DNA of 64,000 nucleotides from Deltaproteobacteria bacterium (GTDB taxonomy: Bacteria; Desulfobacterota; Desulfuromonadia; Geobacterales; Pseudopelobacteraceae): the NCBI GenBank assembly GCA_019162745.1, contig JAFLLC010000039.1, forward strand, positions 1-64,000. The letters run 5' to 3'. Position 1 is the first letter of the stretch; every line of letters begins with the position of its first letter. Below are positions 1 through 64,000 of the stretch, piece by piece. The position numbers and the translations under genes are program-made. The notes under the pieces were generated by a model. It made no database searches. It saw only the letters and a program-made list of their open reading frames with translations, and was not told the DNA's origin.

Positions 1-5
1 ACCCA

Positions 6-29
6 CCTCCTAACCTTCGGTTCAGGAGG
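6..29. other. Hairpin at the left window edge
   Basis: CCTCCTAACC (6-15) pairs with GGTTcAGGAGG (19-29), with one bulged C and a three-base loop. There is no U-tract after it on either strand, so a Rho-independent terminator is not clear. It could be the end of an operon lying left of the window, or a structure in the leader of the decayed ATPase that follows. Confidence 0.35.
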
Positions 30-74
30 GGGAATGCACTCGCATTTGTTCAATGTAATTATTTTAATTTCGCG

Positions 75-331
75 CTACAGATCCGGTCATTGCAGCTGGC
101 TGAAGCCCTCGAAAGGGTCGGAACAGGACACCTGCGGACCAAACCTCCCTATCACCTTTCAGGCGGCGAAAAAAGCGGATTGCCATCACCACCGTGCTGG
201 CCATGTCGCCAGAAATTCTGGTCATGGGTGAACCGACCAACAGACTCGACCCTTTCGCGCGACATCAGCTTATGTATCTTTTACGGGATTTTCAGCACAC
301 CAGGATAATAGCGGGATGTTTGTCCTGCTGA
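75..331 (+). pseudogene. Remnant of a cobalt/nickel (ECF-type) ABC transporter ATPase
   Basis: Two overlapping frames together read like the C-terminal half of a CbiO/EcfA ATPase. The first (from about 90) gives AEALERVGTG and the ABC signature LSGGEK. The frame is then lost in the A-run at about 169-174, where one missing A would restore GEKKRIAITTVLAMSPEIL. The second frame continues as LVMGEPTNRLDPF and ends after RIIAG. Walker A is absent, the Walker B Asp is Gly (normally LDEPT), and the protein stops before the H-loop region. So the gene lacks its N-terminus, is frameshifted, has lost a key residue and is truncated. No permease partner is visible. An intact copy or the rest of the operon may lie left of the window. 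Confidence 0.72.
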
Positions 332-343
332 GGATTATTTTTT
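310..343. terminator. Possible terminator between the ATPase remnant and the next operon
   Basis: AGCGGGA (310-316) pairs with TCCTGCT (323-329, one G-U pair) around a six-base loop, followed by GAGGATTATTTTTT. The T-run overlaps the stop region of the minus-strand gene ending at 335. The stem is short, so this is tentative. Confidence 0.35.
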
Positions 344-856
344 ACTGGAACCGAAAAACGAAAGGATAGCTTCATCAAGCTGTGCTGTTTTGCTGACTGT
401 ATCAGAAGGAGCACTGTTTTTCGTCTGAGAGGCAGAATCGCTTTTTGCCTGTTGCTGCGTTAATTCCAACGGCAGCGGCACATCATTTTTTGACGCGGAA
501 TCGGAGGGTGAATTGAACGCAAAGAGCTCTGCAATCGGATCAACTTCCGGTGCTAAAGTGGAAATTTTATAGTTCTCTATCAGCTGGGGTTTCAATGAAA
601 ATGCCTTTTCGTCAAATTCACCCGCTTTCAGTCGGCGCATCATCTCCTTGTGCTGCTCTTTCATCAACTCTTCTACAACTACTTCCAGATTGTCCATTTT
701 CAAAATATCAGAATAACCGGTTTTTTTTGAACTGATGATCACACCGCCCCGATAGAGCAATGTTATGAAGTGCGGCGCGGTCACTCCACTATCCTCGGTC
801 TGGACGTGAAAGACCTCCCCCTTGTACATCAGATTGTGATTAAACCCCAGAACCAT
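335..856 (-). CDS. Conserved hypothetical protein
   Basis: A 173-residue protein of unknown function. The reading frame is open further upstream to 1018, but the ATG at 856 has an AAAGGT ribosome site 10 bases upstream and does not run into the GerMN gene, so it is preferred. The N-terminal half (MVLGFNHNLMYKGEVFHVQ onward) looks like a compact beta-rich domain. A basic/acidic helix (VEELMKEQHKEMMRRLKAG) follows, then a Ser/Asp/Lys-rich, probably disordered tail. No signal peptide or membrane segment is seen. It is the last gene of the murI-GerMN operon, 25 bases after the GerMN gene. I do not recognise a named family. Confidence 0.7.
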   Translation of the reverse strand: MVLGFNHNLMYKGEVFHVQTEDSGVTAPHFITLLYRGGVIISSKKTGYSDILKMDNLEVVVEELMKEQHKEMMRRLKAGEFDEKAFSLKPQLIENYKISTLAPEVDPIAELFAFNSPSDSASKNDVPLPLELTQQQAKSDSASQTKNSAPSDTVSKTAQLDEAILSFFGSSKK

Positions 857-881
857 CGCGATACCTTTATTGTAGATTACC

Positions 882-1496
882 TTATTTTGGGTTGTTAATG
901 CCAGATCCGGTTGACGGCGTTTCAGTCTCTGGTGGTGGAGGCTGTTCCAGAGAGTAATCAGGCTGCAGAGGCTCGGAAAGATCGAGATGGCGCAGGATAG
1001 CCGCCGTATTGCCGCCAATGTTTAATTTAACCCTTTGTATCTTGGGAAAATTAACGGTAACGGTATTCACAACAGCATATACCGCCAGCATCTCGGCTGA
1101 ACTGCCGGAAAGCATCGCATCAGAAAACGCACTATTAAACTCGATCGTTGCCTGATCCCCTTCAATACTGACAGCATAAACAGCGGTTCCCTCCGGTACC
1201 GTTTGTTCAAATGCCCCGACCGGGCCGTTCAGCAAAGCGGCAAGAACATTTTTCAGGCAGGCGTCGTCATCATCACAATGGTCAAGTACCCGTGCTTCCC
1301 TCGCCAGACGTGTCCCGTCGACAGCAAAAAAAAGCGTCACAGCCTGATACCCTTTCGCTCCCTGCTCTGGCGGAGCGATCGGCACTTCATAGCTGGAGCG
1401 ATATTTTTGCCAGATCATGATGCTGAAAAAGATAATAAATACCAGAAACGGTATTATTATACTGATTGTGACCTTTTTTCGCGTGTGGACTGCCAT
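882..1496 (-). CDS. GerMN-domain envelope protein
   Basis: A 204-residue protein with a basic N-terminus and one hydrophobic segment (about residues 9-28) acting as an uncleaved anchor, which puts the rest outside the inner membrane. Residues about 50-170 match the GerMN (sporulation/germination-type) fold: YQAVTLFFAVDG, a stretch of LLNGPVGAFEQTVPEGTAV and the AVYAVVNTVTVNFPKIQRV helix-strand end. The tail is Pro/Glu-rich. In non-sporeformers the role of GerMN proteins is not established; they are often found beside cell-wall genes. It overlaps murI by one base (TAATG), so translation is probably coupled, which supports a link to peptidoglycan. Confidence 0.75.
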   Translation of the reverse strand: MAVHTRKKVTISIIIPFLVFIIFFSIMIWQKYRSSYEVPIAPPEQGAKGYQAVTLFFAVDGTRLAREARVLDHCDDDDACLKNVLAALLNGPVGAFEQTVPEGTAVYAVSIEGDQATIEFNSAFSDAMLSGSSAEMLAVYAVVNTVTVNFPKIQRVKLNIGGNTAAILRHLDLSEPLQPDYSLEQPPPPETETPSTGSGINNPK

Positions 1497-2314
1497 CAGA
1501 CTATTACCTCTTCTTCATCAAGGCTGACCTGGAATACGTCGCCCAGCTTTCCACCCAGAAAGCGATTGCCAACACGGATAAAACCGGCCGGTATGTCGCT
1601 GACATAATAATAATGGTTCCCCTTTTCAGCCGGAGGGCGAAGCAGACTCTTCTCCGCCAGAATGGCGGCAACCGTCCGGGCTGTTTCCTCGGCTGAATCC
1701 ACCAGTGTTACCCCCGGTCCCATAACCTCCGCTATCATCGGCTTGAGCAGCGGATAGTGGGTACACCCGAGCACAAGCGTATCGACTGCTGATTCTTTCA
1801 ACTCCTGGAGATAGGTTTGTGCCGTCAACCGTGCCACCTGGTTATCGACCCACCCCTCCTCGGCCAATGGTACAAACAGGGGACAGGCACGGGTCAGCAC
1901 CTCGGCATCCGGCTTCAGCCGTTTAATCGCCCTGGTATAGGCGCTGCTGCGGATGGTGCCGGCAGTACCGATGACACCGATTCGACCGGAACGGGTCACT
2001 TCGACCGCCCGGCGGGCCCCTGGCTCGATGACGCCTACTACCGGGATAGGCAATCTTCGTTTGAGCGTAGGCAAAGCGACTGCAGATGCGGTATTGCAGG
2101 CCACAACAAGAAGCTTGATATCCCGTTTGGTCAGAAATGACGCAATCTCAACGGCATAGCGGGTCACCGTTTCAGGAGACTTGGTGCCATACGGCACACG
2201 AGCCGTATCGCCGAAATAGAGTGTATCCTCCTGGGGAAGTGACTGCATGATCTCACGCAGAACCGTCAACCCCCCCACACCGGAATCAAATATACCGATC
2301 GATTTCCACGTCAC
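1496..2314 (-). CDS. murI: Glutamate racemase
   Basis: A 272-residue enzyme that converts L-glutamate to D-glutamate for peptidoglycan precursors in the cytoplasm. Both catalytic cysteines are present in the family motifs: Cys73 in VACNTAS and Cys184 in GCTHYPLL. The N-terminal IGIFDSGVGGLTVLRE motif and YFGDTARVPYG loop are typical. The length is normal. First gene of a three-gene minus-strand operon (murI, GerMN protein, hypothetical). The AT-rich 229-base gap to the divergent glgC should hold both promoters. Confidence 0.96.
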   Translation of the reverse strand: MTWKSIGIFDSGVGGLTVLREIMQSLPQEDTLYFGDTARVPYGTKSPETVTRYAVEIASFLTKRDIKLLVVACNTASAVALPTLKRRLPIPVVGVIEPGARRAVEVTRSGRIGVIGTAGTIRSSAYTRAIKRLKPDAEVLTRACPLFVPLAEEGWVDNQVARLTAQTYLQELKESAVDTLVLGCTHYPLLKPMIAEVMGPGVTLVDSAEETARTVAAILAEKSLLRPPAEKGNHYYYVSDIPAGFIRVGNRFLGGKLGDVFQVSLDEEEVIV

Positions 2315-2543
2315 AACGACGCCACCTTACGTATCAGAATAATTTTAACAATTAAGAACTATATACTTTTTAGTATCATTCAGGCAAGCCATTTACTGCA
2401 CTATTATAATCTGCAGACTGAAAAGTTATAACGCATAATACTGCTTTAAAAGATTGTTTATAATTGCATATTTTTTATATTCAACTGCACTGTAATACGC
2501 TAGAGTCAGACCGTTGATATTCAGTTAATCAGGGGAGGATGTT

Positions 2544-3785
2544 ATGTATACCATGGACAATGTTGGCAGAAACACAATCGCCATGGTTTTGGCAGGTGGA
2601 AAAGGCGAGCGTCTCAGCCCGTTAACCCTGCGGCGTGCCAAGCCGAGTGTCGCCTTTGGTGGAAAATACAAGATCATTGATTTTGTATTAAGCAACCTGT
2701 TCAATTCCGGCATCAAAAAAGTCTATATCCTGACCCAGTACCGCGCCTATTCGCTGAACAAGCATATCCGCGAGTCGTGGGGCAAGTGGACCGGCCTGGG
2801 TGAGTTTTTTGTTGCCATATCACCCGAAACCAGCAGTGAAGGTGAAGAATGGTTCAAGGGCACGGCTGACGCTATCCTCCAGTATCTGCGCTTCGTTGAG
2901 TCGTCAGATGCCGATTATGTGGCAATCTTTGGTGGTGATCATGTTTACAAAATGGATATCACCCAGATGATCAACGCACATCGCATGAACCGCGCCGATA
3001 TCACCATTGCCGCCCTGGAGGTTTCCGTTGAAGACGCCAGTCGCTTCGGGGTGTTTTCTGTGGATGATGATGCCAGGGTTATTGCCTTTACGGAGAAACC
3101 GAAGGACCCTGAAACTATTCCGGGGCGTGAGACCTGCTTTGCATCGATGGGCAATTATATTTTTTCTACAAAAAAACTGATTGAGGTGCTGTTGGAAGGA
3201 AAGAAACATTATGAAGATCTGGATTTCGGCAAGCATGTTATACCGATGATGCTGGAGAGTGGCGACAGGGTTTTTGCCTACAACTTCAATGACAATCAGG
3301 TTCCCGGCATGAAGGCCGAAGAGCGTGGCTACTGGAAGGATGTCGGCACGATCGATTCCTATTACGAAGCAAACATGGATCTGATCAATGTATCACCGCA
3401 GTTGAACCTGTATAACTACAAGTGGCCGATTCTGACAAATCAGGGGAATTTCCCCCCCGCAAAGACCGTTTTCGACGACGGCGAACGTCGTGGTGTAAAT
3501 ATCGATTCATACGTCTCTGCCGGCTGCATAACCAGCGGCAGCACCGTCAGGCGCTCCATCCTCGGCCCGCTCTGCAAGATTAACAGCTACAGCCTGGTAG
3601 AAGAATCAATTCTGTTTGAAAACGTCACCGTCGGACGGCACGTCAAGATCAAACGGGCGATCATCGATAAAGGGGTAGTAGTAACAGACGGCTCTACAAT
3701 CGGCTACGACACCGATTCCGACCTGCGTAACGGCTATACGATCACCGAATCAGGCATTGTTGTCGTGCCAAGAAAAGACAAATAA
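2544..3785 (+). CDS. glgC: Glucose-1-phosphate adenylyltransferase (ADP-glucose pyrophosphorylase)
   Basis: A 413-residue cytoplasmic enzyme making ADP-glucose from ATP and glucose-1-phosphate for glycogen synthesis. The nucleotidyltransferase signature VLAGGKGERLSPLTLRRAKP is near the N-terminus, followed by the YKIIDFVLSN substrate loop, GTADAILQ and GGDHVYKMD. A left-handed beta-helix part follows at the C-terminus (repeated hydrophobic turns after about residue 300). A GGGGAGG ribosome site lies four bases before the ATG. It stands alone: no other glg genes are nearby. The name rests on family-level motifs; allosteric preference cannot be read from sequence. Confidence 0.95.
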   Translation: MYTMDNVGRNTIAMVLAGGKGERLSPLTLRRAKPSVAFGGKYKIIDFVLSNLFNSGIKKVYILTQYRAYSLNKHIRESWGKWTGLGEFFVAISPETSSEGEEWFKGTADAILQYLRFVESSDADYVAIFGGDHVYKMDITQMINAHRMNRADITIAALEVSVEDASRFGVFSVDDDARVIAFTEKPKDPETIPGRETCFASMGNYIFSTKKLIEVLLEGKKHYEDLDFGKHVIPMMLESGDRVFAYNFNDNQVPGMKAEERGYWKDVGTIDSYYEANMDLINVSPQLNLYNYKWPILTNQGNFPPAKTVFDDGERRGVNIDSYVSAGCITSGSTVRRSILGPLCKINSYSLVEESILFENVTVGRHVKIKRAIIDKGVVVTDGSTIGYDTDSDLRNGYTITESGIVVVPRKDK

Positions 3786-3790
3786 AAGTA

Positions 3791-4603
3791 TCAGCCGTTG
3801 TACGAAGCATACAGCTGTTTGACACGCGCCAGATAATCGCGTGTTTCGCGTGGCAGATGATCGGGGCGCCTGTCAACATTGCCCGGCCCCCAGTTGTAAG
3901 CTGCCAAGGCAGCATCTACATCGCCGTCGTAACGTTGGAGCAGGTCTTTCAGAAAACGTGTGCCTCCCATGACATTCTGCTCTGGGTCAAATGAATCACT
4001 GACCCCCAGTGAACGTGCGGTAGCGGGCATAAGCTGCATCAACCCGCGTGCCCCGGCATGCGAGACCGCCTGCGGGTTGAAGTTGCTCTCAGCCTTGATG
4101 ACAGCTCTTATCAGCCCGACATCAACACCATATTTCCTGGACGCCTTTGAAATAATAGGATCAAGCCAGGTCGAGTTCTTGTGAGGCTGAGACGCAGGGA
4201 CGGCTGAAGCGGCGTCAGGTATCGCGTCAGTTAGCTCCTGAAGTTGTGACGGAGGGGATGTTGGCGATTGTGGCGACTGTTCTCCCCCTGGAGGAAGATT
4301 TGCACGATAAGCCTGCAGAAGTGAATGTGCTGAAGAAAACTGCGTTGGGACTGAGTTGACAGCGTTATCCGAAGGGGAATCACCAGCCAGAGTCAAAGAG
4401 CTCTGCAACATCTGCAGGGTGAGAGATTCAGCTAACTCTCTTGCTTTATCGCTCGCGCTTGAAGCGAGAGGTTCCCCGCTGCCAAGAGCCTTGTCGAGTT
4501 TATCTGCAAACCCGTTTTCACGGGGAATGCCATTACGGTCAGACTGTTGCCGGAGCGGAGCGAGCGCCCCCAGCAATGAGAGCTTTTCTACTGATATCGA
4601 CAT
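3791..4603 (-). CDS. Lytic transglycosylase (SLT domain) without a signal peptide
   Basis: A 270-residue protein. The C-terminal half (about 148-268) is a Slt70-type lysozyme-like domain with the catalytic Glu172 in KAESNFNPQAVS, then GARGLMQLMPATA and AAYNWGPGNVD. The first 140 residues are low-complexity, rich in Ser, Pro, Leu and Gln, and have no Sec signal or lipobox. A transglycosylase must reach the periplasm, so export may be by another path, for example the flagellar export system as for FlgJ-type proteins. This is inference, supported by the upstream flagellar-type activator, whose stop lies five bases before this start. Confidence 0.85.
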   Translation of the reverse strand: MSISVEKLSLLGALAPLRQQSDRNGIPRENGFADKLDKALGSGEPLASSASDKARELAESLTLQMLQSSLTLAGDSPSDNAVNSVPTQFSSAHSLLQAYRANLPPGGEQSPQSPTSPPSQLQELTDAIPDAASAVPASQPHKNSTWLDPIISKASRKYGVDVGLIRAVIKAESNFNPQAVSHAGARGLMQLMPATARSLGVSDSFDPEQNVMGGTRFLKDLLQRYDGDVDAALAAYNWGPGNVDRRPDHLPRETRDYLARVKQLYASYNG

Positions 4604-4608
4604 AGCGG

Positions 4609-6015
4609 CTAATCCTCGCTGAAAACCAGGTTCTTTTTCTTCAGCTTTTCAATCAGAGTTGTTCGCTTCAGATTCAAGAGAAGAGCAGCCTCCTTTTTAT
4701 TTCCACCCGAACGGGTAAGAGCCTGCATTATCAGGTTGTTTTCAAACTCATCGACGGCAGAATTGAGGCAGATGCCGCCGAGAGGAAGCATATTGTCTGT
4801 CGGCAGAGATGGCGCCTGAACCTGTCTTGATTGGGATAGTTTGCCTGAAAGATATTTTTCAGGGAGATCATCCGGAACAATCAGGCCGCTTCCCTTCAAG
4901 ATAACAAGCCGTTCAACCAGATTTTCAAGTTCCCTGACATTCCCCGGCCATTCATAATTGCAGAGGATTCCTAGTGATTCGCGTGAAAATCCCTTTACCG
5001 CATGTCGTTTGTCAGCGTTGAAGCGTGTCAGAAAAGTATGGATCAGAACCGGTATATCCTCTCTCCGCTCACGAAGCGGGGGGATCGTGATCGGAATAAC
5101 TGACAACCGGTAATAAAGATCTTCACGAAAATCGCGGCTGACCACCAGCTCTTCAAGATTTTTGTTAGTGGCGGCAATAATGCGGACATCGGTTTTCTGC
5201 GATTTTGATGCTCCGACCGGTTCAAATTCCCTGTTTTGGAGAACCCGTAACAGTTTCACCTGCAAGTTTGCCTTCATATCGCCAATTTCATCGAGAAACA
5301 GCGTACCCTTGTCAGCCATTTCGAAGCGCCCGGCCCGGTTTGCATAGGCTCCGGTAAACGAACCCTTGACATGGCCAAACAGCTCCGACTCCAGCAGGTC
5401 ATCCGGAATAGCCGCGCAGTTGACCGGAACAAAGTTTTTGGCATACCTGTCACTCAGCTGATGGATTGCTCTTGCTGCAAGTTCTTTGCCGGTTCCCGAT
5501 TCACCTTGAATCAGGACGGTTGCATTGGAGGCAGCCACTTTTGAAATCATTTCAAAAAGTGCCCGCATCGGCGCACTTGTGCCGATCATAGTTGCCGAGA
5601 GTAGTTTGTTTTGAGCAGAGCCACCAGACGACTGTTCATACATTTTCATCGACTGGTACTCACGCGCCCGCATGACGAGGCTTTCCAGCTCATCCAGATT
5701 GAGCGGCTTAGGGAGCGTGAAAACGGTATCACCGGCGGGTTTTTTAAGCTCGGTAGCAGTTGTTTCACCGTACCCGATCAGTACCAGCAGCGGATTAAGC
5801 AGGGAGCTGCGTTCCTTGAAATCGGGAGCTATCGTATTGAGATACGCCAAATCGGCGATGACGATATCAACATTATTTTTTTTAAGTGTGTCAAAAAAAG
5901 GAGCGCCGCCTTTTTCAATTGTGATATTATATCCTTGATATGTCAAAAAAGCCGATACCAGATCACGTGTTTTCACATCATTGTCTGCTATGAGAATAGT
6001 GCCGTTTTCGCGCAT
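4609..6015 (-). CDS. Sigma-54-dependent response regulator, FleQ/NtrC family
   Basis: A 468-residue activator. Residues 1-120 are a receiver domain with acidic Asp11/Asp13, likely phospho-acceptor Asp55 and Lys102. The AAA+ domain (about 140-370) has Walker A GESGTGKE (170-177) and Walker B GTLFLDEIG (236-244). A Fis-type helix-turn-helix ends the protein (NKKEAALLLNLKRTTLIEKL), of the type seen in flagellar master regulators. The sigma-54 contact loop reads GSFTGA (217-222) rather than the usual GAFTGA. It lies divergent from the chemotaxis operon and upstream of the transglycosylase, consistent with a motility role, though flagellar genes themselves are not in the window. Confidence 0.9.
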   Translation of the reverse strand: MRENGTILIADNDVKTRDLVSAFLTYQGYNITIEKGGAPFFDTLKKNNVDIVIADLAYLNTIAPDFKERSSLLNPLLVLIGYGETTATELKKPAGDTVFTLPKPLNLDELESLVMRAREYQSMKMYEQSSGGSAQNKLLSATMIGTSAPMRALFEMISKVAASNATVLIQGESGTGKELAARAIHQLSDRYAKNFVPVNCAAIPDDLLESELFGHVKGSFTGAYANRAGRFEMADKGTLFLDEIGDMKANLQVKLLRVLQNREFEPVGASKSQKTDVRIIAATNKNLEELVVSRDFREDLYYRLSVIPITIPPLRERREDIPVLIHTFLTRFNADKRHAVKGFSRESLGILCNYEWPGNVRELENLVERLVILKGSGLIVPDDLPEKYLSGKLSQSRQVQAPSLPTDNMLPLGGICLNSAVDEFENNLIMQALTRSGGNKKEAALLLNLKRTTLIEKLKKKNLVFSED

Positions 6016-6273
6016 AGCTGGACAACCCTCCCCTAATTAAATACATATGGCCTGTACATTACATACAATTTGACAAATGTCAATAAAATGACTTGTCGAG
6101 AGATTTGTAACCAGATAATAACTGAATCAGGTAATCACACTTTGTTTTTGACAGTTTTTTTTATTGTATGTTGCTTGATATAGATTGATTTGCATGATAA
6201 ATTGCTGAGGCTGGCTAAAGTGCCGTTGTAGCAAACAATATGTTTACATCCATTTATTCGAGGAGATCGATTG

Positions 6274-6768
6274 ATGCAGAATGCACTGGTGCCGGTAAAG
6301 GCTGATGCCACTCATGATGAGCTTATCCAACTGGTAAGCTTCAACCTTGACCAGGAAGAGTACGGAGTAGACGTGCTCAAGGTCCGTGAAATCATCCGCA
6401 TGCCGGTTGTTACTCGCGTGCCGAACACCCCGCATTACGTGGAGGGGGTTATAAATCTGCGTGGCAAAGTCGTCCCGATTATCAGCATGAGAAAGAAATT
6501 CGGCCTGATTGAATCCGAGAACGACAAGCAGACGAGAATCATGGTTATGGATATGGACGGCGAACTGATGGGATTTATTGTTGACGCGGTCTCAGAAGTC
6601 ATAAGGATTTCCGGCAGCGAAATTCAGCCATCCCCAGCGATGGTGGCCGGCGGAATCGATCAGGAATGTATTGCCGGAGTCATCAACCAGGCCGAGCGTC
6701 TGCTTGTTTTACTCAATCTGGAGAAGATGTTTTCCCGTGATGAAAAAAACATGTTCACCGGGATGTAA
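6274..6768 (+). CDS. cheW: Chemotaxis adaptor protein CheW
   Basis: A 164-residue adaptor that links receptors to CheA at the inner membrane. The single CheW domain shows FNLDQEEYGVDVLKVREII, the VEGVINLRGKVVPIISMRKKF core and the C-terminal ERLLVLLNLEKMF. The frame can also start at TTG 6271, but ATG 6274 has AGGAG eight bases upstream and is preferred. First gene of cheW-cheA-cheR-HDOD-cheB. The 258-base gap to the divergent activator holds the promoters; it is AT-rich with a TTGACA at about 6148, but I cannot define a convincing -10. Confidence 0.95.
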   Translation: MQNALVPVKADATHDELIQLVSFNLDQEEYGVDVLKVREIIRMPVVTRVPNTPHYVEGVINLRGKVVPIISMRKKFGLIESENDKQTRIMVMDMDGELMGFIVDAVSEVIRISGSEIQPSPAMVAGGIDQECIAGVINQAERLLVLLNLEKMFSRDEKNMFTGM

Positions 6769-6809
6769 TAAAATCTTTCCTCCATTAAATTTACCAGGAG
6801 CCGTGCACC

Positions 6810-8633
6810 ATGCCACCTATTGATTGTGAAGACCAGGAACTGCTGGACGGTTTTCTTGCCGAGACAACCGAGTTGCTTGAAAAGCTTGACGATGATCTCA
6901 TTACTCTTGAAAAAGATTCCGATGATACCGAACTGATGAACCGTATCTTCCGGTCGATTCACACCATCAAAGGCGCTTCAAGCTTTCTGGGGTTTGATCT
7001 GCTGGTTAAGGTTGCCCACAAAACAGAAGATGTTCTGAACCGACTTCGCAAAGGCGAGTTGGTTGTAACGCCAGAGATCATGGATGTCATCCTGGAAGCG
7101 ACTGACCTCGTCAAGATCCTGGTAAGTGACATAAAAGCTGGTGATATTCAGGAGCGGGAAACTGAAGGAACCATCAATAAATTGCTGCCGTTCCTTACAG
7201 TTGCTGCTGCAGCTGTAGTGCAGCCTCCACTACAGCCAACCACAGCAACCGAACCGGTTGTAACGCCACCGTCCGTAACACCTTCATCTGAGCCTGCTGC
7301 CGCACCGGAAGCAGTTGCCGACTCAGCACCATCTCAACCTCCCGGGGCAGCACCGCTTCCCGTCCCAAAACCGGCCGCTGATGCTCCCAAAAAAACAGCC
7401 CCGCCCCCAAAGCCGGTTCAAGGAAAGGGTGGCGGTGATGACCTCTCCGACAACACGACTGTCAGGGTCGATGTAAAGCGTCTGGATGACCTTATGAATC
7501 AGGTCGGCGAACTGGTCCTCGAGCGCAACCGAATGATTCAGATCAATCAGGATCTGCAGCAGAATGAGGTGAATCGCGTTGACTTTAACGAGGACTTCGG
7601 CAAACTCACCAAACGGATGAGCTTTGTCACCTCAGAGTTGCAGATGCAGGTCCTCAAAATGCGTATGCTGCCGGTTGAGAAGGTCTTTAAAAAGTTCCCC
7701 CGGATCGTCCGCAGCATGTCCCGCGATTTGGGCAAAGAGGTTGATCTGCAGATTGTCGGTGAAGAAACCGAGCTGGATCGTTCAGTTGTTGACGAAATTG
7801 GTGATCCTTTGATACACCTGATCCGCAATGCCATGGACCACGGGCTTGAAACCCCTGAGGAACGCCTTGCTGCCGGCAAGTCACGGGGTGGCACCCTTGT
7901 GCTGGCTGCCGTCCACGAAGGTAATCAGATTATCATCAGCATCAAGGATGACGGCCGCGGCATTGATACCGAGCGTGTCGGACGCAAAGCAATAGAAAAA
8001 GGGCTTATTACTGAAGAGCAGTTTACAGCCATGGGGCAGCGTGAAGTTTTTGACCTGCTGTTTCTGCCCGGTTTCTCTACCAAAGAGAAAGCCACCGACC
8101 TTTCGGGGCGCGGTGTGGGCATGGACGTGGTCAAGACCAACATCAAAAAGCTGAATGGGCTGATAGAAATCAAGAGCACCAAAGGGGCCGGATCCGAATT
8201 CATTCTGCGCTTGCCGCTTACACTGGCAATTATCCAGTCACTGCTGGTTGAAGTTGTAGGAGAAATATACTCCATTCCACTCTCGTCAGTTCTGGAAACC
8301 ATTAGGGTCGATCAGCGCAAGTTCCACCTGATTGGTGGGCAGGAGGTACTGAAACTGCGCGACATTGTACTGCCGCTGATCCGACTGCAGAAAGTTTTCA
8401 ATGTTCAGCCGCGCGGTGAAACAGAGGATTTCTGTTATGTTGTGGTAGTCGGCGCCGCCGAGAAAAGAATGGGCCTGGTTGTTACCCGCCTGGTCGGACA
8501 GCAGGAGGTAGCAATAAAGTCGCTCGGCAATTATCTGGCAAATATCCCGGGTATCGCCGGATCGACCATTCTGGGTGACGGACGTGTAGCCCTGATCATT
8601 GATCCGGTTGCAATGTCTGAGGTCTTCGAGTAA
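6810..8633 (+). CDS. cheA: Chemotaxis histidine kinase CheA
   Basis: A 607-residue receptor-coupled kinase that phosphorylates CheB and CheY-type regulators. Order of domains: Hpt with His51 in RSIHTIKGASSFLG; an Ala/Pro-rich linker (about 130-205) where a CheY-binding P2 domain is usual but not recognisable; dimerisation (about 210-270, MNQVGELVLERNR); ATPase with N box HLIRNAMDHGLE (about 334), DDGRGID (about 378) and GRGVGMDVV (about 433); and a CheW-like regulatory domain from about 470. Forty-one bases after cheW. The missing P2 fits the absence of a cheY in this operon, but P2 domains vary a lot, so this is weak. Confidence 0.96.
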   Translation: MPPIDCEDQELLDGFLAETTELLEKLDDDLITLEKDSDDTELMNRIFRSIHTIKGASSFLGFDLLVKVAHKTEDVLNRLRKGELVVTPEIMDVILEATDLVKILVSDIKAGDIQERETEGTINKLLPFLTVAAAAVVQPPLQPTTATEPVVTPPSVTPSSEPAAAPEAVADSAPSQPPGAAPLPVPKPAADAPKKTAPPPKPVQGKGGGDDLSDNTTVRVDVKRLDDLMNQVGELVLERNRMIQINQDLQQNEVNRVDFNEDFGKLTKRMSFVTSELQMQVLKMRMLPVEKVFKKFPRIVRSMSRDLGKEVDLQIVGEETELDRSVVDEIGDPLIHLIRNAMDHGLETPEERLAAGKSRGGTLVLAAVHEGNQIIISIKDDGRGIDTERVGRKAIEKGLITEEQFTAMGQREVFDLLFLPGFSTKEKATDLSGRGVGMDVVKTNIKKLNGLIEIKSTKGAGSEFILRLPLTLAIIQSLLVEVVGEIYSIPLSSVLETIRVDQRKFHLIGGQEVLKLRDIVLPLIRLQKVFNVQPRGETEDFCYVVVVGAAEKRMGLVVTRLVGQQEVAIKSLGNYLANIPGIAGSTILGDGRVALIIDPVAMSEVFE

Positions 8634-8693
8634 ACAAGACACCTACTTCAATGCACTGCATTTTCACAGGTAATAACGCCCAAGGAGCGAGAC

Positions 8694-9521
8694 GTGGCTA
8701 TAAGTGATAAAGATTTTGAACAACTTCGCGATTTTATTTATAATATCTGCGGAATGTATTTTCATACCACCAAAAAGTACTTTTTGGAAAGCCGCCTTAC
8801 CCGCCGTATGGAAGCTACCGGCGCTAAAACCTATCAGGATTATTATCTGCTGCTCAAATCTCCGCGCGGTTCGGAAGAATTAAAATTTCTGATGGATGAA
8901 ATCACCACTAACGAAACCTACTTTTTCCGCAACGTCCCCCAGTTGGCGGCTCTTGAGAACAAATTGCTGCCGGAACTTGTTGAAGCCAAGAACAAGATGG
9001 GGTTCCGCAAGTTGCGGATCTGGAGCGCGGCCTCTTCCTCTGGGGAAGAAGCCTACACCATGGCGATGATCCTCCTTGAAAAGCGCCCCACCCTGCTGAA
9101 AGACTGGATCATTGAAATCGTCGGAACCGACATTAATGAAACCGTTATTGCCCAGGCAAAGGAGGGAATTTACAACGCCTATTCCGTTCGGAATATCCCT
9201 GATCTGTACAAACGTAAATACATCCGTGAGGATAACGGTAAGTTCATCCTCTCTCCCGAAGTCAAAAAATTTGTCACCTTTAACAAGCTCAACCTGTATG
9301 AAGATTCCAAAATGATTTTTATGAAAAGTTTTGATTTCATCTTCTGCGCCAATGTGCTGATCTATTTTGACACCGCTTCAAAATCAAAAGTAGTCCAACA
9401 CTTTTACAACAACCTGCAGCCGTATGGTTATTTCTTTGTCGGCCAGTCGGAATCGCTGCATGGCGTCAACGACAAGTTCAAGACAGTTCATTTTCCCGGT
9501 GGTTTCGGCTACAAAAAATAG
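8694..9521 (+). CDS. cheR: Chemoreceptor methyltransferase CheR
   Basis: A 275-residue enzyme that uses SAM to methylate glutamates on chemoreceptors. It has the N-terminal helical domain, the TNETYFFRN motif, the SAM-binding SAASSSGEEAYTMAM segment, GTDIN and the FDFIFCANVLIYFD core. The start is GTG at 8694 with AAGGAG upstream. It lacks a TPR tail. It pairs with cheB later in the same operon for adaptation. No chemoreceptor gene is in the window. Confidence 0.95.
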   Translation: MAISDKDFEQLRDFIYNICGMYFHTTKKYFLESRLTRRMEATGAKTYQDYYLLLKSPRGSEELKFLMDEITTNETYFFRNVPQLAALENKLLPELVEAKNKMGFRKLRIWSAASSSGEEAYTMAMILLEKRPTLLKDWIIEIVGTDINETVIAQAKEGIYNAYSVRNIPDLYKRKYIREDNGKFILSPEVKKFVTFNKLNLYEDSKMIFMKSFDFIFCANVLIYFDTASKSKVVQHFYNNLQPYGYFFVGQSESLHGVNDKFKTVHFPGGFGYKK

Positions 9522-9539
9522 CCCGAGAGGTTTTATTAT

Positions 9540-10433
9540 ATGGATAAGAATAAGATGATGGAGAGGGCAGAAATATTGGTGGGAGCCGTTGACGATCTCC
9601 CTACCATTCCGATTGTTGCAACCAAAGTACTGCAGCTACTTGATAACCCTGATGTCAGCGTCGAAGAGGTAGCCGATTTGATGCTGACAGACCAGGTGAT
9701 GACAGCGCGGGTCATGAAGCTGATCAACTCTCCTGTCTACAAACCGGCACAGGAGATCACCTCTCTGAAACGCGCTCTGGTATACCTCGGGTTGCGTCAT
9801 GTTCGCGAACTGGCGCTGACAACATCGGTTATCAATGCATTTGACGGGACATCCGGAGCACTGGAACTGAATGCGTTCTGGGAACATTCCTTCGGAGTCG
9901 GCATGGTCTCCAAGATCATCGCACAGAAGATCGGTTATCAGGATCTCGAAAAAGCCTATATTGCAGGGATTATCCACGATTTAGGCGAGGTTTTTCTCAG
10001 TAACTTTCTCCGCGAACCTTTTTTGGAGGTGCTGGAGTATATCAAACTCCACCCGGTAAAACTTGTCGATGCCGAAGCAGAACTGCTCGGTACGACCCAC
10101 TGCGAAATAGGGCTCTGCATGGCGCGTAAATGGAATTTTCCTGATGCCTACTGTGACGTGATAGCGTATCACCACAACCCGGGTGAAGCTACGGTCGATC
10201 CGATTCTGTGTGCGATAGTCAATCTGTCAGACCTGTTCTGCACTGTTAGAGAACTGAACTACGGCGGCCTTGAATGGATCAGTTTCAATCTGAGTGACGA
10301 AGAAGGCTGGAATATCCTTAAGAATGAATCGCCTGCATTGGCCCAGATGGACGTAGAACGCTTCTGTTACGAACTGGATGATGCGATTCCAGATGTTAAA
10401 GCTCTGGTTTCATCTATTTTTACCACTTCCTGA
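9540..10433 (+). CDS. HDOD-domain protein
   Basis: A 297-residue protein made mostly of one HDOD domain, a degenerate HD relative with no proven catalytic activity that is widespread in signalling proteins. Typical segments are LPTIPIVATKVLQLLDNPDVS, LTDQVMTARVMKLINS, FWEHSFGVG and the IIHDLGEVFL stretch. The HD dyad of true phosphohydrolases is only partly present (His-Asp in IIHDLG). It sits between cheR and cheB with short spacers, so it is co-expressed with adaptation enzymes. Its role there is unknown; a regulatory or c-di-GMP-linked task is only a guess. Confidence 0.88.
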   Translation: MDKNKMMERAEILVGAVDDLPTIPIVATKVLQLLDNPDVSVEEVADLMLTDQVMTARVMKLINSPVYKPAQEITSLKRALVYLGLRHVRELALTTSVINAFDGTSGALELNAFWEHSFGVGMVSKIIAQKIGYQDLEKAYIAGIIHDLGEVFLSNFLREPFLEVLEYIKLHPVKLVDAEAELLGTTHCEIGLCMARKWNFPDAYCDVIAYHHNPGEATVDPILCAIVNLSDLFCTVRELNYGGLEWISFNLSDEEGWNILKNESPALAQMDVERFCYELDDAIPDVKALVSSIFTTS

Positions 10434-10467
10434 CCCGGAGTTATCTAAACTAAAAGGTGAGATCCTG

Positions 10468-11553
10468 ATGATCGTGCAGCAGCAAGTAAAAACCAGAATT
10501 CTGATCGTAGACGACTCATCATTTATGCGGATGGCTATCCGCAGTGTCCTGTCAAAAGACCCCTCCTTTGACATCGTCGGGACGGCTGCTGACGGCATGG
10601 AAGGTGTCGAAAAAGCCATCGCCCTCAAACCGGATCTCATCACGATGGATGTCGAGATGCCCCGTATGGACGGCATTGCCGCCCTGAAACAGATCATGGC
10701 CAAGGCACCGACCAAGGTCATCATGGTTTCAACCCTGACCAATGAAGGTGCCAAGTCAACTTTTGAGGCCCTTGATGCCGGAGCAATCGATTATATTCCT
10801 AAAAACGTTACCGACTCGTCTGATGCCCAGAATACTTTCCGACAGGATCTGTTGCGCAAGATCAAGGAAGCCATCGCATCGCGCCGGCACTCGCCAGGTG
10901 CCGCCCCTGCAGCCGCACGCCCCGCCACTCCGGTTGCCGCAGTACGGCAGCGGCCGACATCATCGAAATTTCTCGGGAAAAAAATCCAGTACGTTGCCAT
11001 TGGAGCCTCCACCGGCGGACCGGTGGCGCTGCAGGAAGTCCTTTCACGTATTCCGGTTAATTTCCCGTACGGCATCATGATTGGCATCCACATGCCGAAG
11101 GCGTTTACCGGGCCGTATGCGGATCGGCTCAACGCCAAATGCTCCATGACCATCCGCGAGGCGGTTGACGGTGACATTCTCAAGCCTGGACTGGCACTGG
11201 TTGCACCGGGAGGAATGCATACAACGCTGGTCCGCCAGGGGAGTCATATCGTCGTCAAGACTCAACCTACCAGCTCTTACCCTCAATATGTCTACATCCC
11301 CTCGGTTGACCTGCTGATTTCAAGCATGGCGGAAGCTACCAGCGGATCAATGCTTGGCGTAATACTGACCGGAATGGGTAATGACGGTTTCAAAGGGATG
11401 CAGTTGCTCAAGCAGAAGGGTGGTGTAACAATTGCGCAGGACGAAGCGACCTCAACTATTTACGGCATGCCGAAAGCCTGTGTTGACGGAGGTGTCGCTG
11501 ATGAAGTGCTGCCGCTGGGACAGATCGGCTTTGAGATATCCAAGTTTATGTAA
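10468..11553 (+). CDS. cheB: Chemotaxis methylesterase/glutamine deamidase CheB
   Basis: A 361-residue response regulator that removes methyl groups from chemoreceptors when phosphorylated by CheA. The receiver domain carries VDDSSFMR and Asp60 in TMDVEMPRMDG. A Pro/Ala-rich linker (about 140-165) leads to the esterase domain, with catalytic Ser181 (GASTGGP), His208 (GIHMPKAFTGPYA) and Asp306 (GMGNDG). The frame is open from 10378, inside the HDOD gene, but ATG 10468 with AAAGGTGA seven bases upstream is the sensible start. Last gene of the operon; a strong hairpin follows. Confidence 0.95.
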   Translation: MIVQQQVKTRILIVDDSSFMRMAIRSVLSKDPSFDIVGTAADGMEGVEKAIALKPDLITMDVEMPRMDGIAALKQIMAKAPTKVIMVSTLTNEGAKSTFEALDAGAIDYIPKNVTDSSDAQNTFRQDLLRKIKEAIASRRHSPGAAPAAARPATPVAAVRQRPTSSKFLGKKIQYVAIGASTGGPVALQEVLSRIPVNFPYGIMIGIHMPKAFTGPYADRLNAKCSMTIREAVDGDILKPGLALVAPGGMHTTLVRQGSHIVVKTQPTSSYPQYVYIPSVDLLISSMAEATSGSMLGVILTGMGNDGFKGMQLLKQKGGVTIAQDEATSTIYGMPKACVDGGVADEVLPLGQIGFEISKFM

Positions 11554-11580
11554 TGCGGCGAAGGGTACAAGCGGCAGAAT

Positions 11581-11617
11581 ACGTCGAAGGGCGGCCGGTG
11601 GGGCCGCCCTTCGACGT
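11581..11617. terminator. Strong hairpin terminator after cheB
   Basis: A perfect 16-bp stem (ACGTCGAAGGGCGGCC, 11581-11596, with its complement at 11602-11617) around a five-base loop lies 28 bases after the cheB stop and is followed by TTT. The T-run is short, but the stem is very stable and could stop transcription from both sides, since minus-strand genes end just beyond it. Confidence 0.75.
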
Positions 11618-11625
11618 TTAACACT

Positions 11626-11880
11626 CTAGCGGTCGGCGTACACAACCAGCCCCGACCCTGAGACCTCGACCCGACAGTTTGAAAATCCGCGCCGTTTAAG
11701 GCGAAACATAATGAGCGGTGCGACAGTACGATGCACACCCGGAAGAATTAGCGGAAAATGTGCGTATGACATGCCAAGAAATGCATTTACCGTTGCCTTC
11801 AGGTTGAGAGGGTGTCGTCTTCCTCCACGCCCTCGCTTGGAAACGCCAACCTCCGGCCGTGACTCCGTAGTGGAATCCAT
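11626..11880 (-). CDS. Small basic hypothetical protein coupled to prfC
   Basis: An 84-residue ORF whose ATG (11880) begins one base after the prfC stop, so ribosomes could re-initiate. The protein is basic (RGRGGRRHP, FRLKRRG) with a hydrophobic middle (FLGMSYAHFPLILPGVHR) and the end VEVSGSGLVVYADR. No Shine-Dalgarno beyond GCGAG is visible. It ends next to the terminator hairpin, as a last operon gene would. No family recognised. It could be a chance frame; an opposite-strand ORF also covers part of this stretch. Confidence 0.5.
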   Translation of the reverse strand: MDSTTESRPEVGVSKRGRGGRRHPLNLKATVNAFLGMSYAHFPLILPGVHRTVAPLIMFRLKRRGFSNCRVEVSGSGLVVYADR

Positions 11881-11881
11881 G

Positions 11882-13465
11882 TCAGCTGTGCTCGCTGGTT
11901 TCGTGGAACTCCAGCATTTTCCAGCTCTCAATAGTGTTGTCGAGACGCCATTGGCTGCCGGCCATATAGGTCAGCTTGCCTTCACCATCGATATAGACGT
12001 GCATGGCCTCTTTCTTCTCAAACTCTTCAATAAACTTCTTTTCGCCGGTTACCCAGCGGGCCGTAACGTAACTGACCGGTTCAAAGGCGACTTTAACGCT
12101 GTATTCATGTTCAAGACGGTGCATAACAACCTCGAACTGCAGCAGACCGACCGCACCGATGACCCAGTCTGACCCCATCACCGGCTTGAACACCTGCGTG
12201 GCACCCTCTTCTGCCAGCTGGACCAACCCTTTCTCCAGTGCCTTGGACTTCATCGGGTTAAGCAGACGCACCTTGCGAAAATGTTCGGGGGCAAAACTGG
12301 GGATGCCGGTAAATTTGAGATCTTCACCACTCGTGAAGGTATCGCCGATCTTGATTGTACCGTGATTATGAATACCGATAATATCGCCAGGCCACGCCTC
12401 TTCGACGTTGGTACGGTCCTGGGCCATGAATATTGTGGCATTGGCGATCTGAACGTCGCGACCCAAGCGAACATGATGGACCTTCATACCTCGGGTAAAT
12501 TTGCCGGAACAGATGCGGAAGAAGGCAATCCGGTCACGATGGGACGGGTCCATATTCGCCTGGATTTTAAAGGTAAAACCGGTGAAGGGCTCCTCAAAGG
12601 GAGAAACGGCGCGCGTAGCAGTTTCACGCGGCAGCGGGTGCGGTGCATATTGGACAAAGGCATCAAGAAGCTGCTGCACACCGAAGGTATTAATGGCGCT
12701 GCCGAAGAAAACCGGCGTCTGCCGTCCTGCAAGATACGCAGACATATCGAAGGGATTAGCGGCCCCCTCCAACAGAGCTATGTCATTCCTTAGTTCTTCT
12801 ACCTGGCTTCCCAGCAGCTCATCGAGATGCGGGTCATCCAGACCGTTCACCGTTATTATTTCACCGGTGCCGTTGTCCGCTTCCGGGTCGAAAAAAGTCA
12901 ACTCTTTGGTGTACAGATGGTAGGTACCGCGAAAGCGTTTGCCCATCCCGATCGGCCAGGTTATCGGAGCGGTCTGGATATGGAGGTTTTTTTCGATGTC
13001 ATCCAGGAGGTCAAAAGGTTCCTGCCCTTCACGGTCAAGTTTGTTCATGAAGGTCATGATCGGGGTGTGGCGCAGACGACAGACTTCCAGCAGCTTTTTA
13101 GTCTGGCTCTCGACACCTTTTACCGAGTCAATAACCATCAATACAGAATCGACTGCGGTCAGTACACGATACGTGTCTTCGGAAAAATCATTGTGGCCGG
13201 GGGTATCAAGGAGGTTGATCTCACAGTCATCGTAGGTAAACTTCATGACCGAAGAGGTAACTGAAATGCCGCGCTGCTTTTCCAGTTCCATCCAGTCGGA
13301 TGTTGCATGGCGGGAACTCTTGCGGGCTCGAACTTCACCTGCCTGCTGAATGGCACCGCCGAAAAGCAGAAGTTTCTCGGTGATGGTGGTCTTACCGGCG
13401 TCGGGGTGACTGATAATGGCAAAGGTGCGACGTTTTTCGACTTCAATCTGGTTGAACAGTACCAC
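11882..13465 (-). CDS. prfC: Peptide chain release factor 3
   Basis: A 527-residue translational GTPase that recycles RF1/RF2 from terminating ribosomes. Near the N-terminus are the P-loop [15 protein letters not shown], the switch region [34 protein letters not shown] and FMNKLDR. The RF3-specific C-terminal domain follows, with [17 protein letters not shown]. The length matches the family. The start follows the DoxX gene by 14 bases, with AAGGAG upstream. No frameshift or missing motif. Confidence 0.96.
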
Positions 13466-13479
13466 GGGATGTAACTCCT

Positions 13480-13929
13480 TTATGACCGGAACACGAGCCG
13501 GTCAAGACACCATCTGCCGCCGCCGGCGAACATCAGATAGAGCGCCATGCCCAGCAGGGCGACATTGTACTCAATACCGTGCCCGTGCCCGGCAACGCAG
13601 TTGATGTTAAGAAAGAAGCCGTGAGCCCAGTGAATTTTATAGATAGCCACCAGCATGACAGCTGATATGCCTGCCGCTGAGAGGCGGGTCAGGAAGCCGG
13701 TCAGAATGCCAAAACCGCCGCCAAATTCTGCGATAATCGCCAAAAGTGTAAAGATCGGTGGTATCCCCATCTTCTCCTCAAAGGTATTAAACGTCCGCGT
13801 CAATCCCTGTCCACCGAAAAGCCCCAGCAACTTCTGAGAGCCGTGAGCCATAAAGATCAGACCGAGCGGAATCCGCAGCATCAAGGGAGCAATCAAATCA
13901 GTCGCATCAAAACTTCCCTTCGCCATCAT
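13480..13929 (-). CDS. DoxX-family membrane protein
   Basis: A 149-residue protein with four likely membrane helices: [60 protein letters not shown] and [15 protein letters not shown]. The [11 protein letters not shown] and [16 protein letters not shown] segments are typical of DoxX/DoxD-like proteins, found in redox or sulfur contexts in some organisms. Function is unassigned. It is upstream of prfC on the same strand; no thioredoxin or sulfur gene is adjacent. Confidence 0.85.
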
Positions 13930-13960
13930 TTGCCTCCCTGTTTTCCCTGTCTGCCACTAA

Positions 13961-14137
13961 TTATCTCAATCGTTTGGCAACGCACATGACATCATACGGC
14001 CTGCCGCGCCAGTCGTTAAGGTAGGTATAATTCATCCCCGCAGCCGTACACGCATCAATCTTGGTTTGCAGTTCCGCCTCACTTACCTTGGTACAACCTG
14101 CCAGCAGGATGAGTAATAGAAAGGGGGCTATTTTCAT
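13961..14137 (-). CDS. Tiny predicted lipoprotein
   Basis: A 58-residue ORF too short for most gene finders. It begins MKIAPFLLLILLAGC, a clear lipoprotein signal with lipobox LAGC (Cys15), and continues TKVSEAELQTKIDACTAAG, then ends with DVMCVAKRLR. Three cysteines remain after processing would remove the signal: Cys15 as lipid anchor and Cys30 and Cys52, which could form a disulfide. A weak GAGGAAAA ribosome site lies upstream. It is 31 bases upstream of the DoxX gene on the same strand. The envelope location is likely; the function is unknown. Confidence 0.65.
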   Translation of the reverse strand: MKIAPFLLLILLAGCTKVSEAELQTKIDACTAAGMNYTYLNDWRGRPYDVMCVAKRLR

Positions 14138-14266
14138 CTGTTTTCCTCTAAAATCGAGTTAATTCAAGCGTTATAGGAAATGGACATCGGATAAAACGTT
14201 AATGCAGCATTTACCGACGTGGGGCTAAGAAGGGAGGCGACCGGGATAATGCACTTCATCATAAAA

Positions 14267-14343
14267 TGGTGGGCGGCACGGGATTCGAACCCGCGACCCC
14301 AGGCTTCGGAGGCCTGTACTCTATCCAGCTGAGCTAACCGCCC
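14267..14343 (-). tRNA. tRNA-Arg (anticodon CCG)
   Basis: The minus strand folds as a complete 77-base tRNA. The acceptor stem GGGCGGT pairs with GCCGCCC, the D-arm contains AGCTCAGCTGGATAGAGT, the anticodon loop reads CTCCGAA (anticodon CCG, codon CGG) and the T-arm is GGGTTCGAATCCC. The terminal CCA is encoded (14267-14269). It stands between the small lipoprotein gene and coaE. Confidence 0.96.
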
Positions 14344-14527
14344 AATATCAAAAACTGCGACCATTCTTTGGATTTATATGGATACACTATTTAACGTACC
14401 AACTCAAGTCAATAATCTGTCTTTTTATTGTCTGCTCTGTTATGATGCCGTGTAATTTGGCGTAGTTTACTTCCGAATTTGATGTCTATTCCCAGCGTGA
14501 ATACCATGGACTTAAGGCCCTCAGATA

Positions 14528-15145
14528 ATGCCAGATAAAATAAGAGTTATCGGATTGACTGGCGGAATTGCCACCGGCAAAAGCTCTGTGGCACATTTTT
14601 TCAGTGAGCGAGGCGTGCCGGTGATCGACGCCGACCAACTGGCACGTGCTGCGGTACTACCGGGCACCCCCGCGCTGGAGCAGATCATTTCACTCTTCGG
14701 GCGTGAGGTCGTGACGCATGATGGTACACTCGATCGCAAATGTCTTGGTGCGAAGATCTTTTCTGACACTGATAAACGGCGCCAACTTGAAAATATCCTC
14801 CATCCAGAAATACGAAAACAGGCTGAAAAACGCATCGCTCAGGCAGCTGCAGCCGGGCATAAGCGGCTGGTCTATATGGCGCCGCTCCTAATTGAAGCGG
14901 GTGCAACCGACCGGGTTGATACCGTCTGGGTGGTCACAGTCCGTCCCGAGATCCAGTTGGAACGGCTTATGCTGCGTGACGGCATAAACCGCGAGCAGGC
15001 AGAGCGCATGATCGGCAGCCAGATGCCGCTCTCTGAAAAAGAGCGTTATGGGAGCGTGATTATCGATAACAGTGGCACCAAAGCAGAAACGCGGAAAATT
15101 TTGGAAACGATTTGGGCGAATGAAGCCGGGAGCAATAATGAGTAA
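14528..15145 (+). CDS. coaE: Dephospho-CoA kinase
   Basis: A 205-residue enzyme for the last step of coenzyme A synthesis, phosphorylating dephospho-CoA with ATP. P-loop GLTGGIATGKSSVA, VIDADQLAR, then LENILHPEIR and the LID region LERLMLRDGI..EQAERMI. The length is typical. No strong Shine-Dalgarno is seen before the ATG. Its end overlaps the start of the methyltransferase gene by eight bases (ATGAGTAA). Confidence 0.95.
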   Translation: MPDKIRVIGLTGGIATGKSSVAHFFSERGVPVIDADQLARAAVLPGTPALEQIISLFGREVVTHDGTLDRKCLGAKIFSDTDKRRQLENILHPEIRKQAEKRIAQAAAAGHKRLVYMAPLLIEAGATDRVDTVWVVTVRPEIQLERLMLRDGINREQAERMIGSQMPLSEKERYGSVIIDNSGTKAETRKILETIWANEAGSNNE

Positions 15146-16397
15146 ATCGAATCATATTTTACGGCCGCGGGAATGCACGGCCAAATCACCTGCAGAAGCA
15201 CCCTCGCAACTGCCGGACTCACCCGCGATCCAACGTACAGAAATAGCAATAAATCCTGTTACGCAACAAGACCAGCTGCTGAACTGTTTTGCCGCAGTGC
15301 CTCGCGGTGCCGAGGAGCTGGCTGCCGCAGAACTTGTGGTTCTCGGAATCAGCGATGCAAAACCGGGCAAGGGTGGTGTATCGTTCAGAACTGACCGGGC
15401 CGGGCTTTACCATGCCAACCTTTGGCTCAGGACGGCCAGCCGCGTGCTGGTCCAGTTGGCGCAGTTCCCCTGCTCGAGCCCGGCTGAACTGTATACCGGA
15501 GTGCACACAATTGCCTGGCAGGAGTTAATTACCCCCGACATGACCCTTGCGGTTGACTGCTCTCTGCGTGATTCCGCTCTGACTCATTCCGGATTTGTGG
15601 CACTCAAGACCAAGGATGCCGTTGTCGACCGCATTCGCGAATCATGCGGCAGCCGCCCGAATGTCGATACGGCCTTACCGGATGTACGCATCAACGTCCA
15701 TCTGCATAAAAACATCTGCACAATCAGCCTCGACAGCTCCGGCGACTCCCTAGACCGACGCGGCTACAGGCTGGAGCGGAACGAAGCCCCCCTTAGGGAA
15801 ACTCTGGCCGCTACTGTTGTCGCCCTGACCGGCTGGGACGGTTCAATCCCCCTGGCCGATCCGATGTGCGGATCCGGTACTATTCCGATCGAGGCGGCGC
15901 TCCTTGCGGCACAGATACCCCCCGGCCTGCAGCGCCAATTCGGATTTCAGCGCTGGCTGGATTACGACGACCGGCTCTGGAACAATATTTGCGCTGAAGC
16001 TGAAGCTGGCACCCGCAGGTTACCGGTCGGTTTGATCACCGGGTATGACCTTGACAACAAGGCTCTTTTGCTGGCGGGAAGGAACAGTGCCAAAGCGGGC
16101 CTGGAAGGGCAAATTCATTTTTTCCACGCAGCGCTGCAGGATTTCCGGCCGGAGGGTGACAAAGGGGTGGTAATCCTCAACCCACCCTACGGCAAGCGCC
16201 TGGGAGAAGATGATGATCTGCGGGAGCTGTACTGCCAAATCGGCGATGTGATGAAGAAATATTGTCGCGGCTGGACCGGGTACGTCCTGACAGGCAATCT
16301 TGAACTGGCTAAATATATAGGCCTTAAGGCATCGCGCCGCTACGTACTATTCAACGGAGCGATTGAATGCCGGCTGCTGAAGTATGATCTGTATTAA
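15138..16397 (+). CDS. THUMP-domain class I SAM-dependent RNA methyltransferase
   Basis: A 419-residue enzyme related to the N-terminal half of E. coli RlmL and to Bacillus YpsC, which methylate guanine N2 in 23S rRNA. A THUMP RNA-binding domain is at about 45-195. The Rossmann methylase part has the SAM site DPMCGSGTIPIEAAL and the catalytic NPPYGKRLGE, typical of exocyclic-amine N-methylation. The frame is open from 15072, but ATG 15138 avoids a long overlap with coaE. Exact target base is not provable here. Confidence 0.88.
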   Translation: MSKSNHILRPRECTAKSPAEAPSQLPDSPAIQRTEIAINPVTQQDQLLNCFAAVPRGAEELAAAELVVLGISDAKPGKGGVSFRTDRAGLYHANLWLRTASRVLVQLAQFPCSSPAELYTGVHTIAWQELITPDMTLAVDCSLRDSALTHSGFVALKTKDAVVDRIRESCGSRPNVDTALPDVRINVHLHKNICTISLDSSGDSLDRRGYRLERNEAPLRETLAATVVALTGWDGSIPLADPMCGSGTIPIEAALLAAQIPPGLQRQFGFQRWLDYDDRLWNNICAEAEAGTRRLPVGLITGYDLDNKALLLAGRNSAKAGLEGQIHFFHAALQDFRPEGDKGVVILNPPYGKRLGEDDDLRELYCQIGDVMKKYCRGWTGYVLTGNLELAKYIGLKASRRYVLFNGAIECRLLKYDLY

Positions 16398-16412
16398 AAA
16401 AGGACAACTTAT

Positions 16413-17324
16413 ATGACTATTAGATGGTATCCGGGACATATGGGCAAGGCGCAGGAAAAGATGGCTGAGGCGATCCGCAAGATCGATGTAATTGTTGAGG
16501 TAATTGATGCCCGCCTCCCTTTGTCAAGCTCCAATCAGCAGCTGGAAGAGATGCGCCGCAACAAGCCCTGCATAAAGATTTTGAACAAAAATGATCTGGC
16601 CGATCCTGCTGTCACCAAAGCGTGGGTGCGGCATTTCGAACAGGAGTCGGGGGTCTGCGCCCTGCCGCTTTCAGCCAGAGTTCATGCCGACGCAAAGCAG
16701 CTGATCAAACTCTGTCAGAAAACGGTGCCGCATCGCGGACGACCGGGGTGGCCGCTACGGGTGATGGTGTTCGGAATTCCCAACACCGGGAAATCAACCC
16801 TGATCAACACCCTGGCGGGAAAATGCATGGCCAAGGTCGGCGACAAGCCGGCGATCACCACCTGCGGCCAGCAGATCGACCTCAGGAACGGCATTGTGTT
16901 GTCGGACACTCCCGGCATCCTCTGGCCGAATATGGACGATCAGGCCGTGGCTTATCGACTGGCAACCAGCGGTGCGATCGGGGCAAGCGCCTTAGACTAT
17001 ACCTGCGTCGGGCTTTTTGCCGCCGAATATATGATGGGGAGGTATCCGGAGTTATTGAAGGCACGATACAAACTGACCGAACTGCCTGAGACACCGACCG
17101 GCATGCTCGAATCTATCGGGCGACGCCTCGGATGTCTGATGTCCGGCGGAGAAATAGACGTACACAGGGCTGCAGAGGCTTTCCTGCGGGAACTGCGGGC
17201 TGGCAAGATAGGGCGCATCAGCCTTGAAGAGCCGGCACAAGCCGCTGATATCGCAGTTATTGACGAGGATACCTGTGTGGAAGGATCACAGGTTCCGCTA
17301 TCTCTGGAGCTTGTGACAGAATAG
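16413..17324 (+). CDS. ylqF: Ribosome biogenesis GTPase RbgA/YlqF
   Basis: A 303-residue circularly permuted GTPase needed for late 50S assembly in Bacillus. The order G4-G5-G1-G3 is visible: NKNDL (about 49), LSARVHA, then P-loop GIPNTGKSTLIN and DTPGIL. The N-terminal WYPGHMGKAQEKM is the family start. Its last 27 bases overlap, on the other strand, the end of the diheme cytochrome gene. It follows the rRNA methyltransferase by 15 bases, so both likely act on the large subunit. Confidence 0.93.
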   Translation: MTIRWYPGHMGKAQEKMAEAIRKIDVIVEVIDARLPLSSSNQQLEEMRRNKPCIKILNKNDLADPAVTKAWVRHFEQESGVCALPLSARVHADAKQLIKLCQKTVPHRGRPGWPLRVMVFGIPNTGKSTLINTLAGKCMAKVGDKPAITTCGQQIDLRNGIVLSDTPGILWPNMDDQAVAYRLATSGAIGASALDYTCVGLFAAEYMMGRYPELLKARYKLTELPETPTGMLESIGRRLGCLMSGGEIDVHRAAEAFLRELRAGKIGRISLEEPAQAADIAVIDEDTCVEGSQVPLSLELVTE

Positions 17325-17609
17325 ACAACGGTTTTTGGGTGGGTGGTTCGGAGGGAACTGCACCCCCTTTTCCAGGTGACACGGTTCACAATATGCTTCG
17401 GCCCCTTTTTTATCCGGCTTGAAGAAAGTCCGCTTGAAAATAGAAGCATCAGCGGCGGGAGCATTTTTAAACGCGGCATCATAGGCTATTTTATGCATCT
17501 GATTGTTGGGTACTGTAGTCGTTTTCTCTTTTCCGGAAATGCCGATAAAAATCCCCATCACCACAATTATTACAGCTATAAACAGCCAATCACGTTTTTC
17601 AATTTTCAT
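17298..17609 (-). CDS. Small membrane-anchored diheme c-type cytochrome
   Basis: A 103-residue protein. A basic start and a hydrophobic segment (residues about 8-25, LFIAVIIVVMGIFIGISG) form an uncleaved anchor or signal. Two heme-binding CXXCH motifs, CEPCH and CLFCH, lie in the last 35 residues. The spacer rich in His and Pro (FPPNHPPKNR) may supply axial ligands. It is likely periplasmic and membrane-tethered, in an electron-transfer role; Geobacter-type bacteria carry many such proteins. AAGGAA precedes the ATG. Its partner is unknown. Confidence 0.86.
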   Translation of the reverse strand: MKIEKRDWLFIAVIIVVMGIFIGISGKEKTTTVPNNQMHKIAYDAAFKNAPAADASIFKRTFFKPDKKGAEAYCEPCHLEKGVQFPPNHPPKNRCLFCHKLQR

Positions 17610-17630
17610 AAAAATAATTCCTTGCGCATA

Positions 17631-17969
17631 TCAGTCAGATTTAATAAGTGAGAAATAGATGGTTACAAGGCCGATTACCAGGCCGCCGCCAATAAACGGC
17701 AGCATTGACGACATAGACAGGTCGTCACCTGGCGCCGGCATGGCGTAACGCATGATGGCAGCAAGGCAGATCATTATAAAAAGGCTAAGCAGGACGACCT
17801 TTGAGCGCTTGACAACTCCGAAAAAGAAAATGACGGTAATGAATAAGATTACGGCAGGATGAGAAAAGACCTGTTTGACGCTCAAATGCTGCAGCGTTCC
17901 AATCAGATTGGATGTTTCAAAAGGACGAAGGGTTTCGGCCGCTTTTTCGACCAGCTGGTTTTTATCCAT
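17631..17969 (-). CDS. Small integral membrane protein
   Basis: A 112-residue protein beginning MDKNQLVEKAAETLRPFE. About 40 polar residues, with amphipathic helices, precede three hydrophobic segments (HPAVILFITVIFFFGVV, VVLLSLFIMICLAAIM and MLPFIGGGLVIGLVTIYF). An in-frame ATG at 18035 would add 22 residues but overlaps the dnaJ terminator, so 17969 is chosen. It lies 21 bases upstream of the diheme cytochrome on the same strand, suggesting a membrane partner for it. No family recognised. Confidence 0.7.
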   Translation of the reverse strand: MDKNQLVEKAAETLRPFETSNLIGTLQHLSVKQVFSHPAVILFITVIFFFGVVKRSKVVLLSLFIMICLAAIMRYAMPAPGDDLSMSSMLPFIGGGLVIGLVTIYFSLIKSD

Positions 17970-18045
17970 TGGATGTGCCCCTAAAAGCCTCCTGAATTGG
18001 TCAAGGATAGTAAAATAGATTGCCGGCTTAGGCAAGAAATAAATA

Positions 18046-18066
18046 AGCCCGCCATTGCAGCGGGCT
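18046..18066 (-). terminator. Rho-independent terminator after dnaJ
   Basis: On the minus strand AGCCCGC pairs with GCGGGCT around a seven-base loop, followed by TATTTATTT. It lies ten bases past the dnaJ stop and upstream of the membrane-protein gene. Confidence 0.78.
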
Positions 18067-18075
18067 CAGCATTTG

Positions 18076-19209
18076 CTAACTTATAAAATCTATCACCTTA
18101 TCGAGAAAGCCCTTTTTCATCGGATGCACATCCTCACCACTGATCTTGGCAAATTCCTCCAGAAGCTCTTTCTGTTTTTTATTGAGGTTGGTAGGAGTCT
18201 CTATCCGGACAACAACCAGCTGGTCACCTCGGCCGTACCCCTGCAGTGAAGGTATTCCCTTTCCTTTCAGCCGATATATTTTACCTGATTGGGTCCCCTC
18301 GGGTATTTTCATAGAAACCTTGCCGTCGAGAGTCGGCACCTCAAGCTCACAACCGAGAGAAGCCTGGATGAAACTGATCGGGATTTCGCAGATGACGTTA
18401 TTGTCCTCACGCTGAAAGATTGCATGATCCTTGACGCTTATTGCAACGTACAGATCACCGTTTGGGCCGCCTTTTCCCTGCCCACCCTCACCGGTAACCT
18501 TGAGCCGTGAACCGGTCTCCACGCCGCCGGGGATCTTGACCGAGAGCGTCTTGGTATCTTTTGTACTCCCCTTGCCGCGACAGTCAGGGCAGGGATCCTC
18601 AACGACCTTCCCTTCGCCATTGCACTGGGCACACGTTTTGCTGACGCTGAAAAAGCCCTGCTGGTAGCGCACCTGTCCGGCTCCGCGACATGTTGGGCAG
18701 ACCTTGGGATTTGTACCGGGCCTTGATCCGGAGCCGTTGCAGGTGGCACAGCGCTTGGCAAACGGGATTTCGATCTTTTTTTCTACACCGAAAGCCGCCT
18801 CTTCAAAGCTGATCTCCATATTATAGAGCAGATCGTCGCCTCGCCGCCCCTGAGTGCGTCCTCTGCCGGCAGATCCGCCGCCAAAAACGTCACCGAAGAT
18901 GTCACCGAATATATCGCCAAAAGGGGTCCCTGCGCCGAAACCGCCAAACCCGCCACCCGAAAAACCGCCCGCACCTGAAACTGCGGCATGGCCATACTGG
19001 TCATACTGGGCACGCTTCTGGGGGTCTGCAAGCACCTCATACGCCTCTGAAGCTTCCTTGAACTTCTCTTCAGAAACCTTGTCTCCCTGGTTTTTGTCAG
19101 GATGGAACTGGACCGCCACCTTACGGAAGGCTTTTTTTATCTCTGTTTCAGAGGCATTGCGGTGAACCCCAAGCACCTCGTAATAATCCCGTTTTTCGCC
19201 GTTTGCCAC
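18076..19209 (-). CDS. dnaJ: Chaperone protein DnaJ
   Basis: A 377-residue type I Hsp40 that delivers clients to DnaK and stimulates its ATPase. It has the J-domain with HPD (36-38), a Gly/Phe-rich linker (about 75-115), four zinc-binding CXXCXGXG repeats ([32 protein letters not shown]) and a C-terminal substrate domain. Length and motifs are standard. It follows dnaK at 85 bases, with a perfect palindrome in the gap. Confidence 0.96.
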
Positions 19210-19237
19210 AATAGATCCCTTTATATCTTGAAATGCG

Positions 19238-19268
19238 TGTAGGGGCGGATTTAAAATCCGCCCCTACA
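19238..19268. repeat. 31-bp perfect palindrome between dnaK and dnaJ
   Basis: TGTAGGGGCGGATTT (19238-19252), one A, then its exact reverse complement (19254-19268). It lies within the dnaK-dnaJ spacer and has no T-run, so a terminator is less likely than a dispersed intergenic repeat or an mRNA-stabilising or attenuating hairpin. Similar GC-cored palindromes occur as repeats in many bacterial genomes; no second copy is visible in this window. Confidence 0.8.
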
Positions 19269-19294
19269 GTACTTGAAACGGTGAAGTCTCAGGG

Positions 19295-21217
19295 CTACTT
19301 CTTCTCGTCCTTAACCTCTTCAAAATCGGCATCGACAACCTTATCATCATGCGGTTTCGCAGCGCCGTCCTGCTCTGTACCAGCGGCAGCTTCGCCACCT
19401 GCGGCACCCTCAGCGCTCTTTGCATACATCGCTTCAGCCAGTTTATGGGAAGCTTCAGCCAGCTCGTCTGTCGCCTTCTTGATAGCTTCGGCGTCTTCGC
19501 CTTCCATCAGCTTCTTCAGCTCGGCAAGCTTGTTCTCGATTTTTCCCTTATCTACCGCATCAATCTTGTCACCATGCTCTTTCAGCGACTTCTCGGTTGT
19601 GTACACCATACTGTCGGCGTGGTTACGGGCTTCAATCGCTTCACGTTTTTTCTTATCTTCATCAGCGTGAGCCTCTGCATCGCGTACCATCTTGTCGATC
19701 TCTTCTTTAGATAGCCCGGAGGATGCGGTGATGCTGATTGACTGTTCCTTGCCGGTGCCGAGATCTTTGGCCGAAACATGCACGATACCGTTGGCATCGA
19801 TGTCGAAGGTTACTTCGATCTGCGGCAGACCGCGCGGTGCTGACGGAATACCGGAAAGTTCAAAGTTCCCGAGTGTTTTGTTGTCGCGTGCCATTTCACG
19901 TTCACCCTGCAGAACGTGGATTGAAACTGCCGGCTGGTTGTCGGCTGCAGTTGAAAAAACCTGGCTCTTGCGACATGGAATGGTGGTATTTTTTTCAATC
20001 AGTTTGGTCATTACGCTGCCAAGCGTCTCGATACCAAGAGAAAGCGGCGTAACATCAAGCAGCAGTACATCCTTGACATCGCCTCTCAGAACACCACCCT
20101 GGATACCGGCGCCGATGGCGACAACTTCATCCGGGTTGACTCCCTTATTAGGCACTTTACCGAAAATATCTTCGACTTTCTTCTGAACAGCGGGCATACG
20201 CGTCATACCACCGACCAGAATGACTTCATCTATCTGGCTGGCAGTCAGTCCGGCATCTTTCAGGGCTGTGCGGCAGGGGCCATCAAGCTTTGCCAGAAGT
20301 TCGGCACAGATCGACTCCAGTTTGGCGCGGGTAAGCTTCAGGGTCAGATGTTTCGGACCGGAGGCATCGGCGGTGATGAACGGGAGGTTGATGTCGGTTT
20401 CAACAGAAGTGGAAAGTTCGCACTTGGCTTTTTCTGCAGCCTCTTTGAGACGCTGGAGAGCCATCTTGTCACCGCGCAGATCAATCCCCTGATCTTTTTT
20501 GAACTCATCGGCGATCCAGTCGATAACTAACTGGTCGAAGTCTTCTCCGCCCAGAAATGTATCGCCGTTGGTTGATTTAACCTCGAATACGCCGTCACCG
20601 AGCTCCAAGATGGAAACATCGAACGTACCGCCGCCAAGGTCGAATACGGCAATTTTCTCATCTTTTTTCTTGTCCAGACCGTATGCCAGAGCGGCAGCGG
20701 TCGGCTCGTTAATGATTCGCAGTACGTTCAGACCGGCGATCTTGCCTGCGTCCTTGGTCGCCTGACGCTGGGAATCATCAAAGTAGGCCGGCACAGTGAT
20801 AACAGCATCGGTAACGCTGGCCCCCAGATAGTCCTCAGCGGTTTTTTTCATTTTCTGCAGAATCATTGCCGAAATTTCCGGAGCAGAATAGCGCTTGCCG
20901 CGTACTTCTACCCAGGCGTCACCGTTGTCGGCTTTGACAATTTTGAACGGTGAAATAGCGATATCCTTCTTAACCGCTTCAGTATCATACTTGCGCCCAA
21001 TCAGACGTTTGATGGAATAGAGGGTGTTCTCCGGGTTGGTAACCGCCTGACGCTTGGCCTGCTGACCTACCAGCCGCTCGCCGCTGTCAGTAATAGCGAC
21101 CATCGAAGGTGTGGTGCGCCCCCCTTCGGAGTTGGCAATAACAACCGGCTCGCCACCTTCCATGATTGAAACACAAGAATTGGTTGTCCCGAGGTCAATT
21201 CCGATTACTTTACTCAT
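19295..21217 (-). CDS. dnaK: Chaperone protein DnaK (Hsp70)
   Basis: A 640-residue ATP-dependent chaperone. The N-terminal [17 protein letters not shown], the phosphate loop [14 protein letters not shown] and [17 protein letters not shown] mark the nucleotide domain. The substrate-binding part begins at about 390 ([17 protein letters not shown]) and a helical lid follows. The acidic tail ends [14 protein letters not shown] precedes the ATG by eight bases. Upstream is a TTGTTT-17-TATCTT promoter of its own, so dnaK may be transcribed separately as well as from hrcA. Confidence 0.97.
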
Positions 21218-21252
21218 AATGTGTAGTCCTCCTTTTTGGATGCTCTGATAGC

Positions 21253-21281
21253 AAGATATTCATCGTGTTTAGAAAAAACAA
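21253..21281 (-). promoter_or_regulatory. Putative dnaK promoter
   Basis: On the minus strand TTGTTT (complement of 21276-21281) is separated by 17 bases from TATCTT (complement of 21253-21258), 36 bases before the dnaK ATG. The layout matches the promoters of hrcA and hsp20 in this window. There is no CIRCE copy here. Confidence 0.45.
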
Positions 21282-21294
21282 GGCCCATAAAAAA

Positions 21295-21894
21295 TTATTT
21301 TAGCGGCGTCGCCACTGTCACCATGGCTGGACGCAGCAAACGTTCTTTAAGCATGTATCCTTTCTGGTACTCTTCAACGACTGTGTTCGGTTCATACTGA
21401 TCAGTCGGCACCTGCGCCATCGCCTGATGGTAGGCTGAATCAAATGGAGATCCGGCCGCCTCAATAGGGGTAACGTTAAACTTTTTGAGCGTAGTCAGCA
21501 GCATGGCATGAGTCATACGGATCCCCTCAACAACGGCCCCCAGACCATCTTCAGAGGCATGTGCAAGGGCCCGCTCAAGATTATCTATGATCGGCAGTAT
21601 CTCTTCAAGCAGTGACTTGTTGCCGTAATTCAGCAGCTCTTCCTTTTCGCGCCCTACCCGCTTGCGGTAGTTCTCCAGATCGGCCCGCTCCCGCAGAAAA
21701 CGATCCCAGTTCTCGCGGGCTTCCTTTTCTTTGACCGCCAACTGCTCTTCAAGCGACAGTTCTCCCGCCGGAGCAGTGACTTCAGAAGGGCTTTCCTCCT
21801 CGGCAACGGTTTCAGACTTTTCAATCTCAACAATATCTTTTGGTTCCATGGATTTGTGTCCTTTTGCTGATTTCATGTGGTGGCGTTCTTTCAC
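21295..21894 (-). CDS. grpE: Nucleotide exchange factor GrpE
   Basis: A 199-residue DnaK cofactor that releases ADP. The first 45 residues are acidic and disordered; a long coiled-coil follows ([35 protein letters not shown]) and then the compact C-terminal beta-domain ([38 protein letters not shown]). Length is typical. The ATG at 21894 may be replaced by [10 protein letters not shown] (21876), which removes six residues. It lies 18 bases after hrcA. Confidence 0.95.
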
Positions 21895-21912
21895 TGAATT
21901 AATTACCTGTAA

Positions 21913-22944
21913 TCAGACTTCACTTAACAGCTTGCTGATCATTCGTGCGGTGTAATCCACAATCGGGATAACGCTTGAATATCCCATCCGGGTCGGGCCG
22001 ATTACCCCCAACATTCCAACCGTGTTGCTGCTGGTGACAAACCGGGAGGTAATCAGACTGATACCGGCTGACTGACTGAGCGACGTTTCCGACCCGATAT
22101 AAATCTGCACCCCTTCCGCAGACATACAGCGCGACAGCAGTTGAACGAGCACCCCCTTCTGTTCAAACGCCTGATAGATCTCTTTCATCCTGGCCGCATC
22201 ACTGAATTCAGGTTGGTCAAGAATACGGGCCTGCCCTTCAACAAAAATTTCGTCCCCTTCTGCCCTCACCGCCTGCTCGCTTATTTTCAGGGTGCGAGAG
22301 AGGAGTTGATCATACTGCCCCTTCTCAGAGGCCATCTCCTCAAGGATCAGTTTGCGAACTTGAGTGATCGTTAAACCCTGCATCCTGTCATTCAGATAGT
22401 TGCCCATCCTGACGAGTTCCTCAGGTGCGTAGTCATCTCCCGTTTCAATCAGGCGGTTCTGCACCGCCCCTTTATTGGAGACCAGTACCGCCAGAATTTT
22501 GCGTTGGCCAATACGTATAAATTCTATATGGCGAAATACATCAGCGGTAAAACTGGGAGCGACCACAATACCCATATAGTTTGAAAGCTGTGACAGCGTG
22601 CGGCTGGTCTCTTTCAAGATCCCGGACAGCCCGGTGCCAGCATGGCGGCAGTGACTGATAATCTGGCGTTTCTCATCACGGCTGACCTGACGCAGGGCGA
22701 CCAGAGAGTCGACATAAAAACGGTAGGCCTTTTCAGTCGGGATCCGGCCGGCCGACGTGTGCGGCGATGTCAGCAGCCCCATCTCTTCAAGGTTGGCCAT
22801 GACACTGCGTACGGTTGCCGATGAAAGCGTCAGCGCATGACGCCGGGCAACGGCGCCGCTGCCAACCGGCTCAGCCGTTTCAATATAATCTTCAACGATC
22901 GCTTCCAGTATCTGTCTGCTACGGGGGGTAAGTTCTATTCCCAT
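21913..22944 (-). CDS. hrcA: Heat-inducible transcription repressor HrcA
   Basis: A 343-residue repressor that binds the CIRCE operator until GroEL availability falls. N-terminal winged helix (LTPRSRQILEAIVEDYIET, SSATVRSVMANLEEMGLL), the GRIPTEKAYRFYVDSL motif, and the GAF-like and C-terminal parts ending LGVIGPTRMGYSSVIPIVDYTA. The frame could start at 22968, but that ATG lies inside the CIRCE element, so the ATG at 22944 is chosen and gives the usual length. First gene of hrcA-grpE-dnaK-dnaJ, autoregulated through CIRCE. Confidence 0.95.
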   Translation of the reverse strand: MGIELTPRSRQILEAIVEDYIETAEPVGSGAVARRHALTLSSATVRSVMANLEEMGLLTSPHTSAGRIPTEKAYRFYVDSLVALRQVSRDEKRQIISHCRHAGTGLSGILKETSRTLSQLSNYMGIVVAPSFTADVFRHIEFIRIGQRKILAVLVSNKGAVQNRLIETGDDYAPEELVRMGNYLNDRMQGLTITQVRKLILEEMASEKGQYDQLLSRTLKISEQAVRAEGDEIFVEGQARILDQPEFSDAARMKEIYQAFEQKGVLVQLLSRCMSAEGVQIYIGSETSLSQSAGISLITSRFVTSSNTVGMLGVIGPTRMGYSSVIPIVDYTARMISKLLSEV

Positions 22945-22961
22945 GTCATGACCCCAAAAAA

Positions 22962-22988
22962 ACAGCACTCATCACTGGCGAGTGCTAA
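22962..22988 (-). promoter_or_regulatory. CIRCE operator upstream of hrcA
   Basis: On the minus strand TTAGCACTC, nine bases (GCCAGTGAT), then GAGTGCTGT. The first arm matches the CIRCE consensus fully and the second matches 7 of 9. It sits just downstream of the hrcA promoter and 17 bases before the hrcA start, the usual position for HrcA autorepression. Confidence 0.93.
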
Positions 22989-22995
22989 CAGTTTC

Positions 22996-23024
22996 AAGGT
23001 AATAAGCAACTCTGTTATTGTCAA
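22996..23024 (-). promoter_or_regulatory. Putative hrcA promoter
   Basis: On the minus strand TTGACA (complement of 23019-23024), a 17-base spacer and TACCTT (complement of 22996-23001), immediately upstream of CIRCE. The -35 is perfect for a sigma-70-type promoter. Confidence 0.65.
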
Positions 23025-23048
23025 GGAGATCTCAGGAGATTTATTGAA

Positions 23049-23996
23049 TCAGACGTGGTTGCGCAGCATCAGCTGGGCAGGATGCGGCGCCAGATACACC
23101 TGTCCCTTCAGATATTGCTGATCATATTTATTGATATAGTGCTTGAGCAGAGTTATCGGTACGATCAGCGGCAGCATACCATCATGATACTGGCCGATAA
23201 CCTCCAGAAGTTCCACTTTTTCGTCCGGTGAAAGCTGCTGTTTGAAATAACCCATGATGTGCTGCAGCACGTTGGTGTTCTTTTTAACGGTCGCATGGAG
23301 AGCGAGGCCTTTCATGAAAAGCTCCTCGTAGCGCTGCAGCAGATCCGGCAGATTCAGCTCTGCTCCATGGGCCACAAGCGAACCCATCTCACGGTAGATC
23401 TGCGGACTGTGAGCCATCATCAGTAATTTGTAGGCAGTATGGAACTCTACCAGACCCCCTACTGTCGGTTTTTCTGCCAGAAAATCCTTCCAGCGGCGAT
23501 AACTGAAAATCCGTTCGATGAAATTTTCCCGTATCGGTGCATCATTCAGACGCCCCTCCTCCTCCATCGGCAGAAGCGGGAAACGAGCGGCAAATGCCGC
23601 AGCAAACAGGCCGCTGCCGACCTTCTGTGCCTGACAGTTGTTGTACACTTTGACCCGGAAAAGTCCGCAGCTGGGGGAACTTTTTTTGAAAATAAAACCG
23701 CATAAATCCTCACGTTCCAGCGTTTCAATTATTGCAGAACAGTAAGCCACCAGCTGTTCGCTCTTGTCTACCCGCGTCTTACCGGTCATAAGGCGAGGAG
23801 CGTCAGGATCACCCTCAAGCCGCATCGCTTCCCTGGGAGTCGGCAGGCCGCAGCCAACCTCAGGGCAGACCGGGACAAAGGCGAAATATTTTCCCAAGTT
23901 ATCGGTGATGTAGCGATCATGTTTATGGCCGCCGTCATAGCGAACATGCTCCCCCAACAGACAGGCGCTAACGCCGATTAAGATTGGTTGCGTCAT
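23049..23996 (-). CDS. DUF523/DUF1722 two-domain protein
   Basis: A 315-residue protein. Residues about 1-145 are DUF523, with cysteine motifs at GVSACLLGEHVRYDGGHK, VCPEVGCGLPTPREAM and KSSPSCGL. The C-terminal part is DUF1722 (YbgA-like), with LVEFHTAYKLLMMAHSPQIYR and YFKQQLSPDEKVELLEVI. The conserved cysteines suggest metal or Fe-S binding, and fused DUF523-DUF1722 proteins are common, but the function is unproven. The first ATG (24005) overlaps the upstream stop with GGAG only two bases away; ATG 23996 has good spacing from the same GGAG and is chosen. It follows the kinase-like gene with five bases between stop and start. Confidence 0.87.
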   Translation of the reverse strand: MTQPILIGVSACLLGEHVRYDGGHKHDRYITDNLGKYFAFVPVCPEVGCGLPTPREAMRLEGDPDAPRLMTGKTRVDKSEQLVAYCSAIIETLEREDLCGFIFKKSSPSCGLFRVKVYNNCQAQKVGSGLFAAAFAARFPLLPMEEEGRLNDAPIRENFIERIFSYRRWKDFLAEKPTVGGLVEFHTAYKLLMMAHSPQIYREMGSLVAHGAELNLPDLLQRYEELFMKGLALHATVKKNTNVLQHIMGYFKQQLSPDEKVELLEVIGQYHDGMLPLIVPITLLKHYINKYDQQYLKGQVYLAPHPAQLMLRNHV

Positions 23997-24001
23997 ACTT
24001 A

Positions 24002-24715
24002 TCATTCTCCATATCTGGCAAACACAAAATCAGCTATCGTGTGGGCAATTCCCCCCGGCGTGATACGATCGTTATTAAACAGCATATGATACAGTGCCGA
24101 ATCATGGCCATCCTGATCGAGAAAGACCTTATTGAAATGATCGCGCGACTTTTGCTGACGGTGCATCAAATTTTCCGCCTCTTCCATTTCCAGCTTTAAG
24201 CGGTGGGCGAGCGTAGCCGCTTTAAAAGCACCGGAACCGTATATCCTGAAGTTGCTGGAATGTTCTATATGCCTGGTAATGATAGCCCCGCCCAGTTCTA
24301 CGATGATCACGTTCCCCTGTTCCGCCAGCGCAACGACGTGGCTGGAGAGAAGCCTGAAGCACTCCTGATCGCTTTTCCAGCGTGGCGAGAAGGTCGCCAG
24401 AACCTCGTTCAGAATCCGGTTGTTTTCTCCCAGCGTCTGCAGAATATCCTCCGAAATATGATGACGCCGTGCAACCTCCTCCAGAACGTCCTTATCGATC
24501 AATATCCATTCATCACCTGTCCTCTGCATCATCAGCTCACGCAGAAGCTCGGCAACCGGATACCCTTCACAGCCATATTCGCGTGAGATAGTAATGCATG
24601 GCCGTGGTTTATGTTTTTGGTGCTGTCGTGCCGCTTTTTCCTTCTGCCTGCGATTGTACTCCTCCAGAGAGCCTATTCGCAGATCAACCGAAGGTATCAA
24701 TAAGTTTTCCGGCAT
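24002..24715 (-). CDS. Cytidylate kinase-like family protein
   Basis: A 237-residue protein of the cytidylate-kinase-like group. It has ITISREYGCEGYPVAELL (the modified P-loop region typical of this group), then WILIDKDVLEEVA and a long helical part. The classic GXXXXGK(S/T) Walker A of true CMP kinase is missing, so substrate and even kinase activity are uncertain. AAGGAGG lies seven bases before the ATG. It is followed tightly by the DUF523/DUF1722 gene. Confidence 0.8.
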   Translation of the reverse strand: MPENLLIPSVDLRIGSLEEYNRRQKEKAARQHQKHKPRPCITISREYGCEGYPVAELLRELMMQRTGDEWILIDKDVLEEVARRHHISEDILQTLGENNRILNEVLATFSPRWKSDQECFRLLSSHVVALAEQGNVIIVELGGAIITRHIEHSSNFRIYGSGAFKAATLAHRLKLEMEEAENLMHRQQKSRDHFNKVFLDQDGHDSALYHMLFNNDRITPGGIAHTIADFVFARYGE

Positions 24716-24877
24716 AGCGTCCTCCTTGAACTACGGTTATCCTGCTTCAGCTCTGATACTGTTTACGCCGTGGAATCAATATTTCTTTTCCCCACTTATG
24801 GAAGTCTACCATACAATGTCGCTCAACTCCAGATAGTCAATGACAGTTCAGGAAATATTCTGCCGGACAAAACTCAC

Positions 24878-25801
24878 TCAAGTACCCGCTATTAATTCGT
24901 ATTTCGCCCCCGCAGCTACGTTCAGCACAGCCTGTACAGCCGCATGAATCTGGTCCAGATCATTGAACAGCCGGATACTGTCTTTCAGGAACGTAAGCGT
25001 GCGCACACCGCTTCCTCCAGCCCAGATTGCCACACCCTCAGGCAGCAGCGCCCGCAACTTAACCAGTTGCGAAGCAATGGTGCGGCGTCCCATATAATCG
25101 CTGCAGGATATACCGACAATGCTGCAGCCACTCTCGATAGCACCACGTACAATCTCTTCCAGCGGAGTCTGCACACCAATCAGAACGACCCCCGCTCCCT
25201 CCAGACGGAGCATGCATGCCGCCATGAGCAGGCCGATGCCGTGCTGTTCTCCCGGCAGGGTCGTCAGCATAATTTTAGGGTTTCCATCCCCTGGAGGTAA
25301 TCCGTTTAACGCCACTGTCAACACCGTTCTTATCGTTTCGGCATAATAATGCTCGTCAAGAATACCAACCCTTCCTTCAAACCATGCTTGACCCACGGCA
25401 TGATTCATTGGCGCCACAACGTCAGTCAAAAAGTATCGCAGCCCGCGCTGATGAAGCAAGGTGTCTAACTGGCTGATCAACCCGGAACCAAACCCACTGG
25501 TGAGTATATCCATCAACATCTTTACATCGGCAGGCACTAAAGCTGAGTTGTCCGGCTGAAACGTCAGCTGCTGCAACTGCTGGTACTCCAGCTTAACGAG
25601 CTTTCCCGGCTGCATGCCGCTATCTTGCAGCTGCTTGATCAGCCGCAGCCGAAGCAACTGTTCATCGGGATAGATTCGCTCGCCACGTTCGTTGCGCGAC
25701 GGGGTCGGGAATCCGTAGCGACGTTCCCACACGCGCAGTGTATCACGGCTGATACCGCTTTCTCGTTCTATGTCCGAAATTGAAAACATACAGTTGGTCA
25801 T
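24878..25801 (-). CDS. CarH/LitR-like MerR-family regulator with B12-binding domain
   Basis: A 307-residue regulator. Residues 5-75 are a MerR winged helix (FSISDIERESGISRDTLRVW, ERRYGFPTPSRNERGERIY). A four-helix segment (about 90-165) carries W140-x9-E150-H151, the W-x9-EH signature of the AdoCbl-sensing photoreceptor CarH. The Rossmann cobalamin domain has GEQHGIG with the likely cobalt ligand His187, ISCSDY and WAGGSGV. The residue after Trp140 is Phe141, where CarH has a His. The start at ATG 25801 has AGGA upstream; the frame runs open to 25843. Divergent from a small gene and an EAL gene, which may be its targets. Confidence 0.88.
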   Translation of the reverse strand: MTNCMFSISDIERESGISRDTLRVWERRYGFPTPSRNERGERIYPDEQLLRLRLIKQLQDSGMQPGKLVKLEYQQLQQLTFQPDNSALVPADVKMLMDILTSGFGSGLISQLDTLLHQRGLRYFLTDVVAPMNHAVGQAWFEGRVGILDEHYYAETIRTVLTVALNGLPPGDGNPKIMLTTLPGEQHGIGLLMAACMLRLEGAGVVLIGVQTPLEEIVRGAIESGCSIVGISCSDYMGRRTIASQLVKLRALLPEGVAIWAGGSGVRTLTFLKDSIRLFNDLDQIHAAVQAVLNVAAGAKYELIAGT

Positions 25802-25803
25802 AT

Positions 25804-25860
25804 TTGTCCTAGACAACATATAAATATTGTGTAAAATTAGCATTAGATTTTGTCTTTGTC
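25804..25860. promoter_or_regulatory. TTGTC repeats in the divergent control region
   Basis: The gap between the CarH-like gene and the small gene carries a palindrome, TTGTC-cta-GACAA (25804-25816), and two more TTGTC copies at 25850-25854 and 25856-25860. The palindrome lies in the leader of the regulator and overlaps its ribosome site. This is a candidate operator for the regulator; MerR-type sites are usually palindromic, but none of this is tested. Confidence 0.4.
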
Positions 25861-25889
25861 CATTTTAAACAGAAAGGAAGTATAAGTAT

Positions 25890-26132
25890 ATGTCAATGAC
25901 CAGCTATATTGATGATCGCTATGATGACACCTTTGAATTGGTGCACGAGAATTTAGAAAAAATAGTACTCAAAAATCCTGATAGCGCAGAAAGTCTCATC
26001 CGGGGGCGATTGAAGAGTCTCTATGTCAGGCAGGGTAACGACTGGACAGGACGCGGCGCGATCGGCAACGCAGGACTTGACGCTACTATTGCAGCACATG
26101 AGAGCTTATTGGTGCAACTGACCAGCCACTGA
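25890..26132 (+). CDS. Small hypothetical protein divergent from the CarH-like regulator
   Basis: An 80-residue soluble protein, acidic at the N-terminus (SYIDDRYDDTFELVHENLEK), with a mixed middle (SAESLIRGRLKSLYVRQGND) and a Gly/Ala-rich helix near the end. No signal, membrane segment or metal motif. A good AAGGAAG ribosome site lies ten bases before ATG 25890, which supports translation. No family recognised. It shares the control region with the regulator and precedes the EAL gene by 74 bases. Confidence 0.68.
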   Translation: MSMTSYIDDRYDDTFELVHENLEKIVLKNPDSAESLIRGRLKSLYVRQGNDWTGRGAIGNAGLDATIAAHESLLVQLTSH

Positions 26133-26206
26133 TGTTTGCCAGAGACAATCGGCTTTACTGTTGATCTGTTCCCTGCAGGTAAACTTTGGGACAAAGGAGT
26201 ATCTGT

Positions 26207-27265
26207 ATGACCTGTAAACTGTGTGGTACGGTACCATCCATAAGCAAAGCTCCCGGCGAGGCACTTTTCACCTGTAATGTTGACCTGTTGCAGCACAAGC
26301 TTATAAGCATCCTCACAACAGAAGGGTATACTCCCGTACGCGAGGGGGAGGTTGTGAAGGTCAAGATAGAAAGTTTTCAGCAGCTGTTAACCTGTTTATC
26401 TGGAAGGGACGATATTGCCAACGTGGAGGCTGACGGCCTTCATCTGCTGTTTTTGGAGAAGGGAGAGCAGCTTGACTTTGCCGCTTTTTCACGCACCAAA
26501 AACCTTAAAAAATGGTTTTTCCTGCTCAACAACAACGATTTTTTGGATATTTTCGAGAAGAATTCCGTTACCACCTATTTTCAGCCGATTGTAGCTTTGC
26601 CAAATCATGAGATTGTGGCGTATGAATGCTTGTCACGCGGAGTAAAGGCAGACGGCAGTATTATGCCGCCAAACATTCTGTTTAAACTGGCAGAAGAAAA
26701 TGATCTACTCTTTTTTTTAGACCGACTTTGTCGTGAAAACGCACTAAAGACCGCAGCAGTCAAGAAGATTACCGCCGATATTTTCATCAACTTTATCCCG
26801 ACAGCAATCTATGTCCCTGAAACGTGTCTCGAAAGCACCCTGCACTGGGCACACCAGCTTGAATATGACCCCTCGCGGATAGTCTTTGAGGTGGTGGAGT
26901 CGCATCAGGTTGAAGACGTTAAACATCTGCGACACATACTTGATTATTACCGTAACAAGGGATTCAGGACCGCCCTGGATGACATCGGCAGCGGTCACAC
27001 GAACCTTGTCACCCTTGCTGCGTTAGGCGCTGACGTGATCAAGATTGACATGGAGATCATCCGGGGTATAGATCATGATCCGGTTAAACAGTCAATTTTT
27101 AAAGCACTGGAAACGATAGCACGCGAAAACGGGATTAAGGTATTGGCAGAAGGGGTTGAAACACGTGATGAACTGGACTTCGTAAAACAAAATGGCGCCC
27201 AACTGGCGCAAGGCTATCTTTTTGCCAAACCTTCAGCAGAACCGGTCAGACGCGTAGAGTACTGA
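26207..27265 (+). CDS. EAL-domain protein, likely c-di-GMP phosphodiesterase
   Basis: A 352-residue protein. The first 110 residues are a small domain that opens MTCKLCGTVPS (CX2C) and has two more cysteines soon after. The EAL domain (about 115-350) keeps the residues needed for c-di-GMP hydrolysis: Glu in YECLSRG (ECL for EAL), Asn in FINFIP, Glu in FEVVES, Asp-Asp in LDDIGSGHTNL, Lys in VIKIDMEII, AEGVET and GAQLAQGYLF. Start ATG 26207 has AAAGGAG six bases upstream; the frame runs from 26186. No GGDEF partner in the protein. It may be regulated by the CarH-like protein. Confidence 0.88.
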   Translation: MTCKLCGTVPSISKAPGEALFTCNVDLLQHKLISILTTEGYTPVREGEVVKVKIESFQQLLTCLSGRDDIANVEADGLHLLFLEKGEQLDFAAFSRTKNLKKWFFLLNNNDFLDIFEKNSVTTYFQPIVALPNHEIVAYECLSRGVKADGSIMPPNILFKLAEENDLLFFLDRLCRENALKTAAVKKITADIFINFIPTAIYVPETCLESTLHWAHQLEYDPSRIVFEVVESHQVEDVKHLRHILDYYRNKGFRTALDDIGSGHTNLVTLAALGADVIKIDMEIIRGIDHDPVKQSIFKALETIARENGIKVLAEGVETRDELDFVKQNGAQLAQGYLFAKPSAEPVRRVEY

Positions 27266-27371
27266 TGCGGACAAAAATGGGTGGAATACAATTTATGTCA
27301 ACAGGATTGCCGAGGCTAGTGGGAAGTACAGGCGAACGCGCGGATAATCCGGGTGCAAAAGGAATGAATCC

Positions 27372-28280
27372 ATGAAGGGAAAAATTGTACTCGTAACCGG
27401 TGCAAACGGCTTTATTGGCCGCCTGTTGACTAAAGCACTTCTCGCTGAAGACCTTCAGCTCCGCTGTCTGGTGCGGAAAGCAGTCACACCGGCCGACAGC
27501 GCCATTGAAACAGTACAGGGAGATCTGCTCGAACCAGCAACGCTTCCGCCCGTCATGGCCGGCGTCGATACCGCCTACTACCTGGTACACGCCATGGCAG
27601 GAGGACGAACCGGCTTTGAACGGCGCGATCGTGACGCCGCTGAAAATTTTGTCCGCGCCGCCGAGAAGGCGGGTGTGCGGCGGGTCATCTACCTTGGCGG
27701 CTTGGGGGAAACCGGCGATGATCTTTCCGAGCATCTGAAAAGCCGCCTGGAAGTTGCGGAGATCCTCCGCTCCGGGAAGTTTGCCACAACATTTCTGCGG
27801 GCAGCGATCATCATTGGTGCAGGCGGGGCATCATTCGAGATGGTCAAGGCACTTGTAGAACGGCTGCCGGTCATGATCACCCCGCGCTGGGTAACTACGC
27901 TCTGCCAGCCGATTGCCGTGGAGGATGTCATCAGCTATCTGGTCGGATGCCTGAAAGATGAACGTACGGCTGGAGGGACTTTTGATATCGGAGGGCCGGA
28001 TGTCATAACGTACAAAGAGATGATGGAGCGTTTCGGGCGGATCATGGGGCGTAAGCTCTACATCCTGCCGGTGCCGGTACTGACGCCCCGGCTGTCATCC
28101 TACTGGGTCGGCTTTATCACACCGGTCGCTCCATCTGTTTCGATGCCGCTGATTGAAGGGCTTAAAAACGAGGTGGTCTGCCGGGAGCACGCTATCCAAA
28201 AACTTATTCCGCTGCAGTTGACGTCGTACGAAGAAGCCGTCCGTCGATCGCTTGCCGCAGAAAGATCAAAACTCCCCTGA
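27372..28280 (+). CDS. NAD(P)-binding SDR-like protein (YbjT/NDUFA9-type)
   Basis: A 302-residue protein with the N-terminal dinucleotide motif VTGANGFIGRLLTKALL and downstream features of atypical SDR proteins: VQGDLLEP, YYLVHAM, VRRVIYLGGLGE and TFLRAAIIIGAGGASFEMV. This resembles YbjT-like NmrA/epimerase-related proteins; a clear catalytic YXXXK is not seen, so the reaction is unknown. AAAGGA precedes the ATG. Its end overlaps the convergent thiE by 15 bases. Confidence 0.85.
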   Translation: MKGKIVLVTGANGFIGRLLTKALLAEDLQLRCLVRKAVTPADSAIETVQGDLLEPATLPPVMAGVDTAYYLVHAMAGGRTGFERRDRDAAENFVRAAEKAGVRRVIYLGGLGETGDDLSEHLKSRLEVAEILRSGKFATTFLRAAIIIGAGGASFEMVKALVERLPVMITPRWVTTLCQPIAVEDVISYLVGCLKDERTAGGTFDIGGPDVITYKEMMERFGRIMGRKLYILPVPVLTPRLSSYWVGFITPVAPSVSMPLIEGLKNEVVCREHAIQKLIPLQLTSYEEAVRRSLAAERSKLP

Positions 28281-28898
28281 AATAACCAGCCGGAGAGATG
28301 CTGCTGCCGTTCTGGGAGAAGCGGCCGACACAATGGCCGATACGACTGCAAGCCCGTCTGCTCCCGCGAGAATAACATCCCTGCCATTACCACAATGTAT
28401 ACCGCCGATAGCCACCAAAGGGGTTCGGACCGCCGCCCGGATCCGCCGCAACCCTTCGAGTCCCAAAGGTGGTGAGGTATCTCTCTTTGTCGGCGTGCTG
28501 AACACCGGACTGACGCCGATATAGTCAGCCCCTTCCTCTTCAGCGCGAATGGCATCTTCAATTGATTCCGCCGAGACGCCGACGATCCATTCGGGAGGTC
28601 CCAACTGCCTTGCATAACTGATCGGCATATCCGTTTGCCCCAGATGAACGCCATCCGCGCCGACGGCAAGGGCTATATCCACGCGGTCATTGATCAGGAG
28701 CGGCACACCGAGGGGTTTCAGAAGCTCTATCAGCAGGCGGGCTTCGTGGAGAAACTCCCTGGTGCTGCACTCTTTTTCCCGCAACTGTACGCAGGTAACG
28801 CCGCCTGCCACAGCCTCACGAACGACCTCAACCAATGGGCGCCCTCCGGCAAGGGCACGGTCAGTTACAAGATGTAACAGATAGCATGGATCCTCCAT
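28266..28898 (-). CDS. thiE: Thiamine-phosphate synthase
   Basis: A 210-residue TIM-barrel enzyme joining HMP-pyrophosphate and thiazole phosphate to thiamine phosphate. Motifs: VTDRALAGGRPL, CVQLREKE, INDRVDIALAVGADGVHLGQ, GADYIGVSPVFSTPTK and VAIGGI. The start ATG 28898 follows the thiM stop by five bases and has AGGAAGGG upstream; the longer frame to 28925 would overlap thiM. The two genes form an operon. Confidence 0.94.
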   Translation of the reverse strand: MEDPCYLLHLVTDRALAGGRPLVEVVREAVAGGVTCVQLREKECSTREFLHEARLLIELLKPLGVPLLINDRVDIALAVGADGVHLGQTDMPISYARQLGPPEWIVGVSAESIEDAIRAEEEGADYIGVSPVFSTPTKRDTSPPLGLEGLRRIRAAVRTPLVAIGGIHCGNGRDVILAGADGLAVVSAIVSAASPRTAAASLRLVISGEF

Positions 28899-28903
28899 AG
28901 CAC

Positions 28904-29731
28904 TTACCCTTCCTCTATCTTGCATCCGGACTCAAGCTCTTCAGGGGTAAGACAATACAAGGCATCCAGAAACCGGATCATAAAGGAGCCGGGACCAGCG
29001 GCGCCGGCAGCTGCCACCTGCCCTGCCAGCCCGTAATAAGCCAGGGCCGTTGCCGTTGCAGAGACCGGATCAGGATCGATCCCGGCAAAGGCGCCGATAA
29101 CAGCTGTAGCACCGCAGCCTGTACCGGTTACAGCACCCATCAGGGGGTGACCGTTGGACACCCGGACAATGCGCTCCCCATCGGTAATGAAATCTTCAGC
29201 TCCGGTGATCGCCACCGGCACTCCCAACTCACGGGCCAAGCGCACTGCCTGCTCAGCTACCGCCTCCACGGAATCAGCGGCATCAACACCCTTGGCCTTC
29301 GAATTGCCGCACGCCAGCGCAAGTATTTCCGAGGCATTACCGCGCACCACGCTTACCCGCGTCTCTGCCAGAATACGTTGTGCAGCTTTTGTCCGGAGCA
29401 TTGTTGCACCTGCTCCTACCGGATCCAGGATAATCGGGACACCCAGGACGGTTGCCTTCTTTCCGGCCTTGATCATGGCATCAACCCAGTCATCGGTCAG
29501 GGTGCCGATGTTTAAAACCAGCGCCCTGGCAAAGGAAACCATCTCTTCCACCTCGTTTTCTGCGTGGGCCATCACCGGAGAGGCACCCGCAGCCAACAAG
29601 ATGTTGGCCGTAAAGTTCATAACCACAAAATTTGTGATATTGTGTACCAGCGGTTTGGTTTCACGGAGTTTGCGCAGATTAGTGGCTGCCTGGGTCTGCA
29701 TGGATGTTGCACGATCATGAATATTGTTCAC
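28904..29731 (-). CDS. thiM: Hydroxyethylthiazole kinase
   Basis: A 275-residue thiazole salvage kinase that supplies ThiE with thiazole phosphate. Motifs: PLVHNITNFVVMNFTANILLA, AGASPVMAHA, LDPVGAGA, RGNASEI and the GTGCGATAVI end loop. The open frame begins at TTG 29737, but that is two bases from AAGGAG; GTG 29731 has an eight-base spacing and is preferred. No TPP riboswitch could be recognised upstream. Confidence 0.93.
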   Translation of the reverse strand: MNNIHDRATSMQTQAATNLRKLRETKPLVHNITNFVVMNFTANILLAAGASPVMAHAENEVEEMVSFARALVLNIGTLTDDWVDAMIKAGKKATVLGVPIILDPVGAGATMLRTKAAQRILAETRVSVVRGNASEILALACGNSKAKGVDAADSVEAVAEQAVRLARELGVPVAITGAEDFITDGERIVRVSNGHPLMGAVTGTGCGATAVIGAFAGIDPDPVSATATALAYYGLAGQVAAAGAAGPGSFMIRFLDALYCLTPEELESGCKIEEG

Positions 29732-29871
29732 CGTCAAGTCTCCTTAAAATATAGCGTTCAGTAACTTTTAAAATGGCCAGCCATAATAAATAAAGTTGTC
29801 AACAGTACCATAAGACGTTATGAACGGCGTGAGTTTTTAGCCATCAAACATTCAAGAAAGTAGGTAGAACT

Positions 29872-30792
29872 TTGCTCCGTTTAGGTCTCTGCTGCCTGTT
29901 CAAAGATGAAGCTGTGTCATTCCGTACAACAACCGTTAAAGTTCTTGCCACCCTTCCCCGCGACCGGCAACTGCTCAAACTGTCGGAAATCTGCCTGCAC
30001 AACGCCATCAACCTCAAGTTGGCACTGGAAGCAGTGCAACGACTCGGTATAGGCGCCTTTCGCATCATGTCGCCGCTGTTCCCTCGTATGACTCACCCCG
30101 AGGCCGGCTATTCGCTGGAAAATTTACCAGACGGGGAGATCATAAGCGGTACTCTTGAAACCTGCAAACATTTTGCGCTGAAGAAGCAAATAAGGCTCAG
30201 CTTTCACCCCGACCAATTCGTTGTTCTGTCATCACCACACCCGGCAGTCGTCGCCAATTCAATTCTGGAACTGAAGTATCAGGCCCGGTTGGCGGAGGCT
30301 GTCGGTGCAGATGTTATTAATATTCATGCGGGCGGAGTGTATGGTGACAAGCGGGCGGCTCTTAAACGTTTTGCAGAGGTGTATAATGCTCTGCCTGAAT
30401 CGGTACGAAGTCGTCTGTCACTGGAAAATGACGATGTCAGTTATACTCCCGGGGATTTGCTGCCGCTCTGCGAGCAGTACAATATCCCGATGGTCTACGA
30501 TGTTCATCACCACCGCTGCAATCCAGACAATATGACTATAGAAGAAGCTACAGAGCGGGCAGGCGCAACATGGAAAGCGGCTGGACTGGAACAGCAATGC
30601 CACATCTCCTCTCCCAGGTCGGGGTGGGGAAACCCGGCTCCCAGGCCGCATGCAGATTACATCGACCCGGCCGATGTACCTGATTGTTGGATAGGGCGCC
30701 AGATGACGGTTGATGTCGAGGCAAAGGCAAAGGAACTGGCTGTTGTCCGCTTGATAGAGGACTTGAAGCTGCTGGGTCAGACTTCATGTTAA
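29872..30792 (+). CDS. uvsE: UV damage endonuclease UvsE/UVDE
   Basis: A 306-residue TIM-barrel nuclease that nicks DNA 5' to UV photoproducts as an alternative to UvrABC. Metal-site segments are present: LSFHPDQFVVLSS, VINIHAGGVYGDK, SLENDDVSYTP, MVYDVHHHRCNPDNM, CHISSPRSGWG. The N-terminal LRLGLCCLF and RIMSPLFPRMTHP match the family. The start is probably TTG 29872, with a weak GTAGGTAG upstream. It is monocistronic and divergent from thiM. Confidence 0.93.
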   Translation: MLRLGLCCLFKDEAVSFRTTTVKVLATLPRDRQLLKLSEICLHNAINLKLALEAVQRLGIGAFRIMSPLFPRMTHPEAGYSLENLPDGEIISGTLETCKHFALKKQIRLSFHPDQFVVLSSPHPAVVANSILELKYQARLAEAVGADVINIHAGGVYGDKRAALKRFAEVYNALPESVRSRLSLENDDVSYTPGDLLPLCEQYNIPMVYDVHHHRCNPDNMTIEEATERAGATWKAAGLEQQCHISSPRSGWGNPAPRPHADYIDPADVPDCWIGRQMTVDVEAKAKELAVVRLIEDLKLLGQTSC

Positions 30793-30994
30793 AGAACTGG
30801 CTCGCAGTCATCATTTCAGATTATATTGCCGACAAGCCTGAATACTGAAAAGAGAGCCTTAAATACGCTTTCTAACTTGACTAAATCAATATTATTATCT
30901 ACTTTACCGCAACCAAACAGATTATCCCGTGCACTTCTGTCTTAGCCCTGCTTTAGTACTGCCCAGAGCAGCTTATATTTGTCAAGATCCGGCA

Positions 30995-31008
30995 GAAAGT
31001 TGACTTTC
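30995..31008. promoter_or_regulatory. 14-bp palindrome in the ribosome-site position of a CheY-like gene
   Basis: GAAAGT-TG-ACTTTC is a perfect inverted repeat ending four bases before the ATG at 31013. No Shine-Dalgarno is present. It may be an operator or a hairpin that limits initiation. Confidence 0.4.
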
Positions 31009-31012
31009 CTAT

Positions 31013-31384
31013 ATGATCAAAAAAATCCTGCTTGTTGATGATTCTCCAATTTCCCGAAGAATGATGAAGAGCTGTATTCCCAAAGACCGCGGTTATGAAC
31101 TATTTGAGGCGTGTGATGGTTTAGCCGGATTTGAAGCGTATAAAGAAATCCGCCCTGACGTAACATTCATGGACCTCACCATGCCGGTCATGGATGGCTC
31201 CGAAGCAACCGGTAAAATCAGGGAATTCAACCCGGAAGCCGTTGTCATTGTCTGCACCGCCGATATTCAGATCAAATCCATCACGAATGCGCTGAACCAG
31301 GGAGCACTCATGGTTATGAAAAAACCCCCATCCAAGGAAACCGTCGAAGACGCACTTTTAAAAGCTGATGAGCACATCGGATAA
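31013..31384 (+). CDS. Single-domain CheY-like response regulator
   Basis: A 123-residue stand-alone receiver. Acidic pair in LLVDDSPISRR, phospho-acceptor Asp in TFMDLTMPVMDG (about residue 54), Thr in VIVCTAD and Lys in VMKKPPS. No output domain, so it acts by protein contact, as CheY does. First of three genes (CheY-like, CheC-like, PAS-GGDEF) with 4-base spacing or overlap. The start is fixed by the domain edge even though no ribosome site is visible. Confidence 0.92.
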   Translation: MIKKILLVDDSPISRRMMKSCIPKDRGYELFEACDGLAGFEAYKEIRPDVTFMDLTMPVMDGSEATGKIREFNPEAVVIVCTADIQIKSITNALNQGALMVMKKPPSKETVEDALLKADEHIG

Positions 31385-31388
31385 AGAT

Positions 31389-32027
31389 ATGGACTACTGT
31401 CTCGACACCATTTCGGAAGAAGAAAAAGAGATTCTTCAGGAAATCATGAATATCGCCTTTGGCAAGGCTGCTGCAGACCTTGCCGAAGTCATCAATATAT
31501 TCGTTGTTCTGAGCGTGCCGCATATCGAAATACTGAATGCCCAGGATCTGCCAGAATATCTCAAATCGCAGGTCAGTGCGTATGACCGCGTCAGCATTGT
31601 TGAACAGAATTTCTGGGGAGATTTCAAAGGAAGCGCTTTCCTCGTTTTTCAGGCCAGCGCCGGCAGAGAGCTCATTTCTCTTTTTAGTGATGACTCCGAA
31701 GACTTCGGCTCGGAGCCGATCGACGCATTGGAAAAGGAAACACTGATGGAGGTGGGCAATATCCTTATCGGCGCCTGCGTCGGAAAGCTGTCCGAACTAC
31801 TCGGCGACGCCGTAACCTATTCGCCACCCCGCGTCGTCACGGAAAACAGTTCTAATGATGCAATCCCGGTAAACATCTTTGAAAGCGGCTCCTCTGCAAT
31901 CGTGCTGAAAACGGTCTTCTGTTTCAACGAACGTAATGTAAACGGCTTCCTCTTCCTGGTAACCAGCAACGATTCGATCCTCTGGCTGAAAAAATCTCTG
32001 GCCGCCTTTATGGAACAGTACGAATGA
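31389..32027 (+). CDS. CheC/CheX-like chemotaxis phosphatase
   Basis: A 212-residue protein. Two copies of the CheC active-site helix are visible: LQEIMNIAFGKAAADLAEV near residue 20 and METLMEVGNILIGACVGKL-like near 125, each with the Glu-x2-Asn pair that attacks the aspartyl phosphate of CheY. It probably dephosphorylates the CheY-like protein encoded just upstream. ATG 31389 is four bases after the CheY stop; an in-frame ATG at 31368 would add seven residues and overlap it. Its own stop overlaps the next start (ATGA). Confidence 0.85.
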   Translation: MDYCLDTISEEEKEILQEIMNIAFGKAAADLAEVINIFVVLSVPHIEILNAQDLPEYLKSQVSAYDRVSIVEQNFWGDFKGSAFLVFQASAGRELISLFSDDSEDFGSEPIDALEKETLMEVGNILIGACVGKLSELLGDAVTYSPPRVVTENSSNDAIPVNIFESGSSAIVLKTVFCFNERNVNGFLFLVTSNDSILWLKKSLAAFMEQYE

Positions 32028-32929
32028 CGTTGAATGAGCTTACCCAGATCTTTGACACCTTCAACTTCGGTCTGGTCGTTCTTGACAGGGATATAAAGAT
32101 TCAATACTGGAATCGCTGGATGGCGATGCACAGTGGGACCCCCTCAGACCAGATGGTTGGCGAACCCCTTTTTGATTTTTTCCCGCATTTAAGCACTCCC
32201 AGCTTCAACAAGAACTGCAAAGCGGTACTCTCCTTCGGCAATTTTGCGTTCTTTTCCCAAAAACTGCATCGTTTTCTATTTCCCTTCAAACCGGACAGCT
32301 CCTTCGGCTATCGTTTTGACCTGATGCAGCAGAGCTGTACGATGGGACCGCTCCGCTCCGAAGACAATTCGATCACCGGCCTCTTCCTGATTGTCCAGGA
32401 TGTTACCGAGCTTGCCACCTACGAGCAAAAACTGGTCGAAATGAACACTAAAGATGCGCTGACCGGCATTTACAACCGCAGATTTCTGGAATCCCGCCTG
32501 CAGGAGGAATGTAACAGACAGCAGAGACATTTCAGGCAGCTGAGCCTGATTATGATCGACATAGATTTTTTCAAGAAGGTGAACGACACCTACGGTCATC
32601 AGTGCGGAGACCTGGTTCTGCAGTCCGTGGCGGCAAAAGCAGCAGCAGTCATCAGAAGTACAGATTTTATCGCCCGTTACGGCGGCGAGGAGTTCTGCTG
32701 CCTGCTGCCGGAAACTCCCGCCGATGCCGCAGAAACGGTAGCCGAACACATAAGAGCCCATATAGAAGAGATGGAAAACAATTTCGAGGGCATCTCCGTC
32801 AAGGTCACCATCAGCCTCGGGATTTCCAGCTTCGCAGCTGAAGACACCCCCGAAACACTTCTGAAAAGGGCTGATGACGCGCTCTATCAGGCAAAACATT
32901 CCGGCAGAAACCGATTCATCAGACTTTAA
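32024..32929 (+). CDS. PAS-GGDEF diguanylate cyclase
   Basis: A 301-residue cytoplasmic enzyme that makes c-di-GMP from two GTP. An N-terminal PAS-like domain (about 1-135) begins LTQIFDTFNFGLVVLDRDIK and a short helix links it to the GGDEF domain (about 140-300). The active motif is intact (GGEEF, in RYGGEEFCCLLPE) and the product-inhibition I-site RXXD is present five residues before it (RSTD). With the CheY-like and CheC-like genes upstream, a phosphorylation-tuned c-di-GMP output is plausible. Confidence 0.93.
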   Translation: MTLNELTQIFDTFNFGLVVLDRDIKIQYWNRWMAMHSGTPSDQMVGEPLFDFFPHLSTPSFNKNCKAVLSFGNFAFFSQKLHRFLFPFKPDSSFGYRFDLMQQSCTMGPLRSEDNSITGLFLIVQDVTELATYEQKLVEMNTKDALTGIYNRRFLESRLQEECNRQQRHFRQLSLIMIDIDFFKKVNDTYGHQCGDLVLQSVAAKAAAVIRSTDFIARYGGEEFCCLLPETPADAAETVAEHIRAHIEEMENNFEGISVKVTISLGISSFAAEDTPETLLKRADDALYQAKHSGRNRFIRL

Positions 32930-32999
32930 ACCACCTGAAACGCCCCTTGATAAATCCTTTGTAAACCGCCAGTAAGACGAGTACCCGACCTCATAACGT

Positions 33000-33614
33000 T
33001 CACACTTCCAGATTCATTTCAGGCTGAAGCAGCCTGTTTCCCTCACGCATGAACGGAATCGACACCAGACGCGGAGATGAGAGTTCCACGCTAAAGGAAA
33101 CCAAAAACAAAGGGTTGTTGCGCTTCTCTTCTACCAGGGTCGACAACAGGATCAGCTCTGCCATCGCGGGGACATCCGCCTCTGCAACCGTCACCGGCTC
33201 AACCGGAAGATCCCGTACAGGTGACAAATGGAGAGAGGGAAATCGTACCGTCATATTCCTTCCCAGTCTGATCGACTGCGGCGGCGGTAGTAAAAATGCA
33301 GGTACAAAAACTAACGGAGCTTCGTTGGGAGCTGCAGCTGTTTTCACCGAACCGCACATTTTCATGAAAATCATGGTATTATCCACAACCCCTTCCTGAG
33401 AGTTGATTATGAACGATGCGTACCAGAACGGCAGTAAAATATCGCCGCTTCCCGACAAATGATCAACCTCCCTCGGCACAAGCAGCCCCCCTGCCAGTTC
33501 CCAGACACTCCCGCAGCCGCTGCACTGATAGGCCACCTGTTCTTTGCCCGCCGTCATCCTCGCGGCACACCGCCCGCAGACCAGAGGCACGATCCTGAAT
33601 CCGGCATCAGCCAC
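33000..33614 (-). CDS. Zinc-ribbon protein, third of a coupled trio
   Basis: A 204-residue protein starting at GTG 33614, which overlaps the stop of the gene before it. It has four cysteines in CX2C-X14-CX2C at 13-34 (CGRC..CSGC), then GDILLPFWYASFIIN and a beta-rich C-terminal part with no membrane helix. An in-frame ATG at 33674 would add 20 residues and a 68-base overlap. The ribbon spacing and the PFW motif are shared with its two upstream neighbours, so all three appear related. Function unknown. Confidence 0.72.
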   Translation of the reverse strand: MADAGFRIVPLVCGRCAARMTAGKEQVAYQCSGCGSVWELAGGLLVPREVDHLSGSGDILLPFWYASFIINSQEGVVDNTMIFMKMCGSVKTAAAPNEAPLVFVPAFLLPPPQSIRLGRNMTVRFPSLHLSPVRDLPVEPVTVAEADVPAMAELILLSTLVEEKRNNPLFLVSFSVELSSPRLVSIPFMREGNRLLQPEMNLEV

Positions 33615-34578
33615 GCTGCACCCCCGCACTCCGCTTCGAAGTTCCGGCGAGTAGCTTGATGATTGAGGGGGCATCCAGAGTTCCTGTCCGCCATTTAAGC
33701 AGATAAACCGCCAGAGCAGTCAGCGCCACACCGGCAGTAGGCGTTGTCGTCCACCCCAGCAGAACCATGGCGATAAACGCCAGCGGCAGGAATCGTTCAC
33801 GCCGCTCTTCGCCCGGAAATTGACACCTGATAACATCACCGTTAACCGCATCAATCGCCACAGGATAAACACGCCCCCCCCTTGTAAAGAGCAGTCGCCA
33901 GACCGGATAGTACGTGAGTGCGAGCCATTCTGAAGAAATGCGGACGCGCTCTTCCCGGCGTATCGTCCCTTCTGAATTCCCGCCCCCTCGAGTGACGGCA
34001 AGCGCTTCCTGTCGCGCCTGGGCAACTCCTTTGAGCGGGTCCGCCACGGTTCCCCTGGCCGCTGTGTCCTGATAATCCAATGCTTCGCATTTCAGCACTG
34101 CGGCGGCTATGCCGACCCGCATCTGACCAAAAGAGGAGTACTCTCCGGCCGGTGTACTAAAGTCAAGCGGTTTGGCAATCAGGGAAAAACTGCGTTCATT
34201 CTCCCCTTTCACCGTACGGGTGAAGCGGGTGCCGTTTTCATCATAATCCACCTCTTCCCTGAAGGTTTCCTTCTCGCGCCACTGCCACCCTGTCGCCATC
34301 CCCCTGACCCTCCAGAACGGTAAAAAAAAGAGCGTGCCCTCTTTGAAACTGAAAGAAGTGGCGGACTCCCGCCCGGATTCCCCCGCAGCAAGCAGTTTTC
34401 GCACAGCAGTACGGGCAGCATTAAGATCGATCCGTTCCCGGATCAGCAAACGATGCACACCGCTGTCTCCGGAAATCACGGACGTAACACCGCAAAATCG
34501 GCACACGGCGCCACGATCTCCTTCGGCGCATTCAAACGGCCCGCCACAATGGGGGCATTTAAAAACAATCGTTGCCAT
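33607..34578 (-). CDS. Zinc-ribbon membrane protein, second of a coupled trio
   Basis: A 323-residue protein. N-terminal zinc ribbon CPHC-X14-CRFC (8-29), then a soluble middle with FFLPFWRVRG and later LTYYPVWRLLF. The C-terminal part has two hydrophobic helices (FLPLAFIAMVLLGW, TAGVALTALAVYLL), so it is likely anchored in the inner membrane with the ribbon in the cytoplasm. Its ATG shares one base with the preceding stop (TGATG), so translation is coupled. I do not know a characterised homologue. Confidence 0.78.
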   Translation of the reverse strand: MATIVFKCPHCGGPFECAEGDRGAVCRFCGVTSVISGDSGVHRLLIRERIDLNAARTAVRKLLAAGESGRESATSFSFKEGTLFFLPFWRVRGMATGWQWREKETFREEVDYDENGTRFTRTVKGENERSFSLIAKPLDFSTPAGEYSSFGQMRVGIAAAVLKCEALDYQDTAARGTVADPLKGVAQARQEALAVTRGGGNSEGTIRREERVRISSEWLALTYYPVWRLLFTRGGRVYPVAIDAVNGDVIRCQFPGEERRERFLPLAFIAMVLLGWTTTPTAGVALTALAVYLLKWRTGTLDAPSIIKLLAGTSKRSAGVQRG

Positions 34579-35291
34579 CAGTCTTTCCTGTCCCCGGAGC
34601 GCTCAAACCACCAGGCGGCCAACAGAATCAGGGCGATCAGCACGCTTCTCCAGAAGATATTCGGCGCCAGAGTCCCTGCAAGGAGCAACAGTGCAATATA
34701 GCCACCCAGAAACAGGAGCCGCGACGACGAGACATGGACACCGGTTTCGTCCGGCAGGTTCGGCAGGTAAACCTGCCAGGTACAGCCGGATACCGTCGCC
34801 TGACATGGCTGTCCGGATAGTTCAAAAGTGATCAGATAGAGGGGTAGCTGCAGCAGTCTGAGGCGTACCGGCGCTTCGATTCGAGCAAGGAAGGTTTCCG
34901 GTGCAATCGTTGGCTGGGGGAATGACCTGCCGGGAGGAGGAAATTCGAGATTACCGGGAGGCGGTGCGGGAGGCAGTGGATAACCATCCAGAGCGCTCCC
35001 CGCGGCCTTAAAGCGGGTGCTGCCGTTGTCGAGATCCGCAAACCAGAAGGGATGGTATCCGAACGAGATTGCAGTCGGCGCGGCAGGGACGACAGCCCCT
35101 GCAAAATCCAGCAGACCGATCAGGGCACCCCAGGCAAGCGCGTCGTTCGGCTCATGCCGAAAGTACTGTTCGGAAACGCTCTGACCACCAAAGACCCGGA
35201 ACAGGGTGCGGCATTGACTGCAGGTGTGGAAATCAGATTCTGTCAGCAGCTCAGCTTTAAAGCCGCACTGAGGGCATCTCGTGGTATTCAA
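34578..35291 (-). CDS. Zinc-ribbon membrane protein, first of a coupled trio
   Basis: A 237-residue protein. I start it at TTG 35291 because AAGGAG lies six bases upstream, whereas the first in-frame ATG (35330) sits inside a terminator-like hairpin with no spacing from its AGGGG. The ribbon CPQC-X14-CSQC begins at residue 6. The middle contains SFGYHPFWFADLD and a Pro-rich stretch (PPAPPPGN..FPPPG). Two C-terminal helices (LLFLGGYIALLLLAG and LIALILLAAWWF) anchor it. First gene of the trio. Confidence 0.78.
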   Translation of the reverse strand: MNTTRCPQCGFKAELLTESDFHTCSQCRTLFRVFGGQSVSEQYFRHEPNDALAWGALIGLLDFAGAVVPAAPTAISFGYHPFWFADLDNGSTRFKAAGSALDGYPLPPAPPPGNLEFPPPGRSFPQPTIAPETFLARIEAPVRLRLLQLPLYLITFELSGQPCQATVSGCTWQVYLPNLPDETGVHVSSSRLLFLGGYIALLLLAGTLAPNIFWRSVLIALILLAAWWFERSGDRKD

Positions 35292-35306
35292 CCGCAGCTC
35301 CTTAGT

Positions 35307-35340
35307 AAAAAAGGGGAAACCTTTCGGCATCCCCTTTTTT
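35307..35340. terminator. Bidirectional terminator upstream of the zinc-ribbon trio
   Basis: AAAAAAGGGG (35307-35316) pairs with CCCCTTTTTT (35331-35340), loop of 14 bases. It would end transcription coming from the DAHP synthase side on the minus strand, so the trio needs either its own promoter or readthrough. The stretch 35341-35584 holds no convincing gene, only a weak ATTAAGG/CCTTAAT inverted repeat (35366-35393). Confidence 0.7.
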
Positions 35341-35584
35341 AAATTCTCTCCACCCTGTCGTCAGCATTAAGGGCCTCCGGCGAGTTCCTTAATTGTGGGA
35401 GTCAGTATACTGTTTCAGGCAAACCCGCGTAAAGAAGGCAGCACACCACAGCAGGGAACAACCCCCGTTTTTTTCAGCATTCCGCCCGGGCGTTTCAACC
35501 AACGGGCAGGGTAGAGAGAACGATCAGTCAAACTATTATTACTCCGATGAATCGGACATTTCAAGCGTTTTGTATACAGAATAA

Positions 35585-36595
35585 TTATTTGCGCAAGAAA
35601 AGAGTTAACTGTGCAATTTCGCTCATCATTTGTTCAAAACCGGGAAAGGTTAGCGACTGAGGCCCATCGGAAAGCGCCTTTTCCGGTTCGGGATGCACTT
35701 CGACCAGGACGCCGTCCGCTCCGGCAACCAGTGCCGCCTTGGCCATCGGCGAAACCAGCGAGCGCTTTCCGGTTGCATGTGATGGGTCAACCATGATCGG
35801 CAGGTGCGACAGCTCTTTCACCAGCGGCACGATCGAAAGGTCCAGAGTATTACGGGTAGCGGTTTCAAAGGTTCGTATTCCCCGCTCGCAGAGGATGACC
35901 TGAGGGTTCCCTTCCGCAAGAATATATTCGGCCGCCGCCAGAAACTCTTCAACCGTGGCGCTCATCCCCCGTTTCAGCAGCACCGGTTTACGAATTTTTC
36001 CCACTTCGCGCAACAGATCAAAATTCTGCATGTTGCGGGCGCCTACCTGCAGCAGATCGGCGTACTCGGCCACCAATCCGACATTATCCGGGCTCATGAC
36101 TTCGGTCACAATAGGCAGGCCGCTCTCTTTTCCGGCGATAGCCAGCAGTTTGAGCCCCTCTTCGCGTAATCCCTGAAACGTATGAGGTCCGGTACGCGGC
36201 TTGAATGCACCGCCGCGCAGCATATCCGCCCCGCACTTTTTCACGAAGAGAGCCGTCTTGACAATCTGCTCCAGGCTCTCCACCGCGCAAGGACCACCAA
36301 CGACAACCGGACGGCATCCCTGGCCGACTTTGACTCCAGCCACATCAACTATTGTATCTTCAGGGTGGAAATCGCGCGAAACCAGCTTGTACGGTTTTGA
36401 GACGTGAATAACCCGCTGTACTCCCGGTAATTCCAGTATTTTGGAGTCATCTACATAGCCGTGGTTACCCAGCACTCCGATAGCGGTTCGTTCACTACCC
36501 GGGATCGGTTCGGCCCTGAAGCCCATCTCCTCAACTATTCTGCTAATGGCATCGACATCTGCCTGAGTGGCGTTGTGGTTCATAACTATCAGCAT
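35585..36595 (-). CDS. aroF: 3-deoxy-7-phosphoheptulonate synthase (DAHP synthase)
   Basis: A 336-residue enzyme for the first step of the shikimate pathway, condensing PEP and erythrose-4-phosphate. An N-terminal ferredoxin-like regulatory domain ([19 protein letters not shown] to about 70) precedes the barrel with [34 protein letters not shown] and [10 protein letters not shown]. This is the short type with an N-terminal domain seen in Thermotoga. The open frame starts at 36610; ATG 36595 with GGGAGA upstream is preferred. Transketolase just upstream supplies erythrose-4-phosphate. Confidence 0.93.
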
Positions 36596-36642
36596 CTGAT
36601 TCTCTCCCATTACGTAATTATGTGCGGTATTAAAAAAGAAAC

Positions 36643-37331
36643 CTACTCGTGCCGTTCGCTCAGTTTTTCCAGTTTCTCCATCTGATGCACAACCACCCGG
36701 TTCCCCTGCACCTCGATAATTCCCTCTTCCTTCAGCTTCTTGAAGGTGCGCGAGATTGTCTCGCTGGCGGTTCCCAGACGAGATGCCAGTTCGCCCTTTT
36801 TGATCCCCAAGTCGATATAGGTGATTCCCCCGAAATTGGTAGAACTCTCAGCCGCGCGCCGCACAAGAAAGGAGGCCAGACGGGAGGTGACATCGGCAAA
36901 GGAAAGCTCTTCAATCTGGCGGACAAACTGGCGCAGCATCAGTGACAGTGACACGACAAGATTAAACGCGAAGTTAGGATCACGCGCCATAAGCTCCATA
37001 AGACCTTTGCGTGGCAGATAAAGAGCTTCCCCCTCCTCCATGGCACGGGCCTCTGCCGGGTATGTGCCGTTGCCGAAAAAGGCGGCTTCGGCAAACGTTT
37101 CGCAAGGCTTGACAAAATGGAGCACTTTCTCTCGCCCGTCGGCTGACGTGCGGCAGAGCTTGATGCTCCCGGATACCAGCAGATAGAAACCGGTAGCCTC
37201 CTCCCCTTCACAAAACAGTGTCTCACCCTTTCTGAATGCCCGGCGCACCGCAATGGCTGCCAGTTCGGCTAGATCGGCGTTATTCAGTCCGGAAAAGAGG
37301 AGCGGTTTTTTGAGTTGTTCAATCAGTTCCA

Positions 37332-37332
<1 letters not shown>
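36643..37332 (-). CDS. Crp/Fnr-family transcriptional regulator
   Basis: A 229-residue regulator. cNMP-binding fold at about 10-125 (FRKGETLFCEGEEATGFYLLVSGSIKL, PAEARAMEEGEALYLPR), dimer helix, and a Crp-type helix-turn-helix (KGELASRLGTASETISRTFKKL). The N-terminal cysteine cluster of oxygen-sensing FNR is absent, so the effector is unknown. Its ATG overlaps the transketolase stop by one base. Confidence 0.9.
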
Positions 37333-39338
<2,006 letters not shown>

Positions 39339-39371
39339 GTAAAGTTCCTTTCATCTGGAGAATAATATGTA

Positions 39372-40475
39372 CTATCTAAAATGGTTAAAACCCTCAGCCC
39401 GGGAGTTGTAAGGAGTGCCGTCCGTGTTGACAACCGTCACCCCGGGAAATCTTGTCACTATACCAATACGTGTCATCGCAATGCCACACTTTTCCATGCA
39501 ATCAGCAATTTTTTCCCGGTTGGAGCGGTCTGCAGTGAAGCAGAGTTCGTAATCTTCTCCTCCGGAAAGCGCCAGATGGTAAGGAATAGCCGGGAAAGAT
39601 GCAGTGCAGCTGTGGAAAGAGTGCGAAAACGGGATATCTTCCAGAAGGATACGGCCACCGACGCCTGATTGCTCGGCGATATGCCCATAATCAGCCAGAA
39701 TCCCATCGCTGACGTCAATCATGGCGGTCACCAATCCGGCTTCCGCCAGGGTCAGGGCTGCTAAAACCTGGGGATTCGGGTCGAGGAGACGGGAGAGGAG
39801 CGATTGCATGCCACCTCCGGCCCGGTCCGGGGAACAGTGTGTATTTGGGGGACTCTGATTTTGCAGGGATTTCTCTGCTGGTGGAGCAGGACAGAAGCCG
39901 GCATCTTCGGCCAACTTCAAACCAAGGGCTGCATCACCCAATGTACCGGTCACCCAGATGTCGTCATCAGGCATTGCACCGGCGCGGCGCACAATCAGGT
40001 CAGGATACTGCTCCCCCATAATCGTAACTGAAACCGCCAGACCGGAGCGCGACGAGCAGGTATCACCACCGACCAGGAAAACCTGGTTTTCTGATGCCAT
40101 CGCCAAAAAACCGCGCATGAATTCATCGATAAAATCAAGGGGAAGATCGGAGGGGATGGCCAGGGAGAGTAATGCCCAGCGTGGTATGCCTCCCATGGCC
40201 GCAATGTCGGAAATACTGACACCCAGAGACTTGCGCCCCAGGCGATATGGATCATGCCAGGCACGACGGAAATGCACATCCTCCAGGAGCATATCAGTGG
40301 AGGTCAGCAGCTGCATCCCTGCCGAAAGTGAGGTCACTGCGGCATCATCACCGATACCGGTAATAACGCTCCCGCCCGGGGAGACTCCGGCAGTAATACG
40401 GGAGATCAGGCCAAATTCGCCTAGAGTGGAAAGTGAAGAAGATAAATGGGTCACGGTCGAATCAATTCTGGGCAT
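39372..40475 (-). CDS. thiL: Thiamine-monophosphate kinase
   Basis: A 367-residue enzyme making thiamine diphosphate from the monophosphate. Motifs: LGEFGLISRI, GIGDDAAV, DMLLEDVHFRRAWHDPYRLG, AMGGIPRWALLSL, VGGDTCSS and IDVSDGILADYGHIAEQSGVGG. The protein is about 35-40 residues longer than usual because of a Pro/Cys/Ser-rich insert at about 190-225 (around QNQSPPNTHCSPDRAGGG). Gene lies 33 bases upstream of transketolase, a ThDP enzyme. thiE and thiM are elsewhere in the window. Confidence 0.92.
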   Translation of the reverse strand: MPRIDSTVTHLSSSLSTLGEFGLISRITAGVSPGGSVITGIGDDAAVTSLSAGMQLLTSTDMLLEDVHFRRAWHDPYRLGRKSLGVSISDIAAMGGIPRWALLSLAIPSDLPLDFIDEFMRGFLAMASENQVFLVGGDTCSSRSGLAVSVTIMGEQYPDLIVRRAGAMPDDDIWVTGTLGDAALGLKLAEDAGFCPAPPAEKSLQNQSPPNTHCSPDRAGGGMQSLLSRLLDPNPQVLAALTLAEAGLVTAMIDVSDGILADYGHIAEQSGVGGRILLEDIPFSHSFHSCTASFPAIPYHLALSGGEDYELCFTADRSNREKIADCMEKCGIAMTRIGIVTRFPGVTVVNTDGTPYNSRAEGFNHFR

Positions 40476-40701
40476 CCCTGAAAGTAAAACGGAAGCTGTT
40501 CAGTCCGTTTTTAAAAGTTGGCTATTGTACCGTACCGGGCTTTAATGGCAAGTAAAAATCATTAGTACGCCAGAAGTTAACGCCCTTGTTCAATCTATCA
40601 TGGCTGGGTAGGCATCGTGAAATAATGTTGCAACGATCAGAGTGATATGCTAGCTTTTGCCAGTTTATATATACCTGTAAACAAACTAAAAGGAGCTTTA
40701 C

Positions 40702-41637
40702 GTGAAAATTATTAACAGCACGAAACTGTTTGCGGCTGCCATCTGTGTGGTCGCACTTGTCGGCTGCCAGGGCGGCAGCACTTCCGGCGGAGCAAAACAA
40801 GATGGTAAAAAAACTGGCGCTGTTCTGGCTGAAGTCAATAGCGGCAGCATCACTACCGGCGATTTTGACCGTGAACTGAAAAATCTCCCCGAATATCTGA
40901 AAACAATGGCAGACACCCCTCAGGGCCGCAAAGAGATGCTGGATACAATGATCATTCGCGAACTGATTCTGCAGCAGGCATCCAAAGACGGCCTCGACAA
41001 AGGTCCCGAAATTGAGGAGAAACTGCAGGATCTCAAAAAACGCCTTATTGTAGAATCGTTCCTCAAGAAAAAGGTCGAGGCTGAATCCAAGGTTTCCGAA
41101 GAAGACTTGAAAAAGTTTTATGAGCAGAACAAAGACAAGTTCAAGTCCGGTGGACAGATTAAAGCAAGCCACATCCTGGTTAAAACCGAAAAAGAAGCCA
41201 AGGACATCCTGGCACAGCTTAAAGCCGGCGGGAATTTTGAGGCCCTGGCCAAAAAAAGCTCTGTTGACTCCTCCGCCGCCAAGGGTGGTGATCTGGGGTG
41301 GTTCGGCAAAGGGAGCATGGTGCCAGTTTTTGAAAAGGCGGCTCTCGCTCTTAAAGAAGGACAAATTTCAGAAGTTGTCAAATCTGATTTCGGCTTCCAC
41401 ATTATCAAGCTGACCGGCAAGCGGGCAGCCGGTATCAGGCCCTTCGAAGAGGTAAAAGAGCAGATCAGGGGAGCGATCATGCCGACCAAACAGCAGGAAG
41501 TTTTTCAGAAGATCAAAGACGAGCTGAAAAAAACCGCTAAAATCTCAATCAAGGAAGATGTTTTAAACAGCGTCGGCACGAAGAAGGAAGAGACTAAAGC
41601 TAATGAGGTAAAACCGGCAGCTCCCGAAAAAAAATAA
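40702..41637 (+). CDS. Parvulin-type peptidyl-prolyl isomerase lipoprotein
   Basis: A 311-residue envelope foldase. Signal peptide with lipobox (LFAAAICVVALVGC, Cys22). A SurA/PrsA-like helical N-domain (about 45-150) precedes the PpiC parvulin domain (about 155-245: IKASHILVKTEKEAKDILAQL, GGDLGWFGKGSMVPVFEKAA, GFHIIKL). The C-terminal tail is Lys/Glu-rich. AAAGGAG seven bases before ATG. First of two tandem parvulin lipoproteins; a terminator separates them. Confidence 0.92.
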   Translation: MKIINSTKLFAAAICVVALVGCQGGSTSGGAKQDGKKTGAVLAEVNSGSITTGDFDRELKNLPEYLKTMADTPQGRKEMLDTMIIRELILQQASKDGLDKGPEIEEKLQDLKKRLIVESFLKKKVEAESKVSEEDLKKFYEQNKDKFKSGGQIKASHILVKTEKEAKDILAQLKAGGNFEALAKKSSVDSSAAKGGDLGWFGKGSMVPVFEKAALALKEGQISEVVKSDFGFHIIKLTGKRAAGIRPFEEVKEQIRGAIMPTKQQEVFQKIKDELKKTAKISIKEDVLNSVGTKKEETKANEVKPAAPEKK

Positions 41638-41676
41638 CGCTCTTCTAGCTGAGGCACAGGAATATTCTGAACAGAT

Positions 41677-41716
41677 AAAACCGGAAGGGCGGGAGCATAT
41701 CCCCCTTCCGGTTTTT
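41677..41716 (+). terminator. Rho-independent terminator between the two parvulin genes
   Basis: CCGGAAGGG (41681-41689) pairs with CCCTTCCGG (41703-41711), followed by TTTTT. The AAAA before the stem pairs with the T-run, so it also works in reverse. Confidence 0.88.
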
Positions 41717-41742
41717 ACATCTAACTAAAAAAGGGTGCAACT

Positions 41743-42813
41743 ATGAAGCAACGTACTTTGGCAGCAATGACAGCATCCCTGGCTCTGCTCGTGGCAGGAG
41801 GATGTGCCGGCAACAAAGAGGCGGTCACCAAGGCCCCGACAGCGACGACGCAGATTGCAGAACAGCCCAGCACCCCAGCCGTGCCGAAAAAACCTGAAAC
41901 CGTAACAAACGCCATTGCGGCAATTGTCAATGGCGAGATAATTACCCTGCATGATGTCAAACGGGAAGCACAGCCGGCAATCAGCGAAGCGGAGAAAAAA
42001 GGCGTCCTAAATGACGCTGACCGGAGCCGGATTCGCCGCACGGCTCTTGATCGCCTGATTGAAAAAAAGCTGACCGAGCAAAAGGCCAGAGAGCTTAATA
42101 TTCGTGTGTCCGAAGAGGAGGTCCGTCAGGCGATTGATGACGTGCGCAAGCAGAACAACATCCCATCGCAGGAAGCTTTGGAGACAGCTCTGGCAGCCCA
42201 GAGCCTTTCCATGGACCAGTACCGCTCCCAGCTCCGGGAACAGATCGAGAAGCTGAAACTGGTGAGCATGGAAGTTCGCGCCAAGGTCCAGGTTGGCGAA
42301 AGCGAAATGCGTGATTATTACAACGCTAATCAGGCAAAATATACTGAAGACGAAACGTATCGCGCCCGGCACATTTTTTTCAAAACAGATGAAAAGGCGT
42401 CTCCGGATGCGATTAAGCACTCTCACGCCACGGCCTTTGCAGTCCTTGCTGAGGCCAAAAGCGGCAAGGACTTTGCCGAACTGGCAAAGAGTTACTCGGA
42501 AGATCCGGCGGCCCGCAAAGATGGCGGAGATCTGGGGAGTTTTAAAAAAGGGGATATGCAGCCGGATCTGGAGAAAACCATTCTATCCCTGAAACCGGGT
42601 GAGGTCAGTGATCTGGTGACTACTCCGATCGGCCTCCACATCATCAAACTTGAAGCGCGCGTAGCAGGCACTATCAAGCCCTTTGAAAGCGTCAAAGCGG
42701 AGATTGAAGAAATTATTTACCGCAAAAAATCAGAAGAGCGCTTCAGCCAGTGGGTCAAGGAGTTGCGCGCCAAGGCCAGCGTTGAGTTCAGAGAACTGGA
42801 TGGTTTGCTGTAA
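41743..42813 (+). CDS. Parvulin-type peptidyl-prolyl isomerase lipoprotein (SurA-like)
   Basis: A 356-residue envelope chaperone. Signal with lipobox LLVAGGC (Cys21), a Thr/Pro-rich linker, a SurA-like N-domain (about 55-190: AAIVNGEIITLHDVKREAQ, LDRLIEKKLTEQKARELNI) and one parvulin domain (about 200-310: YRARHIFFKTDEK, GGDLGSFKKGDMQPDLEKT, GLHIIKLEAR). Paralogue of the gene upstream. Terminators lie on both sides, so it must have its own promoter in the 105-base gap or rely on readthrough. Confidence 0.92.
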   Translation: MKQRTLAAMTASLALLVAGGCAGNKEAVTKAPTATTQIAEQPSTPAVPKKPETVTNAIAAIVNGEIITLHDVKREAQPAISEAEKKGVLNDADRSRIRRTALDRLIEKKLTEQKARELNIRVSEEEVRQAIDDVRKQNNIPSQEALETALAAQSLSMDQYRSQLREQIEKLKLVSMEVRAKVQVGESEMRDYYNANQAKYTEDETYRARHIFFKTDEKASPDAIKHSHATAFAVLAEAKSGKDFAELAKSYSEDPAARKDGGDLGSFKKGDMQPDLEKTILSLKPGEVSDLVTTPIGLHIIKLEARVAGTIKPFESVKAEIEEIIYRKKSEERFSQWVKELRAKASVEFRELDGLL

Positions 42814-42840
42814 CGATGCCGCTATCATCCTGACACCATA

Positions 42841-42879
42841 AAAAAAGCCGCTCACCCATTACAGGGTAGCGGCTTTTTT
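42841..42879. terminator. Bidirectional terminator
   Basis: AAAAAAGCCGCT (42841-42852) pairs with AGCGGCTTTTTT (42868-42879); an inner CCC/GGG pair extends the stem. It serves the convergent parvulin and pseudo-receiver genes. Confidence 0.9.
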
Positions 42880-42899
42880 CCCGATATTTTTCTCCGAAG

Positions 42900-43640
42900 T
42901 TACTCCCTGCGACGCAGATGTCCCAGAAACTCTTCGCATGATAGCTGTTTTTTTCTGACCAGATAGGCAATGTCCCTGCTCAAAGCCACTTTTTCTCCCT
43001 CTTTCATGACATCCTTCAGCAGCACAAACAGCGGGGTGTTGCTGCTGTACGGGACCAGACGGAACCGCTCCTGCAGTTCGAATGCCGACATGTCCGGCAA
43101 CATCTGGCTGCAGAACACCAGGTAAAAGGGATGAATTGAAGCAAGCGCCAGAGCTTCCTTGCCGGTATACCCCTTGACAACCTCGAACCCCACCGACTCA
43201 ATCGCCTTGGCAAGTTTTTCCTCACCGCTCCGTGACACCACCATCGCTTGCAGATCCCATGTTTCCGTATCTTCGGTCAAACCATAGACCGCCAAACGGT
43301 CCTGAAGATACTGCTCGTCAAGCGGAAGGGTAAAAAAACCGGCGACCGGAAACACACCGCCGATTTTCCCCTTTTCACTCAAAAAGACCGGCAGCACAGG
43401 GATATCCCGTGTAGCAGGGGAGTTTTTTACCTTGAGCAGCACTCCCCAGCCATCTTCGGAAAAAGGGGAAATATCGAGCACAATCCCCAATGGCCGCCCG
43501 GCCTCAAGGTTCTCATATCGCTCAACTCTACAGGCATACCCGCCAGCCTCCAGATATGTGGAGAGGATCTCTTCGCGTCCGTCTCCCCCCTTCACACCCA
43601 GTATCCAAAGTTCCCTGTGTGGTTTGGTATTCTCCGCCAT
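42900..43640 (-). CDS. Tandem degenerate receiver-domain protein
   Basis: A 246-residue protein with two receiver-like folds (about 10-115 and 125-245) and no output domain. The first has an Asp in IVLDISPFSEDGW but no DD pair near its N-terminus. In the second the phospho-acceptor Asp is replaced by Ser (FCSQMLPDMSAFEL for the usual LDxMLPDMDGFEL). Both are therefore likely pseudo-receivers used for protein contact. ATG 43640 has TAGGAGTGG upstream; a longer frame starts at 43658. Monocistronic by appearance. Confidence 0.75.
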   Translation of the reverse strand: MAENTKPHRELWILGVKGGDGREEILSTYLEAGGYACRVERYENLEAGRPLGIVLDISPFSEDGWGVLLKVKNSPATRDIPVLPVFLSEKGKIGGVFPVAGFFTLPLDEQYLQDRLAVYGLTEDTETWDLQAMVVSRSGEEKLAKAIESVGFEVVKGYTGKEALALASIHPFYLVFCSQMLPDMSAFELQERFRLVPYSSNTPLFVLLKDVMKEGEKVALSRDIAYLVRKKQLSCEEFLGHLRRRE

Positions 43641-43842
43641 GGCCACTCCTATCTGCAATACAATTGATCAAGAAATGTGTTCTCATAGCAGAAAACAGCG
43701 CCAAAAACCAGACTAATCAGCCACATTTGTCAATTTATAAAACAGGGATTGAATCAGGAGGTTGAGGGTTTCATACGACGGGAAGCGCAAATGCATGCGT
43801 TTGAGAGGATGAATACGAATCACCACAGTCACAGAGCTGAAA

Positions 43843-45315
43843 TTACTCCACCGCATAGAGCTCGAGGATACGCTCAATTATGCTGGTAGTCGATTTGCCA
43901 TCCACGAAGGTGATCAACTCCACCCGGCCTCCGTATTCCTCAACGACTTCACGGCCGACCACGCCATCAAGTGAATAGTCGCCCCCCTTGGCGAGAATAT
44001 GCGGTTTGAGAGCAGTTATGAGTTCCAGCGGGGTATCCTCGTCAAAAATAACAACATAATCAATACAGTCCAGAGCTGCCAGCAGGTGAGCCCGTTCATC
44101 CTGATCGATCAGCGGCCGCTTAGACCCTTTAAGACGCCGCACGGAAGCATCGCTGTTGAGTCCCAGTACCAGCAGGTCGCCAAGGTTCCGTGCTTTTTGC
44201 AGATATTTTACATGTCCGGCGTGCAGCAGATCAAAACAGCCATTGGTAAAGACAATCCGCTTCCCCCTGCTTTTTTCGGCGGCAATAAGGGGGGAGAGCA
44301 CATCAAGGCTCTTTATTTTCGCATGACTGTCCTTATGGGCCAGTGAAACAGCATCGATGATTTCCTGCGGGGTAACGATCGAAGTCCCCAGCTTGCCAAC
44401 GGCAATTCCAGCAGCGACGTTGGCCAGACGGGCTGATTCGGCCATGGTGAAACCGGAAGCGATGCCGACCGCCAGCGTTGCAAGCACCGTGTCGCCGGCG
44501 CCGGAAACATCAAAAACTTCTCGAGCCACGGTGGGGATATGAACGGCCTCGCCACCATGTGAAAAAAGCGACATCCCCTCTTCACTCCGGGTGATCAGCA
44601 GGTGCTGCAGACCGGTAGCAGCAATGATCACATCAGCCGCCTCCGCCAGAGAGGCGGCATCGGTGATGGGAATTCCTGATGCAGCCTCAGCCTCCTTGCG
44701 ATTCGGCGTCAGCAGTGTAGCCCCGGCATAGCGGGTGAAATCAGCCCCCTTCGGGTCTACCAGCACAGGGATACCGATCGCTGCCGCTGCAGAAACGGCA
44801 GCGGCGATAACGGAAGGGGTCAACACCCCCTTGTTGTAATCCGAAAGCACAATAACCTTATATTCGCCGGCATGGGAGGCTATCCAGAGGCAGAGCTGCT
44901 GTTCAACAACAGGCGGCAAAGCTTCCCGCGATTCTCGATCGATGCGCACAATCTGCTGATGTGCCGCAACGACTCTTGTTTTACGGCTGGTACGGCGATG
45001 GGGGTCAAGAAAAATAGCGCGGGTATCAATGTGGTGGTGGCAAAACCGTTCCAACAGCTCGCGACCGTTAAGATCGTCGCCAACCACAGAGCAGACTGAA
45101 ACCTGCGCTCCCAGCGCCGCCAGATTATGCACCACGTTGCCGGCTCCTCCCAGGCGAAGCTCTTCGCGGATAACATCAACCACCTGCACCGGAGCCTCCG
45201 GCGAAATACGATCCGCCCTCCCCCACAGGTACTCGTCGAGCATCAGGTCACCAATAACCAGGCAACGGATTTCAGCTGTATGTGCAAAAAGAGTTTCAAC
45301 TGCAGTCCGATCCAC
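43843..45315 (-). CDS. hldE: Bifunctional heptose-7-phosphate kinase / heptose-1-phosphate adenylyltransferase
   Basis: A 490-residue enzyme of ADP-heptose synthesis for the LPS inner core. Ribokinase-like N-domain (about 20-335) with LGGAGNVVHNLAALGA, VDPKGADFTRY and the DVSGAGDTVLATLA anion hole; nucleotidyltransferase C-domain with FTNGCFDLLHAGHVKYLQKA and STTSIIERI. Chosen start GTG 45315, with GGAGG five bases upstream; the frame is open to 45492 inside gmhA. The next step partner gmhA is directly upstream. Confidence 0.94.
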   Translation of the reverse strand: MDRTAVETLFAHTAEIRCLVIGDLMLDEYLWGRADRISPEAPVQVVDVIREELRLGGAGNVVHNLAALGAQVSVCSVVGDDLNGRELLERFCHHHIDTRAIFLDPHRRTSRKTRVVAAHQQIVRIDRESREALPPVVEQQLCLWIASHAGEYKVIVLSDYNKGVLTPSVIAAAVSAAAAIGIPVLVDPKGADFTRYAGATLLTPNRKEAEAASGIPITDAASLAEAADVIIAATGLQHLLITRSEEGMSLFSHGGEAVHIPTVAREVFDVSGAGDTVLATLAVGIASGFTMAESARLANVAAGIAVGKLGTSIVTPQEIIDAVSLAHKDSHAKIKSLDVLSPLIAAEKSRGKRIVFTNGCFDLLHAGHVKYLQKARNLGDLLVLGLNSDASVRRLKGSKRPLIDQDERAHLLAALDCIDYVVIFDEDTPLELITALKPHILAKGGDYSLDGVVGREVVEEYGGRVELITFVDGKSTTSIIERILELYAVE

Positions 45316-45329
45316 ATGACCTCCGTTTA

Positions 45330-45899
45330 TCAGGTAAACAGCGTTTTTTCCAGCAGGTCGCACACAATATGAATTATCGTGATATGCCCTTCCTGAACCC
45401 TCGGCGTATCGCTGGTAGGCACGATCAGAGCAAGATCGCAGAGAGCCTTGATACTGCCGCCGTCCTTGCCGAGCAGGCCGACAGTACAGCACCCTTTTTC
45501 TCGCGCCAGTTCCAGGGCCAGCAGTACATTAGGTGAATTACCGCTGGTGGAGATCCCGACAATCATGTCGCCAGGAGCGGCCAGCGCTTCAACTTGGCGC
45601 TGGAATACTCTGTCAAAGCCATAGTCATTACCGATGGCGGTCAGAATCGAAGTATCGGTTGAAAGCGCAATTGCCGGCAGCCCCCGCCGCTCCATTTTGA
45701 AACGCCCGACGATCTCCGCCACAAAATGCTGGGCATCAGCGGCTGAGCCGCCATTCCCCATCACCAGCAGTTTATTGCCGCGGCGGAAAGTTTCCACCAG
45801 CAGCGCTACCATTTCGGCGATCAGCGGTGACAGTTCCAGCTCAATCCGGGTGATAACTTCCCGATGTGCCGCCAGCTGAGAGGTGATCTCTGGTATCAT
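45330..45899 (-). CDS. gmhA: Phosphoheptose isomerase
   Basis: A 189-residue SIS-fold enzyme converting sedoheptulose-7-phosphate to D-glycero-D-manno-heptose-7-phosphate. Motifs: [52 protein letters not shown] and [15 protein letters not shown] with metal-binding His. Start overlaps the glycosyltransferase stop (ATGA). Its substrate comes from transketolase reactions. Confidence 0.96.
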
Positions 45900-47032
45900 G
45901 ACAATGTCTCCTTATGGCGTTCCGGAACAGCTGTTGTGTGAATATGAATACTGCTGAGCAGTTCATCCTGTGAAATTGATGCATCAACCCCCGGAAATGT
46001 GTCGCAACTGCCACCCCTTACCGCAATCAAATCTGGTAAAGCGCTTTGAAGCGCCGCTATCTTCCGCTTGATGTCCCGCAGTGGAAACAGTGTTGACAGC
46101 TGTTGCAGATCTATCCCGGTATGGAGGCCATTCCACCCCATTTTCCGGAAATCAGAATACTGGTGACGATGAAGCAGCAGCGTAAAACGATGCCCCTGGC
46201 GGGCTCCGTCCAAAATATCGGTAACGGTATCTCCAAGAGAACCGGCGTTATCGCTCTTGCCAAAATAAACGCAATAATTGCAGGGGGCACCCCACCTGGA
46301 TATGTACATGGAACGGCTATGCTGCACCAGCTCATTTCTGCGCTGTACAGAACCGAACTGCTGCCCGGCAGAGCAGGCCAACCGTATGGGGCCGGTTATA
46401 CAGCAGCGATACCCATGGGCAGCGGCACGCCGTACATACTCTTTCAGGCACCACTCGTTACCATCAAGATATTCATCAAAACTGCCTGCAATTATAAGCA
46501 TCTCTGCGCGCAGCAGAACTGTATCGAAGTATACAGTGAAACTCTCCATACTCGTGCATCCCGGAGCGAGGTCCGGCAGGTCAGGTGCATCCGCCCCACT
46601 GAACAGCGGCGAGACAATCCCGGCGCCGGTAGTTTCAGCCGCCCTCACCAAAGCATCCAGCCACCCCTCCTGCACTGTCACGTGTGGGCGAACAATCACG
46701 GTATAATCACTGTCAGAGCGGGCCAGACCGAGGTTTATCGCAGCGACCAGTCCGATATTCTTTTCGGATTTGATAAACAGTCCCTGGTCGCCCAAGGACT
46801 CAGAGAACTCCTCCAGCATCAGCTCCGTCTCACGACTGCTGCCGTTGTCGACAATAATCAGACGTGCTCCGGGAGAGTGCGCGAGGATCGCTGCAAGACA
46901 GGCACGGGTTTCAAACTGGTTGTTCCAGACAGGAACAAGTATGTCAATAATTGGGGAAATCACAGGCAGCCTGGAAAGGTTCTCAGCCACGGCGTCACAG
47001 AGTTTTGATCCCATCGTTCTCTGTGACGCCAT
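45896..47032 (-). CDS. Family 2 glycosyltransferase
   Basis: A 378-residue protein with a GT-A fold in residues about 25-270: [52 protein letters not shown] and a modified DXD region (VIVRPHV, where VIVNxDV is usual). There is no membrane segment. The C-terminal 120 residues have no clear match. Operon position before gmhA and hldE suggests LPS core or surface sugar assembly; donor and acceptor are unknown. The replaced DXD could change metal dependence. Confidence 0.85.
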
Positions 47033-47041
47033 GGCTAAAAA

Positions 47042-48085
47042 TCAGGAAGATATTGCTACTCTGCGCAGCAGGTCAAGCTCATCAAGCACGAGTCCGGAAC
47101 CGAGGCAGACACAGTCAAGCGGGTTTTCAGCGATGAGTACCGGCACTTTGGTTACCTCGCGCAGCAGCAGATCCAGATTACGCAACAGGGCGCCGCCGCC
47201 GGCCAGAAAAATGCCCTGATCAACAATATCGGCCGCCAGCTCGGGTGGAGTCTTTTCCAGACAGATTCTCACCGTATCGACAATAGCGTTAACCGCCTCC
47301 TTGAGCGACTCGCGGATTTCGTCAGAATTGACCTTGATGGTTTTAGGAATGCCGGAAACCAGGTCCCGCCCCTTGACTTCCATCTCCAGAGTTTCCGGAC
47401 CCGGATAGGCCTCGCCAATCTCCATCTTGATCTTTTCTGCCCACCGCTCACCGATCTGCAGATTATATTTTTTGCGGATATATTTGACAATCGCCTCATC
47501 CATCTTGTCCCCGCCCATACGGGTAGACTGGGCGTAGACAATTCCGGCAAGCGAGATAACTGCAACTTCAGTCGTGCCGCCGCCGATATCAACAATCATG
47601 TTACCGGACGCCTCGGTGATCGGCAGACCGGCACCGATAGCAGCCGCCATCGGCTCCTCAATCAGATAAACCTCACGGGCTCCGGCCGACTCGGCTGATT
47701 CCTTGACCGCACGTTTTTCAACCTGGGTGATGCCGGACGGTACGCAGATGACGATGCGGGGACGAACGAGGGTTTTGCGGTTATGCACTTTATGAATGAA
47801 ATAGCGCAGCATCTCTTCGGTGATGTCGAAGTCGGCAATGACGCCGTCCTTCATGGGGCGGATGGCGGTAATAGAACCGGGGGTCCGGCCAAGCATCTGC
47901 TTTGCTTCCATGCCGACTTTCAGCACCTTCTGCTGGCCGTTGGGCATCTTCTGCACAGCGACGACCGACGGTTCACGTACAACAATCCCCTTCCCTTTCA
48001 GATAAACCAGGGTGTTGGCAGTGCCAAGGTCAATGGCAAGGTCATTGGAAAACATTCCGAACAGATAATCAAACATTTTAAGCAT
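47042..48085 (-). CDS. mreB: Rod shape-determining protein MreB
   Basis: A 347-residue bacterial actin that guides lateral cell-wall synthesis. N-terminal amphipathic [19 protein letters not shown], phosphate loops ([18 protein letters not shown] and [15 protein letters not shown]), and [19 protein letters not shown]. Start ATG 48085, with AAAGGA 10-15 bases upstream; MFDYLFG at 48076 is an alternative. The longer frame to 48160 has no support. Precedes the glycosyltransferase-gmhA-hldE genes on the same strand, a nine-base gap away. Confidence 0.96.
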
Positions 48086-48250
48086 TAGTTGGTGATCCTT
48101 TCGGCGATCGTATCTAGTAGGTAAATAGGTTGGTAAGAATAACAGAGTCCAGGCATGCAATGCAAGAGAGAATAAATAGCCTCTGAATCACGACTGCCGC
48201 AATCTCACGATTCAGGCGCTTTATCAACCCATAGCCAGACGAGCGATTTC

Positions 48251-48279
48251 TTGACATACCGGCTTCATATCTGTAGTTT
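48251..48279 (+). promoter_or_regulatory. Putative ileS promoter
   Basis: TTGACA, 17 bases, TAGTTT, 40 bases before the ileS ATG. No T-box leader is visible. Confidence 0.6.
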
Positions 48280-48318
48280 AATGCAGTTTTAACGAATCTG
48301 GAACGGAGATATCATCCC

Positions 48319-51093
48319 ATGGAATATAAAGAAACATTAAACCTGCCGCAGACCGATTTTCCGATGAAGGCCAACCTGAATCAGCGGGAGCCGGAAATGC
48401 TCGAAAAATGGGAACTGAACGGGCTCTATGCAAAGTTGGAAGAATCCGGCAAAGACAAACCGCTCTACGTCCTGCACGATGGCCCCCCCTACGCCAACGG
48501 TCATATTCATATCGGCCATGCCCTCAATAAAACCCTCAAGGACATTCTGCTTAAAGTCAAACGGATGGAGGGGTTCCGTGCCCCCTACGTGCCGGGGTGG
48601 GACTGTCACGGCCTGCCTATCGAACTGCAGGTGGAGAAAAACCTCGGGTCGAAGAAACACACCATGAGCAAACTGGAGATGCGCCGGGAATGCCGAGCGT
48701 ATGCCGCCAAGTTTGTTGATGTCCAGCGGGAGGAATTCAAGCGCCTCGGCATCCTTGGCGACTGGGATAACCCCTATCTGACGATGAATTATGAATATGA
48801 AGGGCTGACCGCCGCCGAACTGGCAAAATTTGCCCACAACGGCGGTCTGTACCGCGGCCGCAAGCCGGTGCACTGGTGTTCATCTTGCGTGACGGCTCTT
48901 GCGGAGGCCGAAGTTGAATACGCCGATCACACCTCACCCTCCATCTATGTCCGTTTTGCCTTAAAGGGCGACATGGCGGCGGCGATCCCGGCTCTGAAGG
49001 GAAAGCAGGCGTACATCGTGATCTGGACAACCACCCCCTGGACGATCCCGGCCAATCTCGCCGTAGCGCTCCATCCGGAGTTCGATTATGTGGCGCTTGA
49101 AACCGAAAAAGGGGTTCTGATCGTTGCTGAAGGGCTTAAAGATTTATTCCTGGCAACCGTTGGGCTGACCGGTACCGTCATCGCTACATTCAAGGCGGGA
49201 GTGCTCGAACGTAAACTCTGCAAGCATCCCTTCTACGAGCGCGATTCGGTAGTTCTTCTGGGTGAGCACGTCACTCTTGAGGCCGGCACCGGGTGTGTTC
49301 ACACCGCCCCCGGCCACGGCCAGGAGGATTATGAGCTGGCGTTGAAGGAAGGGCTGCAGATCTATAACCCGGTTGACAACCACGGGAAATATCTGGCAGA
49401 TGTCGAATTCTTCGGCGGCCAGCAGGTTTTCCCCGCCAATCAGAACGTTATTGACAAACTGATCGAGGTTGAGGCACTGCTCCAGACCTCACCGATTGTC
49501 CACTCATACCCGCATTGCTGGCGCTGCAAAAAACCGATCATCTTCCGCGCCACCGAGCAGTGGTTCATCAGCATGAAGGCCAACGACCTGCGCGATAAGG
49601 CGCTCAAAGCCATCGATCAGGTAGATTGGATTCCTAAATGGGGACGAGAGCGGATCTACGGCATGATCGAAAATCGTCCCGACTGGTGCGTTTCCCGCCA
49701 GCGTTCCTGGGGCGTTCCGATTACCGCGTTCTCCTGTACAGCCTGCGGTGAATACATTGCCGACGGCACGGTCATGGACCACGTAGCTGAAATTTTCAAA
49801 AAAGAAAGCTCCGATGTCTGGTTCGACTGGAGCGCCGAAAAGTTGCTCCCCGCAGGAACGGTCTGCCCGAAATGCGGCTCGGCGGCACTTGAGAAAGAAA
49901 ACGACATCCTGGATGTCTGGTTCGATTCGGGGGTTTCGCACGCAGCGGTGCTTGAACCGAATCCCAATCTCCGTTCACCTGCCGACATGTACCTGGAGGG
50001 GAGCGACCAGCATCGCGGCTGGTTCCATTCATCCCTGCTGGAGAGCGTCGGCACCCGGGGGGTTGCACCGTATAAAAGCGTACTGACTCACGGTTTCGTG
50101 TTGGACGGCCAGGGGCGCAAGATGAGCAAATCCGTAGGCAACGTCGTGGCTCCCGAAGATGTTATCAAGAAGTTCGGCGCCGATGTCCTGCGACTTTGGG
50201 TTTCCGCCATGGATTACCAGGATGACACCCGCATATCGCAGGAGATCCTGACCAGAGTCGCGGAGGCATATCGCCGCATCAGAAACACCTGCCGCTACAT
50301 TCTCGGCAATATTAATAACTTCGATCCGGAAACTCAATCGGTACCGTTCGCAGAGATGCCGGAAATAGACCGTTGGGCCCTGCACCAGCTTGAAATATTG
50401 AAAGGGCGGGTCCTCACCGCCTATCAAGACCTCGAATTCCACGTCATCTATCAGGAAGTCAACGGTTTCTGCACGACCGAGATGAGTTCATTTTACCTCG
50501 ACATCCTCAAAGATCGGATGTACACCAGCAAGGCGAGCTCTCTGGAGCGGCTCAGCGCCCAGACGGTCATGCACTACATCCTCGACACCCTGGTGCGGGT
50601 TCTCGCCCCGGTGCTCTCATTCACCTCTGATGAGGTCTGGCAGTTCATGCCGGGCCAGCGTGAGGAAAGCGTTCATCTGGCGGAATTTCCGGCCCGCCAT
50701 CCGGAGTGGCTGGATGACATCCTGGCGGCACGCTGGGAACGGATCATAAAAGTACGTTCCGATGTTTCAAAGGCACTGGAACTGGCCCGGGTCGCCAAGA
50801 CCATCGGCCATTCTCTGGACGCCGCTGTAACAATCGCCGCTCCAGCTGAGCTTTTTGAATTCCTGCAGGGATACACAGCCGAGCTGAACGCCATCTTTAT
50901 CGTATCAAAGGCGACGCTGGCAACAGAACTGGAGGGGGAATACTGGAGTTCTGAAAACCTGGAAGGCCTGAAGATCCAGGTAACAGCGGCTCCGGGTGTC
51001 AAATGCGAGCGCTGCTGGTACTACAGCGAAGAGTTGGGCAGTAACCCGGAACATCCGACGATCTGTCCAAAATGTACACAGGCCGTTATATGA
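48319..51093 (+). CDS. ileS: Isoleucyl-tRNA synthetase
   Basis: A 924-residue class I synthetase. PPYANGHIHIGHALNK (HIGH, about 57-70), CP1 editing domain with TTPWTIPANLA and GTGCVHTAPGHGQEDY, KMSKS (about 602) in GQGRKMSKSVGN, and a C-terminal zinc-binding part with CERCWYYSEELG and CPKC. Full length. Its last four bases overlap lspA. Confidence 0.97.
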   Translation: MEYKETLNLPQTDFPMKANLNQREPEMLEKWELNGLYAKLEESGKDKPLYVLHDGPPYANGHIHIGHALNKTLKDILLKVKRMEGFRAPYVPGWDCHGLPIELQVEKNLGSKKHTMSKLEMRRECRAYAAKFVDVQREEFKRLGILGDWDNPYLTMNYEYEGLTAAELAKFAHNGGLYRGRKPVHWCSSCVTALAEAEVEYADHTSPSIYVRFALKGDMAAAIPALKGKQAYIVIWTTTPWTIPANLAVALHPEFDYVALETEKGVLIVAEGLKDLFLATVGLTGTVIATFKAGVLERKLCKHPFYERDSVVLLGEHVTLEAGTGCVHTAPGHGQEDYELALKEGLQIYNPVDNHGKYLADVEFFGGQQVFPANQNVIDKLIEVEALLQTSPIVHSYPHCWRCKKPIIFRATEQWFISMKANDLRDKALKAIDQVDWIPKWGRERIYGMIENRPDWCVSRQRSWGVPITAFSCTACGEYIADGTVMDHVAEIFKKESSDVWFDWSAEKLLPAGTVCPKCGSAALEKENDILDVWFDSGVSHAAVLEPNPNLRSPADMYLEGSDQHRGWFHSSLLESVGTRGVAPYKSVLTHGFVLDGQGRKMSKSVGNVVAPEDVIKKFGADVLRLWVSAMDYQDDTRISQEILTRVAEAYRRIRNTCRYILGNINNFDPETQSVPFAEMPEIDRWALHQLEILKGRVLTAYQDLEFHVIYQEVNGFCTTEMSSFYLDILKDRMYTSKASSLERLSAQTVMHYILDTLVRVLAPVLSFTSDEVWQFMPGQREESVHLAEFPARHPEWLDDILAARWERIIKVRSDVSKALELARVAKTIGHSLDAAVTIAAPAELFEFLQGYTAELNAIFIVSKATLATELEGEYWSSENLEGLKIQVTAAPGVKCERCWYYSEELGSNPEHPTICPKCTQAVI

Positions 51094-51572
51094 AGCGTTG
51101 GTCATTATTTTCGGCGATCGCTATCGTCGGCATAATTATAGATCAGATCACCAAGATCGCCATTGATCGCAGTATGCAGCTGTTCGACTCGATCCCGGTT
51201 ATTGAACATTTTTTCAATATCACCTACGTCAGGAACAAGGGGGCCGCTTTCAGCTTTCTCTCCAACGCATCGTGGCGACTGCCGTTTTTTATTACCATAT
51301 CAATCGTAGCGGCGCTTGTTATACTTGTAGCCTTTCGCAGGATGCGCGATAATCAAAAGCTGGCGCATATCTCGCTGGCGATGATTTTCTCCGGCGCGGT
51401 CGGCAACCTGATTGACAGGATCCGCTTGGGAGAAGTAATCGATTTTCTCGACGTCCACTGGTACCGGCACCACTGGCCGGCCTTCAACGTCGCCGATTCT
51501 CTTATCTGTGTTGGTGTTTTTCTGCTGGCGGTTGATATGATTCTGGAGGAAAAGCGGCTGAAGAAGGGTTAA
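51090..51572 (+). CDS. lspA: Lipoprotein signal peptidase
   Basis: A 160-residue inner-membrane aspartic protease that cleaves prolipoproteins. Four membrane helices, with the catalytic Asp pair in GNLIDRIRLGEVIDFLDV and FNVADSLI. The start ATG 51090 overlaps the ileS stop (ATGA); the longer frame from 51072 is less likely. ileS-lspA is a common pair. The lipoproteins elsewhere in the window are its substrates. Confidence 0.96.
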   Translation: MKRWSLFSAIAIVGIIIDQITKIAIDRSMQLFDSIPVIEHFFNITYVRNKGAAFSFLSNASWRLPFFITISIVAALVILVAFRRMRDNQKLAHISLAMIFSGAVGNLIDRIRLGEVIDFLDVHWYRHHWPAFNVADSLICVGVFLLAVDMILEEKRLKKG

Positions 51573-51607
51573 GTTACACGACTGACCAGCCGGCATATTC
51601 CGCACAC

Positions 51608-51649
51608 AAAAAAGACCTCCCGGGTTTCGAAAACCAGGGAGGTCTTTTT
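51608..51649. terminator. Terminator after lspA
   Basis: AAAAAGACCTCCC pairs with GGGAGGTCTTTTT. A long symmetric stem with U-tract 35 bases after lspA. Confidence 0.9.
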
Positions 51650-51665
51650 GTATGGACTGACACTG

Positions 51666-51684
51666 TAGTATCACCATAGTATCA
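51666..51684 (+). promoter_or_regulatory. Tandem TAGTATCA repeats upstream of hicA
   Basis: TAGTATCA at 51666-51673 and again at 51677-51684, 11 bases apart, one helical turn, directly before the hicA start at 51691. Candidate site for HicB autoregulation. Confidence 0.45.
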
Positions 51685-51690
51685 TCGTTC

Positions 51691-51888
51691 ATGCCAAGAA
51701 AAATCAGAGAGCTGATAGCCGATCTGGAAAAGGCCGGATTCATCAACAGGGGCGGCAAAGGAAGTCACCGGAATTTTACGCATCCGTGCGGCTCCATGCC
51801 GATCACTATTTCCGGCAAACCTGGCAGCGATGCAAAACCCTACCAGGAACGGGCTGTACGCAAATCAATAGAGGAGATAAAAAAATGA
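51691..51888 (+). CDS. hicA: HicA-type toxin, mRNA interferase
   Basis: A 65-residue small basic dsRBD-fold toxin that cleaves mRNA when free. LIADLEKAGFINRGGKGSHRNF contains the conserved catalytic His in GSH. Slightly longer N-terminus than the shortest family members. No strong ribosome site is seen. Its end overlaps hicB by four bases, as usual for toxin-first HicAB pairs. Confidence 0.93.
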   Translation: MPRKIRELIADLEKAGFINRGGKGSHRNFTHPCGSMPITISGKPGSDAKPYQERAVRKSIEEIKK

Positions 51889-52217
51889 AACCGGGTGTTG
51901 AGTATCTGAAAATTGTTCAATGGTCGAATGATGATGGTTGTTATGTGGGAACATGTCCCGGCGTTTTATACGGAGGAGTGCATGGCGATGATGAAGCCGC
52001 CGTTTACAAAGAACTGTGCGAGGTTGTCACCGAAACAATAGAGCTGTATAAAACCGATTCCAAGCCACTTCCAAAACCGACAGCCTTAAAAAAATATTCC
52101 GGAAAATTTGTGCTTCGGGTCGAAAAAGAGTTGCATCAAACACTTGCCATCAGGGCGATACAGCGGGGAGAAAGCCTGAACAGCTATTGCCGGAGAATTC
52201 TCAAGATGGCAGCATAA
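51885..52217 (+). CDS. hicB: HicB-type antitoxin
   Basis: A 110-residue antitoxin. The N-terminal partial RNase H-like fold (YLKIVQWSNDDGCYVGTCPG, GGVHGDDEAAVYKELCEVV) neutralises HicA, and the C-terminal half (VLRVEKELHQTLAIRAIQRG, LNSYCRRIL) is a ribbon-helix-helix DNA-binding domain. Start ATG 51885 with GAGGAG upstream; the frame runs back to 51786. It is one base from the convergent DUF4143 ATPase gene end. Confidence 0.92.
   Translation: MKPGVEYLKIVQWSNDDGCYVGTCPGVLYGGVHGDDEAAVYKELCEVVTETIELYKTDSKPLPKPTALKKYSGKFVLRVEKELHQTLAIRAIQRGESLNSYCRRILKMAA
52125..52148 (+). repeat. Direct repeat copy 1, inside hicB
   Basis: AAAGAGTTGCATCAAACA (18 bases) plus six more with two mismatches is repeated at 53575-53598, 1450 bases away, in the same orientation and in the same reading phase (KELHQT). 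Confidence 0.7.
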
Positions 52218-52218
52218 T

Positions 52219-53466
52219 TCACACATCCAGCCACCACCAGGGCACTGCAAGTACTTTGGAATGCAGCCATTGCACCCGGTCGCCACCATGTACCAGTACG
52301 CCGCGCACCGTTTCAGGATACTCTTCCATAAACAACAAAAGGTTATTAATATCGTGAACCGTCGGCCTGGTGGTCAACTTGACTTCAAACGCCAACAAGC
52401 GACGACCATGTTCGATGACAAAATCCACTTCCTTGCCGGTTGTGGTACGCCAGTAGCAAAGCTGCGCCCGTGGTGTCATCTGCTCACAGAGTGTGCGCAG
52501 GTGGTGTCCGACCATCGTCTCAAAATACCCACCTGACTCGCGGCATCCTGCCAGAGTTGCCGCATCGTAATAACCGGAAAGGAAAATGGCCAGTGCCGAA
52601 TCAACAAAAAACACCTTGGGGGATTTGACTAACCGCTTGGTTCGATTGACGCTAAAGGCCGGAATACGGCTGATTATGTTGGATACTTCCAGCAGTTTTA
52701 TGTAGCGGTGCGTAGTTGGATGACTTATCCGGCTGTCTTTTGCGATATCGGCTTGATTAAGAATATTGCCCGTGCGTAGCGCCAGGATCTGCATAACCCG
52801 ACGGAAGTCAATTAATGAGTCAACCTGTGACAACTCGCGCAGATCACGTTCCAGATACGTGCGTACATACCCTTCCAGCCAGTTCAGCACCTCGTTGTGC
52901 TGCGTAGCAGTCACCAATTGCGGCATAAAGCCCCGCAAAAGGAGCGGCATCGGATCAATGTTTTTGACTGTCAGTTCTGGTTCGTGATGGTCAGGATTCC
53001 ACAATCGGGCGAAATTGGCTGCTTCTGCAACCCCCGCAACCTCGCCATACGTCATTGGCCCCAACTCGATATAGAGCGCTCGTCCCGCCAGTGATTCAGT
53101 TACGTTTTTCATCAGCAGCAGATTGGCAGAACCGGACAGGATAATTTTTTTTCGCCGCTGCGAGCTATCTACAGCCAGCTTTATAGCATCAAATAGCTCT
53201 GGCAACTTCTGTGCTTCATCAATAATAAGCCGGTCTGTCCCGCCCAATAGTGATTGTGGGTCAAGCTTGGCCTGCTCCCGCACGTCATAGTCGTCCAAAG
53301 TGCAGTAGCTAAAATCAGGAAACGCGTGTTTGAGCAGCGTACTTTTTCCTACCTGCCGCGCTCCGGTCAGGACTGTAACTGGGAATTGCTCTACTATCTC
53401 CCTGATTTTAGGAGTAATTCTCCGGTTAACGTATTTTGTTTCTCTATGTGAAATGATTTCGTTCAT
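52219..53466 (-). CDS. AAA ATPase with DUF4143 domain
   Basis: A 415-residue AAA14-type ATPase. P-loop TGARQVGKSTLLK (about residues 34-46), Walker B LIIDEAQKLPELF, sensor ILSGSANLLL and the C-terminal DUF4143 nuclease-like part (GGYFETMVGHHLRT, CYWRTTTGKEVDFVIEHG, LAFEVKLT), which keeps the D-x-E-x-K residues of a PD-(D/E)XK fold. Such proteins are accessory genes of unknown role. It is convergent with hicAB and flanked by the direct repeat. Confidence 0.9.
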   Translation of the reverse strand: MNEIISHRETKYVNRRITPKIREIVEQFPVTVLTGARQVGKSTLLKHAFPDFSYCTLDDYDVREQAKLDPQSLLGGTDRLIIDEAQKLPELFDAIKLAVDSSQRRKKIILSGSANLLLMKNVTESLAGRALYIELGPMTYGEVAGVAEAANFARLWNPDHHEPELTVKNIDPMPLLLRGFMPQLVTATQHNEVLNWLEGYVRTYLERDLRELSQVDSLIDFRRVMQILALRTGNILNQADIAKDSRISHPTTHRYIKLLEVSNIISRIPAFSVNRTKRLVKSPKVFFVDSALAIFLSGYYDAATLAGCRESGGYFETMVGHHLRTLCEQMTPRAQLCYWRTTTGKEVDFVIEHGRRLLAFEVKLTTRPTVHDINNLLLFMEEYPETVRGVLVHGGDRVQWLHSKVLAVPWWWLDV

Positions 53467-53574
53467 GCAATATGAGTATCATTTTTCGTGTGGCAAAACA
53501 AGGAGTTTGTTGAAGTCAAGGGGCGGCAGGAATATTGTCTCATCATTGATCGAGGTGGTCATAGTCATAAGGAC

Positions 53575-53598
53575 AAAGAGTTGCATCAAACATTTCCC
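53575..53598 (+). repeat. Direct repeat copy 2, beyond the ATPase gene
   Basis: Second copy of the hicB-derived 24-base sequence (22 of 24 identical). It lies at the end of a 38-codon reading frame (GTG 53488 to TAA 53604, ending KELHQTFPT) and inside the last codons of the amidohydrolase on the other strand. The short frame may be an antitoxin remnant. Confidence 0.65.
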
Positions 53599-54845
53599 AC
53601 ATAACGCACACCACCGGCAAAGACTTCCTGCAGAACACCTTCCCGCATAACCCGCTCCAGCAATCCGGCTTCGTTGCCATCACAATTCCCTATTACCTGA
53701 AAATCTGCCCGTTTACCAACCTCCAGTGAGCCGCAACGTGCAGAGAGACCAAGAGCCTCGGCGCCACCGGCCGTAACCATACAAAAAACATCCTGCGCAG
53801 TTAAATCATTCGGAAAGATCTCAAGCGCAAAGCACAGTTCATCCCAGAGTGAAAGGGAGTTGTTGCTGGCGAGTGAATCGGTGCCGAGCGCCAGAGGAAT
53901 GCCGAGTTTTTTGAAAAGGGCAACCGGCGCACGTCCGACATCGAGGAGTTCATTACTACGGGGACAAAGTGCTATATGAGTACCGCGCGACTTGATGATA
54001 CGGGCATCGGCAACGGAAACGTGGACACAATGCACCGCCGTAGTCGTCGGCGTCAAAAGTCCGTAGCGATCAAGCAGTTCTGTGGAACTGCAGCGCGCCG
54101 GATGCCCGAGGTAACGTTGCCAGCCGACAAACGGGTAGAATTCTGTAGCCAGATCACCTGTCTCGTCAAAGATAAAGTCCGCCTCGGAACGGGATTCGGA
54201 GAGGTGAATGGTAAGCGGCAGCGCCTCTGATACGGAAGCGTCCCTTATTGTCGCCAGATGCTCGCGTGCGATCGTATAGGGAGAATGGGGTGAGAAGCCG
54301 GCCGGCATTGAGTACGTTTCGCTCTGATGTGCCGCAGCGGCGGCTGCGACGAGCTTATTTTTAAAAAGAGCATGGTCCTGTCCCAACAGCTCGAAGTAAA
54401 GCCTCCCGGCGAGCGGGGTGTGATAGTAATGTTCTGCCATCGCCGGATTGGTGACGATCTCACCAATCGCTGTGGTCCCTGATTCAAGGCACATCCGCAC
54501 CCCCTCCCGAATCGAAGGGGGGTAATCCTCAGGAGTCAGACCACGCGCAATCTTTATCAACTGTATTATCCAGTCGGTAAAGCGGCGTGGATTATAATCG
54601 ACTGCTGAACGGAGCTTCCAGGAAGGGAAATGGGTTAGTTCAAGGTGAGTATGGGCGTTTACGAAACCGGGGAGGATAACGCAGCCGGAGAAATCAAGCA
54701 CCGGTGCTGTATGCGCACTGCGCAGTATACTCAGAGGCCCTGCGTCCACGATCATACCGTTGCGAACGAGCAATGCCCCGCCAGCAACGGGCGGGGCATC
54801 GGGATTGATTAACCAGGAAGCGGAGTAGATAATATCTTCAGACAT
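53586..54845 (-). CDS. Amidohydrolase, likely aminofutalosine or related deaminase
   Basis: A 419-residue metal-dependent hydrolase. Metal residues: HTHLELTHF, HLSESRSE, CVHV and GTDSLASNNSLSLWDEL. This fits the MqnX / TrzA-ATZ group that deaminates nucleosides such as 6-aminodeoxyfutalosine or 5'-methylthioadenosine; substrate is not decidable from sequence. No other menaquinone genes are nearby. The gene is 27 bases past lon's end on the same strand. Confidence 0.85.
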   Translation of the reverse strand: MSEDIIYSASWLINPDAPPVAGGALLVRNGMIVDAGPLSILRSAHTAPVLDFSGCVILPGFVNAHTHLELTHFPSWKLRSAVDYNPRRFTDWIIQLIKIARGLTPEDYPPSIREGVRMCLESGTTAIGEIVTNPAMAEHYYHTPLAGRLYFELLGQDHALFKNKLVAAAAAAHQSETYSMPAGFSPHSPYTIAREHLATIRDASVSEALPLTIHLSESRSEADFIFDETGDLATEFYPFVGWQRYLGHPARCSSTELLDRYGLLTPTTTAVHCVHVSVADARIIKSRGTHIALCPRSNELLDVGRAPVALFKKLGIPLALGTDSLASNNSLSLWDELCFALEIFPNDLTAQDVFCMVTAGGAEALGLSARCGSLEVGKRADFQVIGNCDGNEAGLLERVMREGVLQEVFAGGVRYVGNV

Positions 54846-54872
54846 GAATCACCCCCAAAAACAGCGGACACT

Positions 54873-57281
54873 TCATTTAGAAACAGTTTTCCTGGGCTTC
54901 TTTTCAGCGACCGGAGCCGGTGGTGGATACTTTTCCAACGCAAGCTTGAGAGCGTCTTCAACGTCTGACACAGCGACTATTTTCAATTTTTTGAGGATTT
55001 CCGGTGGGATATCCTCCAGATCCTTTTTGTTCTGTTCAGGGATGATTACCAGCCGCATCCGGGATCTGACAGCCGCGAGAATTTTCTCCTTAAGTCCGCC
55101 AATCGGGAGCACCTTGCCGCGCAAGGTTATCTCACCGGTCATGGCAACATCTTTTTTTACCGGGATGTGACAGAGTATCGAGACCAGCGCCACCGTCATG
55201 GCAACACCTGCCGAAGGTCCATCCTTGGGTATGGCGCCGGCCGGAACGTGGACATGAATCTCATGCTCCTCAAATATTTTCGGCGCAAGATGCATCGCCT
55301 CGGCATGGGCACGAACGTACGAGTGTGCGGCCTGTACCGACTCCTTCATTACGTCACCCAACTGCCCGGTTAGCGTCAACGCGGTTTTCCCCGACATCAA
55401 ACTGGCTTCGATATGAAGGATCTCACCCCCGACCGGTGTCCAGGCAAGCCCATTAACGACTCCGATCTCGTTTTTATCCAGGTCTTCTTCACGAATATAT
55501 TTCTCAGCGCCAAGGTAAGTGTGCAGCACCTTGGCGGTCACCTTGACGGTACGCGGATTCCCTTCCGCCACTTTCCGGGCCACCTTGCGGCAAATCTTGC
55601 CGATTTCCCGTTCAAGGTTACGCAGACCGGCTTCTCTGGTATATTTGGAAACTATTTCGCTGATGGATTCATCTTCGAAGCTGATGTGCTTGGCTTTTAG
55701 TCCGTTTTCCTTGATCTGGCGCGGGACCAGGTAGCGCTTGGCAATCTGCAGTTTTTCCTCTTCGGTGTAACCAGCCAGATTGATGACCTCCATCCTGTCG
55801 CGCAGGGCTGAAGGAATCGGATCCATCTGGTTGGCAGTCGCCACAAACATGACATTCGAGAGATCAAAAGGCTGATTTATGTAATGATCGGAGAAGGAGT
55901 GGTTCTGCTCCGGATCAAGCACTTCAAGGAGCGCCGATGAAGGATCCCCTTTATAGTCGTAGCCGAGCTTGTCCAGTTCGTCCAGCATGAAAACCGGATT
56001 GTTGGCGCCGGCCTGCTTCAAACCCTGCAGAATGCGCCCGGGCAAAGCACCGATATAGGTGCGGCGATGCCCCCTGATCTCGGCCTCATCACGCACCCCG
56101 CCCAGTGAAATACGGACGAATTTGCGATTCATGGCGCGGGCTATCGACTTGCCGAGTGATGTTTTACCAACACCTGGAGGACCGACGAAACAGAGGATCG
56201 GCCCCTTCATCTTTTTCTTCAGCTTGCGCACCGCCAGGAATTCAAGGATTCGCTCCTTGATCTTTTCCAGGTAAAAGTGGTCATCATCCAGAATCTTTTT
56301 GGCCCGGACGATATCCAGACTGTCGCGTGTCGACTTGCCCCATGGCAGGTCAACCATCCAGTCCAGATAGGTTCTGACAATGCTGGCTTCGCCGCCATCC
56401 GGATGCATATTTTCAAGGCGTCCCAACTGTTTGAGCGCTTCCTTCTGCACAGCCGCAGGCATTTTGGCCGCCTCGATCGCCTTTCTGATCTCGACCAGCT
56501 CCTCTTTGCCTTCGTTATCACCCAACTCGCTCTGGATCGCTTTCATCTGCTCGCGCAGGTAATATTCCTTGTGGTTTTTACCCATCTCCTCACGTGCTGC
56601 GTTCTGAATCTTGGCCTGCACACTCAGAAGCTCAACCTCGCGGTTAAGAAATTCATTAACCTTGGTCAAACGAACGATCGGATCGTTTATTTCCAGCAGC
56701 GTCTGGGCATCCACAACTTTCAGACCGATATTACTGGATACCAGATCAGCCATGCTGCCCGGATCCTGGATATTTTCCAGAATAACCATCACCTCTGGAG
56801 AGACCTGTTTGCCAAGCTCCATAACCTTGGTCAGCTGCTCGCGCACCGTGCGTATCAGCGCCTCAATTTCCAGTGTCATATCTACGACCGTCGTATCGTT
56901 TTGCCGCTCGACCCGCACCGTATAGAACGGTTTGTCGGAAACATATTCCGTAATACGCGCCTTGGCGAGTCCCTGTACAAGGATCTTGACGCGACCATCG
57001 GGGAGCTTGAGCATCCGCATGATCATGGCGACCGTGCCGACCTCATAGATTTTATCGGCGGGAGGGTCCTCATCGCCAACATCATGCTGAGTAGCAAGGA
57101 GAATCATCCGATCACCCGCCAGGGCGCTATCGACGGCCTTTACCGACATTTCTCGCCCGACAAAGAGCGGTATGATCATAAAAGGGTAGACTACCACGTC
57201 CCGAATCGGCAGCAGCGGCAGAATATCCGGAATTTTCAACTCTTCCGAACTTTGCTCGATATCGTTCTCTATCTCTGTCAA
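54873..57281 (-). CDS. lon: ATP-dependent protease Lon
   Basis: An 802-residue serine protease. N-terminal substrate domain (LPLLPIRDVVVYPFMIIPLF), AAA+ with FVGPPGVGKTSLGK at about 366, and protease domain with Ser690 in DGPSAG and Lys731 in GGLKEK. The start is TTG 57281 with AAAGGAG seven bases upstream, in the intergenic base run after hsp20. The C-terminal tail is Pro/Lys-rich. Operon with hsp20. Confidence 0.97.
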   Translation of the reverse strand: MTEIENDIEQSSEELKIPDILPLLPIRDVVVYPFMIIPLFVGREMSVKAVDSALAGDRMILLATQHDVGDEDPPADKIYEVGTVAMIMRMLKLPDGRVKILVQGLAKARITEYVSDKPFYTVRVERQNDTTVVDMTLEIEALIRTVREQLTKVMELGKQVSPEVMVILENIQDPGSMADLVSSNIGLKVVDAQTLLEINDPIVRLTKVNEFLNREVELLSVQAKIQNAAREEMGKNHKEYYLREQMKAIQSELGDNEGKEELVEIRKAIEAAKMPAAVQKEALKQLGRLENMHPDGGEASIVRTYLDWMVDLPWGKSTRDSLDIVRAKKILDDDHFYLEKIKERILEFLAVRKLKKKMKGPILCFVGPPGVGKTSLGKSIARAMNRKFVRISLGGVRDEAEIRGHRRTYIGALPGRILQGLKQAGANNPVFMLDELDKLGYDYKGDPSSALLEVLDPEQNHSFSDHYINQPFDLSNVMFVATANQMDPIPSALRDRMEVINLAGYTEEEKLQIAKRYLVPRQIKENGLKAKHISFEDESISEIVSKYTREAGLRNLEREIGKICRKVARKVAEGNPRTVKVTAKVLHTYLGAEKYIREEDLDKNEIGVVNGLAWTPVGGEILHIEASLMSGKTALTLTGQLGDVMKESVQAAHSYVRAHAEAMHLAPKIFEEHEIHVHVPAGAIPKDGPSAGVAMTVALVSILCHIPVKKDVAMTGEITLRGKVLPIGGLKEKILAAVRSRMRLVIIPEQNKKDLEDIPPEILKKLKIVAVSDVEDALKLALEKYPPPAPVAEKKPRKTVSK

Positions 57282-57282
57282 T

Positions 57283-57711
57283 TTACAACTCCTTTATAGG
57301 TATCTGCCAATCGCAACTTTTCGGACAAATCACCCGCAGTACCCCACGGCGATATTCCGCCCTGATCGCATTTGGATCAACGTTTCCGGGGATATGCACT
57401 GCATGATGAAAGCGGCCATGGCTCCGCTCCACGCAAATAAATTTACCTTCATTCTGTTCCCTCGGCTTGCAGGCTTCGAGGGTGAGCATAAAACCGGTCA
57501 TCTTCAGAGAAATCGCGTCCAGGGTGAAGCCGGGGAGGTCAAACTCGATGATTATGTCCTCGCAGGTTTCATACATATCCATCTTCGGCCGCGTTTCATT
57601 ATCTTCAAACGCATCCCGCAACTCAAGTGCGTGCAGCAGACTGCGCAACTCAGCGACATGCCGATTGAATATTTCCTGTGTAAACGGTTTCCTGCCTGAA
57701 AAATGCGGCAT
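57283..57711 (-). CDS. Small heat-shock protein (Hsp20/alpha-crystallin)
   Basis: A 142-residue holdase. Alpha-crystallin domain (about 42-135: RPKMDMYETCEDIIIEFDLPGF, FICVERSHGRFHHAVHIPG) and the GVLRVI strand near the end. ATG 57711 with AGGTG upstream lies after the promoter at 57761-57789; the frame is open to 57804 but would begin inside that promoter. Co-directional with lon, two bases away, so chaperone and protease are co-expressed. Confidence 0.9.
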   Translation of the reverse strand: MPHFSGRKPFTQEIFNRHVAELRSLLHALELRDAFEDNETRPKMDMYETCEDIIIEFDLPGFTLDAISLKMTGFMLTLEACKPREQNEGKFICVERSHGRFHHAVHIPGNVDPNAIRAEYRRGVLRVICPKSCDWQIPIKEL

Positions 57712-57760
57712 AGGGGCACCTGAAAAGTAGGTAATGTACCTGAGAATCTGAATTAGCCCG

Positions 57761-57789
57761 AAGGTAATCATTCCCTCAGACAAAGTCAA
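57761..57789 (-). promoter_or_regulatory. Putative hsp20-lon promoter
   Basis: On the minus strand TTGACT (complement of 57784-57789), 17 bases, TACCTT (complement of 57761-57766), 49 bases before the chosen hsp20 start. Same spacing and -10 as the hrcA promoter. Confidence 0.55.
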
Positions 57790-57913
57790 GGCAGTCATTT
57801 CCATATATATGTATTCAGGTAAAGTATAAATTAGAATTTGACTTTGACCATACTATGCAATAAATAAACAGGTTAACTTACTTGCGACTAACCGGATATA
57901 CGGGGGACAGTTC

Positions 57914-59821
57914 ATGGAAAAATGGTCCATCAGTGAATCTGCCAAGATTTACAATATTGATAACTGGGGTTCTGATCTCTTCTCGATCAACAAAAAGGGG
58001 AATGTCTGCGTCCACCCTTCGTCAAATTCCAAGCAATCAATCGACTTGCGCGACCTTATGAACGACCTGATCAAGCGCAAGATCAAACCCCCCATCCTGC
58101 TCCGCTTCATGGACGTACTGCAGGGTCGCATCGCCTCGATCAACCGGGCCTTTAAAAGTGCCATTCAGGAAAATGATTATCCTGCCAAATACCAGACCTT
58201 CTACCCGATCAAGGTCAACCAGCAGCGCCAGGTTGTGGAAGCCATTGCCGGCTATGGAAAACGCTATAACATCGGCCTCGAAGTCGGCTCAAAACCGGAA
58301 CTTGTCGCCGGTATTTCGATCTCAAGCGGCAACAACCTGCCGATTATCTGCAACGGCTACAAGGATGCCGAATACATCGAAACGGTACTGTATGCCACCA
58401 GAGTCGGCTTCGATATTACACTGGTAGTCGAGAAACTGTTTGAACTGGAAAAGATTATCGAAATATCCAAAAGGACCGGCATAACACCCAAACTGGGGAT
58501 ACGGGTTAAACTCTCCTCCAAGGGTACCGGCAAATGGGCAACCTCCGGCGGTGAAGACGCCAAATTCGGCCTGCGCATGTCGGAGATCATCGCAGCCATC
58601 CGCATGCTTGAAGCTGAAGGAATGCTCGGTTCGGTCAAGCTGCTGCATTCACACATCGGCAGCCAGGTCACCAAGATCGACAAGATCAAGACCGCTCTGA
58701 TTGAAGTTGCCCGTGTCTATACCGAAATGAAAAAACTGGGCGTTGGAATAGAATATCTGGATATCGGCGGCGGCTTGGGGGTCGACTACGACGGCTCAAA
58801 ATCGAGCTATTTTTCCAGTGTCAACTATACCATTGAAGAGTATGCCAACGACGTTATCTACCAGATCAAGAACATCTGCGACGAAGCGGGCGTTGAGTGT
58901 CCCAATATCATTTCCGAATCCGGGCGGGCAACGGTTGCTCACTATTCGGTGCTGGTCACCAATGTCCTCAACACTAATACCCAGCACCTGATGCCCGATT
59001 TTGAGGAGACACTGACCCAATCTGAGAAAATCGCTCCAACCGTCAAAAAGCTGATGGATATTTACAAAAGCATTGACCGCTATTCGCTTCGGGAGGATTA
59101 CCACGACACGCTGCAGCTGATCAACGAGGCGGTCAGCCTCTTTAACCTCGGTTACCTGACGCTCAACGACCGGGCTATCGCAGAGTGGCTCTACGCCAAA
59201 ATCATCCGGAAGATCAACAGCATCGTCGAAAAGATCAAGCCGATTCCGGAGGAGCTGCAGAACTTCCAACTGAACCTGCGTCAGACCTACTTTGCCAATT
59301 TTTCCCTATTCCAGTCAATCCCCGACTCCTGGGCCATTGACCAGCTCTTCCCGATCATGCCTATCCAGCGCCTCAACCAGAAGCCGGATGTCATGGCCTC
59401 TATCGCCGACATCACCTGTGACTCGGACGGCGAGATCACCAGCTTTGTCGGTGAAAACGGCCGTTCCAAATTCCTGCCTCTGCATAAAATTCGCAAGGAC
59501 GAGGATTATTACATCGGCTTCTTCCTCATCGGGGCATATCAGGAGATTTTGGGGGATCTGCACAACCTGTTCGGCGACACCAACGCCGTCCATATCACCT
59601 TCAACAAGAAAACCGGTTACATGATCGACACCGTCATCAATGGCGATGCCACCTGGGAAACACTGAAATACGTTCAGTACAAGGGTCCGGAGATCCTGAA
59701 GCGGGTCAGGGACAACCTGGAAAAGAGCGTCGTATTGAAAAAAATCTCGATCGAGGAGAGCGGTCATTTTGTCGAACTACTTGACAGAACACTGCTGGGA
59801 TATACCTATCTGGGGGAATAA
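57914..59821 (+). CDS. speA: Biosynthetic arginine decarboxylase
   Basis: A 635-residue PLP enzyme making agmatine from arginine. PLP lysine Lys100 in YPIKVNQQRQVVEAI, NIGLEVGSKPEL, LLHSHIGSQV, YLDIGGGLGVDYDG and the late GAYQEILGDLHNLFGD. It is the long bacterial form. First gene of a polyamine operon; the next gene follows four bases later. Confidence 0.95.
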   Translation: MEKWSISESAKIYNIDNWGSDLFSINKKGNVCVHPSSNSKQSIDLRDLMNDLIKRKIKPPILLRFMDVLQGRIASINRAFKSAIQENDYPAKYQTFYPIKVNQQRQVVEAIAGYGKRYNIGLEVGSKPELVAGISISSGNNLPIICNGYKDAEYIETVLYATRVGFDITLVVEKLFELEKIIEISKRTGITPKLGIRVKLSSKGTGKWATSGGEDAKFGLRMSEIIAAIRMLEAEGMLGSVKLLHSHIGSQVTKIDKIKTALIEVARVYTEMKKLGVGIEYLDIGGGLGVDYDGSKSSYFSSVNYTIEEYANDVIYQIKNICDEAGVECPNIISESGRATVAHYSVLVTNVLNTNTQHLMPDFEETLTQSEKIAPTVKKLMDIYKSIDRYSLREDYHDTLQLINEAVSLFNLGYLTLNDRAIAEWLYAKIIRKINSIVEKIKPIPEELQNFQLNLRQTYFANFSLFQSIPDSWAIDQLFPIMPIQRLNQKPDVMASIADITCDSDGEITSFVGENGRSKFLPLHKIRKDEDYYIGFFLIGAYQEILGDLHNLFGDTNAVHITFNKKTGYMIDTVINGDATWETLKYVQYKGPEILKRVRDNLEKSVVLKKISIEESGHFVELLDRTLLGYTYLGE

Positions 59822-59825
59822 TAAT

Positions 59826-61022
59826 ATGAGCAAAGTCCTTATCATCGGCGCCGGCGGAGTCGGCGGGGTAGTCACACACAAATGCGCCCAGCGGCGCGAC
59901 GTCTTCAGCGAGATCACGCTGGCTTCGCGCACCAGATCAAAGTGCGACGCCATTGCCGCTCAACTCGGCGGCAGCATTAACACCGCACAGGTCGATGCGG
60001 ACAATGTGCCGGAACTGGTGGCTCTTATCAGGCAGCTGCAGCCGAAACTGGTGATCAACGTGGCACTCCCCTACCAGGATCTGCACATCATGGACGCCTG
60101 CCTGGAAACCGGCGTCGATTACCTTGACACCGCCAACTATGAGCCGCTCGACACCGCCAGGTTCGAATATTCGTGGCAGTGGGCCTATCAGGAGCGCTTC
60201 AAAGAAAAAGGGCTGATGGCGCTGCTCGGCTCCGGTTTTGATCCGGGTGTTACCAACGTTTATACCGCCCTTGCCGTCAAGAAGTATCTGGACGTGGTGG
60301 AAGAGCTCGACATCATCGATGCCAATGCCGGAAGTCACGGCCAACCGTTTGCCACCAATTTCAACCCGGAGATCAACATCCGCGAGGTGACCGCAATCTG
60401 CCGTCACTGGGAGAATGGCCAGTGGATCGAGAGCGCCCCTTTGACGACGAAGCACTCCTTCGATTTCCCTGAGGGGATCGGCCCGATGAACATCTACCGC
60501 CTTTACCATGAGGAGATGGAGTCGATCGTCAAGCATATCCCGACGATCAAAAAGGCCCAGTTCTGGATGACCTTCTCCGACAACTACCTGAAGCACCTGG
60601 AAGTATTGCAGAACGTCGGCATGACCCGCATCGACGAGGTGGAGTTTAACGGCCAGAAGATCGTGCCGATCCAGTTTCTGAAGGCGCTCCTTCCCGATCC
60701 CGGCTCCCTGGGACCGCTGACGAAGGGGAAGACCTGCATCGGCGTTATCGCCAGAGGCTTGAAAAACGGCCAGCGCAAGCAGGTCTACATCTATAACATC
60801 TGCGACCACGAGGCATGCTACCGTGAAGTCCAGTCCCAGGCGATCAGCTACACCACCGGCGTACCGGCCGTCGTCGGCGCGATTATGATGCTGACCGGCA
60901 AATGGCGCGGCGCCGGCGTATTCAATATGGAGCAGTTCGACCCGGAACTGTTCCTCGATGTTCTTGGTCCAATGGGACTGCCGACGGTCGTCGTAGACGG
61001 CGGCGAATGGCCGGAACTGTAA
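59826..61022 (+). CDS. Saccharopine dehydrogenase-family protein, probable carboxynorspermidine synthase
   Basis: A 398-residue NAD(P)-dependent protein. N-terminal VLIIGAGGVGGVVTHKCAQ, LVINVALPYQDLHIMDACL, YLDTANYEP and GSGFDPGVTNVYTALA. These match carboxynorspermidine/carboxyspermidine dehydrogenases rather than lysine catabolism, and the immediate position after speA supports polyamine synthesis. A GGGGGA ribosome site precedes ATG 59826; the frame runs back to 59769 within speA. A separate decarboxylase step is not in the window. Confidence 0.88.
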   Translation: MSKVLIIGAGGVGGVVTHKCAQRRDVFSEITLASRTRSKCDAIAAQLGGSINTAQVDADNVPELVALIRQLQPKLVINVALPYQDLHIMDACLETGVDYLDTANYEPLDTARFEYSWQWAYQERFKEKGLMALLGSGFDPGVTNVYTALAVKKYLDVVEELDIIDANAGSHGQPFATNFNPEINIREVTAICRHWENGQWIESAPLTTKHSFDFPEGIGPMNIYRLYHEEMESIVKHIPTIKKAQFWMTFSDNYLKHLEVLQNVGMTRIDEVEFNGQKIVPIQFLKALLPDPGSLGPLTKGKTCIGVIARGLKNGQRKQVYIYNICDHEACYREVQSQAISYTTGVPAVVGAIMMLTGKWRGAGVFNMEQFDPELFLDVLGPMGLPTVVVDGGEWPEL

Positions 61023-61046
61023 TTCATCACGCCAGCCCTGAACCTG

Positions 61047-63722
61047 ATGACAAAAGAATCTGAAACGCACTCAAAACGTGAAGCAGACGCCAATCAATCG
61101 GCACTAAGGCACCGCTTACGTGCGCAATGGCTCTTGCTGACCATGGCTCTGGCCATTCTAGCCGGCGTTTTCGTTTACTATGGCTTCACCGCACACAGCT
61201 ACATTAGCAACCAGGAGCAGAGCCGCCTGCAGACCCAGGCGCGGGTTATCGCCTTAAATATTGAGAATCAGCTTAATGCCACAAATCTGGCGCTGACCTC
61301 GGTCATAAATGACCTAACCTATCTGCGCGCACACGAAAACATAAAACTGACCAACAGACGTTTGCAGGCGTTGGCTGATGCCATGCCCGGTGTCCGCACC
61401 ATGCTGGTTCTTGACAGGAATGGGACGGTAGTTGCATCAAGCCGTGAAGCGTTTATCGGCAAAAACTTCAGCCTCCGCAACTATTACCAAGCAGCACTTC
61501 AACGCGGCGACAGTACACTGCTGTATGTTTCCCCCCCCATTAAGTCGATATTGGGGCAGACAGTCCTCAATTTGAGCAGGATTATTCCTGCATCAGATGG
61601 TACATTTGGCGGCGTAGCGGTTGCTGCTCTTGACCCGGAATATTTTAAAGTATTGCTCAACTCCGTACTCTATTCCCCCGACATGTGGAGCGCCATCAAC
61701 CATGGCGACGGCATCCGCTTTATGCTGGTTCCGGAGCAGAATAAACAAACCGAAAAGAATCTGGCACTGTCCGGCACCTTCTTCTCACGTCACCGGGAAA
61801 GCGGCAGGGTCGAAAGCATACTGACCGGGAAATCGGTTATCGGCCCTTCAGAACGCATCATGGCACTGCGTACCGTTCAGTCGCAGGAGCTGAAGCTGGA
61901 TAAGCCGCTCTATGTTTCCTGCAGCAGGGATTATGCTGCCATTTACGAAAACTGGCGCAGCAGCGCCCTCGAACAGGCGGTTGTCTTTGTACTGATCAGC
62001 ACTGCTGCAGTCTTCGGCCTGGTACTGCTCCAGCGAAGACAGCGAGAGTTGGCATTTATGACAGCACAGGCCCATGAGTTGACAACTCTGCGGCTGAATC
62101 TGATGGAGTATTCGGAAACCCACGACCTGCAGGAACTGCTCAGAAAAGCGTTGGACGAGGTCTGCAGGCTGAGTAGCAGCCCGATAGGTTTTTATCATTT
62201 TGTCGAGACCGACCAGCAGACCCTTTCCCTGCAGGCGTGGTCTACCCGTACGCTGAAGGAATTCTGCACCGCCGAGGGACACGGGTTCCATTACCCGATT
62301 GAAAAAACGGGTGTCTGGGCTGACTGCGTCCGCCAGCGAAAACCGCTTATCCAGAACGATTACGCCTCGTCCCCCAACAAAAAAGGTCTTCCGGATGGGC
62401 ATGCACCGGTAATCCGAGAGCTGGTCGTGCCGATCTTCCGCGCTGAACTGGTGGTGGCAATTATGGGGGTCGGCAACAAACCTGCCGACTACACAGTTCA
62501 GGATACTGAGCTGGTCACCTACCTGGCCGATGTCGTTTGGGAGATCACGGAGCGGAAGCGCAATGAGGAAGAGCGGCACAAGCTGAACGCCTCGATACGG
62601 GAAACGCAGCAGCTTCTGGCCGATATTTACGATTTTTTGCCTGACGCAACCTTTGTTGTAGACCTGGAAAAGAGGGTGATCGCCTGGAACAGGGCGATGG
62701 TGGAAATGACCGGCGTTGCCAGGGAGGAGATGCTGGGACAGGGAGACCATGCCTATACCATCCCCTTTTACGGTGATCGGCGGAATCAGCTGCTTGACCT
62801 TATTGATGTCGATGACGACAATCTCAGTGCCAGATACCGGGGAATTACCCGACAGGGTGACCGGCTTTTTGCTGAAGCCTTCTGCCCGGCGCTGTATAAC
62901 GGCAAGGGGGCCCATATCTGGGCTATTGTTTCCCCCCTGTACGACTCTGATGGAAAGAGGATAGGTACTATCGAGTCTGTCCGGGATATCACCGCCATCA
63001 AGGAGACCGAAGCCAACCTGGCCCGCTCTAACCAGGAGCTGGAACAGTTCGCCTATGTCGCTTCTCACGACCTGCAGGAACCGCTGCGCAAGATTGCCGG
63101 CTTCACCGAACTGCTCGCCAACCGCTACAAAGGGACCTTTGATGAAAAGGGCGAATCATACATGGCATACATCGTTGACGGCGCCACGCGGATGCGCAGC
63201 CTTATCAACGATCTGCTGGGCTACTCACGGGTCATGCGCAGCACCAGGGAACTAACCGATACAGACTGTTCTGCGTTACTCTCCAGAGTGCTGCGGGATA
63301 TGGAACTGGCTATTAATGCAAGCACTGCCGAGATTACCTGCGGGCCGCTGCCGCACATTCGGGCCGACCAGAGCCAGCTTGGACAGCTGTTCCAGAACCT
63401 GATCGGCAACGCCATCAAATACCGAGCTGCGGCACCGCCAAAGGTTGTCATAAAAGCTGTCCGGCAGAACAACGATTGGCTTTTTTCCGTTACCGACAAC
63501 GGCATCGGTATCGACCCGATGTTTTATGACCGGATCTTTACTATCTTCCAGCGTCTGCATACCAGGGCGGAATATCCCGGCACCGGCATCGGCCTGGCGA
63601 TCTGCCAGAAGATCGTCGAAAGGCACGGCGGCAGAATCTGGGTTGAATCCACAGTCGGCGCCGGCTCAACCTTCTTTTTCACGATACCCGTAACAGCGAA
63701 AAAAATGGAGATCACCACATGA
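61047..63722 (+). CDS. Membrane sensor histidine kinase (Cache-GAF-PAS-HisKA)
   Basis: An 891-residue sensor. Membrane helix at about 28-46, an extracytoplasmic Cache-type domain (about 50-300), second helix at about 308-328, GAF domain (about 350-505), PAS domain (about 530-640), then HisKA with His674 in VASHDLQEPLRK and HATPase with QNLIGNAIKY, DNGIGID and GTGIGLAICQKIVERHGG. The ATG at 61047 has only a weak ribosome site. The stop overlaps the regulator start. Ligand unknown. Confidence 0.92.
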   Translation: MTKESETHSKREADANQSALRHRLRAQWLLLTMALAILAGVFVYYGFTAHSYISNQEQSRLQTQARVIALNIENQLNATNLALTSVINDLTYLRAHENIKLTNRRLQALADAMPGVRTMLVLDRNGTVVASSREAFIGKNFSLRNYYQAALQRGDSTLLYVSPPIKSILGQTVLNLSRIIPASDGTFGGVAVAALDPEYFKVLLNSVLYSPDMWSAINHGDGIRFMLVPEQNKQTEKNLALSGTFFSRHRESGRVESILTGKSVIGPSERIMALRTVQSQELKLDKPLYVSCSRDYAAIYENWRSSALEQAVVFVLISTAAVFGLVLLQRRQRELAFMTAQAHELTTLRLNLMEYSETHDLQELLRKALDEVCRLSSSPIGFYHFVETDQQTLSLQAWSTRTLKEFCTAEGHGFHYPIEKTGVWADCVRQRKPLIQNDYASSPNKKGLPDGHAPVIRELVVPIFRAELVVAIMGVGNKPADYTVQDTELVTYLADVVWEITERKRNEEERHKLNASIRETQQLLADIYDFLPDATFVVDLEKRVIAWNRAMVEMTGVAREEMLGQGDHAYTIPFYGDRRNQLLDLIDVDDDNLSARYRGITRQGDRLFAEAFCPALYNGKGAHIWAIVSPLYDSDGKRIGTIESVRDITAIKETEANLARSNQELEQFAYVASHDLQEPLRKIAGFTELLANRYKGTFDEKGESYMAYIVDGATRMRSLINDLLGYSRVMRSTRELTDTDCSALLSRVLRDMELAINASTAEITCGPLPHIRADQSQLGQLFQNLIGNAIKYRAAAPPKVVIKAVRQNNDWLFSVTDNGIGIDPMFYDRIFTIFQRLHTRAEYPGTGIGLAICQKIVERHGGRIWVESTVGAGSTFFFTIPVTAKKMEITT

Positions 63723-64000
63723 GTGACAACCCCATGCATACCGTCCTGCTGATCGAGGATGACCCTGGTGACGCACTGCTTATCAAAGAGATGCTTGAAC
63801 AGCAGGAATGCAAGGCGTGCCTCGTCACCGTCGAACGCCTTGTCGAAGGGATAAGTTACCTTCAGCAGAACCATTGTGATGTCGTTCTGCTGGACATGAA
63901 TCTGCCGGACAGCAGCGGCCTCCCCACGATGACCCGCCTGCTGGATGCCGCACCCAGCACGCCGATCATTGTTCTTACCGGTCTCTCCGATGAATCCTTC
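63719..64000 (+). CDS. Response regulator, cut by the window end
   Basis: 94 codons of a receiver domain, incomplete at the right edge. TVLLIEDDPGDALLIKEML with the acidic pair, phospho-acceptor Asp59 in VVLLDMNLPDSSGL and Thr in IVLTGLSDE. ATGA overlap with the kinase makes it the likely partner. The output domain lies beyond the window. Confidence 0.9.
   Translation, partial: MSDNPMHTVLLIEDDPGDALLIKEMLEQQECKACLVTVERLVEGISYLQQNHCDVVLLDMNLPDSSGLPTMTRLLDAAPSTPIIVLTGLSDESF

Follow-up and report, generated by a model that had tools for sequence, protein, structure and literature searches.

The closest described system is the pspA-ydjGHI operon of B. subtilis. An excerpt of PMC11237479 describes YdjG as a protein in which two zinc ribbons are combined with a YpeB-related domain and a transmembrane segment, and an excerpt of PMC9239133 connects its ribbon with DNA binding. 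The part of PMC8581546 that we draw on describes YdjI as a soluble protein, the deletion of which lowers membrane fluidity in B. subtilis. Deletion of ydjG or ydjH abolished the membrane foci of both YdjI and PspA. In two-hybrid assays reported in the same excerpt YdjG bound YdjH, and YdjH in turn bound YdjI and PspA. In the excerpts covered, B. subtilis is the organism for which a role of a YdjI-type SPFH protein has been described, and there it is tied to PspA.

The locus reported here is a trio of genes, designated A, B and C, in a window of 64,000 nucleotides, i.e. the whole stretch of DNA that was analysed, from genome G000 of a Geobacter-like bacterium. No description of the trio was found in the open-licence PubMed Central literature, as far as the texts seen in excerpts go. 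Gene B resembles YdjG in its zinc ribbon, its possibly YpeB-related domain and its membrane helix, a likeness that was drawn from the published descriptions of YdjG (PMC11237479, PMC8581546; excerpts). YdjG is encoded together with a soluble SPFH protein; the trio adjoins an SPFH gene in relatives, but is unlinked to one in the window genome. The trio further differs from the YdjG system by having one ribbon per protein instead of the two of YdjG, by consisting of three paralogues and by its soluble third subunit. In addition, no PspA was found, and the trio had no match to TPM.

Results

All three genes are located on the reverse strand. Gene A (34578..35291) starts with TTG and encodes 237 amino acids with a zinc ribbon, a PFW domain and two C-terminal membrane helices. 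Gene B (33607..34578) encodes 323 amino acids with a zinc ribbon, a PFW domain, a second motif, YYPVW, and two C-terminal helices, while gene C (33000..33614), with 204 amino acids from GTG 33614, has the zinc ribbon and the PFW domain and no membrane helix. Among the possible starts TTG 35291 fitted A best, and B was best read from ATG 34578 and C from GTG 33614. The end coordinate of gene A at 35291, which had been given in an earlier note on this DNA, is supported because a Shine-Dalgarno sequence AAGGAG (35298-35303) lies six bases 5' of this TTG. An alternative longer gene A from ATG 35330 would cross the terminator-type hairpin described below. In two relatives, L016 and L017, the frame orthologous to gene C likewise begins at the position of GTG 33614. 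As had been observed earlier, the stops and starts of the three genes overlap, by one base between A and B (TGATG) and by 8 nt between B and C (GTGGCTGA). Comparison with the nearest relative (G034) yielded dN/dS values of 0.082/0.423 for A, 0.074/0.477 for B and 0.092/0.470 for C, i.e. about 0.16-0.20 for all. Judged by these substitution rates genes A, B and C are under purifying selection. The module of three genes is real and conserved.

The motif CX2C-X14-CX2C begins at residue 6 in A, residue 8 in B and residue 13 in C. All four cysteines were kept in the relatives of each protein (13/13 for A, 24/24 for B and 25/25 for C) and the X14 spacing in every relative except one of C; the statement that all three proteins start with this motif was borne out. 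In the PFW column the exact sequence PFW was present in 10/13 relatives of A, 13/24 of B and 22/25 of C. The distance of PFW from the first cysteine is 75 residues in A, 79 in B and 49 in C. Hence, the previous placement of this motif at a similar position is right for A and B, but not for C, where it is 26-30 residues nearer to the first cysteine.

A mean Kyte-Doolittle value of 1.6 served as the mark for a membrane segment. The two C-terminal hydrophobic segments of A averaged 2.02 and 1.86, and a further segment inside the protein (residues 51-69) was weaker with 1.72. The C-terminal segments of B are weaker, with a best value of 1.49, and no segment of C was above the mark. The proposal of two proteins with paired C-terminal helices and a soluble third one accordingly stands for A and C; the pair of B is below the hydropathy mark, but appears in its predicted model as C-terminal helices at residues 263-278 and 280-298.

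No Pfam or NCBIfam model reached its curated cut-off for A, B or C, and among solved chains, searched with B alone, there was no sequence match. Bare CX2C-X14-CX2C spacing is common among zinc ribbons and alone proves nothing. Stronger evidence of kinship comes from profile-profile comparisons with the ribbons cut away, for which the best of 40 column shuffles served as controls. The comparisons included a family Y (L114-L123), a two-ribbon "IPYW" protein with a C-terminal membrane helix from Geobacterales-type genomes. With deep alignments B matched A with a score of 53.7 (probability 94.7, best shuffle 17.3), C matched B with 47.6 over 135 columns (probability 92.5, best shuffle 14.1) and B matched Y with 58.8-59.4 (probability 94.8-95.1, best shuffle 28.4-32.4). 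The match of B and Y extends over 165-198 columns and places PYW and LLPVW..INGSTGEV of Y opposite PFW and YYPVW..VDAVNG of B. A shallower alignment of B gave weaker results, with 35.3 for B-Y against 21.9 for the shuffle and 28.7 against 19.8 for B-A. The pairs A-Y, C-Y and C-A were unconvincing alone with scores of 25-26 against shuffles of 15-21, so that B bridges the set. By these profile matches A, B and C are paralogues, diverged copies of one zinc-ribbon and PFW domain, and B is a distant relative of Y. The earlier note had named membership of each protein in a different known family as the result that would speak against its reading; instead, there was no curated match, and the profiles unite the three.

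Ribbon matches of the trio below threshold included TFIIB, RNA polymerase and ribosomal ribbons. A defence system was considered and rejected: PADLOC gave no match except HEC-08 with an E of 0.058, which covered the ribbon of the longer C frame (residues 17-56). A phage or mobile origin was rejected as well; a scan of viral contigs with A alone gave no relative, and the best PHROGs match of the trio had an E of 0.046.

The predicted model of gene C was confident (pLDDT 87, pTM 0.83). It had no Foldseek match under E 0.001 and reached a Z of 2.7 at most in a second structure comparison, an absence that is uninformative. The model of gene B was modest (pLDDT 65, pTM 0.44). Its best match was the YpeB C-terminal domain 5boi with a Z of 6.7 and an rmsd of 2.7 for 65 aligned residues, followed by N-terminal parts of copper amine oxidase with a Z of 5.1, where a Z under 8 can reflect merely a common arrangement. 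Foldseek matches of B to gyrase modulators and pore toxins were dropped; in the 50 matches listed no TM-score exceeded 0.20. Five of the 24 B members showed a sub-threshold Pfam match to PepSY/YPEB, the E for PepSY being 0.012 and thus below cut-off. The 5boi match agrees with these sub-threshold matches and with the published architecture of YdjG. On the basis of its model B is possibly YpeB/PepSY-like, and A likewise only through its homology to B.

With B as a query matches were obtained in 8/60 genomes of the family and 12/117 genomes of the order; in G001 only the ribbon matched, and the match in G019 was a fusion. The B profile matched in 7/146 genomes of the class and 27/148 of the phylum, short ribbon-only matches included. 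A scan of public genomes yielded eight loci, all from metagenome assemblies titled Geobacter, Geobacteraceae, Desulfuromonadaceae or Deltaproteobacteria. The A, B, C and SPFH profiles were applied to 28 loci, 10 from the family and order searches and 18 from the phylum search. Two of the 27 matching phylum genomes (G000 and G006) were already in the set; 18 of the 25 others were read, and the seven left out had short ribbon-only matches. Because the ribbon-only matches in G260, G312, G261 and G238 proved to be fusions, some of these seven may hold fusions, too.

Genes A, B and C occurred in the same order in 13 of the 28 loci, or 14 with the window. An SPFH gene was located next upstream of A-B-C in seven loci (L020, L021, L022 and L094-L097), that of L022 being Band_7_1 by Pfam, and the contig of L019 ends in a C-terminal SPFH fragment directly upstream of A. 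SPFH was thus present at 8/14 trio loci. No SPFH gene lies beside the trio in the other six, namely the window and L014-L018, which represent the window genome, four relatives of its genus and G003. Fusions were found in 15 loci of the wider phylum (L023 and L098-L111), each a single protein of 412-513 amino acids with a C-like second half. The first half matched B over most of its length in 11 of them, and weakly or by the ribbon only in L107, L109, L110 and L111. The C-like half follows the B-like half just as gene C follows gene B. Unlike the trio, the fusions are one chain, the C-like half follows without the helix pair of B as judged by an alignment, and no gene A was present in the stretches read. 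SPFH was next upstream of the fusion in 11/15 loci and absent from the stretch read in L098, L101 and L106; in L102, where a short contig and a frame break truncate the fusion, the position of SPFH was undecidable. SPFH was not selected for in this sampling, because the loci were found with B.

These data strengthen the earlier proposal that the three proteins are made together and probably form a complex: the order A-B-C is constant in the window and 13 other loci, 11 further loci have the C-like half fused to the end of a B-like half, and in four more the half in front of it matches B weakly or by the ribbon only. The survey of gene neighbourhoods suggested in the earlier note did identify SPFH as a conserved partner in relatives, but not beside the trio of the window. 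On the other hand, the claim that no described system has this make-up was too strong. In relatives the trio or the fusion adjoins an SPFH/Band_7_1 gene, and B, with its ribbon, possibly YpeB-like domain and membrane segment, resembles the architecture published for YdjG, which is encoded with the SPFH protein YdjI (PMC11237479, PMC8581546; excerpts).

The window genome encodes one strong Band_7_1 (PF13421) protein at C1:143478-144581; a second, marginal match is located on C3. The Band_7_1 protein is the proposed partner of the trio and not a part of it. It has no clear membrane helix, with a best Kyte-Doolittle value of 1.27, and its C-terminal tail, which we take to be GYF-like, carries no ribbons. 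Proteins with 70% identity or more to this type were termed SPFH-1. SPFH-1 was present in 28 of the 60 family genomes, in 15 together with Y (a remnant in the case of G017), in six with the trio and in seven with neither. The six trio carriers (G000, G034, G037, G058, G006 and G003) all have SPFH-1, and none has Y. The remaining 32 family genomes yielded neither trio nor Y; 11 of them have an SPFH type that is more distant (42-49%), and G019 has its own SPFH and the fusion.

Y is located within 1.5 kb of SPFH in 9/10 full-length loci, the exception being L121 with a distance of about 3 kb. In L117 (G010) SPFH and Y are separated by two small genes (L117:2654-3147), presumably BrnT/BrnA-like. 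In contrast to the trio, Y is a single gene with two ribbons that adjoins SPFH, and it was found in 0/6 family trio carriers. The exclusion of trio and Y had a chance probability of 0.0046 assuming independent genomes. It was dropped as a proof and is only suggestive, because the events are few: on an SPFH tree of 27 rows, from which G048 was left out as no SPFH locus was given, the trio needs only two changes; Y needs five. A short remnant of Y follows SPFH in L136 (G017), which suggests that Y decayed on site in one instance or more.

Genes for SPFH-1 and a pepP-like Xaa-Pro peptidase are repeatedly found adjacent or close to each other in the family (L044:8461-9585, L127-L150). The pepP-like gene directly follows SPFH in 6/6 trio genomes, and the order is SPFH-Y-pepP in G031 and G043. 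The order SPFH-pepP is not special to the trio, because it also occurs in 3/7 genomes with neither Y nor trio (G027, G011 and G007). In some genomes Y, or Y and a gene labelled methyltransferase-like by reading, lies between SPFH-1 and the pepP-like gene. In G014, which has the more distant SPFH type, a multi-cysteine protein of 235 amino acids is encoded directly behind SPFH (L045:8086-8793) and is possibly another type of partner.

A search for PspA/IM30 (PF04012) was negative in 20/20 genomes including that of the window, while the same search was positive in 9/14 control genomes.

A gene for 6S RNA (SsrS, RF00013) is located directly upstream of gene A on the same strand (35343..35520, reverse strand), with 50.0 bits at a gathering threshold of 46.4. 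It was found by scanning positions 35250-35650; the scan of the whole window had missed it. The trio begins about 50 bases after the end of the 6S RNA. The same arrangement is present in L014-L017, i.e. in 5/5 sampled genomes of the genus with the trio, and no 6S RNA was near the trio in L018 and L022, the loci of other families that were searched. Between the 6S RNA and gene A lies a terminator-type hairpin, AAAAAAGGGG..CCCCTTTTTT (35307..35340, reverse strand). Folded for five genomes of the genus it was strong and had a T run, and a simple search for terminator patterns did not list it. The promoter-like site TTGAAA-18-AATAAT (35535..35564, reverse strand) before the 6S RNA agrees with the consensus in 10/12 positions and is a pattern match only. 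Altogether three promoter-like sites were found on both strands, where 1.1 were expected. Those on the strand of the trio are located before and inside the 6S RNA, which makes read-through from the 6S promoter into the trio plausible, if unproved. On the forward strand, genes for a response regulator, a CheC/CheX-like and a PAS-GGDEF protein (31013-32929; labels by ORF reading) run toward the trio.

Discussion

We favor the view, with a probability of about one half, that the trio is a YdjG-like membrane complex in a new form made up of three genes, which serves a soluble SPFH scaffold and does so without PspA. This view starts from the observed family relation, conservation, neighbourhoods and fusion, and from an SPFH protein without a clear membrane helix. 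A, B and C would form one complex, which A and B would hold in the inner membrane via their C-terminal helix pairs. C would be its soluble subunit or adaptor, fused to B in many relatives. The complex may anchor a soluble SPFH/Band_7_1 scaffold of the YdjI type to the membrane, or serve as its adaptor there, and would then do the work of YdjG/YdjH, bringing the scaffold to the membrane for the upkeep of membrane fluidity or, presumably, under envelope stress. Because the trio domain is found beside SPFH elsewhere, the three proteins probably are membrane partners of SPFH; in the 6/14 loci without such a neighbour the link is by analogy. In the window genome, where SPFH is encoded elsewhere and Y is missing, the trio would be tied to the distant SPFH gene. 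As no PspA was found, such a system would work without it, and its downstream action must differ from that in B. subtilis. The two-hybrid data count against a simple reading, because YdjH and not YdjG contacted YdjI and PspA, while A, B and C resemble YdjG. Taken together, the trio is a variant of a partly described SPFH-partner system, neither unplaced nor categorically new.

The lack of an SPFH neighbour in the genus of the window and in G003 would also fit a trio that has left the SPFH system and now is a stand-alone, zinc-dependent membrane complex with another purpose behind the 6S RNA, e.g. a zinc- or redox-sensing or chaperone unit. There the trio is still under purifying selection, and its place behind the 6S RNA is conserved in the genus. 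Yet, 6/6 family carriers keep the SPFH-1 gene compared to 28/60 genomes overall, although the carriers are close kin, and the same trio is linked to SPFH in other families. We consider such a departure rather unlikely. The adjoining 6S RNA could further mean that the ribbons bind nucleic acid and that the trio, held at the membrane, regulates transcription or 6S RNA instead of anchoring a scaffold. The sub-threshold resemblance to TFIIB, RNA polymerase and ribosomal ribbons and the connection of the YdjG ribbon with DNA binding (PMC9239133, excerpt) point in this direction. However, such ribbon matches are generic, no DNA-binding domain was found in the trio, and the 6S RNA does not accompany the trio in the other families searched, so that a regulator of this kind appears improbable. 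That the likeness of A, B and C reflects nothing but convergence of generic zinc ribbons, with PFW motifs arisen by chance, is hardly credible. The widespread CX2C-X14-CX2C spacing, the different distance of PFW in C and the weak ribbon-free matches of C-A and A-Y would be in line with convergence, but the deep ribbon-free alignments of B-A and C-B scored about three times their best shuffles, and the gene order is identical in 14 loci, with fusions in addition.

A YdjG-like complex at an SPFH scaffold may be carried one step further. In this more speculative form, which we regard as doubtful, a PspA-free SPFH membrane-maintenance complex is anchored by the paralogous zinc-ribbon/YpeB-like trio, which in the genus replaced a single YdjG-like anchor and settled behind the 6S RNA gene; the anchor would be made by read-through from 6S and would track the growth phase. 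If the favored view is true, SPFH loci with paralogous ribbon partners, in genomes in which PspA was not found, would demonstrate a PspA-independent job of the scaffold. The anchor subunits would be named, and otherwise nameless proteins would be assigned to a family. The fusions provide a single-chain target for structural studies, and the position behind the 6S RNA suggests a measurable link to growth phase.

A protein of 167-199 amino acids precedes SPFH in L097, L099, L100, L103, L104 and L108 (L104:9119-9631, L097:4686-5252, L100:9443-9949, L103:6382-6888; 168-188 amino acids in these four). Two of these proteins, from L104 and L097, were scanned and gave matches to NCBIfam LIMLP_15305 that stayed below its cut-off. 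A search with this model gave below-cut-off matches in 7/21 genomes, none of them in G000, and the excerpted literature on LIMLP_15305 amounts to one transcript table without a function. One could imagine that this LIMLP_15305-like protein stands in for PspA.
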